DNA from: a bacterium
GTDB taxonomy: Bacteria; Cyanobacteriota; Vampirovibrionia; Gastranaerophilales; Gastranaerophilaceae
Length of the DNA stretch: 56,908 bases
Reading direction: 5' to 3'
Assembly (NCBI GenBank): GCA_014803505.1
Contig: JAAVBM010000088.1
Location: forward strand, 1 to 56,908
Below, one piece after another: positions 1-56,908 of the stretch (positions within the stretch are counted from its first letter, which is position 1; every line of letters starts with the position of its first letter). Both the position numbers and the translations under genes were made by a program. The notes under the pieces are model-generated. The model had not been told where the DNA came from. It searched no databases and saw only the letters and a program-made list of their open reading frames with translations.

Positions 1-491
1 ATAATGTGCCGTTTTTGGGTTTATGTGTAGGTATGCAATGTGCCGTTATTGAGTATGCAAGAAATGTTGTTGGCTTGAAAGGCGCTAACTCAAAAGAATT
101 TGATGAAAACGCAGCATATCCAGTTATTGATATTATGCTTGAACAAAAAAATGTTAAAGGTTACGGCGGGACTATGAGGCTTGGGGCTTATGAATGTCAT
201 TTGAAAAAAGATTCAAAAGCTGCAAAAGCTTATGGTTCTGAGGTAATATCAGAACGTCACAGACACAGATATGAAGTTAATAATGAATATTTAGATAAAA
301 TTGCTGATGCAGGGCTAGTATTCTCTGGTATGTCACCTGACGGAATGTTGGCAGAAGTTGTTGAATTGCCGCAATTAGATTGGTTTGTGGCTTGTCAATT
401 CCATCCGGAATTTAAATCTCGTCCGGATAGACCTCATCCATTATTCAAAGGTCTAATTGACGCAGTAATTAAACAGAAATACAGTAAATAA
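1..491 (+). CDS. pyrG: CTP synthase, C-terminal glutamine amidotransferase part (5' end outside window)
   Basis: This is the last ~163 codons of CTP synthase, which aminates UTP to CTP using ammonia released from glutamine. The reading frame is open to the left edge, so the synthetase domain lies outside the window. Visible class I amidotransferase features are the nucleophile elbow GLCVGMQ with the catalytic Cys, and the FHPEF motif carrying the catalytic His and Glu near residue 135 of the visible part. The [11 protein letters not shown] segment is also typical of PyrG. It is followed after 26 bases by a transporter gene on the same strand, so the two may be co-transcribed. The identification is secure; only the truncation limits it. 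Confidence 0.95.
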
Positions 492-517
492 TATATCATA
501 TTTATAGGAGAGTTTTG

Positions 518-1882
518 ATGAATAATAGTGAGGGATTGAAAAAATTTACGACTGTAAATTTCTTAAATTTTGCACTCGGATTTTTAGGGTTACAATTTGC
601 TTGGCAGATGAGAATTATTCTGTCTGCTCCTGTTACTGAGAATTTAGGAGCAAGCCCTTTTATATATGGTTTGATTTGGTTAGCAGGACCTTTTACAGGG
701 ATGGTAGTTCAACCGCTAATTGGAGCTTTATCAGATAAAACAAAATCACGTTTTGGACGTCGCAGACCGTATTTGTTAGGAGGTGCAATTATTGCTTCTC
801 TTGCTTTATGGTTGTTTCCTAATTCCGGTAATATTGCCAATTTATTTGGAAATGTACCGGCATGGGCAGGATTGCTTGTTGCTGCTATTTTAATTTGGAT
901 TATTGATGCGTGTATAAATATTGCACAAGGTCCTTATAGAGCATTGATTCCAGATGTAGTTCCTAAAGAACAACATTCTCTTGCTAATTCTTATATAAGT
1001 TTAGCAATTGGCTTGGGCTCTGTTATCGCAGCTGCTACGGCTCCTGTGTTGAAATATGCTTTCCATTATCAAATGTCAATACCGGCTCAGTTTATAATGG
1101 CTGCGCTTGCATTCTCTTTTGCTATGATTTGGACGTGTATGACAATTCAAGAAAGAAGTACTTTAGATATTGATATTGAAGAAGATAAAAAAGAAGAAGT
1201 TGGTTTTTGGCAATCAATGAAAGAATTTTTCGCATTATCACCTGAGGTTTCTAAAATTTGTATTATGCAATTTTTTACTTGGATTGGTATGATGTGTATG
1301 ATGATTTTCTTTACTAATTTTGCGATTCATACAGTTTATGGAGTTCCGGATTTAACAAAATTAGCGTTAGATGTTCAAGATAAATTTTCAATGCAAGTTA
1401 CGCAAGCAACAAATTATTCATCTATTTGTTTTGCTGTATTTAATTTAGTATGTTTTATTATTGCAATACCTATCGGAGTTCTTGCAGGGAAATTTGGAAA
1501 TAAAAAAGTACACATAATTTCATTGTTATCAATGGTAATTGCTTATTTAATTATGGGTATATTTAAAACTTCTTCAATTGCGGTTGCTGCGGGTATGGCA
1601 TTATCAGGTATTGGCTGGGCAAGTGTTTGCGCATTACCTTTTGCAATGCTTTCACGTTATATTAAGCCGGGAACTGAAGGCTCAGTGATGGGTTTATTTA
1701 ATATATTTATTGCAGGTCCGCAAGTTTTTGTATGTACGCTGGTAGCTTGGATTATTAACAAGGCTGTATTTCAATCAGATTTATATGACGGATATTTGAA
1801 TTATCATTACGAATATGCCTTTTTTATAGGTGCTTTGTGTTTACTGGTTGCTGCTTTTTTAACAAGAACAATAAAAGAATAA
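518..1882 (+). CDS. MFS transporter, sugar/GPH-like (SLC45-type)
   Basis: A 454-residue integral membrane protein with about 12 hydrophobic segments. The loop between segments 2 and 3 carries the major-facilitator signature as GALSDKTKSRFGRRRPY, and a second RFG-like basic loop (KFGNKK) occurs in the C-terminal half. This arrangement matches the glycoside-pentoside-hexuronide/SLC45 sucrose-carrier type of the major facilitator superfamily, so a sugar-cation symporter is likely; the substrate cannot be read from sequence. A TTG at 515 would give a longer start, but ATG 518 sits 7 bases after an AGGAG site (506-510). It lies 26 bases behind pyrG and ends at a strong terminator. Confidence 0.8.
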   Translation: MNNSEGLKKFTTVNFLNFALGFLGLQFAWQMRIILSAPVTENLGASPFIYGLIWLAGPFTGMVVQPLIGALSDKTKSRFGRRRPYLLGGAIIASLALWLFPNSGNIANLFGNVPAWAGLLVAAILIWIIDACINIAQGPYRALIPDVVPKEQHSLANSYISLAIGLGSVIAAATAPVLKYAFHYQMSIPAQFIMAALAFSFAMIWTCMTIQERSTLDIDIEEDKKEEVGFWQSMKEFFALSPEVSKICIMQFFTWIGMMCMMIFFTNFAIHTVYGVPDLTKLALDVQDKFSMQVTQATNYSSICFAVFNLVCFIIAIPIGVLAGKFGNKKVHIISLLSMVIAYLIMGIFKTSSIAVAAGMALSGIGWASVCALPFAMLSRYIKPGTEGSVMGLFNIFIAGPQVFVCTLVAWIINKAVFQSDLYDGYLNYHYEYAFFIGALCLLVAAFLTRTIKE

Positions 1883-1886
1883 TTGA

Positions 1887-1912
1887 AAAAGGAGTGAGTT
1901 TTCACTCCTTTT
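1887..1912. terminator. Bidirectional intrinsic terminator between the MFS gene and recF
   Basis: GGAGTGA (1891-1897) pairs with TCACTCC (1902-1908) around a GTTT loop, flanked by AAAA and TTTT. It sits between convergent genes and can serve both. Confidence 0.85.
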
Positions 1913-1914
1913 GT

Positions 1915-3024
1915 TTATATTAAAATTTCGCCGTTTTCTATTTTGTATATTTGTACATCTTTTAAAAATTCATCTTCAAATAATATTGTATCAACTGATG
2001 TAATTATTGTTTGAGTATTTTGGTTTATTGATTTTAAAAGATAATTTTGGCGTATGTCATCGAGTTCAGCTAAAACGTCATCCAATAGTAAAATAGGTTC
2101 ATCTCCTGTTTTTTCAGTAATAATATCCAGTTCAGAGAGTTTTAGTGCCAAAACTATTGTACGTTGTTGTCCTTGAGATGCAAATTTAGTGGATTCCAGA
2201 TTGTTTATGTAGAAGATAATATCATCTCTATGTGGTCCTACGCAAGCTTGGCAGCGTCGAATTTCTTCAATTCGGCGTTCTTCAAGAGATTCTTTAAATG
2301 CTTTTTGGATTTCTTCTATTTCTGTAATCTCATTTTCTAAAAAGCTACAATCATATTTTATTGTAAGTGATTCGGTTTCACTTATTGTTTGGTGTTTTTC
2401 TTGCGCAATTTTTTCTATTTCCCTAAGATATTTTTTTCTTATGTAGATAATATTGCTTCCTGTAATTGATAATTGTTCATTATAAACATCCAGCAAGTTG
2501 TCATTAACAGTCCCGATTTTAGCGCATTCTTTAAGAAAATTGTTTTTTTGAATCCTTATTTTGTCATATTTTGATAATCTATCATCATATGCTGGGTAAA
2601 TTTGTGATATTGCGCGATCAAGCCAATCTCTTCTATCTTGAGGGGCTCCTCTAAGTAATAGTAAATCTGAAGTCGAAAATAAAACTGTTTTTAGTACAGA
2701 TTTAAAGTCTTTTAATGTTGATTTTATTTTGTTGACTTTAAGTTCTCTTTTCTTTTCTGTGTTGTATGAATAAGTAAGGTCAATTTCAGTATTTGATTTA
2801 ATTAGGTCAAGTTCGATTTTTACGCTATTTTGCTCAAAGTTTATTAGTTCCAGTAGATTAGATGTTCTTGGAGTCTTTAGTGCTGATAGAAAGTAAATGC
2901 TTTCAAGAATATTTGTTTTTCCTTGAGCATTCTTTCCTATAATCAATACTTTAGACTTTTCAAAATCTAATTCTAAATCCTTACAATTTCGATAATCAGT
3001 TAATTTTAGTTTGTTCAACTTCAT
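1915..3024 (-). CDS. recF: DNA replication and repair protein RecF
   Basis: A 369-residue SMC-like ATPase that loads RecA at single-strand gaps. The start MKLNKLKLTDYRN is typical of RecF, followed by the Walker A motif GKNAQGKTNILE near residue 35. The RecF-specific LLRGAPQDRRDWLD occurs near residue 120, a signature-like SQGQQRT near 285, and Walker B PILLLDDVLAELD near 310. An upstream in-frame start at 3078 would add 18 residues with no homology, so ATG 3024 is preferred. No clear Shine-Dalgarno is seen, but a TATAAT hexamer lies six bases upstream of the ATG (see findings). The gene is divergent from the small gene at 3133. Confidence 0.93.
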   Translation of the reverse strand: MKLNKLKLTDYRNCKDLELDFEKSKVLIIGKNAQGKTNILESIYFLSALKTPRTSNLLELINFEQNSVKIELDLIKSNTEIDLTYSYNTEKKRELKVNKIKSTLKDFKSVLKTVLFSTSDLLLLRGAPQDRRDWLDRAISQIYPAYDDRLSKYDKIRIQKNNFLKECAKIGTVNDNLLDVYNEQLSITGSNIIYIRKKYLREIEKIAQEKHQTISETESLTIKYDCSFLENEITEIEEIQKAFKESLEERRIEEIRRCQACVGPHRDDIIFYINNLESTKFASQGQQRTIVLALKLSELDIITEKTGDEPILLLDDVLAELDDIRQNYLLKSINQNTQTIITSVDTILFEDEFLKDVQIYKIENGEILI

Positions 3025-3064
3025 AAGAATATTATACTTCAAACATATGATTTTTCTCTGATTA

Positions 3065-3093
3065 TAGACTAAGTTCAAATTTTAGTGTATAAT
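3065..3093 (+). promoter_or_regulatory. Possible sigma-70 promoter for the 3133-pilT operon
   Basis: TAGACT (3065-3070), a 17-base spacer and a perfect TATAAT (3088-3093). It lies in the divergent recF intergenic space, about 40 bases before ATG 3133. The -35 is weak (4 of 6). Confidence 0.45.
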
Positions 3094-3132
3094 GTATTTG
3101 TCGTAATACTATTTATAAGAAGGATTGGTTGG

Positions 3133-3384
3133 ATGTTACCAGTAATATCAGAAGAGATAGCTAATACAGCTTTTAATGAAATTTTTGAAGATATGCCTGC
3201 TTGGCGTAAACGAATGATTCATTATATAAAGGAAGAAAATCCTGAAATAAATACAGCGATTATTGAAGCAGCTAATAAAACGGATCTTGATCCGAAGGCT
3301 GTAGCTTTGGGTGCATATATGACATATTTAATGATCGAACTTGCATCTAAAGATGGTGATGCGATTATGAACTTTACAGAATAA
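3133..3384 (+). CDS. Small conserved-looking hypothetical protein upstream of pilT
   Basis: An 83-residue acidic, helix-rich soluble protein starting MLPVISEEIANTAFNEIFEDM. No family is recognised. It has no signal peptide or membrane segment. The ATG at 3133 is preceded by AGAAGG (3118-3123) at good spacing, whereas the longer in-frame start at 3085 overlaps the presumed -10 element, so the short form is chosen. It ends 15 bases before pilT, suggesting co-transcription; whether it works with the pilus motor is unknown. Confidence 0.7.
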   Translation: MLPVISEEIANTAFNEIFEDMPAWRKRMIHYIKEENPEINTAIIEAANKTDLDPKAVALGAYMTYLMIELASKDGDAIMNFTE

Positions 3385-3399
3385 TGGTGGTTATTGATT

Positions 3400-4467
3400 A
3401 TGATTATTGAAGATTTATTGAAAGAACTTATGGACAGAAAAGGCTCAGACTTACATATTTCGTCTGCTTTGCCTCCAGTAGTACGTGTTGACGGAAAATT
3501 GATTAGACTGGACTGTGAACCTTTAACTCCAGAAGGTGTTGAAGCTTTATTATTCCCAATGATGTCTAACGAACAAAGACGTAGGCTTGAACAAGAATGG
3601 GAATTAGACTTTTCATATGGTGTGGAAGGCATCGGTCGTTTTCGTGTGAACTTTTATAAAGATAAAGGTTCATATGCTGCTGCATTCAGAACGATTGCAA
3701 CAACAGCGCCTCAATTGGAAGATTTGGGTATGCCTCCAATCGTTACAACTATTGCTGAAAAACCACGTGGATTGGTTTTGGTAACTGGTCCTACCGGTTC
3801 AGGTAAATCTACAACTCTAGCAGCAATGGTTGACTATATTAACAGAACTCGTGCTGAACATATTTTGACAATTGAAGACCCTGTCGAATTTGTACACACT
3901 TCAAAAGTTTCTGTTATTCACCAACGTGAATTAGGTATGGATACAAGATCTTTTGCGAATGCTTTGAAATCTGCACTTCGTGAAGACCCTGATATTATAC
4001 TTGTAGGTGAGATGCGTGACCACGAAACTATTGCGTTAGCGTTGACAGCTGCAGAAACAGGTCACTTAGTGTTCGGAACACTTCACACCTCATCTGCTTC
4101 TCAAACTATTGACCGTATTATTGACGTATTTCCGGAAGCTCAACAACAACAAATTCGTGTACAGCTTGCAAACTCTTTAGTAGCTGTATTCTCACAAACA
4201 TTACTTCCAAAACGTCAACCAGACGGTTCTCGAAAAGGTCGTGTAATGGCTCAAGAAATCATGGTTGTTACACCTGCTATTGCAAACCTTATTCGTGAAG
4301 CAAAAGCTGCTCAAATATATTCTACAATTCAAACTTCTTCCGGTGCAGGTATGCAAACTCTTGAATCTGCATTGGCTGAATTATTCAAAAAAGGTTTGGT
4401 TTCTATAGAAGATGCTTTAGCTAAATCTTCTAAACCTGCTGAGTTAAAACGTTTGATTCAAGGATAA
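3400..4467 (+). CDS. pilT: Type IV pilus retraction ATPase PilT
   Basis: A 355-residue hexameric secretion-type ATPase that powers pilus retraction (twitching). Visible motifs in order are the N-terminal GSDLHIS segment typical of PilT (residues ~16-22), Walker A GPTGSGKST near 128, the Asp box near 153-165, Walker B DIILVGEMRD near 196, and the His box GHLVFGTLHT near 220. The C-terminal AIANLIREAK matches the PilT AIRNLIRE retraction motif. The start is ATG 3400 after GGTGG (3386-3390), not the in-frame TTG at 3394. No other pilus gene lies in this window, so PilB/PilC/pilins must be elsewhere. A PilT/PilU distinction is not certain. Confidence 0.93.
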   Translation: MIIEDLLKELMDRKGSDLHISSALPPVVRVDGKLIRLDCEPLTPEGVEALLFPMMSNEQRRRLEQEWELDFSYGVEGIGRFRVNFYKDKGSYAAAFRTIATTAPQLEDLGMPPIVTTIAEKPRGLVLVTGPTGSGKSTTLAAMVDYINRTRAEHILTIEDPVEFVHTSKVSVIHQRELGMDTRSFANALKSALREDPDIILVGEMRDHETIALALTAAETGHLVFGTLHTSSASQTIDRIIDVFPEAQQQQIRVQLANSLVAVFSQTLLPKRQPDGSRKGRVMAQEIMVVTPAIANLIREAKAAQIYSTIQTSSGAGMQTLESALAELFKKGLVSIEDALAKSSKPAELKRLIQG

Positions 4468-4504
4468 TATTTGATATTACTAAAGTTAAATGGAGGGTAC
4501 CTTT

Positions 4505-5272
4505 ATGGCATCTATAGTTGACGCTTTTAATGAAGCTTTTAACGAGGATTTATCCTTTTTAAAAATAGCAGTTTATTCTATTCCTGTTTATTTTTGTGCA
4601 AGGTGGTTTCTCGTTGGTAAGATGGATTTAGTCTACTTTTGGGGGCCGGTAGTAGGTATCCTTCTTTTTGCATTGTTAACGCAGGGTATTAATAATGTCC
4701 GAATGAATAAAAAGGAAATTTTAACATTTAATGTCCTAAAATTAGGCAATGCTTTAGTTAGAGCGTGTCTTGTTATTATTCCATATGCAATTGTTTTAGG
4801 ATACATAGGTTATATGATTACTACTTTTGTTCATATCCCTATTGAATTAGACCATGTTCCTTTAATTTTTGCTATTATTGTATGGTCTATTTTAGGTTCA
4901 ATATTATTGACTGCATATCTTTCTTTCGCTAAATATTTAAAAATTTGGCAAGGTTATAATGTTCCTGTAATTATTGAATCTTGCGTAGATGTTTTTATCA
5001 GCTTCTTATTTTTTATTCCGCAATTGTTAGCCGCTAATGTTATTTTAGTTGGACCTGTAGCTTATATTTTCCGTTATTTTAATTTACCATTTACTCATTG
5101 GGGGTTTGTTTTATATTCTTCAATGATATTTGTAGCTAACATTTCTATTCTTGCTAATTATTTTGCTCAAACAGCATATGAAAATGTTAAGGGTAATAAT
5201 GAAGAATATGACGATAATCATAATAAAATTGATGTTATTAATGATTCGGCGGAACGTTTGAATGGTAAATAA
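4505..5272 (+). CDS. Multi-pass membrane protein of unknown function
   Basis: A 255-residue protein with about six hydrophobic segments, a short N-terminal cytoplasmic stretch (MASIVDAFNEAFNED) and a charged Asn/Asp-rich tail of about 35 residues. No family is recognised. The ATG at 4505 lies seven bases behind a strong TGGAGGG site (4491-4497); an ATG at 4490 overlaps that site and is rejected. It follows pilT by 37 bases and ends at a terminator, so it is probably the last gene of the pilT transcript. The interior symmetry (an IPVYF/IPYAIV/IPQLLA helix pattern) suggests a small transporter-like or DUF4013-like fold, but this is only an impression. Confidence 0.7.
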   Translation: MASIVDAFNEAFNEDLSFLKIAVYSIPVYFCARWFLVGKMDLVYFWGPVVGILLFALLTQGINNVRMNKKEILTFNVLKLGNALVRACLVIIPYAIVLGYIGYMITTFVHIPIELDHVPLIFAIIVWSILGSILLTAYLSFAKYLKIWQGYNVPVIIESCVDVFISFLFFIPQLLAANVILVGPVAYIFRYFNLPFTHWGFVLYSSMIFVANISILANYFAQTAYENVKGNNEEYDDNHNKIDVINDSAERLNGK

Positions 5273-5298
5273 AAATAATTAAAAGTTTAAAAAATAAA

Positions 5299-5340
5299 GA
5301 AAGAATGAGCAATTAGTTTATCTGGTTGCTCGTTCTTTTT
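5299..5340. terminator. Intrinsic terminator between 4505 gene and uvrB
   Basis: GAATGAGCAA (5303-5312) pairs with TTGCTCGTTC (5326-5335) with one G-T wobble, followed by T-rich sequence on the plus strand and, after complementing the A-rich left flank, on the minus strand too. Confidence 0.8.
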
Positions 5341-5344
5341 TTTA

Positions 5345-7333
5345 CTAGTTTTTCATTTCTCGTAATTTCTTTAACTGATCTCGTATTTGGGCTGCTCTTT
5401 CAAAATCGAGGATTTTTGCAGCTTTATGCATATCTTTTTCTAATTTATCAATAAGTTTTGGTAAATCTTTTTTCTCAATACCGAGATCTACCATTTCTTC
5501 TGCTACAATATCTTCAAGGTTTCTGTAGCTGGCTACTAGTGATAGCAGATTATTTTCTATAGGTTTTTTAATAGTTTGTGGAATGATGCCATATTTTTTG
5601 TTGTGTTCTATCTGAATTTTTCGTCTTCGTTCTGTTTCTTTTATTGCTCTGTCCATTGAATCAGTTATTTTATCTGCATACATAATAACTTCACCACAGG
5701 CATTTCTTGCGGCTCTTCCTATTGTTTGAATCAAGCTGGTATCAGAACGTAAAAATCCTTCTTTATCTGCATCCATAATAACAACTAGTGATACTTCCGG
5801 AATATCGAGACCTTCTCTCAGTAAGTTTACTCCAATAAGAACGTCAAATTCTCCTAGTCTTAAATCTCTAAGAATTTCTACTCTTTCAATTGATTTAACT
5901 TCACTATGTAAATATCTTACACATATTCCTTCTTGTACAAAGAAATCTGTCAAATCTTCAGCCATACGTTTGGTAAGTGTTGTAATAAGTATTCTTTCGT
6001 CTTTTTCTGTTCTTTTTTGAATTTCTATTTTTAGATCTTGAATTTGTGTGTCAATAGGTCTTACAGAAATTTTAGGGTCTAAAAGTCCTGTTGGTCTGAT
6101 AATTTGTTCTACTATTTGAGATGAATTATCTTTTTCAAAATCTCCGGGGGTTGCCGAAATATAAATTTTTTGTCCTACTTTTTTGTAGAATTCTTCGTTT
6201 TTTAGAGGTCTGTTATCTTTTGCGCAAGGTAATCTGAATCCGTAATCTACAAGAACTTTTTTTCTGGCTGCGTCTCCATGGCTCATTCCTTTTATTTGCG
6301 GAAGTGTAACGTGGGATTCGTCAATAATAGTAAGAAAATCTCCATGAAAGTAATCTAATAGTGTTGCAGGTGCAGAACCTACGGGTCTTCTTTCTATGAT
6401 TCTGGAATAGTTTTCTATACCTGTGCAGTATCCCATTTCTTTTATCATTTCAATGTCATATTTGACGCGTTGTTCCAAGCGTTGAGCTTCAACAAGTTTG
6501 TTTTCGTTATTTAATTCTATTAGACGTTGCTGGAGTTCTTGTCTTATTAGATCAAGCGTTTCTTCTTCGTTTTCATCATAAGAAATATAATGAACTGCTG
6601 GATAAATGACAACAGATTGTGGAGTTTCAAGGATTTCGCCTGAAACATTGTCGATTCTTACTATTTTCTCGACTTCATCACCAAAGAAATAAATCCTTGT
6701 TATAATTTTTTCATAAGCCGGCATAATTTCGACAATGTCACCTCTGGCTCTGAATGTTGAACATTTTAATTCTAAGTCATTTCTTTCATAGCGAGTTTCA
6801 ACAAGGTGTTTTAAAAGTACATCTCTGTCGATTTCATCACCAACATTTATTTCTACTGATCCTTTAAAATAATTTTCAGGTAAACCTAAACCATAGATGC
6901 AGCTTACAGACGCAATAACAATAACGTCGTTACGCTCATATAGGCTTCTTGTTGTATTGTGTCTAAGTCGGTCTATTTCCTCATTTATTGATGATGATTT
7001 TTCTATATAGGTATCTGTTCTTGGAATATATGCTTCCGGCTGATAATAGTCATAGTAAGATATAAAATATTCAACCGCATTGTCAGGAAAAAGTTCTTTA
7101 AATTCATTATAAAGCTGTGCTGCCAGAGTTTTATTGTGAGCAATAATAAGTGTAGGCTTTTGTACTTCTTCAATAACGTTTGCTATTGTGAAAGTTTTTC
7201 CCGAACCTGTAATTCCTAATAAGGTTTGTGTATCGTACCCTTTTTGTATGCCTTCTGTCAGTTGTTTTATCGCTTTAGGCTGGTCTCCTGATGGTTTATA
7301 TTTTGAACTTATTTTGAATTCTCTGTATTCCAT
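5345..7333 (-). CDS. uvrB: Excinuclease ABC subunit B
   Basis: A 662-residue helicase-like DNA damage-verification subunit of nucleotide excision repair, with normal family length. Walker A GITGSGKT lies near residue 41, the DNA-clamping beta-hairpin YYDYYQPEAYIP near 92, the DE-box IIDESHV near 337, motif V/VI GVNLLREGLDIPEV and QTIGRAARN near 500-545, and the C-terminal UVR (UvrC-binding) domain near 620-660. The ATG at 7331-7333 matches the usual MxxREFKxxSxYxPxGDQPxAI beginning. uvrA occurs separately at the right end of the window, so these genes are not in one operon. Confidence 0.97.
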   Translation of the reverse strand: MEYREFKISSKYKPSGDQPKAIKQLTEGIQKGYDTQTLLGITGSGKTFTIANVIEEVQKPTLIIAHNKTLAAQLYNEFKELFPDNAVEYFISYYDYYQPEAYIPRTDTYIEKSSSINEEIDRLRHNTTRSLYERNDVIVIASVSCIYGLGLPENYFKGSVEINVGDEIDRDVLLKHLVETRYERNDLELKCSTFRARGDIVEIMPAYEKIITRIYFFGDEVEKIVRIDNVSGEILETPQSVVIYPAVHYISYDENEEETLDLIRQELQQRLIELNNENKLVEAQRLEQRVKYDIEMIKEMGYCTGIENYSRIIERRPVGSAPATLLDYFHGDFLTIIDESHVTLPQIKGMSHGDAARKKVLVDYGFRLPCAKDNRPLKNEEFYKKVGQKIYISATPGDFEKDNSSQIVEQIIRPTGLLDPKISVRPIDTQIQDLKIEIQKRTEKDERILITTLTKRMAEDLTDFFVQEGICVRYLHSEVKSIERVEILRDLRLGEFDVLIGVNLLREGLDIPEVSLVVIMDADKEGFLRSDTSLIQTIGRAARNACGEVIMYADKITDSMDRAIKETERRRKIQIEHNKKYGIIPQTIKKPIENNLLSLVASYRNLEDIVAEEMVDLGIEKKDLPKLIDKLEKDMHKAAKILDFERAAQIRDQLKKLREMKN

Positions 7334-7439
7334 AATAATATTTTAATACAAAATTTGATTTATTGTATTCATCCTATTGTGTTCTTTAAAAAAATAGTGT
7401 ATTATCCTCTGTATAAGTATATTATGAGGTTATTGTATA

Positions 7440-8327
7440 ATGGAAAGAATTTTAAGTGCATTTAAAAATTTGTACAAAGGTGAAGACGTAGCTAAAACTC
7501 ATTGGTTGATAGTGTTGTTTTTTATCCTTCCTTGCGCTGCAGCTTCTGTATTTAGGTTTTGTGATAAAGATACAAAGGAGATTTGGATTCCTCTGTTAAT
7601 TGTAGGTTCTATTCTTCTACTTTTATCAATTATACCGATGTTTATGTTGACAGGTTTTAATTTTAAATTCTTAAATATGAGATTAACTGACGCTGTAGGT
7701 TTACCTAAATTTGATTTGGATTGCATAAAGATTGCTATAAAACTTATACCACTAAGTCTTGTTTGGGGGATATATATTGGTGTTCCATCCTTCTTATATC
7801 TGGGAGCTGTAATTCTTGTTTTTGTAGCATATATGTCTGCTAATCAGAAAGAACCTTTAGCATTAATTGTCGGGCTCTGCTTGATGATGTTGTTTTTATT
7901 CTTATTGATTATTCCTTTATTTATAATTACTCCATTTTTAAAATTTATCAATATGAAGTTTGCAGAAAAGTTTGAGTATACTTCTGATATGTTTAATCCG
8001 CTAACTCCATTTTTGTATATGAAAAAAGCATTTAAGGATTCAATGATTACAGCGTTGAAGTTTGTTTTGGTAGGAATGGCAACTTCGTTTGCAGCTCAAA
8101 TTGTTACAATGATTTTTGTAATTTTTATAATGGTATATTCTGTTATATTTGCACTTTTTGTTCCTGAAAATTCAAATCTTTTTATTATGCCCGGATTTGT
8201 GATTCCGGTAATTATACTATCAGGTATTTGTGCTCTTGTTTCGGCGTATGTGCAATTTATAACAGCATTTGCTTATAGTGATAATCTTATGGATGTTTAT
8301 AAAGAAAAGATAAGAGAAAATGTCTAA
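7440..8327 (+). CDS. Multi-pass membrane protein with internal duplication (DUF4013-like architecture)
   Basis: A 295-residue protein with about seven hydrophobic segments and a charged C-terminus (DVYKEKIREN). Two similar halves are visible: FNFKFLNMRLTDAVGLPKFD near residues 75-95, and FLKFINMKFAEKFEYTSDMF near 165-185, each followed by a long helix pair. This tandem arrangement resembles DUF4013-type membrane proteins, but the family match is tentative and no function can be assigned. The ATG at 7440 follows GAGG (7426-7429). The gene is divergent from uvrB and ends in a strong terminator. Confidence 0.7.
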   Translation: MERILSAFKNLYKGEDVAKTHWLIVLFFILPCAAASVFRFCDKDTKEIWIPLLIVGSILLLLSIIPMFMLTGFNFKFLNMRLTDAVGLPKFDLDCIKIAIKLIPLSLVWGIYIGVPSFLYLGAVILVFVAYMSANQKEPLALIVGLCLMMLFLFLLIIPLFIITPFLKFINMKFAEKFEYTSDMFNPLTPFLYMKKAFKDSMITALKFVLVGMATSFAAQIVTMIFVIFIMVYSVIFALFVPENSNLFIMPGFVIPVIILSGICALVSAYVQFITAFAYSDNLMDVYKEKIRENV

Positions 8328-8340
8328 TAATTAATTGTAA

Positions 8341-8370
8341 AAAAAGGAACCACTTCTGGTTCCTTTTTTT
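8341..8370. terminator. Bidirectional intrinsic terminator
   Basis: GGAACCA (8346-8352), CTTC loop, TGGTTCC (8357-8363), flanked by A-run and T-run. It serves the plus-strand membrane gene and the minus-strand gene ending at 8369. Confidence 0.88.
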
Positions 8371-8827
8371 ATCTGTTATTAGATAAAGCTAAAACGTTTT
8401 TTATAAACTCTTTTTTATCATTATTAGAATAATCAGTGTTCGAAGTTTTATTTTTGTTTATATGGTTATCAAAGAATTTGCTAATCATATTTTCTTGTCT
8501 GATAGTAGAGAATTCTTCCCAATACGGAGTTTTTCTGATTTTATTGATTATTTCTGTTTCTAAATCCTCAAATGTTGCAAGTGTATATTTTTGTTCAATT
8601 GGTTTTGGATTTTTTTTAGTAGGAGTTATTTCTATTTCTATAGCTTGGTGCTCTACTGTTTCAGGCTGAGTGGTTTGAGAATCTTCTATTTTATCATTTT
8701 GAACAGTTTCCTCTGTGGCTTTTGATATAAATTGAATTTCTTTATTCTCAAAAGCATTTTCGATTTCTTGTTTTTTAAAGATATCTCTATTATTTAATTT
8801 GTCTTTAAATCGTTCGGCTAGTCCCAT
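8369..8827 (-). CDS. Hypothetical protein downstream of the CpaE-like ATPase
   Basis: A 152-residue hydrophilic protein. Residues 1-15 (MGLAERFKDKLNNRD) form a basic amphipathic start, residues 40-75 are a Thr/Glu/Pro-rich disordered linker, and residues 80-150 look like a compact helical domain containing TPYWEEFSTIRQENMISKFFD. There is no signal peptide or membrane span. It follows the ATPase gene by 12 bases with an AAAAGGA ribosome site inside the gap, so the two are almost certainly co-translated. It may be an accessory or localisation partner of that ATPase; this rests on position only. Confidence 0.65.
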   Translation of the reverse strand: MGLAERFKDKLNNRDIFKKQEIENAFENKEIQFISKATEETVQNDKIEDSQTTQPETVEHQAIEIEITPTKKNPKPIEQKYTLATFEDLETEIINKIRKTPYWEEFSTIRQENMISKFFDNHINKNKTSNTDYSNNDKKEFIKNVLALSNNR

Positions 8828-8839
8828 GTTTAAATCCTT

Positions 8840-10012
8840 TTACTTATTAAATATATTTTCAAATTTTTCTGCCATACTAAGTTTGTATAAATTATCTGCA
8901 ATATTTTGAGCTAGTCCCTTGTAGCTTTGAGAAATATTTGATTCATCATTGATATCGCTCACAGGAACCCCTTTGTTTATAGCGCTCATTATTGTAAAGT
9001 AATTGTTTGGAATTTTCCAATAAATATCTTTGGATAAAACTTTTTCAATATCATTTTCTTTAATTTCGTCGTTTTCCATATATCTGTTAACAACGATTTT
9101 TGTATCTTCTTTATCGTAACCAAGTTTATCAAATAATTCCAAACATCTTTGCGTATTTCTCAATGCCGGAAGATTTGCAACCGTTACTAACATAATTAAG
9201 TCTGAGTTGTCCAGAGCTGCAATATTCTTGCCTTCGAAACTAGCTTCCGCATCTATAATTATGTATGAAAAAGTTTCTTTTAATGTGTTTATCAATTTGC
9301 TTATTTGTTTTGGCTGAATATTATCAGCTTGTTTGAAATAAGGCGGATCCGCCAATACATATAAGCTTGTTTTTTTATATCTTTCAAGTGTACTCAATAA
9401 AAATGTTTCATTTATTTTATCGAGATTTTCAAGCATATATGATATGTTAAAAGATGGTTTTAGGTTCAAAAAAGTTGTAATATCGCCCATTTGGAAATTC
9501 AAATCGATGAGGGCAATATTTTCTTTAGTAATTTTTGATAGTTCAATAGCCAAATTAGATGCGAGTGAAGTTTTTCCAATTCCACCTTTGTTTGAAAATA
9601 TTGAAATAACTTTACATTTGCTATTGTTTACAGTTACAGAATCCTGAGCAATAAGCTTACTAACAGCTTCAAAAAATTCGCTTTTGATAATAGGTATAGG
9701 AACAAATTCTTTAGCTCCTGCGCGCATTATTTCAATAATCAGATCAACAGAAGGATTATCTGATAACGCTAAAACTTTGCAGTTTTTAAATTCTTTTGTG
9801 ACTTTTAGAATCAAGTCAAGTTTAGAGCGTTTATTCGTCGATAAATCAACAATAAATAGAGATTTATCTTTTGCTTCCGATAACTTGTTTAGTATGAAAG
9901 TGGCATCAGTAGTATTAAAAATATCAAGATTATCAAATTCACTAGCGAAAAGCTTAATAACTTCGTTAGTTGAGTATTCTTCTGATAATATAATTGTTGT
10001 AAGCTTATTCAT
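8840..10012 (-). CDS. CpaE/TadZ-like protein: receiver-like domain plus MinD/ParA ATPase
   Basis: A 390-residue protein. Residues 1-115 resemble a response-regulator receiver fold with FIVDLST at the phospho-acceptor strand and a KEFVPIPI motif at its end. Residues 130-375 form a deviant-Walker A ATPase (SNKGGIGKTSLASNLA near 140, IALIDLNFQMGD near 165, YIIIDAEAS near 250). This pseudo-receiver plus ATPase arrangement is that of CpaE/TadZ, which localise Flp/Tad pilus machinery at cell poles. Related ATPases also position flagella or other machines. No tad genes are adjacent, so the cargo is unknown. It has its own promoter at 10037-10065 and shares a transcript with the gene at 8369. Confidence 0.8.
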   Translation of the reverse strand: MNKLTTIILSEEYSTNEVIKLFASEFDNLDIFNTTDATFILNKLSEAKDKSLFIVDLSTNKRSKLDLILKVTKEFKNCKVLALSDNPSVDLIIEIMRAGAKEFVPIPIIKSEFFEAVSKLIAQDSVTVNNSKCKVISIFSNKGGIGKTSLASNLAIELSKITKENIALIDLNFQMGDITTFLNLKPSFNISYMLENLDKINETFLLSTLERYKKTSLYVLADPPYFKQADNIQPKQISKLINTLKETFSYIIIDAEASFEGKNIAALDNSDLIMLVTVANLPALRNTQRCLELFDKLGYDKEDTKIVVNRYMENDEIKENDIEKVLSKDIYWKIPNNYFTIMSAINKGVPVSDINDESNISQSYKGLAQNIADNLYKLSMAEKFENIFNK

Positions 10013-10036
10013 TCCCTACCGTACCCCTATGGTTCC

Positions 10037-10065
10037 AGTATATCATATTGGAGAAGGTTATGCAA
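10037..10065 (-). promoter_or_regulatory. Sigma-70 extended -10 promoter of the CpaE-like gene
   Basis: On the minus strand: TTGCAT (10065-10060), 17-base spacer, TATACT (10042-10037) with TG one base upstream of the -10. Transcription would start near 10030, about 18 bases before the ATG at 10012. It lies downstream of the RNA gene terminator. Confidence 0.7.
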
Positions 10066-10076
10066 TCATTCGTAAA

Positions 10077-10253
10077 GAAAAAAGCCCCGTATAGGCGGAT
10101 TTTGTTACCTGCTTTGGCTCGCAGGTGGGTGAGCACCCTGACTAATCCGTTTCCCGCTGGCGATAAAAATCGGCGGGTATACTTCAATGCCATGGAGTTA
10201 ACTCTCCCTATTTATATAAATGTAGGAACAAAATTAACACCCATACAGAGCTT
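10077..10253 (-). ncRNA. Structured non-coding RNA of ~177 nt, family unassigned (6S-like in size and end pairing)
   Basis: The minus-strand transcript predicted from the promoter at 10259-10287 starts at about 10252-10253. Its first 16 bases (10253-10238) pair without interruption with 10097-10082, using G-U wobbles at five positions, and 10234-10227 (ATTTTGTT) then pairs with 10106-10099. The closing stem is followed by TTTTTTCTTT, an intrinsic terminator. Enclosed hairpins are GGAG/CUCC (10207-10204 with 10197-10194), CCCGC-CGAU/AUCG-CCA-GCGGG (10177-10153), GGGU/ACCC (10138-10127) and ACCUGC/GCAGGU (10126-10107). Length and paired ends recall 6S RNA, but the many-branched interior does not. 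No riboswitch consensus, SRP, tmRNA or RNase P motif was recognised. An overlapping 62-codon ORF is incidental. Confidence 0.75.
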
Positions 10254-10258
10254 GCTTC

Positions 10259-10287
10259 ATTTTAACATATTTTTTCAAGCTTTGCAA
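10259..10287 (-). promoter_or_regulatory. Sigma-70 extended -10 promoter of the structured RNA
   Basis: On the minus strand: TTGCAA (10287-10282), 17-base spacer, TAAAAT (10264-10259) preceded by TGT, an extended -10. The predicted +1 at 10252/10253 coincides with the first base of the RNA closing stem. Confidence 0.78.
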
Positions 10288-10305
10288 ATTATACATTGAG
10301 GCTAT

Positions 10306-12354
10306 TTACATTTTTAAAATACTTTGAGCATATTTTTCTGCAGCATCAGCTTCAGCGATAGCTGAACTATAATTACTCATATCAGTGTTTTGTTGAATAA
10401 CAGCTGCTTGTGGACTCGGAATGTATGTTCTTACAGGTTCAGTTTCTTCCTGTTTTTTTTCTATTGGTTGTTGTTGGAAGTTACTTTCTGGTGATGGAAT
10501 ATAAGATCTGAGTTCCGGTTTTTGTCCGTTTGCGGTCATTTTGATTAAATTAGTATTACTTGTATATGAGTTTGGATTTCTTTGAATTGTAGCATGTTCC
10601 GGAGTTTTGACTTGCGGAATGTTTTGTTCACTTACGTTGGAATTAGCTGCAGTTTCAGAAATTTGAGTTTCTTTTTCTTCTTTATCTTCATCTAAAACTG
10701 AATTTGTAGGGCGTCCAAAGATCGCATGTGTTGCTTTGGTTGTCCATTTTGCAATAAATGGTGAGATAAGCATCATTGGAATAAGGAATCTTATAGGATA
10801 ACCAACTATATTTTTACCCCAATATTTTGATTTTCTCAAAAGATTTAGGTTTGCAGCGTCTTTTGAAGCATAAGGTTTAATTCTTTCGATACCTACAGTC
10901 AATATTTTGCCTGCTTTTTTCAATAGTTTTAAGAATGGGTTTTTAACTCCAGCCATAAGTTGTCTATCTAGAACTTTTTTTCTAAGTTTATAACCTTTTT
11001 TGCTAACAGCACCTTTTACTGCATATCTTTCGTTAAAGAATTTTAGATTTTTTCTATAAGCTTCAACTTGATCTTTTGTCATTCCAAGATATTTCAAGCC
11101 ACCAACTTTATGCATAGCCCAGATTCCAATAGGTAGAGCTAAGAAGTATGAAAAATCGTTAACAAATCTTTCTGCTAAAGTTTTACCTTTTTCACCTTTT
11201 GGTGCTTTTGCTGTGTGAATAAGCATATCTGCAAAGATTGCAGCTTGCATAAGTACAGCCATTTTTCCACCTGCATATCTGTTTGTGCAGCCTTCAATTA
11301 AGTATCCGAAGCCCTTACCAACAGCTTTACCAAATTTTGTTTTTGCACCGGTTTTAGCCGTTACGGATAATTTGTTTACAATTTCAGATAATCCGACTTC
11401 ACGTCCAAATAAGTGACCAAATACTTTACCTAGGGTGCCATCTTTTTTCCAAATTACAACTTTTAAATTTTGATTTCCGTTTTTAAGTGTATTTGTAAGT
11501 TCGTTCAAGTGAGATAGAGCGTAAGATTCTTCTGTTAATTTTGCGTAATGTTCTACTGAGCTGAAACCTAAACCTTTGGTGATTTTTAATTCTTTTAGTA
11601 ATTTAGCAACTTCATCAGCTGATTTTCCCACTATATCAGCTGAATTTACTCCGAAAAATTGAAGTTCTTCTAATTGAAGACGTTTTAATTTTTCAGCTTT
11701 TGATAAGCCTTTTATTGATTCCATGAAATTATTGATGTAAGTGGAATCTTTTCCGTATTGTTTTAATTGAGCACCTTGTTCTATTGGTTTTAAAAATTCT
11801 TCAAATACTTGTCTTACATCTGCAATTTTAAAACCATCCAAACCTGCTGCCGGAACTTTAACCATTTTACATTCAGGTTTAGTTGGGGTATTTCTTAAAG
11901 CGTAAAGTATTCTGTTTTTAGGATTATTAGTAACTCTGTCTAAGTATTGAACGATAGCATTATATGCATTGCCTAATGTTTGAATAGGTTTTGATTTATA
12001 AAAATTACTACCGGTAATGGTGTCAGATAGTTTGTCAGCTTTGCCGGTAACTTTACCTAAAATACTTTCTTCGTATGTTCCATTACATTTTGCATTAAAT
12101 TTATCCATACCTTGGGATATTCCATACCATAATGCAGCAGTAAGCGGTACAGTGTAAGGGCTTTGTCCCATCTCTGCACTGTTTTTTACCCTATTCCCAA
12201 GTTGCGTATCACTGACATTTTGAGGTACTCCAGGAATGGTTGTTGTCCCTTGCATTGCAAGAGCTTGGGTTTGTAATTGAGATGGATTTTGTCTGAAACT
12301 TACTGTTTTTTGTTGTAAGCTCGGAATGTTTAATGAATTAACTTGTTCTGACAT
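10306..12354 (-). CDS. Large hypothetical protein, lineage-type, with hydrophobic segments and YIPSP repeats
   Basis: A 682-residue basic protein with no recognised family. The Gln/Ser-rich N-terminus carries a KTVSFRQNP motif (residues ~16-24) similar to the starts of the proteins at 48196 and 48675. Moderately hydrophobic stretches occur near residues 68-80, 365-385, 400-420 and 530-550 (FLIPMMLISPFI), so membrane association is likely. The last ~130 residues are low-complexity and contain two copies of R-S/T-YIPSP, near residues 610 and 645. There is no classical signal peptide. It is transcribed toward the RNA gene, from which its stop codon is only ~20 bases short of the promoter -35. 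Function unknown. Confidence 0.7.
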   Translation of the reverse strand: MSEQVNSLNIPSLQQKTVSFRQNPSQLQTQALAMQGTTTIPGVPQNVSDTQLGNRVKNSAEMGQSPYTVPLTAALWYGISQGMDKFNAKCNGTYEESILGKVTGKADKLSDTITGSNFYKSKPIQTLGNAYNAIVQYLDRVTNNPKNRILYALRNTPTKPECKMVKVPAAGLDGFKIADVRQVFEEFLKPIEQGAQLKQYGKDSTYINNFMESIKGLSKAEKLKRLQLEELQFFGVNSADIVGKSADEVAKLLKELKITKGLGFSSVEHYAKLTEESYALSHLNELTNTLKNGNQNLKVVIWKKDGTLGKVFGHLFGREVGLSEIVNKLSVTAKTGAKTKFGKAVGKGFGYLIEGCTNRYAGGKMAVLMQAAIFADMLIHTAKAPKGEKGKTLAERFVNDFSYFLALPIGIWAMHKVGGLKYLGMTKDQVEAYRKNLKFFNERYAVKGAVSKKGYKLRKKVLDRQLMAGVKNPFLKLLKKAGKILTVGIERIKPYASKDAANLNLLRKSKYWGKNIVGYPIRFLIPMMLISPFIAKWTTKATHAIFGRPTNSVLDEDKEEKETQISETAANSNVSEQNIPQVKTPEHATIQRNPNSYTSNTNLIKMTANGQKPELRSYIPSPESNFQQQPIEKKQEETEPVRTYIPSPQAAVIQQNTDMSNYSSAIAEADAAEKYAQSILKM

Positions 12355-12536
12355 TCTACTTTCCTATTGATTTCCCTACAAGTATATAAAAACATTTTTT
12401 TTTGATTAGTTGCTATTATATTAAAATTTTTTATATTATGTAACGAAATGTTACAGCTTTAGCCTTTTCTGAAATATTTAAAACTGTATATACTTTATAT
12501 ATACAAGAGAGATGATTAAATAAGAGAGGCTACAAA

Positions 12537-12713
12537 ATGGCAGTTGCAAATTTAAAGAAAATAGATAATAAATTGAAAGATATTTACAAAGATCAAATCA
12601 CAACTGCAGTACCTGCTGCATCTCAAGAACCATTTGTTGATAGATCAGATTTATTATTTCAACAGATGAATTTCATCGCAACATATAACAAACAAATGTT
12701 ACATATTGCTTAA
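12537..12713 (+). CDS. Small hypothetical protein, 58 residues
   Basis: A short gene with a clear AGAGG ribosome site (12525-12529) seven bases before the ATG, and its own strong terminator at 12764-12793. The product starts MAVANLKKIDNKLKDIYKDQ and ends in a helix-like NKQMLHIA, with a middle VPAASQEPF turn. It is soluble, with no cysteines and no signal peptide. No family is recognised. It is divergent from the 682-residue gene, with a TATACT hexamer upstream near 12486-12493 that may be its -10. Coding status rests on the ribosome site, the isolated monocistronic layout and ordinary codon use. Confidence 0.65.
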   Translation: MAVANLKKIDNKLKDIYKDQITTAVPAASQEPFVDRSDLLFQQMNFIATYNKQMLHIA

Positions 12714-12763
12714 AAAAGTTTTTAACTCCAATTTAATTTAATTTTTCCCCTACAAATTTTATC

Positions 12764-12793
12764 CCTGATTTCACAAGAAGTCAGGTTTTTTTT
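12764..12793 (+). terminator. Intrinsic terminator after the 58-residue gene
   Basis: CCTGATTTC (12764-12772), ACAA loop, GAAGTCAGG (12777-12785) with one T-G wobble, then eight T residues. Confidence 0.88.
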
Positions 12794-12854
12794 GCGTATT
12801 TTAGTAAAAAGTGTTTTTATGTTATATTCATAAAATAGGGAGAGGTTGTTTATT

Positions 12855-14537
12855 ATGGATAAGAAAAAGTTTATTAACCTTTTATGTTTTATTATATTAG
12901 CTGTTGTAACTGTTTGGCTCAGGTATTTATATTTGAATACTGATCTGTGGTATGACGAAGCTTGTTCTTGGTTTACGGCTAAACAATCGTTTCCTTTCGG
13001 TATCGAGGATAATTTAAGCTCTTTGGATCTTCAACATACGCCGTTATATTTTTATATGTTGCATTTTTGGATGAAAATGTTTGGTGATTCTGAGATTGCC
13101 ATGCGAATATTATCTCTTATTTTTGGACTTGCTTCAGTACCTATGGTTTATTTAACAGCAAAGAAAATTGCCAATAAACAAGTTGCTCTGTTTGCAACAG
13201 CTTTAACTGCGGTTTCTCCGTTGATGACTATTTTTTCTGTTGAAATCAGAATGTATCCTGTTGTTATCTTTTGGGTATTGTTATCTTTGAACTATTTAAT
13301 TGATTTTGAACAGAAAAAAGATAATAAATCTCTAGTGAAGTTAGTTATTGCTAATTTGTTAATTCCGTACACGCTTGTTGGCGGAATATTGTATAATGTT
13401 TCACTGGCTGCTTGTTATTTGATTTATTTATTGCTAAATAAATCGTCTGTTATAAAAAAATATTTAGTAGCGTTAAGTGTGGAATTATTATGTTTGATTC
13501 CATATTTTATAAAAATTGCATACTATGCAAAAATGCGAGATCTTTTTGTTGTTTCACACGAAGGTCATTTGAAGTTTTTCCATGTTGTGGATGTGATTAG
13601 GAATTTCTTTGGTGTAAATATTGCAACTAATATTTATTGGCCGGAAGAAATGCCTTATGATTTAACCATTTTATTTGCAATTTCCGTAATCGTTCCTTGT
13701 GTTTATTTTGTATATGGATTAGTTCAAGGTTGTAAAAATTCTGATAAATTCTTAAGGACATTGTATTGTATATTTTTTATTAGTTTTGGTTTATCAGTAC
13801 TCTTTTCATTATTAGAAGTAAATGTGTTCACTTCACGTTATATATTATATTTGTTACCTCCATTTTTTATTTTATCTGTTTTAGGGTTGTCAAAGATGTT
13901 AACAGCTAAACATTGGCAATCATTTTTAACGGTGTATTTGATAATCGTTACTATTTTTAATGTTTATTTTTCAAAGAATTTTGATAATCTTAAAACTCGG
14001 GCATTTAAATCAGTGAAGATTGAGGCTGATAAATTAGAATTGGATGCAAATGATATTGTTATTATGCCATTTGGTTCCGATGCTCCGTATTATTTTAGAT
14101 CATTATCTTCACCAAGAGTTTTTGAATTTGATTTTCATAAAGAAATACGTAATCCGAATAATGAAAAGTATTATGATGAAAAACAACAGCAAAATATGTT
14201 TGGAAGTAGGGCTGCTCGTGTTGTTTATACTGCTGTTATGTCAGATAGGGTGTTTTCGGATGCTTATTTTGAGTATTTTCTAAAAAATATAAATTATACA
14301 GTACCGTCCGGAAGATATGTTTTAATGGCGTTGTATAGTTCTGATGCTTCATTACTAATTGATATTCAGGATTTGCGAAAATCAATTAAAGATGAGCATA
14401 GTGTTCAAAAACAAATTTCTAATGTTATGTTTGCAAAATATCTTTATGATACAAGAGCTATGTTAATGTTTGATTTTGACTTATTGAAAACTTATACTTA
14501 TAATAATTATACATTCTTATTGTTTAGAAAACGTTAA
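12855..14537 (+). CDS. PMT/ArnT-type (GT39-like) membrane glycosyltransferase
   Basis: A 560-residue protein with about 11 hydrophobic segments in the first two-thirds and a soluble C-terminal region. The first loop has LWYDEACSW (residues ~31-39), the expected position of the catalytic acidic pair in dolichyl- or undecaprenyl-phosphate-sugar dependent transferases, followed by HTPLYFYMLHFW, another family hallmark. Such enzymes add sugars to lipid A, cell-wall polymers or proteins on the outer face of the inner membrane. Acceptor and donor are not predictable. The start at ATG 12855 follows GGAGAGG (12839-12845); the in-frame TTG at 12846 is rejected. A signal-peptide protein follows after 15 bases. 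Confidence 0.82.
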   Translation: MDKKKFINLLCFIILAVVTVWLRYLYLNTDLWYDEACSWFTAKQSFPFGIEDNLSSLDLQHTPLYFYMLHFWMKMFGDSEIAMRILSLIFGLASVPMVYLTAKKIANKQVALFATALTAVSPLMTIFSVEIRMYPVVIFWVLLSLNYLIDFEQKKDNKSLVKLVIANLLIPYTLVGGILYNVSLAACYLIYLLLNKSSVIKKYLVALSVELLCLIPYFIKIAYYAKMRDLFVVSHEGHLKFFHVVDVIRNFFGVNIATNIYWPEEMPYDLTILFAISVIVPCVYFVYGLVQGCKNSDKFLRTLYCIFFISFGLSVLFSLLEVNVFTSRYILYLLPPFFILSVLGLSKMLTAKHWQSFLTVYLIIVTIFNVYFSKNFDNLKTRAFKSVKIEADKLELDANDIVIMPFGSDAPYYFRSLSSPRVFEFDFHKEIRNPNNEKYYDEKQQQNMFGSRAARVVYTAVMSDRVFSDAYFEYFLKNINYTVPSGRYVLMALYSSDASLLIDIQDLRKSIKDEHSVQKQISNVMFAKYLYDTRAMLMFDFDLLKTYTYNNYTFLLFRKR

Positions 14538-14552
14538 TATCTGAGGTTATGT

Positions 14553-14951
14553 ATGAAAAAGGCTGTGGCTTTTTTAATAATATTTTTGTTATCAATGACT
14601 ATAGTTAAATCAAATGAAACAGATTCGCAGACTATGTGGAAACGTGTTGATAGCAATAGTTTTATTTATCAAGATGGAATTATTGGAACTGAAGATATTT
14701 ATGGTTTTTCATTTCTTTTAAAAGCCTATAACAAAGGACAATATGAACCTGTAAGCGGGAAACGTATTTTATATACCTTAACGCAGTATACTATTGATTG
14801 TGATAAGAAAAAGTATAAAATAGGTGTTATTGATTCTTATGGAGAAAGAGATAATTTTATTTCCGGAGATTATAATAAATATGCTCAATTTCAACCTATA
14901 GTTTCAGGAACTTCTGTCGCCAGTGTTGCTGAAAAACTTTGTAAACCATAA
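14553..14951 (+). CDS. Periplasmic adhesin-E-like protein
   Basis: A 132-residue protein with an N-terminal signal peptide (KK then a hydrophobic stretch to about residue 20). The mature part begins with a WKRV motif, has a conserved-looking DCDKKKYKI (residues ~90-98) and closes with PIVSGTSVASVAEKLCK, giving two cysteines that could form a disulfide. This pattern fits the surface-adhesin protein E family of small secreted domains. Whether it is an adhesin here is unknown, because members of the family are widespread and mostly uncharacterised. It is co-directional with the glycosyltransferase, 15 bases upstream, and ends at a terminator. Confidence 0.72.
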   Translation: MKKAVAFLIIFLLSMTIVKSNETDSQTMWKRVDSNSFIYQDGIIGTEDIYGFSFLLKAYNKGQYEPVSGKRILYTLTQYTIDCDKKKYKIGVIDSYGERDNFISGDYNKYAQFQPIVSGTSVASVAEKLCKP

Positions 14952-14955
14952 AAAA

Positions 14956-14982
14956 TCCTGAACTTATGTTCAGGATTTTTTT
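14956..14982. terminator. Bidirectional intrinsic terminator
   Basis: TCCTGAAC (14956-14963), TTAT loop, GTTCAGGA (14968-14975), then seven T; the A-run on the left lets it also stop minus-strand transcription. Confidence 0.85.
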
Positions 14983-14983
14983 A

Positions 14984-15301
14984 TTATGCTGCTACATCCA
15001 ATTTATTACCGGTTTCTTTTGGAGGATTTTCAATTTTTTGTTCCGGTTTTACTTCGGAGTCAGCTTTTTTTATTTCAGGGGTTGTTGATAATTCTACAGT
15101 ATCGGCTTCCGGTGTTTTTTCCAATTTTACAGCATTTTCAAGAAAATCTGTTTTGAATTCCTCTAAAGGCATTTGTCGGGTACCATTTTTATCTCCAACA
15201 ATAGTTACTATTCCATCATTTTTTGTTGCTGTAATTTTTTCACCATCTTTTGTTGTATAGCTAATTGTTGTAAATGGTTTAATTGGTGCTGTTTCTACCA
15301 T
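14984..15301 (-). CDS. Small hypothetical protein with disordered C-terminus
   Basis: A 105-residue protein. The first ~55 residues look like a small beta domain (TISYTTKDGEKITATKNDG, then IVTIVGDKNGTRQMPLEEF), and the rest is a Glu/Lys/Pro-rich tail. There is no signal peptide, membrane span or known family. An AGAAGG ribosome site stands at correct distance from the ATG at 15301. It lies 69 bases downstream of the HExxH gene, and the two may share a transcript. Function unknown. Confidence 0.65.
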   Translation of the reverse strand: MVETAPIKPFTTISYTTKDGEKITATKNDGIVTIVGDKNGTRQMPLEEFKTDFLENAVKLEKTPEADTVELSTTPEIKKADSEVKPEQKIENPPKETGNKLDVAA

Positions 15302-15370
15302 AGACGCCTTCTTTCTTGATTGTTTACATTATTTGTTAATAGTGATGAACTTTGGTAATTGATTAATTAT

Positions 15371-16183
15371 TTATACATCTTTACAGTTCTTAATTTTTTG
15401 AGCGTGTTTTGCTCGTTCCTTCATTATTATTTCATAAATCATATCTTTTAATAGTGCTATTTTTTCTTCAAACATAAAATACGGATTTTCTTGTATCAAA
15501 CATTCCGGTGTAAGTTTTATATGTTTTTTGTTCATTTTTTTCGCATAATTGTATTGAGTATAGTATGCATTATTTTCTGTAATAAGTTTGTATCTTATGT
15601 TTTGTAAGTAATCTATTTTATATTCAGGTTTCATACCTGCAAAAAACTTTTTTATAGCCAGTTTCATTTTAAAGAGAGCTTTTTTATCTGTGGCATCTGT
15701 ATATATCGCAGTTTCATAAAGTTCATCAGGATCTTTACCTGTTACATATAAAAGGTGGTTTGCTCTTTGATCTCTTGCTAGTATTTTTGGATGAAAAAGA
15801 CTGTCTGTAAAGTGTCGAAATTCATGTATTACATAAGGCAGATTCATTATGCTTACTTTGTTATCTTTCTCGCAGCAAAGTTCTAAAGCTTCACTTTCTA
15901 TATTTGCAGAATAAGGGCAAAAGTTTAAGCGTTGTGCGCAAATTGTACCATATTCAGGATCTTCTGTATAAGGAATAATACCTAATCTTACTTTTTTCGG
16001 TAGAATACTTATTATTGAACTTTTTATATCTTGTAATGTTAGGGTTTCTTTTTTAGTTTTTTCCATAACACTGTTGTAGAACTTATGGCAAAGCTGTGCA
16101 GCTTTACGTTGTCTTTCTTCAAAAGAGCCACGAGTGTATTGGTATGGTAACATTAAGTTTTTATTTATTCTGTTATAAGCCAT
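15371..16183 (-). CDS. Hypothetical protein with HExxH zinc-peptidase-like motif
   Basis: A 270-residue soluble protein. Near residue 119 it has VIHEFRHFTD, an HExxH zinc-binding helix preceded by a hydrophobic strand (NLPYVI), as in zincin metallopeptidases. A possible third ligand among YETAIYTD (residues ~155-162) or a later Glu is not certain. Six cysteines cluster in the middle (LELCCEKD and neighbours), unusual for a cytosolic protein in this window. There is no signal peptide. The start MAYNRINKNLMLPYQYTRG is chosen at the only good ATG. The family is not recognised, so a peptidase role is inferred from the motif alone. Confidence 0.65.
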   Translation of the reverse strand: MAYNRINKNLMLPYQYTRGSFEERQRKAAQLCHKFYNSVMEKTKKETLTLQDIKSSIISILPKKVRLGIIPYTEDPEYGTICAQRLNFCPYSANIESEALELCCEKDNKVSIMNLPYVIHEFRHFTDSLFHPKILARDQRANHLLYVTGKDPDELYETAIYTDATDKKALFKMKLAIKKFFAGMKPEYKIDYLQNIRYKLITENNAYYTQYNYAKKMNKKHIKLTPECLIQENPYFMFEEKIALLKDMIYEIIMKERAKHAQKIKNCKDV

Positions 16184-16264
16184 ACTGTATTAATGTCGAA
16201 AAAGATATTTTTTGTTATTTTTTTATAATTTGTTAAATTTTATTATTAATGATATTCTTAACGT

Positions 16265-16792
16265 ATGATTGAGTTAATGATTTTATTTGTATTGCTGAAG
16301 CATGATTTGACGATGTATTCGATATTGAAACGCATACAAGAACATTTTCTTGCTTTTACCAGTCCGAGTTTTGGAGCATTAAAGCCCGCTCTTACCAGAT
16401 TGGAAAAGAATGGTTTTATAACATCATCAAAGCATATGTCTGAAGGTGGAAAATTATCAGTTTTTTATTCTATCACTAGAGATGGAACTAAAGAATTAAA
16501 GAATTTATTATTAAAACCATTTTCAAATAATCCGCTTCAGTTTTTGTCTGATGCAAAGGTTAAGTTGTGTTGTGCAGGTTTTCTAAATAGTCAGGAAGTT
16601 TCTGAATTATTAGAAACTATTAAGGCTAATGCTTTTGTACATAGATTAAATGCAGAGAAAATTTTAACTGATGAATATACTCCGGTAGATTTTTATCAAA
16701 GAATTGTTCTGGATAATACAATTTGTGAATATAAGAATTTTATTTCAATGATAGAAGGTTTTGAAAAAGATAATGGCAGCAATAGTAGATAG
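16265..16792 (+). CDS. PadR-family transcriptional regulator
   Basis: A 175-residue protein with an N-terminal winged helix: LLKHDLTMYSILKRIQE, then SFGALKPALTRLEKNGFI, then a beta-wing ending FYSITRDGTKELKNLL. This is the classic PadR/Virulence-AP order. The C-terminal ~85 residues form the helical dimerisation region. PadR proteins usually repress phenolic-acid, multidrug or envelope genes and respond to small ligands; the ligand here is unknown. No Shine-Dalgarno is visible before ATG 16265. The gene overlaps the radical-SAM gene by 20 bases, so both are translated from one message and regulation of that enzyme is possible. Confidence 0.85.
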   Translation: MIELMILFVLLKHDLTMYSILKRIQEHFLAFTSPSFGALKPALTRLEKNGFITSSKHMSEGGKLSVFYSITRDGTKELKNLLLKPFSNNPLQFLSDAKVKLCCAGFLNSQEVSELLETIKANAFVHRLNAEKILTDEYTPVDFYQRIVLDNTICEYKNFISMIEGFEKDNGSNSR

Positions 16793-18041
16793 TGTTCTTG
16801 AAAATTCTATAGCTCAAGAACTTGAAATAGAAAAAGGTGATGAAATTTTATCAATAGATGGTTGTAAAATGCAAGATATGATTGATTATAATTTTTATAT
16901 GAAATCAGAATTGATTACTGTCGAAGTTAAAAAAACTAATGGTGAAATTGAAGAAATCGAAATAGAAAAAGATTATGATGATGATTTAGGAATTGTTTTT
17001 GAAAGTGCAGTTTTTGATAGAGTCAAACCGTGTTTGAATCATTGCATTTTTTGCTTTGTTGACCAACAACCAAAGGGTTTACGTGATACTCTTTATGTTA
17101 AAGATGATGACTATAGATTATCTTACCTTCAGGGTACTTATATTACTTTAACTAATTTAAAAGATGAAGATAAAGACCGTATAAAACGTATGCATCTCGG
17201 GCCATTTTATGTGTCTGTGCATACAACTAATCCTGAACTTCGTGTTCAAATGCTTCGAAATCCTAATGCAGGAAAAGCTTTAGAAAATTTGAATTGGTTT
17301 AGAAAAAATAAAATTCCATTCCACGCTCAAATTGTTTTATGTCCCGGAATTAATGACGGAAAAGAGCTAGATAGAACACTTGCAGATTTAGCGAAATTGA
17401 AAAATACAGTTTTGTCGGTTGCAATAGTTCCTGTAGGTTTGACACAGTTTAGGCCAGAGGGTGAATTACGTAGAGTTGATGAAAAATGTGCAAAAGAAAC
17501 AATCGCAATCGCTTCAAAATATAAAAGAGTTTGCTGTTCCGATGAATTTTTCTTACTTGCCGGTGAACCGATTCCACCTGCAAAATACTACGGAAATTTC
17601 TGTCAGCTTGATGACGGTGTTGGTGCATTGAGATTGACTCTTGACGATTTTAATAAAATAAAATTACCAAAAACTGTTTCTAAACCTTATAAAATGATTT
17701 TTGCGTGTTCTTATGCCGCAAAAGATATGTTAAAAGAAGTTTGCGTAAAATTAAATAAGATAAAAAATTTAACAGTTGAAGTTCATCCTGTAAAATCAGA
17801 ATATTGGGGACAAGATATTACGGTTGCCGGGTTGATTACTACTGATGACTTAATAAGAACAGTTAAAAATGTTGAATGTGATACTGTAATTATTCCGTCA
17901 ATTATGCTTAGACCTTATACTGAAGATTTTTTAGACGGAAAAACTTTGTCTTATGTTAAAGCGGAAACTGCTAAAGACTTTTATGTTCAACAAAATATTT
18001 ATTCACTCAAAGAAGTTGTTGATTATATCAAAGGTATTTAA
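16773..18041 (+). CDS. DUF512 radical-SAM iron-sulfur protein with N-terminal PDZ-like domain
   Basis: A 422-residue enzyme of the DUF512/TIGR03279 type, long annotated as a cyanobacterial Fe-S protein but also found in Firmicutes. Residues 1-65 form a PDZ-like domain ([15 protein letters not shown]). A radical-SAM cluster motif CLNHCIFC (C-x3-C-x2-C) near residue 90 is followed by [21 protein letters not shown], the family hallmark. The C-terminal half is the DUF512 region, ending with an [17 protein letters not shown] segment. The substrate is unknown. ATG 16773 is preferred over a TTG at 16761. The reading frame overlaps padR, and its 3' end overlaps the converging yidD by four bases. Confidence 0.9.
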
Positions 18042-18244
18042 GGTACAGGATCGTATCCGCCAGGGTTTCCCGGATGACAGCGGCATATACGTTTAACTCC
18101 AAGCCAGCCACCTTTTAATACCCCATATTTGAGTATTGCTTGTTTTGTATATTCAGAGCAGGTTGGATAAAATCTGCATACTGATGGTGTAAATTTAGAA
18201 AACCATTGATAAATTTTTATTAAAAATAAAAATACTTGTTTCAT
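18038..18244 (-). CDS. yidD: Membrane protein insertion efficiency factor YidD
   Basis: A 68-residue peripheral membrane protein with the family core [20 protein letters not shown] and [22 protein letters not shown], including the conserved cysteines and the basic N-terminal amphipathic helix. It assists YidC-dependent insertion of membrane proteins. Elsewhere it normally sits between rnpA and yidC. Here it is the last gene behind flhA, two bases after the flhA stop, so it would be expressed with the flagellar operon. The association with a flagellar export operon is unusual and may be incidental. Confidence 0.93.
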
Positions 18245-18246
18245 GT

Positions 18247-20334
18247 TTAGTAAACTGCATCTCCGATTGTATCGATAGCTTCAACTTTGATATCTGTAAT
18301 AAGTTCAGAGTAAGAAATAACAACTATTGTAGGAATATGTCTTTCTAAAAGTTGATACAATGGAAGTCTGATTCTTGGTGAACATAGAACTACAGGCTGT
18401 TTCCCACAGGTTTGATGGGCACGCATTAGAGTTGTAGCTGTTGTTTCAATGAGTTCTTGAACCTGAACAGGATTCAATAGAAACATTGTTCCAAGCTCTG
18501 TTCTCTGGCAGCTGTCATCAAGAGTTTTTTCCCATTCAGGTGATAGAGTTAGAGCATATAACACTTTATCTTCCTGAACATTAGATAAACAGATCTGACG
18601 TCCGAGTGCAGCTCTTAATCGTTCGGACAAAATATCAGGTTCTTTTGAAAATCTTGCGTAATCGCAAAGTCTTTCAAATACAAATATAATATCTTTTATT
18701 GAAACTTTTTCTCGGATTAAGTTAACAAAAATCTTACGTAAATCACTTGTTGAAATGATTGTCGGAACAAGGTCATTAACCAATGTAGGGTCTTGAGAAC
18801 GAACAAGTTCCATAAGTTTAAGAACGTCGGTTTTTGTCATAACTTCGTCAACATGTTTTCTTACACATTCTTGAAGATGTGTAACAATAACGTCTGTTGC
18901 ATCAACTGCCGTAACAAGTCTTGCAGACTTTGCATCATCTTGGTTTATCCAGTAAGCTTGAGTTTGATATGTCGGGTCAATACCGATAATTGCGTCTTCA
19001 GGTACTTCTTTTTTCATAGAATCCCATTGGTCTGCAATTACCATGAATTTACCCGGATAAACGTAACCTGTAGCTACTGTGTTACCACGAATAGAAATCA
19101 TATATTCATTTGCATCAAGAGCTGATGAGTCCATAATTCTTATGTTAGGTAAAATATAACCGAGTTCATCTGTAACTCTTTGACGTAACGCTGCAATTTT
19201 AGCAAGCAATTGACCTTCCTGGTCAGGGTCCGCGATTACCAAAAGATTAGAACCTACCTGTAAGCTTAAAATATCAACACCTAAACGCTCGTACATTCTG
19301 TTTGGATTAACAAGGTCTTGCATGTTTTGACGCACATTTTCTAATTGTCCTAACTGAGATTGAACGTCTGCATTGATAAGTACTTGGAATCCGGCAACAA
19401 ATAAGCCTATAGCAAATAGTAAAAACGGCAACCAGGGTAATCCTGTCCAATGACTTGTTACTGTTAATAATAATAAGAATGCAGCGGCAAAGAATAATGC
19501 ATAAGGTTTGCTTGTAATTTGCGCGGTTACATCAGAACCCAATGAAGGGCTTGCTGCAGATGCACGGGTCATAAATATACCGGCTGCAATTGACATAAGT
19601 AATGATGGAACTTGTGATGCAAGACCATCACCAATTGTTAAAACTGTATATTTAGAAACAGCATCAGCTATTGGCATTTGGTTCATCATACAACCTACGC
19701 ATAAGCCGCCGACGATGTTAATAATTACAATAATAATACCTGCGATGGTATCCCCTTTTACGAATTTCATCGCACCATCCATAGAACCCATAAGATTTGA
19801 TTCTCTAGATAAATCTTCACGTTTTTTAGTTGCTTCTTCCGGTGAAATCAAGCCTGCATTGAAGTCAGCATCAATTGTCATCTGTTTACCCGGCATTGCG
19901 TCTAACGCAAAACGTGCAGAAACTTCGGCAATACGTTCAGCACCTTTGGTAATTACCATGAACTGAACAACTGTGATAATAAGGAAGATTACGCCCCCAA
20001 CGATCATATTACCACCGGTAACGAAGGTTCCAAATGCGTGAATTACTTCTCCAGCCTCACCTCTTGCCAAAATCAAACGCGTTGAAGCAATTGACAATAC
20101 AAGTCGGAACATTGTACCAATAAGAATGATTGATGGGAATGAAGATAATTCTAATGTTCTTTGAACATATAATGCAAACATCAGAAGGACAATCCCAAGT
20201 GTAATATTTAAACAAATACAGCAGTTTATAATCCAGTTTGGTAATTCAACCAGCAAAATTAACAGCAATGCTAGTACAAACAATGCCATAAATAATTCAC
20301 TTATTGGATTTGCATTTCCCTCCGGTGCTGCCAT
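18247..20334 (-). CDS. flhA: Flagellar export gate protein FlhA
   Basis: A 695-residue FHIPEP-family protein forming the nonameric export gate of the flagellar type III apparatus, with normal family length. About eight membrane spans occupy residues 15-320. The FHIPEP signature [21 protein letters not shown] lies near residue 140-160 between spans 4 and 5. The cytoplasmic domain follows from about 345, ending with [16 protein letters not shown], the segment before the C-terminal tail. Its ATG overlaps the fliH stop as TAATG, showing translational coupling. The rest of the export gate (fliP, fliQ, fliR, flhB) and the ATPase fliI are not in this window. Confidence 0.96.
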
Positions 20335-21041
20335 TAAATTTCTTTTAATACCTCACTTATTATTGCTAACTGTGTTTCTATAGTTGCATCAATTACCCCG
20401 TTGTCTGTGGTAATCAAACAACCACCTTCCATTGTATCATCGTCTGGGACAACAATAACTTTTGCCTCTAATCCTGCCATCATTACTGCTTCCGGTAATT
20501 CTTGTTTTAGGATTTGTACTTGTGATGGATTAACTTTTAAAACAATCTTAGTTTCTTCTTTTGATAAGCTTTTTAGAATATCTTTTATGTTATCTAAAAG
20601 AATTTCAGGATTTTCGGTCATTTCTTTTTTAATGATTTTCTTAGCAATATCAAGACTTATTTCAAGAATGTCAGGAGCTATACTTTCAAAAACTTCTTGT
20701 TTTGCTCTAAAGAATTCATCCATTGATTCTTTAACTTCAAGGATATCGTTTTTTGCTTTATCAATGCCTTCCTGATAACCTTCTTTTGCTGCAGCTTCTC
20801 TGATAGAATCTGCTTCTTCTCTGGCACGCGAAATTAGGTTTCTGTCATCAATTCTTCTGAAACCTCTTCTTCTATCCCCTCTGCGGCGTTCTTGTCTTTG
20901 TTTAAAATCAATATTATCCAAGTTAAAAATGTCGATATCCTGTTCTTCTTGTTCAGGTTCGACTACTTCTTGGTTTTGTGTTGGAACTTGAAGTTCCACT
21001 CCCTCCTCAGCTGATTTTTTTCTATTCTTTTTAATAATCAT
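20334..21041 (-). CDS. fliH: Flagellar assembly protein FliH
   Basis: A 235-residue peripheral stator of the flagellar export ATPase. Residues 30-85 are charged and partly disordered, with an Arg-rich stretch ERRRGDRRRGFRR. Residues 65-120 form an Ala/Glu-rich coiled coil (AREEADSIREAAAKEGYQEG), and residues 120-235 match the conserved FliH/HrpE/YscL C-terminal domain (LDIAKKIIKKE, then VLKVNPSQVQILK). The Arg-rich tract is unlike common FliH proteins. Gene order fliF-fliG-fliH and one-base overlap with flhA support the assignment. FliI, its usual partner encoded next door, is absent here. Confidence 0.88.
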   Translation of the reverse strand: MIIKKNRKKSAEEGVELQVPTQNQEVVEPEQEEQDIDIFNLDNIDFKQRQERRRGDRRRGFRRIDDRNLISRAREEADSIREAAAKEGYQEGIDKAKNDILEVKESMDEFFRAKQEVFESIAPDILEISLDIAKKIIKKEMTENPEILLDNIKDILKSLSKEETKIVLKVNPSQVQILKQELPEAVMMAGLEAKVIVVPDDDTMEGGCLITTDNGVIDATIETQLAIISEVLKEI

Positions 21042-21053
21042 GATATAGCAATA

Positions 21054-22043
21054 TTATACACTATTTAGTAAGTGTGTGGCAACAATACTTGCAACTTTTG
21101 GAGGTATTTTATCATAATATTTACCCTCTATTGCGTTAAATACAAGACGTTTGACTCCAATTCGTTCTCTAATAAGTATTGTATCTAAATCTTTACCTGA
21201 ATAAGCTGAAGCAAATTTTCTAAGTTTTAAAACAACTTTATTAGGGTTTAAATCTGTGTTTTGAGGTAAATTAGTTTTAATTTCCTGTAGGCAGCGTAAG
21301 GCATTGTGAGTTCCAATTCGTTCCGGAAGATCTGGCATACGCATGAATTTTATTACTGTTTGAGCATCTTCTTCTTCGAACTTGTTTAATATTGCTTGCA
21401 CTTTATCTTGATTCATTTTTTTGAAAAGCATTGCAACCGTTGCAAGTTTCAGGACTTTTGAATCAACCTTAGAAAAATCCTGACCTTGGGCAGGCATACC
21501 TGAATCCTGCGGTATCATTTCTCCAGCTTGACCTTGTTGTGCTTGTTGCATTTCTGCAGCCATTTTATCCATATTTGATTGAGTGGCAGCATATTCCATT
21601 AAGCCTTCATCTATTGCACCTTTATTTTTTAACTCTGTAATGGCTTCTAAATAGCTTTTTTTAACATGGTGTTCGATAAGTTCTAAGATTTTATCATGCG
21701 GAAGACCTTGAGAGAATGTTTGTTTTGCTATTTCAAAGATAGTGTAAGCGATTTTTTGCATTACACCATCCCAATATTGTTGCGGAATTCCTGAGCGAAT
21801 TACGTCAACTGATTTGTGAAATGACCATTCTGCTATAATTTGTGTAATTGTAACCGCTTGATTTTCATCAAAGTTTAAGTTTGGGTCTTCAGCAAGAGCT
21901 TTACCGGAAAGTAATGAAAAATTACCTAAAGTATTTATTACGTATTGTTTTTGGTTCTCATCAAAGTCTGCAGGTACAAGCTCTTGTGCTTGTGCTGCCA
22001 GATTTTGGGCAAAATTTTCATAATCAAAATTCGGTGTAGCCAT
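21054..22043 (-). CDS. Divergent FliG-position protein (probable flagellar switch/C-ring component)
   Basis: A 329-residue soluble protein encoded exactly where fliG normally lies, three bases after fliF and 12 before fliH. Residues 1-155 are helical with a motif AEWSFHKSVDVIRSGIP that I do not know from FliG. A Gln/Met/Gly-rich linker follows at 165-190. Residues 195-240 (LKLATVAMLFKKMNQDKVQAILNKFEEED) resemble the armadillo-like repeats of FliG middle domains. The C-terminal ~75 residues do not show the strongly conserved charged torque helix motif. I infer a highly diverged FliG or a lineage-specific replacement that bridges FliF to the rest of the rotor. Confidence is high that it is a real gene, moderate on identity. 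Confidence 0.6.
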   Translation of the reverse strand: MATPNFDYENFAQNLAAQAQELVPADFDENQKQYVINTLGNFSLLSGKALAEDPNLNFDENQAVTITQIIAEWSFHKSVDVIRSGIPQQYWDGVMQKIAYTIFEIAKQTFSQGLPHDKILELIEHHVKKSYLEAITELKNKGAIDEGLMEYAATQSNMDKMAAEMQQAQQGQAGEMIPQDSGMPAQGQDFSKVDSKVLKLATVAMLFKKMNQDKVQAILNKFEEEDAQTVIKFMRMPDLPERIGTHNALRCLQEIKTNLPQNTDLNPNKVVLKLRKFASAYSGKDLDTILIRERIGVKRLVFNAIEGKYYDKIPPKVASIVATHLLNSV

Positions 22044-22046
22044 TTA

Positions 22047-23726
22047 TTATCCTTCTTGTCTTGAACCTTCTTCTATCCAGCTCTTAATATTATCAGCTGC
22101 ATCTTCTGTTATTTCGTTTGAAATGCTATCAAGAGAATCTATCAATAAATTTTCATCGAATTGTGGTAATTGAACTCGGTGTTGTTGTTGATTTATTAAG
22201 TCTTGAGCTAATTCTGACTGTCTTTGAGTAAGTTGGCTTGCTCTTGAATTTATATCATTCAATTGTCTTTCTTGTTCTAGAGCTCTTTGACGTAAAGCTT
22301 CAACTTCAACTTCGTTTTCTTCTCTTACGCGTTTTACTTTAGCTGAAATAGCTTTGAATATTATAATCAGCCCTAATCCTGATAGGATTAATGCTAACCA
22401 CCAAGGGTTTCCGGATTCATCTGGTTTTGGTAAATTTTGTTGTCTTTCCGGAGTAAGATATGGATCGCTGGAGTTTGTAAATGCGATGGATACATCATCT
22501 GCACTTACTTTAGGACTTGCAGATCTTGCGATAAGCTCTTTTAATTCTTCAATTGTAGTGTCGCTTGGAAGATTATTTCTGTCTAACGTGACAGCGATTG
22601 AGATATCTTCTATAACTCCAGGTTTTATATATTCGTTTGTTTGAGTTTTAGTAACGCCATATTGTGTTTCAGTTGCTTGACGTGAATAGTTTCTATTTTG
22701 ACTTGAATCTGTTCCGCCAACAGGTAATCCGTTAGGAAGGTATGTGCTGACAGCGTTTATACCTTGTGACTGGTCTTTAGTTTCATCTCCAAGTCCTTCT
22801 CTAAAAGACTGTTCTGATACAGATGCTTTTTTAGTTGGATCATATTCGATTGAAAATTTCTCAATCGGAGCTTGTCTTAAGAATGTACTTACTGTTGCAA
22901 CGTAATTTCCAGGACCAACTAAACGATCAAGTTGTTTTGAAATTTTTTGCTGCATATATTTGTCATTTTCTTCAAGCTTTTGAAGCATTTCATCTTCTGC
23001 ATTCATAATACTTCTGTAAACATTACCGTTGGTATCTGTAATGGATATGTTTTCAGCTTTTAAACCTGAAACACTACCAATTAAAAGGTTTGTAATTGCT
23101 TTTACTTTTAATTGATCTAATTTTTCATAATCTTTACCTGAAGGCATAACAATTTGAACTGTTGCAGTTTTAGGTTTTTCACTTTCAAACATTCCGCTTG
23201 TTTCAGGAATTGATATAAATACCGTTGCGTTTTGAATAGGTTTAATTTGTTTGATAAGTCTTGCTAATTCTCCATTCATAGCGCGAGCAAGACGAATTCT
23301 TTTATCTTCTTTAGTTGAAGTGAAATCTCCTTTGTCGAAAATTTCCAAGCCTACGTTTTGATCAACTAATCCGCTTTGAACAATTGTTATAAGTGCATTA
23401 TCACGATCAGTAATTGTACATTTTTTTGATAATGAAGAGCAGTTTTTAGCATTAAGTACAAGTTTAGATTTTGTACCATCAAGTTGTCGTTCAACGGTGA
23501 TACCTTGTTTTGCAAGTAATGCTTGGATTTCCAAAGCTTTACCAAGGTTGTCTGTTGTCAATAAATCGACGTTAGTTTTGAGAGGTTCGCCTCCTATATC
23601 ATTTTGTTTGTTGTTTCCTCCTGCAGATAGTGATATTGCAACTACAATAATAACTATTACCAGAACAACTCCGCCAATTATACCGTATAATAATGGTTTA
23701 TTCTCTAAAATTTTACTAAAATCCAT
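22047..23726 (-). CDS. fliF: Flagellar MS-ring protein FliF
   Basis: A 559-residue ring-forming membrane protein of the flagellar base. The first transmembrane helix is near residues 12-32 and the second near 443-460 (WWLALILSGLGLIIIF). Between them lies the YscJ/FliF ring-building region (VFISIPETSGMFESEKPKTATV near residues 165-190, with IKAITNLL-type helix after it) and the Asn/Ser-rich RBM3 region. A short Cys-containing insertion (KNCSSLSKKCTI) occurs near residue 95. The C-terminal cytoplasmic tail with a coiled coil ends in SWIEEGSRQEG, the position that binds FliG. Family length is slightly above average. Confidence 0.94.
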   Translation of the reverse strand: MDFSKILENKPLLYGIIGGVVLVIVIIVVAISLSAGGNNKQNDIGGEPLKTNVDLLTTDNLGKALEIQALLAKQGITVERQLDGTKSKLVLNAKNCSSLSKKCTITDRDNALITIVQSGLVDQNVGLEIFDKGDFTSTKEDKRIRLARAMNGELARLIKQIKPIQNATVFISIPETSGMFESEKPKTATVQIVMPSGKDYEKLDQLKVKAITNLLIGSVSGLKAENISITDTNGNVYRSIMNAEDEMLQKLEENDKYMQQKISKQLDRLVGPGNYVATVSTFLRQAPIEKFSIEYDPTKKASVSEQSFREGLGDETKDQSQGINAVSTYLPNGLPVGGTDSSQNRNYSRQATETQYGVTKTQTNEYIKPGVIEDISIAVTLDRNNLPSDTTIEELKELIARSASPKVSADDVSIAFTNSSDPYLTPERQQNLPKPDESGNPWWLALILSGLGLIIIFKAISAKVKRVREENEVEVEALRQRALEQERQLNDINSRASQLTQRQSELAQDLINQQQHRVQLPQFDENLLIDSLDSISNEITEDAADNIKSWIEEGSRQEG

Positions 23727-23780
23727 TTCCGTCCCACTGTCTGTTTTAATAATTTGTATTAATTTGAGAAAATATTATGT

Positions 23781-24116
23781 TTATACAGATATTTGCATAA
23801 TTCTGTCATAAGCGTTGATTACTTTACCTGTAATTTGGGTTGCTACGTTAACACTGATTTCCGATTTAGCCATAGCTGTCATAACATCATGGATGTCAAC
23901 GTTTTGGTTGCCGGACATTACGTCTTTTAATAAATTATCAGGAGCATTCATTTCTGTATTAAGATTTTCGACAAGTCCGCTCATAACTTGCTTGAAGTCT
24001 TGAGTTTCAGGCATTTCAACTCGATCCATTCTGATACTTGGCATATCAAAACCGGAACTGAATTTAGTATGCTGTATTCTTGATGCTAAATCATATTGTG
24101 GAAAATTACTATACAT
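23781..24116 (-). CDS. fliE: Flagellar hook-basal body adaptor FliE
   Basis: A 111-residue protein linking the MS ring to the rod. The second half matches FliE: DFKQVMSGLVENLN, then NLLKDVMSGNQNVDIHDVMTAMAKSEISVNVATQITGKVINAYDRIM. This has the typical GxxxDxHxVMIAxxKA-like core and final QI-type amphipathic end. The N-terminal 35 residues are lineage-variable. It is the first gene of the fliE-fliF-fliG-fliH-flhA-yidD transcript, behind an AGAGAGG ribosome site and a recognisable promoter. Confidence 0.9.
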   Translation of the reverse strand: MYSNFPQYDLASRIQHTKFSSGFDMPSIRMDRVEMPETQDFKQVMSGLVENLNTEMNAPDNLLKDVMSGNQNVDIHDVMTAMAKSEISVNVATQITGKVINAYDRIMQISV

Positions 24117-24135
24117 AATACTACCTCTCTATTTT

Positions 24136-24165
24136 ATAATACCTTATTTTGCACCTTTTTATCAA
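24136..24165 (-). promoter_or_regulatory. Probable sigma-70 promoter of the flagellar operon
   Basis: On the minus strand: TTGATA (24165-24160), 18-base spacer, TATTAT (24141-24136), about 20 bases before the fliE ATG. No sigma-28 or sigma-54 consensus was seen. Two direct TCAAC copies (24162-24166 and 24181-24185 region, plus-strand reading) lie at and upstream of the -35. Confidence 0.5.
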
Positions 24166-24276
24166 CTTTTGAGTGAAAAATCAACTAAAAGGTGTACGGT
24201 CAAAGGTTTTTACCTGCTTAATATTTAATAATGATTTATGAAAAATCAATAAAATCTGTGGAAGTATATTAATTTA

Positions 24277-26325
24277 TTATGGTAATTTTAGCCAAACCAC
24301 AGCGTAAGGATACATTAAGAGTCTTGTTTTTTTATCTTTTAGTGAAACTTTTAATCTGTATTGGTCACCAGTTAAAATATTTGTTAAATAAACATAATTA
24401 TTGTTTTTAAGAGCTTTTAGTAGAATATCAGCAGGAAGTTCAACTTCGGCAGTGAATCTCTTATCAGAAAGATTATTTACAATTAAGTATTTTTCACCTT
24501 TGTAACTTCTAATGTATGCAAAAACGTAAGGCATTTTGGTTTTAAGTATGGTTAAGTTTCCACGACGAAATGCAGGGATTTCTTTGCGTAATTCAATCAT
24601 TTTTTGAACTTTATGGTAGATTTTTCCGCTGTAAGTTTTAGTTGTTTTTGTTGCGTCGTAAAATGCCTGCTGTGTTAGTAATCCTCTGTTTATATCTCTG
24701 CTATCGAAGAATGATAATATTTTTATTTTACTTTTTGCTTGTTTTCTTTTTCTTAGTTCTTCACTTTTCTTTGCGTTTTCAAAATTATTCTTAGCGCCTA
24801 TTTCATCGCCATAGTAAATAATTGGTATTCCAGGCATAGATAAAAGTACGGAAAAAGCCATTTCTATATGGTCGTGGTCCTCGTCCAGAAAATTAGCCAT
24901 TCTGCCGCTGACTCCGAATCCTTTTCTAAATGGGGCTCCTTTTGATTCTAGTGCATTATATATAAGTTCTCTCATTTCTGGAGTTACCATTTCCAGAGTT
25001 AACTCATCATGTACTCGTAGAAAAGTTGCCCAACTTGCGCTTTCCGGAATATTTGGTGTTTGTTTTACTGCATCTTTAAAATATCTGCTGTCTTCACTTA
25101 TGAAACTTGCCCATAAAGCCGGCATATATGGAAAATTATATGCAATTTGTACTTCATCTGTACGTTTAAAATCTTTAGTTTTATCATCAATAAGAGTTTC
25201 GTTTTTTCTTTCTGTTCCGAAATATGGAATTACATCTTTTGGAAGCTGGCAAGCTTCAGCTTGTAATACTGTTCTTGGTGCAACTGCTTGTAAATATGTA
25301 CTTAATAGTTTTATTATTGTGTGAGTTGTCGGCAGATTTTCTGCGTTAGTGCCGGCTTCTTTGTCCAGATATGGTATTGCATCAAGTCTAAAAATATCTA
25401 CTCCCAAGTTTGCCCAATAATTCATTGTTTCTAAGTTATAATATAGCACTTGGGGATTTTTCCAATTGATATCTAATTGGAATGGGTAAAAGGTATGATA
25501 TAAGTAATAATCTTTACCTTGAATTGTTACTTTTCTGTAGTTGTTTTCTGTTATTTCAGGGAATATTAGTCGTCTTTTACTTATGGTTCCGTCTGCTTCT
25601 TTATACTCAACGACAGTTCCAAGTTTTGAATCAACATATTTTGTATATTCCGGCATGTCTTCGCGAACTACGAAATAATTTAGTTTATCCAAATCCCCTT
25701 TTAATGCTGCTTGAAACCATTCATGTTGATCTGAAAAATGATTCAGTACTAAATCCGCTTTTATATTAAATCCTTGAGCTTTTGCTTCTTTTATGAATTT
25801 TTCAAATTGTACTTTTCCGCCAAGTTCTTGACGTATGTTTTGAGGATTTTTAACATCAAATCCGGCATCTTCCATAGGAGAATCCGCAAATGGAAGCATA
25901 TATATAGTTGTTACTCCCAAATCTTTTAGGTAAGGAAGCATTTTTATTGTGTCTTTGAATTGATTCGGTTTTTGTGGGGTTATAGTTCCAAATTGGTCAA
26001 CATAGAACATGTATATAATTTCGTCTTTGTACCAATCGCTTTCTCTTGTTAAATCTTCTTGTTTTAATTTTTCACTACGATTATCTTTTGCTCTTTTGGC
26101 AATTTTAACAATATTGTTGTAAATTTCATCTGCTGATTCTGCTCCATAAATTTTAATAATATCTGCACGAAGTTCTTTTTCCGCTTTTGCTGATATTATC
26201 GGAGTTTCCATCTGCACATAAACCCCGTTGCCTTCGGTAGTTGTTACTTCTGCTAAAGCCGGCATATTTGATATTGTACAAAGTATAATACTTGTTAATA
26301 GTAGTGAAAAAATGCGTTTGTTCAT
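24277..26325 (-). CDS. Secreted GH13 (alpha-amylase family) enzyme, trehalose-synthase-like
   Basis: A 682-residue glycoside hydrolase family 13 protein with a signal peptide (residues 1-25, ending MPALA). The TIM barrel starts near residue 100 with EIIYMFYVDQF. Region I-like DLVLNHFSDQH, region II DIFRLDAIPYL (nucleophile Asp), region III VLQAEACQ (acid/base Glu) and region IV LRVHDELT (transition-state Asp) are all present. IYMLPFADSPMEDAGFDV and the VHDELTLEMV context most resemble trehalose synthase or amylosucrase-like members. A beta-sandwich C-terminal domain follows. Secretion implies action on extracellular or periplasmic alpha-glucans. The exact reaction is not predictable. It starts directly at the dCMP deaminase stop. 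Confidence 0.87.
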   Translation of the reverse strand: MNKRIFSLLLTSIILCTISNMPALAEVTTTEGNGVYVQMETPIISAKAEKELRADIIKIYGAESADEIYNNIVKIAKRAKDNRSEKLKQEDLTRESDWYKDEIIYMFYVDQFGTITPQKPNQFKDTIKMLPYLKDLGVTTIYMLPFADSPMEDAGFDVKNPQNIRQELGGKVQFEKFIKEAKAQGFNIKADLVLNHFSDQHEWFQAALKGDLDKLNYFVVREDMPEYTKYVDSKLGTVVEYKEADGTISKRRLIFPEITENNYRKVTIQGKDYYLYHTFYPFQLDINWKNPQVLYYNLETMNYWANLGVDIFRLDAIPYLDKEAGTNAENLPTTHTIIKLLSTYLQAVAPRTVLQAEACQLPKDVIPYFGTERKNETLIDDKTKDFKRTDEVQIAYNFPYMPALWASFISEDSRYFKDAVKQTPNIPESASWATFLRVHDELTLEMVTPEMRELIYNALESKGAPFRKGFGVSGRMANFLDEDHDHIEMAFSVLLSMPGIPIIYYGDEIGAKNNFENAKKSEELRKRKQAKSKIKILSFFDSRDINRGLLTQQAFYDATKTTKTYSGKIYHKVQKMIELRKEIPAFRRGNLTILKTKMPYVFAYIRSYKGEKYLIVNNLSDKRFTAEVELPADILLKALKNNNYVYLTNILTGDQYRLKVSLKDKKTRLLMYPYAVVWLKLP

Positions 26326-26775
26326 TTATCTTTGGTTCTCAAGTTCTTTTCTTAAATCATCTACTGAAACTCTTACTATTGGAGAGTTTTCGTCTTTTTT
26401 TAGTACGCATTGAGTTATCCCTGATTGAACGATAAATCTTTTGCAAAGGATACATATAAAATTATGTCCCCATATGTAAATGGTTGCATCCTGACATCTG
26501 TCTTGACCTGCTTGAATAATAGCATTCTGTTCAGCATGGATTGAGCGGCAGGTTTCGTATCTTGTTCCTGATTCAATGTTGTTTTTAATTCTGTAGCATT
26601 CACCTCGTTCTGCACATGATTCAACTTTTGAAGGTGTTCCGTTGTATCCTGTAGCTTTAATCTTTTTATCTTTACCTACTATTACTGCACCAACTTGTGC
26701 TCTGATACAGTTTGAACGGCTTGCGCATGTTTTTGCAAGGTCTAGAAAGTATTCATCCCACGGTTTTATTTCCAT
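26326..26775 (-). CDS. Deoxycytidylate (dCMP) deaminase-type enzyme
   Basis: A 149-residue zinc-dependent deaminase converting dCMP to dUMP for thymidylate synthesis. It carries the HAEQNAI motif (catalytic His-Glu, residues ~80-86) and a downstream zinc Cys pair as CILCKRF (~108-114), plus GYNGTP and SRSNCIRAQVGAVIV stretches typical of ComEB/dCMP deaminases. The second zinc motif is CxxC without the usual preceding Pro. The start MEIKPWDEYFLDLA is normal. It lies between the PurH-like gene and the GH13 gene with minimal spacing, forming an operon of unrelated functions. Confidence 0.9.
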   Translation of the reverse strand: MEIKPWDEYFLDLAKTCASRSNCIRAQVGAVIVGKDKKIKATGYNGTPSKVESCAERGECYRIKNNIESGTRYETCRSIHAEQNAIIQAGQDRCQDATIYIWGHNFICILCKRFIVQSGITQCVLKKDENSPIVRVSVDDLRKELENQR

Positions 26776-26794
26776 AAATTCCCCTTAAATCTTT

Positions 26795-27730
26795 TTAATA
26801 TTTATAATTTCTAATACCGGTTGATATCATTGAAAGATTGTATTTATCAGCAAGTTTAACTATCTTTTTAGATACCAGGCTGTCTCCGGCTTCAATTATT
26901 AATCCTATTCTTCCTTGAATAGCAGCGTTAATTGTTTCTTCTGATTCTATAACGCCGTCAATTGCGAGAACTGCATCTTTTGAAGATTCGCATGCATAAT
27001 CCATACTTAATTCTGTTGCTGTAATTCCGTTAGTTTTACTTTGAATTATAGCTTTTGTTGTTAAATCTTTAACTATTACTGCCGAACAGCTTTTTAAATG
27101 TTTTGAAATCTTCCAAGCAAAAATGGCATCTTCTGCTTGTTGTTGATTAGGTTTTGCTTTTGTTACAATTTTGAACGCATCTTTTGTTAATTTGCTATGG
27201 TTTTGGTCTTGTGTAAGGATTCCAAAAGGTGTTACTTTGATGTCTTTTGCGGTAAATCCTAAGATTTCTTGTAATGGCGTATCTATTTTTATTATGTTAA
27301 TGTCGTTGTTTTTTAGTAAATAAGCAAGAGCATCTTTATCGAATCTTGGGGCAATTACATTTTTGATTTTCATTGCTCTTAATTGTTTTGCCAGTTCTGG
27401 TGTTACTTCTTTTGAGAAACCTGCAGTTCCTTGGTATACAGCTAAAGGATCGCAATCTAAAGCTTTTTCAAAAGCTTTTTCTATAGAACTTCCTAATGCT
27501 GCAGCACAAATAAAAGATTCTTTTGTTATTACTGCCGCATTTACATCAAAAAATTCTGCAAGTATATTTACAGCTTCTGTTAAATTTATAAAGTCTAAAT
27601 ACTCAAGCTCTTTATTTTCGTTTAGAATTTCGTATTCAATTCCGTTTTCAACTTCAGCTATTGCTGCGTTTTGGCAATGGTTTGAACCATGTGTTAATTC
27701 CTTAAAATTACTTATTTTTATTGTATCCAT
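26795..27730 (-). CDS. Stand-alone AICARFT-domain (PurH-like) protein, probably catalytically degenerate
   Basis: A 311-residue protein aligning to the transformylase domain of PurH, without the IMP cyclohydrolase domain. Retained marks are LTHGSNHCQNAAI (for LRYGENPHQ), EKALDCDPLAVYQGTAGF (for CDPxSAFGG) and a C-terminal STGIRNYKY (for FTGMRHFRH). The catalytic Lys-His of the KHxNPCG motif appears as KESFICA, losing the His, and the GxGQMSR and ASDAFFPF motifs are also replaced. It may have another substrate or a regulatory role. ATG 27730 sits five bases after GAGGG; the adjacent ATG 27733 and a GTG at 27742 are alternatives. Confidence 0.78.
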   Translation of the reverse strand: MDTIKISNFKELTHGSNHCQNAAIAEVENGIEYEILNENKELEYLDFINLTEAVNILAEFFDVNAAVITKESFICAAALGSSIEKAFEKALDCDPLAVYQGTAGFSKEVTPELAKQLRAMKIKNVIAPRFDKDALAYLLKNNDINIIKIDTPLQEILGFTAKDIKVTPFGILTQDQNHSKLTKDAFKIVTKAKPNQQQAEDAIFAWKISKHLKSCSAVIVKDLTTKAIIQSKTNGITATELSMDYACESSKDAVLAIDGVIESEETINAAIQGRIGLIIEAGDSLVSKKIVKLADKYNLSMISTGIRNYKY

Positions 27731-27752
27731 CATATCCCTCACTTACTTTTTG

Positions 27753-27781
27753 ATGCTAACATAAATGATTGTCACTATCAA
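27753..27781 (-). promoter_or_regulatory. Sigma-70 extended -10 promoter of the PurH-like/deaminase/GH13 operon
   Basis: On the minus strand: TTGATA (27781-27776), 17-base spacer, TAGCAT (27758-27753) preceded by TGT. The weak -10 is compensated by the extended TG. Confidence 0.5.
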
Positions 27782-27824
27782 GTTAATATATCTTAAACTA
27801 TGACGTTTACTTTTGTATTTTTTC

Positions 27825-27853
27825 TTGATAATTTAAATTGTCTTTTATATAAT
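27825..27853 (+). promoter_or_regulatory. Sigma-70 promoter of the 27888 gene
   Basis: TTGATA (27825-27830), 17-base spacer, perfect TATAAT (27848-27853); start predicted near 27860, about 28 bases before the ATG. Confidence 0.75.
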
Positions 27854-27887
27854 TAAATTGTTTAAATGAGTAATTTATGAGGAAATG

Positions 27888-28559
27888 ATGGCTACAAATA
27901 AGATAAATGATGGAGTTGGAAAAAAAATAGTTGAAGCGTTGAAAATGCAAGCACCAGAATCTTTGGCGGATGATAATTTAGCTTCGAATGATATTTTAGA
28001 AAATTCTTCGCAAGATTTATATGAAAGTCAAATTTTAGCTAATGAATCAGCTTCTGCGTTCCCGCATGTTGATGATAGTTCTTTTGACAATATTCCTGTA
28101 GTTAATACAGTGCCGGAAGTTCCTTCTGAGTTACAGTTGAAAATAAAATCTCAATTACAGGAACAACAATTCCACGCATCTTATGTAGATAATGCATTTC
28201 AACAAAGTTTGAATCGTAATTTAGGCAGTGCGGCATATGCTGCAGTTCAGGATGATTTTGAATATCCTGCAAATGTAGCTGTTTTACGCCAATTGATAAA
28301 TAAATTGCCTGCAGGTGTTTCAAAACAAACAGGGGCTGTTATTATAAGGCAAACCATGGAAGCTTTAGGTATTTCAATGCCAAATGTTATTCAAGAAGCT
28401 AAACAGGTTCAAGAAGCTTTGACTGTTAATTCTAAAGAATGTCAAGCTAATATTATTGAATATCGTCGTCAGATAAGTATATTAGAAGCAAAATCACAGC
28501 AATACCAAAGACAAGCTGCTGTGATGAATGATATTATTAATTTATTTATTCAGTCTTAG
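27888..28559 (+). CDS. Hypothetical protein with C-terminal coiled coil
   Basis: A 223-residue acidic protein. Residues 1-85 are Ser/Asp-rich and probably disordered. Residues 85-150 form a helical segment containing QLINKLPAGVSKQTGAVIIR, and residues 155-223 a coiled coil (ECQANIIEYRRQISILEAKS). There is no signal peptide or membrane span, and no family is recognised. The second of two tandem ATGs (27885, 27888) has the better spacing from GAGG. A strong promoter precedes it. It ends one base from the converging 28561 gene, without a terminator between. The C-terminal layout suggests an oligomeric scaffolding or chaperone-like protein, but this is only inference. Confidence 0.68.
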   Translation: MATNKINDGVGKKIVEALKMQAPESLADDNLASNDILENSSQDLYESQILANESASAFPHVDDSSFDNIPVVNTVPEVPSELQLKIKSQLQEQQFHASYVDNAFQQSLNRNLGSAAYAAVQDDFEYPANVAVLRQLINKLPAGVSKQTGAVIIRQTMEALGISMPNVIQEAKQVQEALTVNSKECQANIIEYRRQISILEAKSQQYQRQAAVMNDIINLFIQS

Positions 28560-28560
28560 T

Positions 28561-28893
28561 TTAACCTATTTTATAACTGAAAGATTCTTGAATTCCAGAT
28601 TGAATCATGTCTTGATTTGATTGTAGTTCTGTGTTTATCATTTGAATTTTAGCTTCTAGTTCTGATTTTTGTAAATCAAGTTTTTCTTCGAGTATTTTTA
28701 GTTTATATTGTCGCTCTTGTAATTTTTTTGCAATTAGTGAGTCTGATTCATAATCTGTGCCAACTTGTAAAAGGTTACTTGCAGCTTTTGTAGCTGTCAT
28801 TTTTGCTCGAGTTATTAAGTGAACCTGCCATTGGTAGGTTGATTTCATCATTTTTAATTCTATTTTTCTGATGATACCTATGAATAAACCCAT
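28561..28893 (-). CDS. Hypothetical small coiled-coil protein
   Basis: A 110-residue protein with a basic N-terminal helix (MGLFIGIIRKIELKMMKSTY) followed by a long coiled coil from about residue 55 to 100 (LIAKKLQERQYKLKILEEKL). No signal peptide or recognised domain. It is 14 bases behind the gene at 28908, and both have the same character, so they likely act together. The function is unknown; helical rods like this are common among secretion-apparatus stalk or chaperone proteins. Confidence 0.6.
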   Translation of the reverse strand: MGLFIGIIRKIELKMMKSTYQWQVHLITRAKMTATKAASNLLQVGTDYESDSLIAKKLQERQYKLKILEEKLDLQKSELEAKIQMINTELQSNQDMIQSGIQESFSYKIG

Positions 28894-28907
28894 TGCTTTT
28901 TCCGCCT

Positions 28908-29180
28908 TTACCTTTTTTGATCTAAATTAGATCCTTTTAAAAAGTTATGCTGGCTGTTTTCGGCTATTAGTTGTTCCATCTTTTGAAGTTGATGTCTGTG
29001 ATAATTTAGCCTGTATTGTGCCATTTTTAACTTTTTCTTTACCGTAAGAAAATCTTTAATCCCTTCAATTACTGATTCTGTTATAGCTTGAATTGGATTT
29101 TTTCTTATAAAATAGTTTTTTGTGTAAATTAAGAAATCCAGGATTCTCTTTACGTATAGTTCCAGAGTTTCGCGAAACAT
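28908..29180 (-). CDS. Hypothetical small basic helical protein
   Basis: A 90-residue basic protein beginning MFRETLELYVKRILDFL, with a coiled-coil-like stretch KKKLKMAQYRLNYHRHQLQK (residues ~48-67). No membrane span or family is evident. AAGGAG lies four bases before the ATG at 29180. It forms a two-gene unit with the 28561 gene, converging on the 27888 gene. Confidence 0.6.
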   Translation of the reverse strand: MFRETLELYVKRILDFLIYTKNYFIRKNPIQAITESVIEGIKDFLTVKKKLKMAQYRLNYHRHQLQKMEQLIAENSQHNFLKGSNLDQKR

Positions 29181-29349
29181 GTTGCTCCTTACACTTTGGA
29201 CCTACATATATTTAAAAACATTACTGCTTATTTTATTGTTATTTTATTGAAAATATTTGTAATATTTCTTAATATAAAGGTCTCTATATTCTTTTTCAAT
29301 ATTTATAACGGAATAAATTTTCGATTCTTTAATATTAATATAATAAATA

Positions 29350-29384
29350 ATTCGGATAATGTAAATTTTTTACATTATCCGAAT
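29350..29384. terminator. Perfect 16-bp inverted repeat, probable terminator of the 31313-29409 operon
   Basis: ATTCGGATAATGTAAA (29350-29365), TTT, TTTACATTATCCGAAT (29369-29384). It lies 25 bases beyond the stop of the 29409 gene; the minus-strand downstream side is U-rich but not a pure run. The rest of the gap 29181-29349 shows only AT-rich sequence; a 72-codon plus-strand ORF there is not convincing. Confidence 0.6.
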
Positions 29385-29408
29385 AGTTTGCAAAAGAATA
29401 AAAGTTTT

Positions 29409-30224
29409 CTATAAGTTTTGAATAGCTTTACTGTCGCTGTCGATACCTTCTTTTAACATCTTTTTAGCGACATCTCCTTGGGTATCAAGCATTTTACAAA
29501 CTGTTTCAATGTTTCTTACTTTAGTAGAAAGAATTACATCTGCGTTGTTTGTAATATTACCTGTCACATTTTGATATGCGGCAAGCGCTGCTGATGAGGT
29601 TCCTTGCATTAGGTTTCCAAGAACGGTTGTTCCGGCACCGTAAACACCTAGGTAAGGAGATACTGCAGTTAAGATTCCGCCAAAGCCGGAAATGCAACTG
29701 GCAAATGGCATAACTATGTTGGAAGCAATCTTTCCTAAACCGCTGCCTGTTCCTATTCCGTATGCCGCAGCGCTTGTTATATCAGCTAAGCCGCCAAGGC
29801 TGGAAGCGTAACCTGTTGCGTATCCTGAGTTTGTCCCCCAGCCGTTAAGGATTGAAGAAGCTCCGCCTGTAGATAAACCGTAAATTGTACCTATTGAAGC
29901 TGCACCTGAAGGGAAACCCGAGTAGTTATACAGTGAATCAAGCCCATATGATGAACCTGTATTTGTTTTTGAGTGATAAGAGGTTCCTGAAATATTCATT
30001 GTTTCAGAACTTCCAAATATAGTTGCAAATGAAGATGGTGCTAATAAGCTTGCCATATTATAGAGTAATCCGCCTGCAGCTTCAAACCCTGTGCCTGTAC
30101 CGCTTCCTGAAACTGTTAGATCTCTTAGGCGATCATATGTTTCCCAAAGTTGAGCTTTTGCTGCTGAGCTTGCATCTCCGAATCTGTTTGCTATTACTAA
30201 ATTACTATCATTTTTGTAAGACAT
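29409..30224 (-). CDS. Gly/Ser/Ala-rich hypothetical protein
   Basis: A 271-residue protein with a polar helix at the start (MSYKNDSNLVIANRFGDASSAAKAQLWETYDRLRD), a long Gly/Ser/Tyr-rich middle (residues 40-200), and a helical C-terminus (VRNIETVCKMLDTQGDVAKK). The middle alternates small residues with weak hydrophobic patches rather than forming clear membrane spans. There is no signal peptide. Such composition suggests an exported, self-associating or surface structural protein. It is 34 bases behind the 30258 gene with a GAGG ribosome site, so the two are co-expressed. Confidence 0.62.
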   Translation of the reverse strand: MSYKNDSNLVIANRFGDASSAAKAQLWETYDRLRDLTVSGSGTGTGFEAAGGLLYNMASLLAPSSFATIFGSSETMNISGTSYHSKTNTGSSYGLDSLYNYSGFPSGAASIGTIYGLSTGGASSILNGWGTNSGYATGYASSLGGLADITSAAAYGIGTGSGLGKIASNIVMPFASCISGFGGILTAVSPYLGVYGAGTTVLGNLMQGTSSAALAAYQNVTGNITNNADVILSTKVRNIETVCKMLDTQGDVAKKMLKEGIDSDSKAIQNL

Positions 30225-30257
30225 ATTAAACCTCTTATGTTATTTTTTATAAAGTTA

Positions 30258-31313
30258 TTAACTTTCAAATGTTTTGAATGTAGAGTCGATATTCTTAGAA
30301 ATAATCTTATGAACTGCATCCATTTCAGTTTGAAGTGCGGTTTGTTCTGTATCTAGTGCTTTTAATCGAAGTTCTAGGGTTCGGTCTTCTGTTTGAATTT
30401 GTTCGGTTTTAGCGTTGATATCTTGAACATTTTTTTCGTAGATTTGTTTTTCGTAGTTGTATTGGTTCATTGCGTCATTATATGCATTGTTGTCAGTAAC
30501 GCTTGATGTTGATAAATCATATACTACACTTGAACCTTCAAGTTGTAGAGATGTCGCTCTTCCGCTTGGGTCGTATTCAATAACTCCATATTTTGAAAGT
30601 TCTTTATTCTTTGTTTGATAATCTGAATAATAAGAGTGGAGTGGTAAGCTTATATCTTTTCTGCAAGCTTCTAATGAGTCTTGAGTTCCTGCTGTACCTG
30701 AAGCAAAGTTAACTTTATTGCTTCCGTCTGTCCATAAGTAAATATTATCAAGGGCATCTAAAGCTCCATTATCTCTATAGTTTTTCCAATCTTTCGCAAC
30801 TTGGGTATCCGGCCAGTCTATTGCTATTTGGTCTAATTCTGCGCAATAAGTTCCCCATATACCTGTAGAACTTTTATCTGTTCTATCTACTGATGATAAG
30901 CAAGATAATTTACGTGTTCCGACCATATAGTAACCATTTTCACCTTCGGTTTCCGGTACGTATTGAACTTGCGGATTAGAGTTTGTGTTTCTTATGCCTG
31001 TGTATTCTGAAATTTTAGTATAATATGTTACATAAGAATTGTATTGGATTCCGTCAATATCAGTGTAATCCGCAGCTTGAATCTCTGAAATAGTTTGTGT
31101 AGCATCACCAGTTTCGAATGAATATTGTGTCGTTGTGAAATCGCTTGTGTTTGGTGGTGTAGGCACATCCATAGTGTAAAGTTCATTCCATAACTGAGAA
31201 CTTTGATTTGCTAAAGCTGTTCTAGCTTGGTTTATTTGTTGTCCTTCGTATTCAACGTTTGATTTTCGTGCGGCGAGTGAAATCCATCTTGCCTGAGATG
31301 CTGCCATGCCCAT
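30258..31313 (-). CDS. Hypothetical protein with AASQARW N-terminus and C-terminal coiled coil
   Basis: A 351-residue soluble protein. The N-terminal 45 residues (GMAASQARWISLAARKSNVE, then a QQINQARTALANQSS stretch) have a heptad-like pattern reminiscent of, but not matching, the N-terminal helix of flagellar rod and hook proteins. Residues 60-260 are Thr/Ser/Asp-rich with several aromatic motifs. The C-terminal ~75 residues are a coiled coil (VQDINAKTEQIQTEDRTLEL) ending STFKTF. There is no Sec signal, as for type III export substrates. I infer a possible exported structural protein. A strong GGAG site and a good promoter indicate high expression. Confidence 0.62.
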   Translation of the reverse strand: MGMAASQARWISLAARKSNVEYEGQQINQARTALANQSSQLWNELYTMDVPTPPNTSDFTTTQYSFETGDATQTISEIQAADYTDIDGIQYNSYVTYYTKISEYTGIRNTNSNPQVQYVPETEGENGYYMVGTRKLSCLSSVDRTDKSSTGIWGTYCAELDQIAIDWPDTQVAKDWKNYRDNGALDALDNIYLWTDGSNKVNFASGTAGTQDSLEACRKDISLPLHSYYSDYQTKNKELSKYGVIEYDPSGRATSLQLEGSSVVYDLSTSSVTDNNAYNDAMNQYNYEKQIYEKNVQDINAKTEQIQTEDRTLELRLKALDTEQTALQTEMDAVHKIISKNIDSTFKTFES

Positions 31314-31358
31314 ATTTGGTATCTCCTTCTTTAGTTTTATGATTCTACCTTTATCTTA

Positions 31359-31386
31359 GGTATAATTATTTTTATTGAAAAGTCAA
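31359..31386 (-). promoter_or_regulatory. Sigma-70 promoter of the 31313-29409 operon
   Basis: On the minus strand: TTGACT (31386-31381), 16-base spacer, TATACC (31364-31359); start near 31352, leader about 40 bases with an AGAAGGAGA ribosome site. Confidence 0.65.
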
Positions 31387-31525
31387 CATAATAATCTAGT
31401 CAAATTATACGGTATTTATTATATTTTATATAGTGTTTCTGTTGAAAATCAACTGTTTAGAGTATCTTTTATTGGAAATATACTGCATTAAACCTAAAAA
31501 GGTTACAGTTTTTTCATGTTTCTGC

Positions 31526-31531
31526 TAAAAT
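31526..31531 (+). promoter_or_regulatory. Extended -10 element of the mlaD-lpxK-nth promoter
   Basis: TGC-TAAAAT (-10 at 31526-31531, TG at 31523-31524), about 35 bases before the mlaD ATG. The -35 region (TTACAG, 17 bases upstream) is poor. Nearby small palindromes GTTGAAAATCAAC (~31442-31454) and AACCT-AAAA-AGGTT could be operators or chance. Confidence 0.5.
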
Positions 31532-31566
31532 AATGTTACATTTGATGTTATTAAGGAAGGTAAGTA

Positions 31567-32934
31567 ATGAAATTTTCTTCATCATTTAAAGTCGGGTTAC
31601 TAACATTGGCGGCTCTTGTTCTATTGGTTGGTACAGTCCTTAAGGTTAAAGGTAGAGCATTCTCATCAGCCAAAAGAATTGAGATTAAATTTAAAGATGT
31701 TAACGGCTTGCGACCTGGTGCCGGTGTTCAGATAATGGGGCTAAAAGTCGGGCAGGTTGAAGAAATTACTCCTGTTGTTGAAGGGGAAAATAGTTTTGTA
31801 AATGTTAAGTTTGTAATAACAGATCCTTCAGTACAGATTCCTAGAGCGTCTTCGTTTTCAATTCAGCAATCAGGACTTATTGGGGAATTATTTTTAGAAA
31901 TTACCCCGCCAAAAACCAGAACTATTTATATTCCAATGGTTAATAGAGATCTTTTATATAAAAATGATCCTGTTCAAATGAAATTGAGCGGTAAGTATTA
32001 TGATGTAGGTTTAATTAAGAGTGTAGATGTAATTGCAAGAGATTCTCTTCCTTATAATTATAAAAATAATATTCAGACAAATTACGCTTATAAAGTTGAC
32101 TTTTTTATCAATCTTCCCGGGTTAATATTACCCGAGTTTTTAAGAGGTTCAGCTGTAACTTATGATGGTGCTCATAAGTTAAGATTAGTGTCACTTGATG
32201 ATACACCTTTACAGTATCCTAAACAAGATTCTCCATACACAATTATTGAACCTATGAGATTATCTGATTTTATGGATTGGCAGTACAAAGCTGCTGAAAC
32301 TTTAACTGAAACTAATAAAAAAGTTAATGATATTTTAACAGATGAAACTATTTCAGATTTGAAACGCACAGTGGCTAATTTAAATGCTTTATCAGCACGT
32401 TCTACTGTTACATTGGATAAAGTTGATGCATTGTTAGATTCTTCTAAGTCTGATATTGAGCAGTTGTTGGCAATGACTCAACAAGCTACTGATGATTTTT
32501 CTAAGTTATCAGCTAATGTTAATAATATAATTGGCGATAAACACTTTAAAAAGACTTTATACTCAACAGCTGATTCGGTTGATAAGTTAGCTAAAAATCT
32601 TAACAAAGTTATGGATTCTGCTGATGCTGAAGTTACCGGTAAGAATTTGAAAATTATTTCAGAAAATCTTGCTCAAATCAGTGAAAGTGTAAATTCAATG
32701 ACTAAGGATGATAAATTAAAAGGTCAAATTACTTCCGCAATTACAAATGTTAATAATGCAATGGTTGAAGTTTCTTCTGCATTGGAAGCGGTTAATTGTG
32801 TTAGTCCGAACAGTCCAAATCAAGCTTCTGACTTGAAACGTATAGTTGAGGATACTGTTGTTACAACTTCTAATTTGAGAAAATTCTCTGATAAGTTGAA
32901 TAAGAGATTCTTATTATTCAGATTGTTATTCTAA
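31567..32934 (+). CDS. MlaD/MCE-family lipid transport protein
   Basis: A 455-residue inner-membrane anchored MCE protein. One N-terminal transmembrane helix (residues 8-26) is followed by the MCE domain (IEIKFKDVNGLRPGAGVQIMGLKVGQVEEI, residues ~37-66, with the usual GlxxGxxVxxxGxxxGxV pattern). The remainder is a long helical region (residues 225-430) likely forming a periplasmic tunnel. MCE proteins hexamerise and carry phospholipids between membranes. No MlaE or MlaF homologue is adjacent. It heads an operon with lpxK, both envelope genes, with a five-base gap; AAGGAAGG precedes its ATG. Confidence 0.88.
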   Translation: MKFSSSFKVGLLTLAALVLLVGTVLKVKGRAFSSAKRIEIKFKDVNGLRPGAGVQIMGLKVGQVEEITPVVEGENSFVNVKFVITDPSVQIPRASSFSIQQSGLIGELFLEITPPKTRTIYIPMVNRDLLYKNDPVQMKLSGKYYDVGLIKSVDVIARDSLPYNYKNNIQTNYAYKVDFFINLPGLILPEFLRGSAVTYDGAHKLRLVSLDDTPLQYPKQDSPYTIIEPMRLSDFMDWQYKAAETLTETNKKVNDILTDETISDLKRTVANLNALSARSTVTLDKVDALLDSSKSDIEQLLAMTQQATDDFSKLSANVNNIIGDKHFKKTLYSTADSVDKLAKNLNKVMDSADAEVTGKNLKIISENLAQISESVNSMTKDDKLKGQITSAITNVNNAMVEVSSALEAVNCVSPNSPNQASDLKRIVEDTVVTTSNLRKFSDKLNKRFLLFRLLF

Positions 32935-32941
32935 TATTATG

Positions 32942-33958
32942 ATGAATTTAAAAACTAAAATTACACAAATACATTATAAAAGAGAACCTGAAGGTTTTAT
33001 TTTTGAAATATTAAAATTCTGTTCCTTATTCTATGGGTTTGGAAGTAGAATGAAGAATTTTTTTTATGATAAAAAATTGATAAAATCTAAAAGAGTACCG
33101 GCTTTTGTAATATCTATCGGAAATATGACAACCGGCGGGGTTGGGAAAACTCCTGTTGTTGCAGAGATTGCAAAGTATCTTATAATGCAGGGATTCAAAG
33201 TTGCAATTATTTCACGCGGATATGGCGGAAGATTGAATAACAAAAAAGTTAATATGATTTCTGATGGAACGACTATATATTATGATGCTGTTCAAGCCGG
33301 AGATGAACCATATCTTTTATCTGAGAGTGTTCCAGGTTGTTATGTTTTTACTTGTAAAAATCGTTATAATGCGGCAAAATATGCAATAGACAGATTCGGT
33401 GTTCAATATATAATTTTAGACGATGGTTTTCAACATAGAAAACTTCATAGAGATTTAGACATTGTTTTAATGGATAGTGTTAAAGGGTTCGGGAATGAGC
33501 ATTTGTTGCCTGCAGGTCCTTTACGTGAGGGTCCGGAAGCCTTAGATAGAATAGATAAGCTCTTAGTTGTTAGTAAAAATTTCAAACACGATACAGCCGA
33601 AAAAGTTGCGAAAATTATGTGTCGACGTTTAAAGATTCCAACTGAAATTTGTTATACTGAGCCTGATTACGTATATAATATTAAGACTGGTCAAAGACTT
33701 ATGGAAGGGCTTCCTGTTATTGCTATGAGTGCTATTGGACAACCTCAGCAATTCTATGATTTTCTTGCCGGATATGATGTTATAAAAACTATTACTTTTG
33801 ATGATCACCATCAATATGCGCCGATTGATATTGTTGATGTTCCTGGAAGTATAATTACTACAGAAAAAGATGCTGTAAAATTAGCGAGATTTGATCGCGA
33901 TAACATATATGCATTAAAGTTAAAAACAATTGTTGATGTTGAAAAATTGTTAAAATAA
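32942..33958 (+). CDS. lpxK: Tetraacyldisaccharide 4'-kinase LpxK
   Basis: A 338-residue membrane-associated P-loop kinase adding the 4'-phosphate to the lipid A disaccharide. Walker A is TTGGVGKTPV (residues ~59-68), preceded by the FVISIGNMT strand. YIILDDGFQHRKLHRDLDIVLMD (~159-181) is the family hallmark containing the catalytic Asp-His pair. An N-terminal amphipathic helix sits at the membrane. Presence of LpxK shows that this cell makes lipopolysaccharide. Tandem ATGs at 32939 and 32942, with no Shine-Dalgarno, follow five bases after the mlaD stop, suggesting coupled translation. Confidence 0.94.
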   Translation: MNLKTKITQIHYKREPEGFIFEILKFCSLFYGFGSRMKNFFYDKKLIKSKRVPAFVISIGNMTTGGVGKTPVVAEIAKYLIMQGFKVAIISRGYGGRLNNKKVNMISDGTTIYYDAVQAGDEPYLLSESVPGCYVFTCKNRYNAAKYAIDRFGVQYIILDDGFQHRKLHRDLDIVLMDSVKGFGNEHLLPAGPLREGPEALDRIDKLLVVSKNFKHDTAEKVAKIMCRRLKIPTEICYTEPDYVYNIKTGQRLMEGLPVIAMSAIGQPQQFYDFLAGYDVIKTITFDDHHQYAPIDIVDVPGSIITTEKDAVKLARFDRDNIYALKLKTIVDVEKLLK

Positions 33959-33960
33959 TT

Positions 33961-34584
33961 ATGATAGAAAAAGTTGTTCAGAATTTAATAGAAGCAAAGC
34001 AGCCACAAAGTGAATTTGTAAAACTGATGGATTCCTTTAAAAATCCTTATCTTGTTTTGATTGCTTGTATTTTGAGTTTACGAACAAACGACAGAACAAC
34101 TTATCCTGCAACATTGAGGATGCTTGAACTTGCAAAAACTCCTCATGAAATGATGAATGTTAATGTTGAAGATTTAGAAAAAGCTATTTATCCTGTCGGG
34201 TTTTATAAAAATAAAGCAGGGCAAATTATTGAACTTTCAAAAATTATTGTTGAAAAATATGGTGGAAAAGTTCCAAATAGTATTGACGAATTATGCTTAT
34301 TTCGAGGGGTGGGTAGAAAAACTGCAAATCTTGTGATGACTCTTGGTTTTGGCGAACCTGCAATTTGTGTTGATGTTCATGTTCATCGTATTTTTAATCG
34401 ATTAGGATATGTTAAAACTAAAACTCCAGAAGAAACAGAATTTGCTCTTAGGGAAAAGTTACCAGTTCATTTGTGGATTCCTATAAATACTTTGCTAGTT
34501 ACTCATGGGCAAAATGTTTGTAAACCAATCAAGCCAAAATGTGAAGAATGTCCTATTTCTGAATATTGCGATAAGTTAATATAA
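33961..34584 (+). CDS. nth: Endonuclease III
   Basis: A 207-residue bifunctional DNA glycosylase/AP lyase removing oxidised pyrimidines. The helix-hairpin-helix LCLFRGVGRKTANLVM contains the catalytic Lys near residue 120, and CVDVHVHR contains the catalytic Asp near 138. The C-terminal four cysteines (CKPIKPKCEECPISEYC, spacing C-x6-C-x2-C-x5-C) bind a 4Fe-4S cluster. The family length is normal. It starts two bases after the lpxK stop with no ribosome site of its own. Confidence 0.96.
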   Translation: MIEKVVQNLIEAKQPQSEFVKLMDSFKNPYLVLIACILSLRTNDRTTYPATLRMLELAKTPHEMMNVNVEDLEKAIYPVGFYKNKAGQIIELSKIIVEKYGGKVPNSIDELCLFRGVGRKTANLVMTLGFGEPAICVDVHVHRIFNRLGYVKTKTPEETEFALREKLPVHLWIPINTLLVTHGQNVCKPIKPKCEECPISEYCDKLI

Positions 34585-34631
34585 TTGCTTTGTATCCTTT
34601 CTTTTGATATTTTACGAGAAAGGGGATATAT

Positions 34632-36728
34632 ATGAGTTTTATATTATTTTTGTTTTGTTTTATATTATTGGTTTGGGTTATTACGTTAGATCAGAAAATT
34701 AGTAAACTTTCTAGTTCTGTTGATTACTTGTTGAAAACTTTATCAAAAGATACTAGTGTTAAATCGGAACCAAAGCCTACTCCTGAACCTATAATTGAAG
34801 CAAGGTCAACAGAACCTGTCCCTGAGAAGGCTCCTGTAGAGGAACAAAAATCTATTAAAGTTGATAAAATTGAACAGGTTATAGTTAATCCTGAAAAATC
34901 TAAAGAAAATTTTGAATTACAGAATGCGTTTCTTGGAAATATATTTAATAAAGTTGGTGCAGTAGCAATCATTATTGCTGTTGTTATTTTTGCAAAGTTG
35001 GTTTCTCCATACATTGTTATAACTTCAATGATGAAATTTGTATTAGGTGTTATTGCAGGTGGAGGAATGGTTTTAGGCGGTTTGTGCTTGCATAAAAAGG
35101 ACAAGATGAAAAATTATTCTGAAGTTCTTTTAGGCACAGGGTTTGCAACTTTATTTATTACCGTTTTCTGTGGGTATTCATTATTCAATATATTGAATAC
35201 AATGTCAGTTTTTTTTATTGGTGCAATTTTGTTACTGGTAATTTATTTGATTTCTCATAGTATGAAAACCCCTTCAATGTTAATTATTGGTTTGATTGGC
35301 GGTTACCTGACTCCTTGCTTTTCAGGTGGAAGTCACGATGCTGCATTTTCTTATCTGATATTTTTAAATTTGATTTCGCTTATTTATACTTTACAAAATA
35401 AAAAATATAGTTTTATAAATATTATAAATTTGGTTATTACAATGCTGGTTTTATCTGTTTCTAATTTGATGGAACCGATAAAAATTATTTTCCCTCTTGT
35501 GCTTTGGGGAATTTATATTGTATATGATCTTCTGCGTGATAAGAGTGATAATGTATCTTTTAGTTTGAGTTTAATTAATTATATTGCTTTGACTTTATTT
35601 TCTTTAGTTTATTTTAGAGAGGCTCATACATCTTTAGGGTGTTTGTTAGCTGTCACTGCGGCTGTTTATTACATACTTGCATTCTTTTCTTATAAAACAA
35701 ATAACGAACTATATAAAACTTATGCGCATTATGTATTGATAAATGTTTGGTTTGTTATTTTATTTTTACTTAATGATATTCAAAGTGTAGTTATGTGGTC
35801 ATTAGTGCCTCTTTGTGTAAGCTTTATGGTTGCGAAGTTTAACCGTTCTTATTTAAAGGGTAGTGTTATAGCTTATTATATGACAGCTTTTGCAGGTGCA
35901 TTGCTGGCTCAAAGTAATGGAGAATTTTGCTTTTCGGCTCAATATTTCCCTATATTGAATATAAGGACTTTAATATTTGCGATTCCGGTTGGTTCAATGT
36001 TTATTTCATCTTGTTTAATGAAAAGTACTTATAAAACTGTAAGTGAATTTCTGAAGTTTATAAGTATTTCGTTGGCATATTTATATGTTGTTGGCGAAGT
36101 TTCTTCTCTTTTATTACAAGCTGAAATTGCAAAGAGTTCAATTAGTTTTAATCAATGGATGTTATACATTATCATTGGTTTTGCTTATGCTCTGAATACT
36201 AATAGATTATATAAATTAACTAAATTTGGACTTTTCAATGTTGCAACTTGGATAGTGTATGCTTTTACTATTTTGATATTGATAGGTTATTCTTATTATT
36301 ATCCGGAAGGTTTTTTACCTATATTAAATTTAAGGTTTGCGGCATATGTAATGGGAATTGCTGTTAGTTTTATATTGGCACAGTGGAATAAGATTGATTT
36401 CTTTAAATATCTTGCTGTAATTTTAGGATTTGTTCTTGCTCATTGTGAAAGTGTTGGAATTTCTCGTCTTTATGAAAATATGAGCTATATAATATCTTTA
36501 GTTTGGATTTTATATTCAGGAGGTATTACAATTGCCGGTATTTTATTAGGTCGAAAATATTTGATAAATTCAGGAATCTGTATTGTCATTTTAACAATAC
36601 TAAGAATATTTATTTTTGATCTTGCAAAAGTTGATGCATTGTATAAATTGATTGCCTTTTTGGCGCTAGGAATAATTTTAATGCTGGTATCTTATATCTA
36701 TACAACTAGACAAAAAAGATTAAAATAA
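34632..36728 (+). CDS. DUF2339 polytopic membrane protein
   Basis: A 698-residue protein with a lone N-terminal helix (residues 2-18), a Pro/Glu/Lys-rich linker (35-95) and then about 20 tightly packed hydrophobic segments. The motif FLGNIFNKVGAVAIIIAVVIF near 99-119 and TGFATLFITVFCGYSLF with LLIGLIGGYLTPCFS-like sequence near 195-230 are typical of DUF2339 membrane proteins. These are large unknowns, perhaps transporters or envelope assembly proteins. AAAGGGG (34619-34625) provides the ribosome site, 47 bases after nth. No terminator follows; an independent promoter serves the next operon. Confidence 0.85.
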   Translation: MSFILFLFCFILLVWVITLDQKISKLSSSVDYLLKTLSKDTSVKSEPKPTPEPIIEARSTEPVPEKAPVEEQKSIKVDKIEQVIVNPEKSKENFELQNAFLGNIFNKVGAVAIIIAVVIFAKLVSPYIVITSMMKFVLGVIAGGGMVLGGLCLHKKDKMKNYSEVLLGTGFATLFITVFCGYSLFNILNTMSVFFIGAILLLVIYLISHSMKTPSMLIIGLIGGYLTPCFSGGSHDAAFSYLIFLNLISLIYTLQNKKYSFINIINLVITMLVLSVSNLMEPIKIIFPLVLWGIYIVYDLLRDKSDNVSFSLSLINYIALTLFSLVYFREAHTSLGCLLAVTAAVYYILAFFSYKTNNELYKTYAHYVLINVWFVILFLLNDIQSVVMWSLVPLCVSFMVAKFNRSYLKGSVIAYYMTAFAGALLAQSNGEFCFSAQYFPILNIRTLIFAIPVGSMFISSCLMKSTYKTVSEFLKFISISLAYLYVVGEVSSLLLQAEIAKSSISFNQWMLYIIIGFAYALNTNRLYKLTKFGLFNVATWIVYAFTILILIGYSYYYPEGFLPILNLRFAAYVMGIAVSFILAQWNKIDFFKYLAVILGFVLAHCESVGISRLYENMSYIISLVWILYSGGITIAGILLGRKYLINSGICIVILTILRIFIFDLAKVDALYKLIAFLALGIILMLVSYIYTTRQKRLK

Positions 36729-36764
36729 AATATTGAAAAAGATTATCTGAAAGTTGTTAAAAAC

Positions 36765-36793
36765 TTGCTTTTCTTCGAAAAATATGACATAAT
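36765..36793 (+). promoter_or_regulatory. Sigma-70 extended -10 promoter of the hydrogenase operon
   Basis: TTGCTT (36765-36770), 17-base spacer, CATAAT (36788-36793) preceded by TGA. Start near 36800, leaving a ~70-base leader. Confidence 0.65.
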
Positions 36794-36871
36794 TCTAATA
36801 AGATTGTACGTTTGTGGGTTAATGAAAATTACAATCAATTAGTGTTATTACATATTAATAGGAGTTCGAGA

Positions 36872-37366
36872 ATGAGTGAAAGTAGTTCTCGTAAAATCGA
36901 CACTTCAAAGTTAGATTCTATTATTGAATCCTATGGGTCAAAAAAATCTAACTTAATTGCGATTTTACAAAAAGTTCAGGAAGAGTACAGGTATCTTCCC
37001 GAGGATGCATTGATTTATATTGGTACAAAAATTGAAGGTTTGTCTCCAGCTACGGTATTTGGAGTTGCAACTTTTTATGCTCAGTTTTCATTGGATCCTA
37101 AAGGTAAATATGAAATTAAAGTTTGTGATGGAACTGCTTGTCATGTTAGAGGTTCTATGCCGGTATTAAATGCAATTAGAGCACATTTAGATTTGAAAGA
37201 TGGTCAAATGACTACTAATGATGGTTTATTTTCTTTAGAAACAGTCAGCTGTCTTGGTGCTTGCGGACTTGCTCCTGTTTGCGTTATTAACGGAAAAGTT
37301 TATCCACAAATGACTTCTGATGCAATAAAAGTTATTCTGGATACCCTTTTAAAGGAGGAAAGATAA
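36872..37366 (+). CDS. hndA: Hydrogenase/NADH-oxidising complex subunit A (NuoE-like, thioredoxin-like 2Fe-2S)
   Basis: A 164-residue small subunit of a soluble NAD(H)-linked hydrogenase. The N-terminal helical domain has ILQKVQEEYRYLPEDALIYI, and the C-terminal thioredoxin-like domain binds a 2Fe-2S cluster through CDGTAC and CLGACG (C-x4-C and C-x3-C). It passes electrons between the flavin subunit and the hydrogenase subunit. ATG 36872 follows AGGAG (36860-36864); an upstream in-frame start at 36812 would add 20 non-homologous residues. The next gene starts one base after its stop. Confidence 0.92.
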   Translation: MSESSSRKIDTSKLDSIIESYGSKKSNLIAILQKVQEEYRYLPEDALIYIGTKIEGLSPATVFGVATFYAQFSLDPKGKYEIKVCDGTACHVRGSMPVLNAIRAHLDLKDGQMTTNDGLFSLETVSCLGACGLAPVCVINGKVYPQMTSDAIKVILDTLLKEER

Positions 37367-37367
37367 T

Positions 37368-39230
37368 ATGGAAAAAACTTCATTAAATATGGATATTAGG
37401 CAAGAGCAGCTGAAGGCTCAAGAAGAAATTAAAAAACAAGGACTCAGGGTTCTTGTATGTGCAGGAACCGGATGTGTTGCGAATGGTTCTTTGAAAATTA
37501 TTGAAAAATTTAAAGAGTTAGGAGCTGATGTCTCAGTTCTTTCTGATTACGATAAAATGACTATTGTTCCTACCGGTTGTCACGGATTTTGTGAACAAGG
37601 TGTTTTAGTAATTATTCCGGATAAAGATGTTACGTATGTAAAAGTTCATCTAGAGGATGTTGAAGAAATTTATGAAAGTCACATCAAGAATAATCAATCT
37701 GTTGAGAGGTTATTATATACAGATCCTAAAACGCATGAAAAAATTCATAGAAATGAAGATATAAATTTCTATGCAAAACAAACAAGAACGGCGCTTGCCA
37801 ATTGTGGTCATATCAATGCGGAATGTTTAGATGAAGCAATTGCAGTGAGAGGCTATGAAGCTTTAGCAAAAGTTCTTGAAGAAAACAATCCTGATGCAGT
37901 TGTTGATGAAATTGAAAAATCAGGGCTTCGCGGTAGAGGTGGCGGCGGATTCCCGACAGGAAGAAAGTGGAGATTTACTGCCGCAAATAGAGGTGGCAAA
38001 TCTTATGTTGTTTGTAACGGAGATGAAGGTGACCCTGGTGCATTTATGGACAGATCCGTTATGGAAGGTGATCCTCACAAATTATTAGAAGGTATTGCTA
38101 TTGCAGCTTTTGCAATTGGTGCAGATGAGGCTTATATTTATGTTCGTGCCGAGTATCCGCTTGCTATTACTCGCTTAAGAAAAGCTATTAAAGATGCTGA
38201 AGAAAGACATTTTCTTGGTCAAAATATTATGGGGTCAGGATTTAATCTTGATATTCATATCAAAGAAGGTGCAGGAGCTTTTGTTTGCGGTGAAGAAACT
38301 GCTCTTATTGCTTCTATTGAAGGTGAGCGCGGTATGCCAAGACCAAAACCACCGTTCCCGGCAAATAAAGGTTTGTTTGGCAGACCTACTCTTATTAATA
38401 ACGTTGAAACGCTTGCCAATGTTCCTGTAATAATTTTAAAAGGTGCTGATTGGTTCAGTTCTATGGGAACAGAAACCTCTAAAGGTACAAAAACTTTCGC
38501 ATTGACCGGAGAAGTTAATAATACAGGGCTTATTGAAGTGCCAATGGGTACAACTTTGAGAGAAATTATTTTTGATATTGGTGGTGGCGTTCGTAACGGT
38601 AAGAAATTTAAAGCTGTTCAAATCGGTGGACCTTCAGGCGGATGTTTAACGGAAGAACATCTTGATATTCCGATGGATTACGATAATCTTATTAAAGCAG
38701 GTGCAATGGTTGGTTCCGGCGGGCTTGTGGTAATGGCAGAAGATACTTGTATTGTTGAAGTTGCACGATTCTTTATGAACTTTACTCAACACGAAAGCTG
38801 CGGAAAATGTGTTCCTTGTCGCGAAGGTACCAAAAATATGCTTAAAATTCTCGAAAAGATTGTTGCTGGTAAAGGTGAAATGAAAGATTTAGAATTATTG
38901 AAAGAACTTGCTCAAACAGTAAAAGACGGGTCTCTTTGTGGTTTAGGTAAAACAGCTCCAAATCCTGTACTGTCAACATTAAAATACTTTAGAGATGAAT
39001 ATATTGCTCATATTAAGGATAAAAAATGTCCTGCAGGTGTTTGTACTGCAATGAAGAAGATTGTTATTGAAGAATCTCTTTGTAAAGGTTGTACAAAATG
39101 CGCAAGAACTTGTCCTGTTGGAGCAATTTCGGGTACTGTTAAACAACCTCACCATATTGATCAAGCTAAATGTATTAAGTGTGAAGCTTGTTTAACTAAC
39201 TGTCCGTTCAAAGCTATTGTATTGGAATAG
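37368..39230 (+). CDS. hndC: Hydrogenase NAD(H)- and FMN-binding subunit (NuoF-like)
   Basis: A 620-residue flavoprotein. An N-terminal thioredoxin-like domain (CAGTGCVANGS and PTGCHGFCEQG give a 2Fe-2S site, residues ~30-90) precedes the NuoF core: GLRGRGGGGFPTGRKW (FMN site ~185-200), GDEGDPGAFMDRS and GAGAFVCGEETALI. ESCGKCVPCREG near 480 with a downstream Cys forms the 4Fe-4S site. The C-terminus holds a two-cluster ferredoxin domain (CKGCTKCARTCPVG and CIKCEACLTNCPFK). This is the electron-input or bifurcation subunit of the trimeric [FeFe] hydrogenase. AAGGAGG precedes the ATG. Confidence 0.94.
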   Translation: MEKTSLNMDIRQEQLKAQEEIKKQGLRVLVCAGTGCVANGSLKIIEKFKELGADVSVLSDYDKMTIVPTGCHGFCEQGVLVIIPDKDVTYVKVHLEDVEEIYESHIKNNQSVERLLYTDPKTHEKIHRNEDINFYAKQTRTALANCGHINAECLDEAIAVRGYEALAKVLEENNPDAVVDEIEKSGLRGRGGGGFPTGRKWRFTAANRGGKSYVVCNGDEGDPGAFMDRSVMEGDPHKLLEGIAIAAFAIGADEAYIYVRAEYPLAITRLRKAIKDAEERHFLGQNIMGSGFNLDIHIKEGAGAFVCGEETALIASIEGERGMPRPKPPFPANKGLFGRPTLINNVETLANVPVIILKGADWFSSMGTETSKGTKTFALTGEVNNTGLIEVPMGTTLREIIFDIGGGVRNGKKFKAVQIGGPSGGCLTEEHLDIPMDYDNLIKAGAMVGSGGLVVMAEDTCIVEVARFFMNFTQHESCGKCVPCREGTKNMLKILEKIVAGKGEMKDLELLKELAQTVKDGSLCGLGKTAPNPVLSTLKYFRDEYIAHIKDKKCPAGVCTAMKKIVIEESLCKGCTKCARTCPVGAISGTVKQPHHIDQAKCIKCEACLTNCPFKAIVLE

Positions 39231-39242
39231 ATGGTATATTGA

Positions 39243-39303
39243 GTCATGCTGAACTTGATTCAGCATCTGGTTATAAAAGATTCTGAATTGAATTCAGAAT
39301 GAC
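39243..39303. repeat. REPIN-like pair of inverted 26-base repeats inside the hydrogenase operon
   Basis: A 26-mer GTCATGCTGAACTTGATTCAGCATCT-type unit (39243-39268; inner palindrome 39246-39266) is followed nine to eleven bases later by a second unit in inverted orientation (39278-39303; palindrome 39280-39300). Reverse-complementing the second gives a near-identical sequence. Both begin or end with the GTCAT/ATGAC boundary. Similar units occur at 50794-50983. Confidence 0.8.
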
Positions 39304-39323
39304 AAAACAAAAAGGAAATAAAA

Positions 39324-41075
39324 ATGACAGATAAAAAAATATTATTTATAGACGGAAAAGAGGTTGAGTTCTCTGATGAACCTAACCTGCTTGAAGTTAT
39401 TAGAAAAGCAGGCATGAATGTTCCGACATTTTGTTACAGACCTGATTTAACTTCATTTGGTGCTTGCAGAATGTGTGTTGTTGAAGTTGAAGGCCGAGGT
39501 ATTCAATCTTCATGTACAATGCCTCCGGAAAATGGTCTAAAAATACATCTTAATACTGAAAAAACAAGACGTATTAGAAAAACTGTTCTTGAATTATTAT
39601 TAGCAAATCATGATAAAAAATGTTTAACTTGTGACAGAAGTGGTAACTGCGAACTTCAAAAATACGCAGAAGAATATGGCATTAAAGATATTAGATTCCC
39701 TGATAAAGATTTGGAAGATTATCTTCCAGTTGATGATAGCAGCCCCTCACTGGTTAGAGATCCAAATAAATGTATTCTTTGCGGGGCTTGTGTAAGAGCG
39801 TGTACTGAATTCCAAGGACATTCGGTTTTAGGTTTTGCTAATCGGGGTTCTAAAACTCTTGTTCAACCTATGGGTGGCAGGCCATTAGGACAAGTCGATT
39901 GTGTAAATTGCGGTCAATGTGCAGCAGTTTGTCCGACAGGAGCTTTAACAATAAAGGATGAAACAGAAAAAGTTTGGGCTGAAATTACTAATCCTGCTAA
40001 AACTGTGGTTGTTCAAATGGCTCCTGCAACACGTGTTGCATTGGGTGAAATGTTTGGGCTTTCTGCAGGCGAAAATACTATTGGCTTAATGAATGCTGCT
40101 CTTAGAAGAATTGGTTTTAATCTCGTATTTGATACTAATTTTTCAGCAGATTTAACAATTATGGAAGAAGCTACGGAATTTTTGGAAAGATTGAAAACAG
40201 GAAAAAATCTGCCATTATTTACATCGTGCTGTCCTGCATGGATTAAATATTTAGAAACAGCGCATCCTGATATGCTTCATCATTTATCAAGTTGTAAATC
40301 TCCAATGAGTATGTTATCTCCTGTATTAGTTGATTTAGTTCCTAAAAACTTTAATATTGATAGAGAAAATCTTGTTGTCGTTGCGGTTATGCCTTGTACT
40401 GCTAAAAAATATGAATGTAAACGTCCTGAATTATACAGAAACGGCAGACCTGATACTGATTATGTAATTACTACTCAAGAGCTTGGTAAAATGATTAAGT
40501 CTGCGGGTATTGATTTCAAATCATTAACTCCGGAATCTAACGATTCTCCATTTGGTGAATACTCTGGAGCTGGAACTATATTTGGAGCTTCCGGTGGTGT
40601 GGCTGAAGCTGCTGTTCGTACAGCGTACGAATTTGCAACAGGTGAACCGCTTAATGATGTTGATATTAAACAAATGCGCGGTACTTCAAACCGTTCAAGG
40701 AGTATTGAGTTAGATATTAAAGGTACAAAACTTGTTGTTCGTGTCGTTTCAACTCTTGTTGAAGCTGAAAAAGCAATTCAGGAAGTTAAAAATGGGACTG
40801 CTGATTTCCAAATGCTAGAAGTTATGGCTTGCCCTGGCGGATGCATAAATGGTGGAGGACAGCCAAGAAGTTGTGATGATTCTAAAGTTAAGCAAGTTAG
40901 AGCTGAAGGTTTGTACAAAGAAGATACAGAGCTTCCTATTAGAAAATCTCATATGAATCCGTCTATTCAAAAGCTTTATCAAGAATATTTGGAACATCCG
41001 AATTCTCACAAGGCTCATGAAATTTTGCATACTGTCTATACAGATAAGTTTGCAGGTTCATATAAAGATATATAG
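39324..41075 (+). CDS. hndD: [FeFe] hydrogenase catalytic subunit
   Basis: A 583-residue hydrogenase of the NAD(H)-dependent trimeric type. N-terminal 2Fe-2S domain (CYRPDLTSFGACRMC), a His-ligated cluster (NHDKKCLTCDRSGNCELQ) and two 4Fe-4S motifs (CILCGACVRAC, CVNCGQCAAVC) precede the H-cluster domain. That domain has L1 FTSCCPAW near residue 300, L2 VMPCTAKK near 355 and L3 MACPGGCINGGGQP near 498, all with intact H-cluster cysteines. It reduces protons using electrons from NADH (with ferredoxin if bifurcating), or the reverse. HydE/F/G maturases are not in this window. The REPIN-like element separates it from hndC. Confidence 0.95.
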   Translation: MTDKKILFIDGKEVEFSDEPNLLEVIRKAGMNVPTFCYRPDLTSFGACRMCVVEVEGRGIQSSCTMPPENGLKIHLNTEKTRRIRKTVLELLLANHDKKCLTCDRSGNCELQKYAEEYGIKDIRFPDKDLEDYLPVDDSSPSLVRDPNKCILCGACVRACTEFQGHSVLGFANRGSKTLVQPMGGRPLGQVDCVNCGQCAAVCPTGALTIKDETEKVWAEITNPAKTVVVQMAPATRVALGEMFGLSAGENTIGLMNAALRRIGFNLVFDTNFSADLTIMEEATEFLERLKTGKNLPLFTSCCPAWIKYLETAHPDMLHHLSSCKSPMSMLSPVLVDLVPKNFNIDRENLVVVAVMPCTAKKYECKRPELYRNGRPDTDYVITTQELGKMIKSAGIDFKSLTPESNDSPFGEYSGAGTIFGASGGVAEAAVRTAYEFATGEPLNDVDIKQMRGTSNRSRSIELDIKGTKLVVRVVSTLVEAEKAIQEVKNGTADFQMLEVMACPGGCINGGGQPRSCDDSKVKQVRAEGLYKEDTELPIRKSHMNPSIQKLYQEYLEHPNSHKAHEILHTVYTDKFAGSYKDI

Positions 41076-41081
41076 AATACT

Positions 41082-41114
41082 AAAAGACCTCTCAATTGAG
41101 AGGTCTTTTTTTTT
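41082..41114. terminator. Intrinsic terminator of the hydrogenase operon
   Basis: AAAAGACCTCTCAA (41082-41095) pairs with TTGAGAGGTCTTTT (41096-41109), AATT centre, then a T-run to 41114. The left A-run makes it usable from the ompH side as well. Confidence 0.88.
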
Positions 41115-41128
41115 ATGTAATAAATTTA

Positions 41129-41584
41129 TTACTTAACAATTTTAATAATTTCGTCTGTAATATCTTTTCCACCGTAAAGTACAATGCCTTTGCTTAAAAC
41201 TATATCATAACCGTCAGCTTTTGCTTTGTCAGTGATTTGTTGAGAAATGGATATGTCTAAAGCTTTTAATTTTTCAGCGTAATCTTTATCCATTTTTTCT
41301 TTTTTATCCATTAATTCTTTATTGTATTTTTCTTCTGCACTTTTCTTTTTGTTTGCATCTTTAATTGATGCTACGTCTTTTCTTGCTCTTTCAACAAACT
41401 TAACAATTTCTTCAGCTTTGTTTTGTTGTTCTTTTTTTAGAGCTTGAACTTGAGCAGAAGCGTTAACTACTTGAGGAACATCAACGATTGCTACAGAAAA
41501 ACCATCAGCCATTGCGCTAGAACCTAATGTTAATCCACCAATTACAGCAAATGTTGCTGCTAATAAACCTAAATTTTTTCTCAT
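41129..41584 (-). CDS. OmpH/Skp-family periplasmic chaperone
   Basis: A 151-residue secreted protein. A signal peptide (MRKNLGLLAATFAVIGGLTL, cleavage after SAMA near residue 26) is followed by VAIVDVPQVVNAS, the Skp body strand, a long coiled coil (residues 45-120) and the closing strand YDIVLSKGIVLYGGKDITDEII. Skp-like chaperones hold unfolded outer-membrane proteins in the periplasm. ATG 41584 follows AAGGAG with seven-base spacing; an upstream start at 41638 is rejected. It is divergent from the outer-membrane barrel gene. Confidence 0.88.
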   Translation of the reverse strand: MRKNLGLLAATFAVIGGLTLGSSAMADGFSVAIVDVPQVVNASAQVQALKKEQQNKAEEIVKFVERARKDVASIKDANKKKSAEEKYNKELMDKKEKMDKDYAEKLKALDISISQQITDKAKADGYDIVLSKGIVLYGGKDITDEIIKIVK

Positions 41585-41858
41585 ATCTCTTCTCCTTTTA
41601 ACATTATTAATATTATCACAAAATGATAAATTATGCATAGTAATCCATATGGTTTATTTTTTTTGTAACATCTTTACATGATTTTTGTAATTTTGTATAA
41701 TATTGTTGTGGTAAATTATAGGCTTTTTATATTTTTGTAAAAATATTGTAATAAAAGGTTTTTATTTAACCGCTATCGTTAGACAATAATCTTGAGATAT
41801 AATTTTAGATATACAACTAGATATACTACAAATAACTAAATAGAAGGTGAATAAGACA

Positions 41859-43895
41859 ATGAAAAAGATTAAGAAAAGTAATCGATTCTTAGGTGCAGTA
41901 TTGGCATTATCTGCTTGCTGTGCGTTATCTATCGGTTGTTTCTCACCAGCTATGGCTGCGGGCGAAGGTGTTGGTGCTGCTGGTGGTAATTTTGCTGGTT
42001 TTGGTTATACTCACGGCATTGTACCTGTAATGAACGAAGTTGGTGGTGCAGCAATTCACGATAGTGATATGATGCGTTACGATAAAAATCAACGTAAAGG
42101 TGTAAGTGATTATTATCAATATGAACAAAAAAGATATGGTACAGGTGGTTCTCCTGTTAAAAACTATGCTGCTCCAGAAAATAGTCTTCCTGACGTAATG
42201 AAAGCAACAGTAGACGAAATGGGTTCTAAAGGTGTATATGTTAATTCGATTGAAGTATCACCTTCAGAAATTCTTACAAGAGAAGATATTAATAGTGTTA
42301 TCGGACAATATGTTGGACGTAACGTATTTATGTCTGATATCCAAAATGCGATTAATGCATTGAATAATTTATATGCTGAGCGCGGTTATGTTACTGCTCG
42401 TGCATATTTACCTGAACAAACTGTTTCTAACGGTAATATCAGAATTGAACTTATTGAAAGTAAAATTGGTAATGTTACTGTAGTTAACAATAAATATACT
42501 ACTGATGGTTATATTTTAAAACGTATGCCTCAAAAATCAGGTGAATTATTTGATATCGTTAGTTTAGAACAAGATGTTCTTGATTTTAACAGATATCATG
42601 ATGGTGTAAACCTTGCCGCAAATTTGAGAGCTGGTGAACTTCCTGGTACAACAGATATCGAATTAACAGCGCAAGAAACATTCCCATTCCACTTGATTGG
42701 TATGATGGATAATGCTGGTCGTAGAAGTACCGGATCTTTAAGAGGTGGTCCTGCTATTGTTTCTGATAGTTTATTCCATCATAGAGATCAAATGTCTTTA
42801 GGTACCTATTTCTCTGGTGGTGCTGTCAGTCCATTCTTTGATTATAGCGTTCCTGTAAACAAAAAAGATGGTAGAGTAGGTTTCTCTTATTCTTCAACTT
42901 TTGCTAATGTAAAATATGGACCATCTTATCTTACTAATTTAGGTTTAAAAAGTAACTCATATATTTATAGTTTGTATTATGATCAACCACTTGTTAGAAC
43001 AAGAGGTTTTGAGTTGAAATCTTATGCTGCTATGAACTATAAACGTGCTAGAACTTGGTCTAAGTTAGATAATATTTTTGAACAAATGGGTTATAACTCA
43101 CCATTTGCTGATACAGATCAAGTTACAAGTATCGATGTTGGTTTAAATATGAGAAAAGATACCAAAAGAGGTATTTGGTATATGAACCAAATGGCTTCAA
43201 TGGCTTTACCTGTATTTGATAGTGACTCAAGTTATTTTAAATATAGCGGTGGTTTACTTAGATTACATGACTTCTCTCACGGTGTAATCGGTCAATTACG
43301 TGGAAGTTACCAAGTTATTCCTAACAGCAAACATATTCCTTATTTGGATCAATTCCAAACAGGTGGTTTGGCAACTGTTAGAGGATATTCTGAAGGGGTA
43401 ATGCTTGGTAAGAGTGGTTATTTCTTCAGTGGTGAATTAATGTTCCCATTATTACCAAGAACTGTTACCGGTAAAAATGGTGAAGTTCGTAATTTTATCG
43501 GTAATTACTTGAAAGGTGCAATCTTCGCTGATACCGCAGGTGTATTCCCTTATGTAGGTGAAGATGTTTACGGCGGAAGTTATTTCTTAGCATCTATCGG
43601 TATGGGTGTAAGGGTTCAATTACCAGGCGACTTGAGTGCTCGTTTGTATTGGGGCTATCCTCTGGTTAACAATGCATATGAACAACATAGACATATGGGT
43701 AGATTCCACTTTGAATTAACATTAGAACCTGATTTGGATTCATTGTTAAGTAAGAGATCAACTAAGGCTCAACCAGTGCCTCCTGCACAACCTCAGCCTA
43801 AGGCTCCGGAGTTGGCACCATTGGATGGACCAAACAATTATGATGATATCAGACACTATGATTACATGTTAGATGGTTCTGCAACAGCATTATAA
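41859..43895 (+). CDS. ShlB/FhaC/HecB-type outer-membrane transporter (two-partner secretion / POTRA barrel)
   Basis: A 678-residue protein with a signal peptide ending around residue 34 (PAMA). A Gly/Tyr-rich unusual linker (35-105) comes before the POTRA domains: YVNSIEVSPSEILTREDINSVI near 130 and GNIRIELIESKIGNVTVV near 190-207. The C-terminal beta barrel spans about 275-620, with a conserved LRGY-type motif as TVRGYSEG (~507-514). A Pro-rich tail ends the protein. Such proteins export a large TpsA partner or insert outer-membrane proteins. No TpsA-like exoprotein is adjacent. ATG 41859 is chosen over the in-frame GTG at 41847, which overlaps the AGAAGG site. Confidence 0.88.
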   Translation: MKKIKKSNRFLGAVLALSACCALSIGCFSPAMAAGEGVGAAGGNFAGFGYTHGIVPVMNEVGGAAIHDSDMMRYDKNQRKGVSDYYQYEQKRYGTGGSPVKNYAAPENSLPDVMKATVDEMGSKGVYVNSIEVSPSEILTREDINSVIGQYVGRNVFMSDIQNAINALNNLYAERGYVTARAYLPEQTVSNGNIRIELIESKIGNVTVVNNKYTTDGYILKRMPQKSGELFDIVSLEQDVLDFNRYHDGVNLAANLRAGELPGTTDIELTAQETFPFHLIGMMDNAGRRSTGSLRGGPAIVSDSLFHHRDQMSLGTYFSGGAVSPFFDYSVPVNKKDGRVGFSYSSTFANVKYGPSYLTNLGLKSNSYIYSLYYDQPLVRTRGFELKSYAAMNYKRARTWSKLDNIFEQMGYNSPFADTDQVTSIDVGLNMRKDTKRGIWYMNQMASMALPVFDSDSSYFKYSGGLLRLHDFSHGVIGQLRGSYQVIPNSKHIPYLDQFQTGGLATVRGYSEGVMLGKSGYFFSGELMFPLLPRTVTGKNGEVRNFIGNYLKGAIFADTAGVFPYVGEDVYGGSYFLASIGMGVRVQLPGDLSARLYWGYPLVNNAYEQHRHMGRFHFELTLEPDLDSLLSKRSTKAQPVPPAQPQPKAPELAPLDGPNNYDDIRHYDYMLDGSATAL

Positions 43896-43924
43896 TTAAG
43901 TTAATATTATTTTTGATATATAAT

Positions 43925-43953
43925 ATAAGCGGTAACTTTATGTTATCGCTTAT
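43925..43953 (+). terminator. Possible hairpin terminator after the outer-membrane barrel gene
   Basis: ATAAGCGGTAAC (43925-43936), TTTAT, GTTATCGCTTAT (43942-43953) with one G-T wobble; the following T-tract is interrupted. Confidence 0.55.
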
Positions 43954-43971
43954 TTATTTGAGGTATGGGAT

Positions 43972-44673
43972 ATGACTTGTAATTCTATTTTTATAACAGC
44001 TACAGGTACTGATGTTGGTAAAACTTATGTTTCCGCACTTTTAGTAAAGAAAATGAGGGAATTAGGTTTTGATTGTGGGTACTATAAACCTGCACTTAGT
44101 GGTGCGGTTAAAACTTCGGATGGAAATATGTTACCTGGTGATTGTGATTTTGTTCTTAAAACAGCTGGGTTGGATATTGATCCTCTGAATTGTGTTACTT
44201 ATTGTTTTGAGGAGCCAGTTTCTCCGCATTTGGCTGCAGCTCGCTGTGGTATTGAAATCGACTTGAATGTTATTAAGGCTGATTTTGAAAGACTCTCAGC
44301 TAATTATGATTTTATGTGTGTTGAGGGTGCTGGTGGTATTACTTGTCCTTTTAATCTTTCTAATAAGGAGATATTGCTTCCAGATGTTATTAAATCTTTG
44401 GAACTTGGTGTTGTAATAGTTGCTGATGGTGGGTTGGGTACTATAAATTCTGTTTTATTAACTGTTGAATATGCCAAATTGTACGGAATTAAAATTCTGG
44501 GAATTATCTTAAATAATTATGATAAAATGAATTTCATGCATGTTGATAACAAATTACAGATTGAAACATTGACTGGAGTTAATATTATAGCAACGATTCC
44601 CAAAATGGCTGAAGATATAGATATTTCGAAAAATGATTTATTAGATTTATTTACAGTAAAGGTAGGTTTATAG
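43972..44673 (+). CDS. bioD: Dethiobiotin synthetase
   Basis: A 233-residue ATP-dependent carboxylase making dethiobiotin from 7,8-diaminopelargonic acid and CO2. The P-loop ATGTDVGKTYVSALL (residues ~9-23), YYKPALSG (substrate Lys region near 37) and VEGAGGITCPF (near 117) are typical. GAGG (43960-43963) lies eight bases before the ATG. The stop codon overlaps the start of bioA (TAGTG), so the two are translationally coupled. Confidence 0.95.
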   Translation: MTCNSIFITATGTDVGKTYVSALLVKKMRELGFDCGYYKPALSGAVKTSDGNMLPGDCDFVLKTAGLDIDPLNCVTYCFEEPVSPHLAAARCGIEIDLNVIKADFERLSANYDFMCVEGAGGITCPFNLSNKEILLPDVIKSLELGVVIVADGGLGTINSVLLTVEYAKLYGIKILGIILNNYDKMNFMHVDNKLQIETLTGVNIIATIPKMAEDIDISKNDLLDLFTVKVGL

Positions 44674-46019
44674 TGGATTGGCAGAAAGAAGATTTGAAAT
44701 ATATATGGCACCCTTGTTCCCAAATGAAAGATTATGAAACTCTTCCTCCGATTGTTGTTGATCATGCTAAGGGAATAAACTTGTATGATGTTGATGGTAA
44801 TTGTTATAAAGATGTTATTAGCTCTTGGTGGTGTAATTTATTAGGTCACTGTAACCCTAGAATAAATAGTGCAATAAAAAATCAATTAGATACATTGGAG
44901 CACGTTATATTTGCTAATTTTACTCATAAAACTGCAATAACATTGTGTCAAAAATTGATGAAAGTTTTACCAAAAGGTTTATGTAAGTTTAATTTTGCAG
45001 ATAATGGCTCAGCTTCTATTGAAATGGCAATGAAAATGAGTTTTCAATATCATCAGCAAACAGGAAATAATAAAAAGAAACGCTTTATGGCGCTTTCTGA
45101 TGCTTATCATGGAGAGACTATCGGAGCTTTATCTGTTGGTGCTTGTGATTTGTATTCCGAAATATATAAACCTATTTTGATGGATGTTGTTAGAATTCAA
45201 GGTCCTGACTGTTTTAGATGTCCATATGGCAAAACTCGAGATAATTGTACTTGTGAATGTTTTGAACTGGCAGAAAAAACTTTTGAAGAATACGGTGAAG
45301 AAACTTGTGCTATGCTTGTTGAACCTTTATTACAAGGTTCTGCAGGGATGAAGATTTATCCACCATTATATTTAACAAAATTGCGAGATTTGTGTAATCA
45401 ATATAATGTTCATTTAATTGCTGATGAAATTGCGACTGGGTATGGTCGTACCGGTAAAATGTTTGCATTTGATCATGCCGGAGTTTCGCCTGATATAATG
45501 TGTCTGTCTAAGGGATTAACCGGTGGTTATATGCCAATGTCAATATGTATAACTACTCAGGATATTTATGACGCATTTTATGATGATTATGGAAAAGGTA
45601 AGGCTTTTATGCACAGTCATACTTATGCAGGTAATCCTTTGGCGTGCTCAGCTGCAATTGAGGTTTTGAATATTTTAGAAGATGAAAACATTATCGATAA
45701 AGCCGTAGAAAATGCAAAATATTTTAATCAAATTATTAATGATAAGTTTGCAGCATTACCTTATGTAGGTGAAATTCGTCATATTGGACTTATTAACGCA
45801 ATTGAAATAGTTAAAGATAAAGTGACAAAAGAATCTTATCCATCATCACTCAGGTTAGGGTATCAGATTTATAAAAAAGCTTTGAAAAAAGGAGTTCTGT
45901 TACGACCTCTTGGCGATGTAATATATTTTAATCCACCTTTGATTATTGAGCCAAATGATATGGATTATGTAACAGATGTGGCATTAGAATGTATGCAAGA
46001 AATAATGAGTGAAGTTTAA
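44673..46019 (+). CDS. bioA: Adenosylmethionine-8-amino-7-oxononanoate aminotransferase
   Basis: A 448-residue PLP enzyme using S-adenosylmethionine as amino donor to make 7,8-diaminopelargonate. IWHPCSQM at residues ~11-18 and SSWWCNLLGHCNPRIN are BioA-specific. The class III aminotransferase signature LIADEIATGYGRTGKMFAFDHAG is near 250, and the PLP Lys is in CLSKGLTGGYMP near 282. A Cys-rich loop FRCPYGKTRDNCTCECF near 182 recurs in related aminotransferases. It begins with GTG at 44673, overlapping the bioD stop. bioF and bioB are not in the window. Confidence 0.95.
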   Translation: MDWQKEDLKYIWHPCSQMKDYETLPPIVVDHAKGINLYDVDGNCYKDVISSWWCNLLGHCNPRINSAIKNQLDTLEHVIFANFTHKTAITLCQKLMKVLPKGLCKFNFADNGSASIEMAMKMSFQYHQQTGNNKKKRFMALSDAYHGETIGALSVGACDLYSEIYKPILMDVVRIQGPDCFRCPYGKTRDNCTCECFELAEKTFEEYGEETCAMLVEPLLQGSAGMKIYPPLYLTKLRDLCNQYNVHLIADEIATGYGRTGKMFAFDHAGVSPDIMCLSKGLTGGYMPMSICITTQDIYDAFYDDYGKGKAFMHSHTYAGNPLACSAAIEVLNILEDENIIDKAVENAKYFNQIINDKFAALPYVGEIRHIGLINAIEIVKDKVTKESYPSSLRLGYQIYKKALKKGVLLRPLGDVIYFNPPLIIEPNDMDYVTDVALECMQEIMSEV

Positions 46020-46027
46020 TTTTTTGA

Positions 46028-46924
46028 TTATTTACTAATCGGTTTGCCAAAGAAAATTCTTGCTCCTCCGAATTTCTTTTGCAATGTATGTTTTAGTCCT
46101 ACAATAATATCGTTTACATTACATACAACAAGCTGAACTGCATCTATCAGTACACTTAGTTTCGGTACAAGCACGGAGAAGTCAGAACTTGTTTTGTTAA
46201 AGTTTCCTGAAATTGAAACGAAATCCTTTGAGGAATTGGCAAAGTTGTAGGTTATTTGTTCAAGATTTGTAGCACTATTTTTTATTGTTTGTCGTGTTAC
46301 TTCGTCGTTTATTTTTTCTGATAAATCCTTTAGATTAATAGTTGTTGTCTCTAAATTTGCCATACTGTTTTTTAGTGAGGTTGTCGAATTATGAATATTT
46401 TCTCGGTTTTCAGTAAGGATTTCTGTAATTAAGTCAAATAGTTCTGTTAATGCATCTGTTGTTTTTGTTGCAGAACTCAATAAACTTTCTCCTTTTTCTG
46501 ATAAGTTATCCAAGTGTGCTTGGTTTGTATCAGAAATACCGTTGAAAGTGAATGTTGTTTGTCCTTTGATGGTATCTCCTGTTTTTATATATTTAATCAT
46601 AGGAGATGTTGGATAGATTATATCAACATATTTTGTATCTTCATCATAGTTTTTTATTGTAGCGGTTATGTTTTTGGGTAAGTGTAAACCTCGTTGGTTC
46701 AATGTTATGTAAAGATAGGTTTTGGTAAAATCTTTTGAAATTTTTAGTTTTGTTGTGGAACCCAGCTTGTAACCTTTGTAGTAAACTCCCATTCTTGGCG
46801 GCATCGGATCCATTTTTTTGAATTCTGCTTTAATATATGTGTGGCTGAAATATGTAGATATAAAAGAGCCAATGACAAGAAGTAAAAGTAAACTTAATAA
46901 AATTTTTCCTATGGTAACATTCAT
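46028..46924 (-). CDS. Second MCE/MlaD-like anchored protein
   Basis: A 298-residue protein. One N-terminal membrane anchor (residues 5-27), then a divergent MCE-like domain (RMGVYYKGYKLGSTTKLKI near 44-62, then a YVDIIYPTSPMI strand near 98-110), and a long Thr/Asn/Ser-rich helical region (130-270) typical of MlaD-like tunnels. It is shorter than the mlaD at 31567 and only distantly similar. No ABC-transporter partner is adjacent. It follows folP by 69 bases on the same strand and may be separately transcribed. Confidence 0.7.
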   Translation of the reverse strand: MNVTIGKILLSLLLLLVIGSFISTYFSHTYIKAEFKKMDPMPPRMGVYYKGYKLGSTTKLKISKDFTKTYLYITLNQRGLHLPKNITATIKNYDEDTKYVDIIYPTSPMIKYIKTGDTIKGQTTFTFNGISDTNQAHLDNLSEKGESLLSSATKTTDALTELFDLITEILTENRENIHNSTTSLKNSMANLETTTINLKDLSEKINDEVTRQTIKNSATNLEQITYNFANSSKDFVSISGNFNKTSSDFSVLVPKLSVLIDAVQLVVCNVNDIIVGLKHTLQKKFGGARIFFGKPISK

Positions 46925-46993
46925 AATAGTATTATTATGAACTGTAAAATTTTGTGCATTATTCTACTGGTTTGATTGTTAGGATAATAATTT

Positions 46994-48142
46994 TTATATT
47001 TCTAAAATTTTAAGGAGTTGCTTATGTAGTTTTACATTATGTACACGTATAATGTCTATATTGTGATTTATTAAAATACTATTAAGCGCAAGTGTATAAA
47101 TATCTTTTTCTTCATTATCAGCTTCAGGCATTTCCAAAAGACTTTTTCTGGATAAGCCTATAAGTATAGGGCAGCCAATACTTGAGAGTTCATTAAATCT
47201 TTTGATGATTGTTAAATTATGGGCTTTTGTTTTTCCAAAACCTATCCCCGGATCTATTATAATATTACTTGGTTTTATACCTTTTGAAATTGCAAAATCC
47301 ACTTTTGTTTTTAGGTTTAAATAAATTTCGTCCATCAGATTTTCGTAGAATGGAGAATCTTGCATATTCTCCGGGGTTCCTTGTGAATGTTGCAATATGA
47401 TTTTTATATTTGGATTTACAGATAATATATTTACCATATCTGAATCATAGTCTAATCCTGAAACGTCATTTATAATATCCGCACCAAGTTCAATACATTT
47501 TTTTGCAACTATAGAACTTCTGGTATCAATACTTATCAATGGATATTTTTCTGTTTTATTCTGTTGAATGTATTTTAAAATTGGAACAAGTTTTTCTAAT
47601 TGATCTTCGGTACTAATTGGTTGAGAATATGGTTTTGTGGATTCTGCGCCTATGTCAATAATGTCTGCCCCATCTTCAATTAGCTTGTTTAAATGTGTTA
47701 TAGAGTCATTATAATCAAAATACTGTCCGCCGTCAGAAAATGAATCTTTTGTAATATTTAAAATCCCCATTATTTTTGTTTTTTGAGTTTTGTGTTGTAT
47801 GCAAAACTCTTCTATTTTTTTTCCAAGTTCTTTTAATTTAAAAGGCTGAAACTGTAGTTTTTTTGAAATTTTTTCTAATTCATCTAAACTTCCGCCAAGA
47901 ATGCAATTTGATAAATCGGTTTTTCCTGTAATAACTTCTCTATGGGTTCCACAATCTGCGCCGACAGATATTGCAGTTTGTTTTAAAATGTTTGCTTGTG
48001 CTGGTGTGAGGTTGAAAATTTTTAGATTTTTATATTGAAATTTTTTCTGAGCCTTATGTGTATAGGTTTTATCAAAACCTATATTAGTAAGTTCAGATTC
48101 TATTTCAGTATTTAATATTTCTTTCAATAAAAAATCGTGCAT
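46994..48142 (-). CDS. folP: Dihydropteroate synthase with N-terminal extension
   Basis: A 382-residue folate enzyme condensing dihydropterin pyrophosphate with p-aminobenzoate. The TIM barrel begins near residue 120 with KIMGILNITKDSFSDGGQYF, then DIGAESTKPYSQ near 165, IDPGIGFGKT near 298 and RVHNV near 370. The first ~115 residues (TPAQANILKQTAISVGADCGTHR) are an additional domain seen in long DHPS forms, not needed for the barrel. No Shine-Dalgarno is seen; the ATG at 48142 lies in the loop of a hairpin (see 48129-48166). Confidence 0.92.
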   Translation of the reverse strand: MHDFLLKEILNTEIESELTNIGFDKTYTHKAQKKFQYKNLKIFNLTPAQANILKQTAISVGADCGTHREVITGKTDLSNCILGGSLDELEKISKKLQFQPFKLKELGKKIEEFCIQHKTQKTKIMGILNITKDSFSDGGQYFDYNDSITHLNKLIEDGADIIDIGAESTKPYSQPISTEDQLEKLVPILKYIQQNKTEKYPLISIDTRSSIVAKKCIELGADIINDVSGLDYDSDMVNILSVNPNIKIILQHSQGTPENMQDSPFYENLMDEIYLNLKTKVDFAISKGIKPSNIIIDPGIGFGKTKAHNLTIIKRFNELSSIGCPILIGLSRKSLLEMPEADNEEKDIYTLALNSILINHNIDIIRVHNVKLHKQLLKILEI

Positions 48143-48166
48143 ATATGAAGTTTAACACGATTTTTT
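48129..48166. terminator. 11-bp hairpin enclosing the folP start codon; terminator or translational control element
   Basis: AAAAAATCGTG (48129-48139) pairs with CACGATTTTTT (48156-48166). The 16-base loop contains the folP ATG (48142-48140). On the minus strand it is followed by a T-run, so it can terminate the 49439-48196 transcript, or fold around the folP initiation site. Confidence 0.6.
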
Positions 48167-48195
48167 TATTTTAACAATTTATATTGTATTAAATT

Positions 48196-48675
48196 TTAAG
48201 CAGATTGTTTAAATGTATTTTTAATATCGCATATTGCAAGTGAACCATTCTCCGCAGCTTTTGTTAAACCTGAAGCAAGTGCGAAAAATGCCATTACGCC
48301 ACCAAAAGCTTTTGAACATTTTCCAACTATTGGGCTTTTTACGATTGGACTTAAGTATTTGTTATTTGTAAATTTACTAACAAAATTCATAAATTCGGCT
48401 GCGTATTTTTGCATATGTTTTTGGAATTTTGTAATAAATCCTGTAGATTCTTTTGTAATTCTACTGGTTAATTTTGCGGCTTTAGTGGTTGTTTCCATTG
48501 TTGTACGAACAACTTTTTCACCTTCATTAACTGTTTTTTGAGCATTTTGCATTGCTTTTGCAAGATATCCGGTACCACCAGCAATAGTTGCTGTTTCTTG
48601 TACTTTTTCTTTTGTATTATTTTTTTGTGGCTGATTATTTGAAGTGAAGCTTATTGATTGAACTGATATACTCAT
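48196..48675 (-). CDS. Hypothetical lineage-type protein with SISFTSN start
   Basis: A 159-residue protein starting MSISVQSISFTSNNQP, a short motif resembling the starts of the 48675 and 10306 genes. Residues 30-90 are Thr/Lys-rich amphipathic helix, and residues 95-140 include a hydrophobic stretch (SKAFGGVMAFFALASGLTK) that may insert in a membrane. There is no standard signal peptide. It overlaps the 48675 gene by one base, so the two are translated together. Function unknown. Confidence 0.65.
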   Translation of the reverse strand: MSISVQSISFTSNNQPQKNNTKEKVQETATIAGGTGYLAKAMQNAQKTVNEGEKVVRTTMETTTKAAKLTSRITKESTGFITKFQKHMQKYAAEFMNFVSKFTNNKYLSPIVKSPIVGKCSKAFGGVMAFFALASGLTKAAENGSLAICDIKNTFKQSA

Positions 48676-49439
48676 TAGTCGATATCCTCATCTTCAATTT
48701 TGTTATCAATCAGGTCGATTTCATCAGCAAGTTCATCAGTTTCAATTCTTGAATCATCATTTTTATATGAGTTTTTAGTTTCAACTTTTCTTGCTGCATT
48801 ATATGCTCCTGCAAGTCCTGAACCTACACCCAATGTTGTTGCTGTAGCTTTCGCAACACCATCATATGTTGTGTTTTTTAGAGGTTCAGTTATTTTTTTA
48901 AGGGTATCCTTATTGAAAGGATTTAGTTTTTTATTAACATAGCGGAAAGTTTCTAATATTGAATGTCCAATTTTATTATCGTCTATTTTTGAGATTATTT
49001 CTGTGAATTTGTCTGAAATTGTTGTCATTGTTTTTGAAGCTTGAATATCAGTAATTTTATTTTTTACTGATTCTGCTATTTTTGAGCCTGTATCAGATAC
49101 TCCTTTTGTTATAGGTTTTAGTACTTCTGTAGCCCACTTAGCGGCTTTACCATTTGCAATTTTACCCGCAAAACTTTTAATAGCTTTAGCGCCTTTAGTT
49201 GCCCCCCAAAGAACGGCCCATCCTTCAAGAACACCTTCTGATACTATTTTAAAAAGGTTCATGATTTTTTTGCCACTTTCAGGTATGTGGTCATCATTTA
49301 TTAAATCTTCAAATTCTTGTTTTTGGCGTTCATAAAACGCTCGCTGTTCGTTATAAGTTTTTTCATCAAGCGTAGCGACTCCTCTAAAAGTTGTGTTTTT
49401 TGCAGAATACTGTGTAAAATTTGGTTGAATTGTCAACAT
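48675..49439 (-). CDS. Hypothetical lineage-type protein with NTTFRG start
   Basis: A 254-residue protein with MLTIQPNFTQYSAKNTTFRG at the start, again the short Thr/Ser-Phe-Arg motif. Helical amphipathic segments follow, with a moderately hydrophobic patch near 70-85 (EGWAVLWGATKGAKAI) and near 205-220 (ATATTLGVGSGLAGAYNAA). The C-terminal 35 residues are highly acidic (DELADEIDLIDNKIEDED). No known domain. It heads a two-gene operon; a TATTAT -10-like hexamer lies about 60 bases upstream. Confidence 0.65.
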   Translation of the reverse strand: MLTIQPNFTQYSAKNTTFRGVATLDEKTYNEQRAFYERQKQEFEDLINDDHIPESGKKIMNLFKIVSEGVLEGWAVLWGATKGAKAIKSFAGKIANGKAAKWATEVLKPITKGVSDTGSKIAESVKNKITDIQASKTMTTISDKFTEIISKIDDNKIGHSILETFRYVNKKLNPFNKDTLKKITEPLKNTTYDGVAKATATTLGVGSGLAGAYNAARKVETKNSYKNDDSRIETDELADEIDLIDNKIEDEDID

Positions 49440-49579
49440 ACTAATTCCCCATCAATAATTAAAATAATTTCCACTCGTATAATACGTGTAAAAATATTTT
49501 TTTGCTAACCCGTAAAGTTACCATTAACAAAATGTTACATAACATTTGTATTATCTCATGCAAATCATTATTTGTAAAG

Positions 49580-50506
49580 CTATGGTTGAAGTTTATAGCC
49601 TTGGTAGGAGTTTCTGCGGATAAATTCTTTGTCGATTTTGTTAAGGCAATCCAGTTTTGCCCCGAGCCATCGTGGTGCTATAAGGTTTTTCTTTAATCCG
49701 TTACCTGCCAGTCTATGAATAGTTGTTTCTTTTGGTAAAAGTTCTAAGAAATCACAGCATAGATTAACATATTCTTCTTCGGTCATGAAATCTATTTCTT
49801 TATTTTCGTATAGTCTTGATAGTTTTGTGTTTTGCAGAGCGCAGAGCATGTGGATTTTAACTCCGTCAACTTTCAATTCTGCAAGTTTTTGAGCGGTTTG
49901 TAATATCTCATCTCGGGTTTCCCATAAGCCGAAAATGACATGAACGCAGACATTGATATTTTTTTCTTTAGTCTTTTCGTAAGCTCTTAGGAAGCAGTCA
50001 AAATCATGTCCACGATTTATTTTTAAAAGAGTTTTGTCATGGATTGACTGTAATCCATACTCAACCCAAGTATAATAATCTTTTCCGATATCTGAAATTA
50101 GTTCTAATTTTTCGTCGTCGACACAATCTGGTCTGGTTCCGATAGATAATCCGACTATATCAGGATGATTTAGTGCTGATTTATATATTTTTTCGAGTTC
50201 ATTAACCGGCTTGTAAGTGTTGGTATAAGCTTGAAAATATGACATAAACTTTTCTGCCTTGAAACGATTATGTAATGTTTCAGCACCGACTTTAACTTGT
50301 TCTTCTATTGATAGCAAGTTTGAATGAGCTTGAGAAAAGCTTCCACCATCATCACAAAAAATACAACCACCTGTGGATATTGTTCCATCTCGGTTTGGAC
50401 AGGAAAATCCTGCATCAAGGGTTATTTTGTATACCTTTGCGCCAAAACGTTTTTTTAAATATGCACTAAACTGGTTGTATCTTTTATCTGTATTATTAAA
50501 TAACAT
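49580..50506 (-). CDS. TIGR01212/YhcC-type radical-SAM protein
   Basis: A 308-residue radical-SAM enzyme of the YhcC type, unknown substrate. It has RYNQFSAYLKKRFGAKVYK at the start, a cluster motif CPNRDGTISTGGCIFC (spaced C-x11-C-x2-C, characteristic of this family), SIGTRPDCVDDEKLELI and EYGLQSIHDKTLLKINRGHD. The zinc-ribbon gene is five bases upstream on the same strand. The Elp3/MiaB-like fold suggests a tRNA or protein modification role, but this has not been shown here. Confidence 0.9.
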   Translation of the reverse strand: MLFNNTDKRYNQFSAYLKKRFGAKVYKITLDAGFSCPNRDGTISTGGCIFCDDGGSFSQAHSNLLSIEEQVKVGAETLHNRFKAEKFMSYFQAYTNTYKPVNELEKIYKSALNHPDIVGLSIGTRPDCVDDEKLELISDIGKDYYTWVEYGLQSIHDKTLLKINRGHDFDCFLRAYEKTKEKNINVCVHVIFGLWETRDEILQTAQKLAELKVDGVKIHMLCALQNTKLSRLYENKEIDFMTEEEYVNLCCDFLELLPKETTIHRLAGNGLKKNLIAPRWLGAKLDCLNKIDKEFIRRNSYQGYKLQP

Positions 50507-50511
50507 TTCTA

Positions 50512-50685
50512 TTATTTGTTTTCGTCTTCATCGTTGTCATAAATCGGATAAACATAATGTTCTCCGCAGTTAGGACAAACAACTTCTTGTTGTTTTCCAT
50601 CTTCAACTTTAGCTACTTCAAATAGGCATTTACAACCTGATTGAACGCATCTAACAGCCCATGTTGGTCTTATTAATCTTGCCAT
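50512..50685 (-). CDS. Small zinc-ribbon protein, 57 residues
   Basis: A short gene not obvious from length alone. The product MARLIRPTWAVRCVQSGCKC continues to VVCPNCGEHYVYPIYDNDEDEN, with Cys13, Cys18, Cys20, Cys37 and Cys40 making a likely zinc ribbon. A GAGGG ribosome site stands nine bases before the ATG at 50685. It is five bases upstream of the YhcC-type gene, so it is the leader gene of that operon. Small ribbons of this kind bind nucleic acid or other proteins; the role is unknown. Confidence 0.72.
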   Translation of the reverse strand: MARLIRPTWAVRCVQSGCKCLFEVAKVEDGKQQEVVCPNCGEHYVYPIYDNDEDENK

Positions 50686-50793
50686 AATTTACTACCCTCA
50701 TATCTTCTATACAAGCTAATTTTATCATTTATTAGGTAAAGTTGCAAGTTATTCATTTGGGAATATATAATTATTCGCACAAGTTGCCACATT

Positions 50794-50983
50794 AGACCCT
50801 GAATCAAGTTCAGGGTGACAATTTGATTAATCTAGTGTGATAATACATTTTCTTTTTATTCTGGACTTGATATTAACAGTCATTCCGGACTTGATCCGGA
50901 ATCTTTCGATTGTAAGACTCAAAAATCACCAAGTATGAACAGGGGATTACGCTTTCGCTATTTTCTAGTCAGTTCAGTATGAC
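50794..50983. repeat. Cluster of REP-like 26-base repeats in a gene-free stretch
   Basis: The gap 50686-51019 holds no gene. It contains one complete unit in reverse orientation (50794-50819, CCCTGAA..TTCAGGG palindrome), a degraded unit near 50858-50874 (CTGGACTTGATA), a complete forward unit (50879-50904, TTCCGG..CCGGAA palindrome) and a partial reverse unit (~50969-50982, TTCAGTATGAC). These are the same family as 39243-39303. Confidence 0.78.
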
Positions 50984-51019
50984 AATTTGAGTTACTATAT
51001 AAATCCTCTGCTATTAGGT

Positions 51020-52303
51020 TTACTTGTAGACTTCGTCATCCCAATATTCAAGTTCCAGTTTACCAACGATAATTGTATCGCCGTTTTGTATACCAAGCTG
51101 TTTTAATTCGTTCATTATGCCCATGCTAATCATAATGTTTTGGAATCGAATAATTTGTTCTGTGCTTCTTGGATCTGTAACTTGAGATATTCTGATAATT
51201 CTGCCACCTGTTACAAGGTAAGTATCTTTATTGAGCTTTTGAACTTCCCAGTATCCATCATCATTGTTTGTAGCTTCCAAATCTTCTTCTACAACAATAT
51301 CTGATACTGGTTTTTCAATTTCGTCAACTTTTTTCTCAATTTCGGTTTTTAAAGCCTCGATATTTTCTCCACTAACAGCTGAAATACAGAAAACTTCAAT
51401 TCCGAGCTTTTTGAATTCATCTTTTAAATGTGTCAACGTTTCTTCATCAATAGAATCCATTTTGTTAATTGCTACAATTTGATGAACTTGAGAAAGTTTT
51501 TCTGAATATTTTTTCAATTCTTGATTTATCGTATTGTAGTTTTTAATAGGATCAATTTCTGTCCCGTCTACGATATGCAGAAGTAATCTGCATCTTTCCA
51601 CGTGTCTTAAAAAGTCGTATCCAAGTCCAACACCTTCTGAGGCACCTTCAATCAGTCCAGGAATATCTGCAATTACAAATCCGTCGCCGTTGTGTTTTCT
51701 AACAACTCCAAGGTTTGGTACAAGTGTTGTGAACGGATAATCTGCAATTTTTGGTTTCGCTGCTGAGACTCTGCTTATGAATGTTGATTTTCCAGCATTA
51801 GGTAAGCCTAATAGCCCTACGTCAGCAAGAAGTTTTAATTCTAATTGAAGTTCTCTTTCGATTCCAGGTTCTCCGGGTTCGCAGTATTGAGGAGCTCTGT
51901 TTTGAGGTGTGCAGAAATGAATATTGCCGCGACCGCCACGACCCCCTTGTGCAACAAGAACTTTTTCTTCGTGGTGAGTTAAGTCTGCAATAATATTTCC
52001 AGTTTTAAGATCTTTTACAATGGTTCCGGTTGGAACTTTGATATACAAATTTTTTGCACTTTTTCCGTGCATACTTTTTTTGAAGCCGTTTTCTCCATTA
52101 TCAGCTTTAAATATTGAACGATAAGTAAAATCTAATAGAGTTGATAAACCTTCATCTGCTATTAAATAAACACTTCCGCCTTTTCCGCCGTCACCGCCTG
52201 CAGGACCGCCTTTGTCTACAAATTTTTCACGTCTCCAAGCGACAACACCGTTACCGCCTTTGCCTGAAGATATTTTAATTGTTGCTTTATCGATAAATTG
52301 CAT
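51020..52303 (-). CDS. obg: Obg/CgtA GTPase
   Basis: A 427-residue ribosome-associated GTPase involved in 50S assembly and stringent response. The Gly-rich Obg fold occupies residues 1-158 (KGGPAGGDGGKGGSV, QGGRGGRGN). The G domain follows with G1 GLPNAGKST near 165, PFTTLVPNLGV, DIPGLIEGAS, NKMD near 285 and the SAVSG G5. A C-terminal OCT domain is present (residues ~345-420, GGRIIRISQVTDPRS). AAAGGA precedes the ATG at suitable distance. It is 70 bases behind the 54-residue gene. Confidence 0.96.
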   Translation of the reverse strand: MQFIDKATIKISSGKGGNGVVAWRREKFVDKGGPAGGDGGKGGSVYLIADEGLSTLLDFTYRSIFKADNGENGFKKSMHGKSAKNLYIKVPTGTIVKDLKTGNIIADLTHHEEKVLVAQGGRGGRGNIHFCTPQNRAPQYCEPGEPGIERELQLELKLLADVGLLGLPNAGKSTFISRVSAAKPKIADYPFTTLVPNLGVVRKHNGDGFVIADIPGLIEGASEGVGLGYDFLRHVERCRLLLHIVDGTEIDPIKNYNTINQELKKYSEKLSQVHQIVAINKMDSIDEETLTHLKDEFKKLGIEVFCISAVSGENIEALKTEIEKKVDEIEKPVSDIVVEEDLEATNNDDGYWEVQKLNKDTYLVTGGRIIRISQVTDPRSTEQIIRFQNIMISMGIMNELKQLGIQNGDTIIVGKLELEYWDDEVYK

Positions 52304-52373
52304 AGTATAAATCCTTTTGGTTTGATTATACTATGAACAAAGGTGTTGCGTAAATATTTGCTACTAATTGTTA

Positions 52374-52538
52374 CTAAATTTCTTCAGGAATAAATAGTGG
52401 ATTTTTTGCCAGAATTTCTCTTGTGTGTTCGCTACAGCAACTTTTACGAGTTAATTGTTGATATTCTCTAATGATGTTTAATACGTCATCTGTTGATAAT
52501 TTTACAATTCTTCTTTTTCCTTCAATAATTTTTGCCAT
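52374..52538 (-). CDS. Small hypothetical protein, 54 residues, upstream of obg
   Basis: The product begins MAKIIEGKRRIVKLSTDDVL and ends NPLFIPEEI, a helix-rich small protein with a Cys-Cys pair in the middle (KSCCSEH). AAAGGA stands seven bases before the ATG at 52538. It lies directly upstream of obg in the same direction and is probably co-transcribed. Its length and composition recall small DNA- or protein-binding regulators, but no family is recognised. Confidence 0.6.
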   Translation of the reverse strand: MAKIIEGKRRIVKLSTDDVLNIIREYQQLTRKSCCSEHTREILAKNPLFIPEEI

Positions 52539-52629
52539 AAGTTAATCCTTTCTTTTTAGAAAGGTTCGGTAAAGTTTGTTTGGAACTTTAATAGTTCATT
52601 ATAACGGTTTAGAAATGTCTTTTAAAATA

Positions 52630-52662
52630 TGAAAAAAGAGTGAAACTTTTTTCACTCTTTTT
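52630..52662 (-). terminator. Intrinsic terminator overlapping the 52661 gene stop
   Basis: AAAAAGAGTGAAA (52633-52645), loop, TTTCACTCTTTTT (52650-52662). Minus-strand transcripts of the 52661 gene end here in a U-run; the stop codon forms part of the stem. Confidence 0.85.
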
Positions 52663-53851
52663 ATTGCCAATCAGTAAAGGTTTTGTTTTCTAATGTTACG
52701 TTTGTCCATCCTGCGTCATTTAATCTTTGTTTCATTTGTTCTGCTAAGTCTTTTCGAGCTCGAGCCGGAGTTAGTGACATACCTGTATTTACTTGATACA
52801 ACTTGCCATCCGGTGTTGTAACTGTTGCGGATCCGCTACCGTCAAAGTTTCTGACTGCAAATGATATAGTTAATGTTCTAGGTTTAGCTTTTTCTGCTGC
52901 TGACCATTCTTTTGTTTTTGGTTTATCTACTTTGCCTGTAGCTTCGGAACCATCAGATGCCCACTTGAAGTTTTGGTTTTCTAATGTAACATTTGTCCAA
53001 CCTGCATCTTTTAATCTTTGTTTTAATTTTTCAGATAATTGAGTCATAATTGTTGAATTACTAGATCCAGTTGTGTGTAATGAAATACTATATTGTTTTC
53101 CATCTGGTGTAACTACGTTTGCTGTACTTGAAGTTAAACTACTTATATTTACACTCATGTTAAGTCTTATTGGTTTAGCTTTTTGTTCAGCTGACCATTC
53201 TGTTTTTGTCGTGTTTTTAGCTTTATCTGTTTTCTGAGTATTTTGGTTGTTGTTATTATTTTTTACAGTTTTGTTATCTACTGCGCCTTTACCATCATTG
53301 CTATTATCTACAGCAGGGTTTTCTTCTTCTGGAGTAACTCTAGGGTTATCTCCTTCAGGTTGACCTTCAGGTTGTGCAGGAGTTGAATTGTATTTTCCAA
53401 TTTCTTCGCACATTTCATCAAATGAGAGAGGTCCAAATTGTTTGCTACCATCTTCACTTGAAGCTCTGAATGAATCTTCTCCTACTTTTACAAAGTTAAA
53501 TTTAGGGAATAATTTTTTCAAATTAGCTTCTGTTTTATGAGCATTAGGATCTTGTTGAGCAGTTTGAGTTTGTGGAGTATAAGTTTGTTGAACAGCTTGG
53601 CTTCCTCCGCCACGTCCGCCAAACAACATTCCTATACCTTGGAATAAGAATGGTAATGCCCCTAATATGAACCCACCCCAATTAAATTTAGGTTGAGCAA
53701 TTTGATAGGTTACATTAGGACTGTGATTTCCTCTGCACATTATAGGACCACGAGAAACATTTATTTTAGGGCCATAAGTGTTATGGGCATAGTTTATGTT
53801 CTTTTGGTATATTCTACTATTTAGGGGAGTTCCAAAATTGTAGCTTGCCAT
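52661..53851 (-). CDS. Hypothetical protein with tandem ~80-residue C-terminal domains
   Basis: A 396-residue protein. The N-terminal region (1-55) is Asn/Tyr-rich; residues ~57-78 are hydrophobic (WGGFILGALPFLFQGIGMLF), perhaps a membrane anchor. Residues 85-155 hold a small unit (LKKLFPKFNFVKVGEDSFRAS), and 155-217 a Pro/Asn/Glu-rich linker. The C-terminus is a direct domain duplication: residues 218-297 and 315-396 share EWSA-xx-KAKP, TPDGK-x-Y and QRL-x-DAGWTNVTLEN. The repeats are clearly homologous but diverged. No Sec signal is seen. Function unknown; an anchored surface or binding protein is possible. Confidence 0.68.
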   Translation of the reverse strand: MASYNFGTPLNSRIYQKNINYAHNTYGPKINVSRGPIMCRGNHSPNVTYQIAQPKFNWGGFILGALPFLFQGIGMLFGGRGGGSQAVQQTYTPQTQTAQQDPNAHKTEANLKKLFPKFNFVKVGEDSFRASSEDGSKQFGPLSFDEMCEEIGKYNSTPAQPEGQPEGDNPRVTPEEENPAVDNSNDGKGAVDNKTVKNNNNNQNTQKTDKAKNTTKTEWSAEQKAKPIRLNMSVNISSLTSSTANVVTPDGKQYSISLHTTGSSNSTIMTQLSEKLKQRLKDAGWTNVTLENQNFKWASDGSEATGKVDKPKTKEWSAAEKAKPRTLTISFAVRNFDGSGSATVTTPDGKLYQVNTGMSLTPARARKDLAEQMKQRLNDAGWTNVTLENKTFTDWQ

Positions 53852-53944
53852 CTCTTATCCTTGTGTTGTACCTCATATATAAAAAGTATATACTAATGAT
53901 ATAATTGCTAGATTGTTAGATTTTTGTAATATTTCTTTACAAAA

Positions 53945-53986
53945 AGAGAGCATAATAATAACATTTTCAAAATTATTACACTCTCT
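53945..53986 (-). terminator. Imperfect hairpin terminator of the 54005 gene
   Basis: On the minus strand AGAGAG-TG-TAATAAT pairs with ATTATTA-TG-CTCTCT (53986-53945) with a 2x2 internal mismatch, followed by TTTTT. Confidence 0.65.
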
Positions 53987-54004
53987 TAGTTGATTTAATT
54001 AAGT

Positions 54005-54691
54005 TTATTTAAAAGTATTATAAGCGTTAACACCTGCAGTAAAACCATTGATAGCTGTGTTAGCAGCACTTCCTATCATGTTTCCGAATAATTGGGTTTG
54101 TTGTAATTGCGAATTGTAGGCTGCATTATTATATGAATTACCGGAATTTGAATTTGAGTTAGCTGCAGTAATATAGTTTAAAATATTACCGTTCATTGCG
54201 GAATTCAAGTTGTTCAAGAATGTTATTATGCCTATTTGATTTTGGAGTTCTTGATTGTATAGTGCATCTTGAGTTGATAGTAAGCTTTCACTCAATTGAG
54301 CGCTTGCTTTAGCTCGTTTATCAGTAATTTCGTTTAAACTATCTAGGAATACTGAATTATCAAAGTTTCCAAATCTGTTTGCAATATCATTTTTTAGATT
54401 TGTTTCCATTGGGGTATAAATATTGTTAATTTCTTCAATACCTTGGTTTTTCAGAGCATTAAGCTGACTACTCCATTCTTCTCGTTTTTCGTCACTAATA
54501 GAAAATAAATTACCTAAAGAAGAATTCATATTGTCTAATACCGAATCGTATATTTTTTGTTCAGTGTCAGACATTTCGTAGTTAGAATCTACAATATTAT
54601 TGTTTTTATCTCGTTTATTTGTAGAGACCGTTCTTCCGTTTATCGAAATTGTTCCTGTTGAATATTCAGGGTATTTTGCTTTTTTTCCCAT
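54005..54691 (-). CDS. Hypothetical protein, helical with Asn/Ser-rich C-terminus
   Basis: A 228-residue soluble protein. It starts MGKKAKYPEYSTGTISINGR, a basic beta-hairpin-like segment, followed by helical stretches (SSLGNLFSISDEKREEW, RFGNFDNSVFLDSLNEITD) and an Asn/Ser-rich tail ending AANTAINGFTAGVNAYNTF. There is no signal peptide. The architecture resembles internal or injected virion proteins, but there are no phage genes around it, so a phage origin is only a possibility. It has its own terminator and lies divergent from uvrA. Confidence 0.6.
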   Translation of the reverse strand: MGKKAKYPEYSTGTISINGRTVSTNKRDKNNNIVDSNYEMSDTEQKIYDSVLDNMNSSLGNLFSISDEKREEWSSQLNALKNQGIEEINNIYTPMETNLKNDIANRFGNFDNSVFLDSLNEITDKRAKASAQLSESLLSTQDALYNQELQNQIGIITFLNNLNSAMNGNILNYITAANSNSNSGNSYNNAAYNSQLQQTQLFGNMIGSAANTAINGFTAGVNAYNTFK

Positions 54692-54828
54692 ATTTTAATT
54701 ATCCTTTCTTCAAAGGACAATTTCATAATGTTTACAATTGGCTAGGACTTAATTATTATATCATTTTTTGTATAAATTGTAAAGTTGAATCCAAATTATT
54801 TGAAAAACAAATTTGCTCGTATCATAAT

Positions 54829-56908
54829 ATGAGTATTATGGCAGATAAAATTAAAATAGTCGGAGCTAAAGAGCATAATTTAAAAAATGTATCATTAGAA
54901 TTACCTAAAAATGAATTAGTTGTATTTACCGGAGTTTCCGGTTCAGGTAAAAGTTCGCTTGCGTTTGATACTATTTTTGCGGAAGGACAAAGACGATATA
55001 TTGAGAGTTTGTCTACATATGCAAGACAGTTTTTAGGACAGATGGATAAACCGAATGTCGAATATATAGATGGTTTGTCTCCTGCAATTTCTATTGATCA
55101 GAAGTCAAAGAGTAATAACCCTCGTTCTACTGTCGGAACTATTACAGAAATTTATGACTATTTAAGACTTTTATATGCCAGAGTCGGTGTTCCTTATTGT
55201 CCTGTTTGCGGAAGACCTATAAAGCCGCAAACGCTTGATGAAATTGTTAATAAAATTATTCAACTGGGCGAAGGTACTAAAATTCAGATTCTTGCCCCAA
55301 TTGTTCGGGGTAAAAAAGGTGAATATGCTTCTCTTTTTGAAGAGCTAAGACAAGAAGGTTTTGTCAGAGTTAAAGTTGATGGAGAAATTTATAATCTTGA
55401 TGAAGATGAAATAGAACTTGCTAAGACTAAAAAACATGATATCAGTGTGGTTGTTGATAGAATTGTTGTGAAAGAGTCTGCGACTTCAAGAATTGCAGAT
55501 AGTGTTCAGATTGCTTTAAAGAAAGCTGATGGCATTATGATGGTTGATGTTGTTGGTGATAAGGAAATTGTTTTTAGCGAAAAACTGGCATGTCCTGATT
55601 GTAATTTGAGTTTTGAAGAATTAACTCCTCGTATATTTTCTTTCAATGCACCTTATGGGGCTTGTGAAAGATGTTCAGGGTTAGGTGCTGATTTTATTGT
55701 TGATCCTGATTTAGTTGTTCCGGATAAGACAAAATCTATTAACGAAGGTGCCATCTATGCTTGGGCTACACGTAGTGCTACTACTTATTATAATGATTTG
55801 TTATCTTCTGTTTGTACAGCATACAAAATTGATATGGATAAACCTTTTGTACAATTATCAAAAAAAGAACAAGATATTATTCTTTACGGTTCAAAAGAAG
55901 CTATAAAAATTAAGGTTCAACAGTTCGGTACTCATCGTTATCAAACTAATATAACCCCGTTTGTCGGTGTTATTCCGTTCTTAGAAAAAAGATATAATGA
56001 TGCTTCCGGAGATTATTGGCGTGAAGAAATTGAAAAGTTTATGGTTGCTAAACCTTGTCCGGCTTGTGGTGGTGCAAGATTAAAACCGTTTCCGCTCGCT
56101 GTGAAAATTAAAGATAAAAATATTTTCGAATTTACTACGATGTCAATTGATGATGAATTCCAGTTTATTACTGATTTATATCTTGAATTAACAGAATATC
56201 AACTTAAAATTGCTAAACAAATTTTGGATGAAATACGTTCAAGATTAAAGTTTTTGGTAGATGTCGGGTTGCATTATCTTAACCTTGCTCGTATGGCAGG
56301 AACCTTATCAGGCGGAGAATCTCAAAGGATTCGTTTAGCGTCACAAATCGGTAGTGGTTTGAGTGGTGTTTTATACGTTCTTGATGAGCCGTCTATCGGT
56401 TTACATCAACGTGATAATGATATGCTTATAAAAACATTGTTTAAGCTTAGAAATCTTGGTAATACATTGATTGTTGTTGAACACGATGAAGATACAATCA
56501 GAAGTGCTGATTATATTGTAGATATCGGACCTCGTGCAGGTGTTGCGGGTGGTAAAATTATTGCTAAAGGCTCTGTTGACGATATTATTGCAGAAAAAAC
56601 TTCAATTACCGGAAAGTATTTGAGTGGTGAAAAGTTTATTCCAATACCTGACAAAATTCGCGAGGGTAATGGACATTTCTTAAGTGTAAAAAATGCGCAT
56701 TTAAATAATTTAAAAAATGTCGATGTAGATATTCCACTAGGTAAAATTGTTGTGCTTACGGGTGTTTCAGGTAGTGGTAAGTCTACTCTTATGCAGGAAT
56801 TGATATATGAATATGCAATTCATAAATTACGTAAAAATAAACCAAAACCACAAGGGGTTGATGAAATTACCGGTTTTGAAAATATTGATAAAATTATTGA
56901 TATAGATC
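54829..56908 (+). CDS. uvrA: Excinuclease ABC subunit A, N-terminal ~690 residues (runs off window end)
   Basis: The damage-recognition ATPase of nucleotide excision repair, open at the right edge. Walker A GVSGSGKSS (residues ~36-44), zinc motifs CPVCGRP, CPDC and CERC, and CPACGGARLKP are seen in order. The ABC signature LSGGESQRIRLASQIGSGL and Walker B VLYVLDEPS of the first ATPase half come next, followed by the second Walker A GVSGSGKSTLM near residue 647. Two ATGs are possible, 54829 and 54838. A CATAAT hexamer ending at 54828 would put transcription start between them, favouring 54838 as a near-leaderless start. About 250 residues are missing. Confidence 0.96.
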   Translation, partial: MSIMADKIKIVGAKEHNLKNVSLELPKNELVVFTGVSGSGKSSLAFDTIFAEGQRRYIESLSTYARQFLGQMDKPNVEYIDGLSPAISIDQKSKSNNPRSTVGTITEIYDYLRLLYARVGVPYCPVCGRPIKPQTLDEIVNKIIQLGEGTKIQILAPIVRGKKGEYASLFEELRQEGFVRVKVDGEIYNLDEDEIELAKTKKHDISVVVDRIVVKESATSRIADSVQIALKKADGIMMVDVVGDKEIVFSEKLACPDCNLSFEELTPRIFSFNAPYGACERCSGLGADFIVDPDLVVPDKTKSINEGAIYAWATRSATTYYNDLLSSVCTAYKIDMDKPFVQLSKKEQDIILYGSKEAIKIKVQQFGTHRYQTNITPFVGVIPFLEKRYNDASGDYWREEIEKFMVAKPCPACGGARLKPFPLAVKIKDKNIFEFTTMSIDDEFQFITDLYLELTEYQLKIAKQILDEIRSRLKFLVDVGLHYLNLARMAGTLSGGESQRIRLASQIGSGLSGVLYVLDEPSIGLHQRDNDMLIKTLFKLRNLGNTLIVVEHDEDTIRSADYIVDIGPRAGVAGGKIIAKGSVDDIIAEKTSITGKYLSGEKFIPIPDKIREGNGHFLSVKNAHLNNLKNVDVDIPLGKIVVLTGVSGSGKSTLMQELIYEYAIHKLRKNKPKPQGVDEITGFENIDKIIDID

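Follow-up and report, generated by a model that had tools for sequence, protein, structure and literature searches.

A gene in a Gastranaerophilales bacterium that almost certainly encodes 6S RNA, and its conservation across the order

The comparative analysis of the window (the whole 56,908-nucleotide stretch of DNA that was analysed) indicates that positions 10254-10080 on the minus strand almost certainly encode the 6S RNA of this Gastranaerophilales bacterium, for which a promoter-mimicking rod, binding to the RNA polymerase holoenzyme and release driven by a product RNA (pRNA) are predicted by homology. In cmscan the sequence matches the Rfam 6S family, RF00013, over the full length of the model (1-187) with 50.5 bits; the weak side of the identification is that this lies just 4 bits over the gathering cut-off of 46.4. 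It is the sole gathering-level Rfam match in the entire window, and a search of the genome with RF00013 returned a single 6S match at E <= 0.001. A covariance model of the lineage (R1), whose training set included the window sequence, gave 176.4 bits at 10080-10255, and the conserved element CACCCACCUGC...GCAGGU lines up with the RF00013 consensus. The original prediction had remarked that the size and the pairing of the ends resemble those of 6S RNA, and had proposed a comparison with Rfam; this resemblance proved to be the right lead. The transcript is predicted to run from about 10253 to about 10077. The features discussed below are as follows.

10080-10254, minus strand: very probable 6S RNA gene (RF00013, full model 1-187; cmscan 50.5 bits, sole match in the genome, R1 176.4 bits)
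10259-10287, minus strand: promoter-like site, TTGCAA, 17 nt, TAAAAT preceded by TG (extended -10 in 45/53 loci)
10238-10253, minus strand: closing stem P1, 5' strand (both-side changes in 11/14 counted pairs, 52 sequences)
10082-10097, minus strand: closing stem P1, 3' strand (end overlapped by the U-run 10083-10078)
10227-10234, minus strand: P2, 5' strand, overlapping the predicted pRNA template (7 counted pairs, 100% of cells paired)
10099-10106, minus strand: P2, 3' strand, pairing with 10227-10234
10209-10226, minus strand: central bubble, 5' side (unpaired in the minimum-energy fold and the consensus)
10221-10222, minus strand: predicted pRNA start, template C10222 with adjoining adenine A10221 (columns C34 and A35, invariant in 52/52)
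10107-10126, minus strand: hairpin of 6 bp in the 3' side of the bubble (4 counted pairs, 100% of cells paired, 2 with both-side changes)
10127-10208, minus strand: apical arm, 10208-10189 with 10142-10127, plus the tip 10177-10153 (12 pairs, 98.1% of cells paired, 8 with both-side changes)
8840-10012, minus strand: CpaE/MinD-like ATPase gene, not part of the RNA (promoter-like site TTGCAT, 17 nt, TATACT, found in 18/18 such loci)

The 177-nt piece folds with a free energy of -65 kcal/mol (z -5.73), and none of 200 shuffled sequences folds as well; together with a conserved promoter of its own, this bears out the earlier description of a stand-alone structured RNA. The closing stem pairs 10253-10238 with 10097-10082 over 16 bp with zero mismatches, as had been described, although it holds four G-U pairs and not five. 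The predicted 8-bp inner stem, P2, was found at 10234-10227 with 10106-10099, and it is present in the minimum-energy folds of 50 of the 52 members of the alignment. The closing stem, central bubble and apical arm that make up the 6S rod are seen in the fold of the window RNA, in the consensus structure and in the covariation, while the single-sequence folds of the relatives are divided.

Comparison of 52 distinct sequences supports this structure. In the consensus 95.9% of cells are paired and both-side changes occur in 26 of 43 pairs; in 500 shuffles the observed values were never reached, whichever of the five measures is taken. When the pairing partners are slid along the alignment, the paired cells drop to 39-49%, a control in which the consensus is favoured over the slid versions because it was derived from the same alignment. 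Since 24 of the 52 sequences had entered solely through the Rfam search, the count was repeated with only those 28 genomes that the DNA similarity search had found; here both-side changes occur in 24 of 43 pairs, again with 0/500 shuffles. Compensatory substitutions in the closing stem, which the original prediction had set as a test, are present among the relatives in 11 of 14 pairs. For P2, two of the seven counted pairs changed on both sides and five are invariant.

The interior of the molecule had been drawn with four local hairpins, and this branched form was put forward as an argument against 6S RNA. Two of the four, the hairpin at 10126-10107 and the apical tip at 10177-10153, are present in both the fold and the consensus; the other two, 10207-10194 and 10138-10127, appear as local alternatives that lack compensatory changes (both-side changes in 0/8 pairs over the 52 sequences). 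The rod-like apical arm is built from the same bases, and here 8/12 pairs and 118 cells show both-side changes, so the covariation backs the rod-like arm over the two local hairpins. Of 500 shuffles, 22 reached the arm's count of such pairs and 4 its count of pair types; none reached the other three measures. Folding of single sequences gives a divided picture, with the rod arm in 17 of the 52 members, a local hairpin in 26 and neither in nine; the window RNA folded singly forms the rod. The two local hairpins can be paired in 82.3% of cells, because their bases hardly vary. We consider the comparative evidence stronger than the single folds, which would make the local hairpins possible alternative conformers.

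The sequence UUUUG(U/A)UCCU(A/U)CA, which covers the 5' part of P2 and the bubble, is among the most conserved stretches of the RNA. Read as a template from C10222, it yields GUAGGAACAAAA, with GG at positions 4/5, AA at 9/10 and an adenine adjoining the start; C10222, A10221 and the CC and UU of the template are invariant in 52/52 sequences. The GG, the AA and the adjoining adenine are described as hallmarks of known pRNAs (PMC8414754). In 6S RNAs the pRNA template is expected in P2 and the 5' side of the bubble, with AA at 9/10, the adenine, and GG at either 4/5 or 5/6; the window RNA and all other members of the alignment fit this pattern.

Known 6S RNAs are described as mimics of an open promoter that bind the housekeeping holoenzyme and are released through pRNA synthesis upon the return of nutrients (PMC8876501, PMC5721685). 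By analogy with these we infer polymerase binding, pRNA synthesis, release and a physiological role for the RNA described here. The rod with its central bubble would imitate an open promoter, and the RNA would bind RNA polymerase with the housekeeping sigma factor and keep it occupied when nutrients are low. When NTP levels rise, the polymerase would take the RNA as a template, starting opposite C10222 and moving towards the 5' end of the RNA. The product would start with G, as in GUAGGAACAAAA, and short products starting opposite C10222 are expected to begin GUAGGAAC. Synthesis of the pRNA would open P2, and the polymerase would be freed. Fourteen matches to Sigma70_r4 were found in the genome, 13 of them above the cut-off, a count that does not separate the primary sigma factor from the others.

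The release step was modelled by barring template bases from pairing. With 10-16 bases barred, the predicted fold of the window RNA loses P2 and keeps the closing stem and the apical arm; at 20 bases, local hairpins replace the apical arm. With 14 template bases occluded, 6/52 members were predicted to form a bubble-collapse helix like that of B. subtilis; the window RNA, its template likewise occluded, was not among them, so the release step may differ. It is conceivable, but doubtful, that the 6S RNA of the order represents a subtype, with a near-invariant, A+U-rich P2, a GTP-started pRNA, mostly no predicted collapse helix and a release route unlike those of the E. coli and B. subtilis types. 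On this reading the released form could be the one with the local hairpins, which half of the members prefer when folded singly.

The RNA appears as a gene in its own right, with one copy in the genome and its own promoter. The extended -10 promoter had been predicted in this place, and we found it there, with TTGCAA beginning at 10287 and TAAAAT ending at 10259. The promoter scan gave 11 such sites where 14.3 were expected; as such sites are no commoner than in shuffled DNA, the support for the promoter comes from conservation, an extended -10 being present at the matching place in 45/53 loci compared with 258/3180 random places in the same DNA. For the 3' end, the prediction of a U-run is correct, with a T-run of at least four following the RNA in 44/53 loci, although in the window the run does not simply come after the closing stem but, at 10083-10078, overlaps its last two pairs. 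The scan for hairpin terminators returned 0 where 1.7 were expected from shuffles, and for this reason we do not regard the predicted terminator as established. The U-run and the long closing stem may serve to form the 3' end, or it may arise by processing.

The CpaE-like gene starts 67 nt downstream of the RNA on the same strand, and an arrangement of this kind would suit a cis-regulatory 5' leader. The gene adjoins the RNA in 19/53 loci and lies downstream in 18 of these, but in all 18 a promoter-like site stands between the two (a count made without a random control), with TG preceding its -10 in the sequences displayed. In the one remaining locus (L007) the gene flanks the opposite end of the RNA and points away from it. 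Outside the genus, 25 of 25 loci keep the RNA while neither neighbour gene was found in the flanks, which covered up to about 1.5 kb and were in some cases shortened by contig ends. With a conserved promoter of its own and a separate promoter-like site for the next gene, the RNA is very unlikely to be a leader, and we rejected this reading; the original prediction of a separate RNA, followed by a gene with its own promoter, agrees with these loci. A small protein gene is a still poorer candidate, of almost negligible probability: an ATG-started open frame of 62 codons is present at 10193-10005, but ATG, GTG or TTG occurs at the matching place in just 14 of the 51 other members, the longest open frame is spread over all six frames among the 52 members, and the length differences between aligned pieces are not divisible by three. 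On these three counts it was rejected. A tRNA scan of the window found none.

The two genes that flank the RNA differ in their conservation. The CpaE/MinD-like ATPase (8840-10012, minus strand) has a receiver-like N-terminal part, for which the Response_reg match is weak and below the cut-off. Upstream, a gene of 682 codons (10306-12354, minus strand) is found beside the RNA in 18/53 loci, its own included. Its protein is 34-62% identical in other loci, compared with 69-78% for the CpaE-like protein, and it had no match in Pfam at E <= 0.001 or in NCBIfam at E <= 0.01. Judged by its sequence, the product appears to be a fast-changing protein to which Pfam and NCBIfam assign no function.

Two further readings accept a structured RNA and dispute its family. 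The suggestion in the original prediction of a new family, 6S-like in size and paired ends alone and with a branched interior, is favoured by the single-sequence folds, in which one of the local hairpins forms in 26/52 members, by the ability of the local hairpins to form in most cells, and by the 115/146 genomes of the order that gave no match above the Rfam cut-off under strict filters. The sequence nevertheless exceeds the Rfam 6S cut-off over the full model, which leaves the proposal unsupported; compensatory changes are confined to the rod-like arm when it is compared with the two local hairpins, and the pRNA hallmark positions are invariant. We therefore rejected a branched new family, which we hold to be extremely improbable, on the Rfam match and the covariation, and the single folds stand as a contrary result. 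The second reading is an Ms1-like RNA. Ms1 binds the polymerase without a sigma factor and is not known to serve as a template for a pRNA. It is named alongside 6S as a structured RNA that binds polymerase (PMC11077062). Against it, positions 10500-9900 gave no Rfam family other than 6S at E <= 1, in a library from which the Ms1 family may be absent, and the template positions that a pRNA would need are invariant; the chance that this is an Ms1-like RNA appears minimal. A 6S RNA remains the reading that we prefer by far.

To place this 6S RNA in its lineage, we considered its distribution across the order. A DNA similarity search found the element in 28/40 genomes and, within the genus, in 24/25, the window's own genome counted. 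With RF00013 and strict filters, 121/146 genomes of the order have a match at E <= 0.001 and 31/146 have one above the cut-off; both are lower bounds, because strict filters lose weak matches, and one genome without a match under these filters (G057) gave 37.5 bits in another RF00013 search. The lineage model, built from 52 sequences of the lineage, finds one copy each in 141/146 genomes, many of which supplied sequences to the model, and it gains 20 of the 25 genomes that RF00013 missed under strict filters. It found no match in five of the 146 (G038, G044, G076, G094 and G147). The covariance-model search within Gastranaerophilales that had been proposed at the outset thus returned a near-universal, single-copy RNA. 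In a genus of the same family (g30, 8 sampled genomes) the candidates are longer and more divergent, at 187-200 nt and 74-101 bits with the lineage model, and these genomes gave no RF00013 match under strict filters. Outside the order but within the class, RF00013 matched in 18/48 genomes, one of them above the cut-off; the class tally of 30/60 includes 12 genomes of the window's own family.

Some observations concern individual records. Among the matches listed, many exact matches to the motif come from bacteria labelled Gastranaerophilales, Melainabacteria or Cyanobacteria. Motif matches also occur in records labelled Acinetobacter and Fusobacterium (L081, L091 and L121); the few matches under other genera are probably mislabelled bins, and the label of L121 is probably such a case. 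One genome (G002) has two 6S loci, L019 and L030, which are identical at all seven 150-base places compared, reaching 1.2 kb to either side, and its assembly carries 8% contamination. These probably represent a duplicated or mixed contig and not a second 6S gene.

Our literature search found no published report of 6S RNA for Gastranaerophilales, Melainabacteria or non-photosynthetic cyanobacteria, although a broad 6S survey may list the lineage. What we describe looks like an ordinary, well-conserved copy of 6S RNA in a little-studied host lineage, and only the host and the extent to which the Rfam cut-off misses the lineage are new here. The work extends the record of 6S RNA to a gut order near the cyanobacteria and provides a concrete, testable pRNA sequence; the known working mode of 6S RNA is unchanged by it. 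The counts suggest that the Rfam cut-off would leave many 6S genes of the order unannotated, as 31/146 genomes pass it compared with 141/146 with the lineage model.

Consideration of known 6S RNAs shows where the RNA of this lineage agrees with them and where it differs. With the RF00013 (6S/SsrS) family it shares the closing stem, the central bubble, the apical arm, the CACCCACCUG...GCAGGU element and a full-length match above the cut-off; it differs in that its score is near the cut-off and its lineage is poorly covered, with 31/146 genomes above under strict filters. RF00013 was also matched in the control cyanobacterium Synechococcus elongatus. The 6S RNA of Synechocystis, SsaA, is described as influencing sigma factor exchange and the way cells recover from nitrogen starvation (PMC5721685), whereas the Melainabacteria are described as non-photosynthetic. 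There are further parallels with B. subtilis 6S-1 RNA, which even when free carries a small hairpin on the 3' side of its bubble, a feature described for 6S-1 and for the lactic acid bacterial consensus (PMC8876501, PMC8414754); the hairpin at 10126-10107 sits at this place, opposite the 5' bubble. Also shared with 6S-1 are the GTP-started product RNA, which is predicted for the window RNA, the GG and AA hallmarks and the adjoining adenine (PMC8876501, PMC8414754). In contrast to B. subtilis, the window RNA has no predicted bubble-collapse helix, and its genome carries one copy where B. subtilis has two (PMC8876501). Finally, the GG of the predicted pRNA lies at positions 4/5, as in E. coli, A. 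aeolicus and R. sphaeroides, while that of the lactic acid bacteria lies at 5/6 (PMC8414754).
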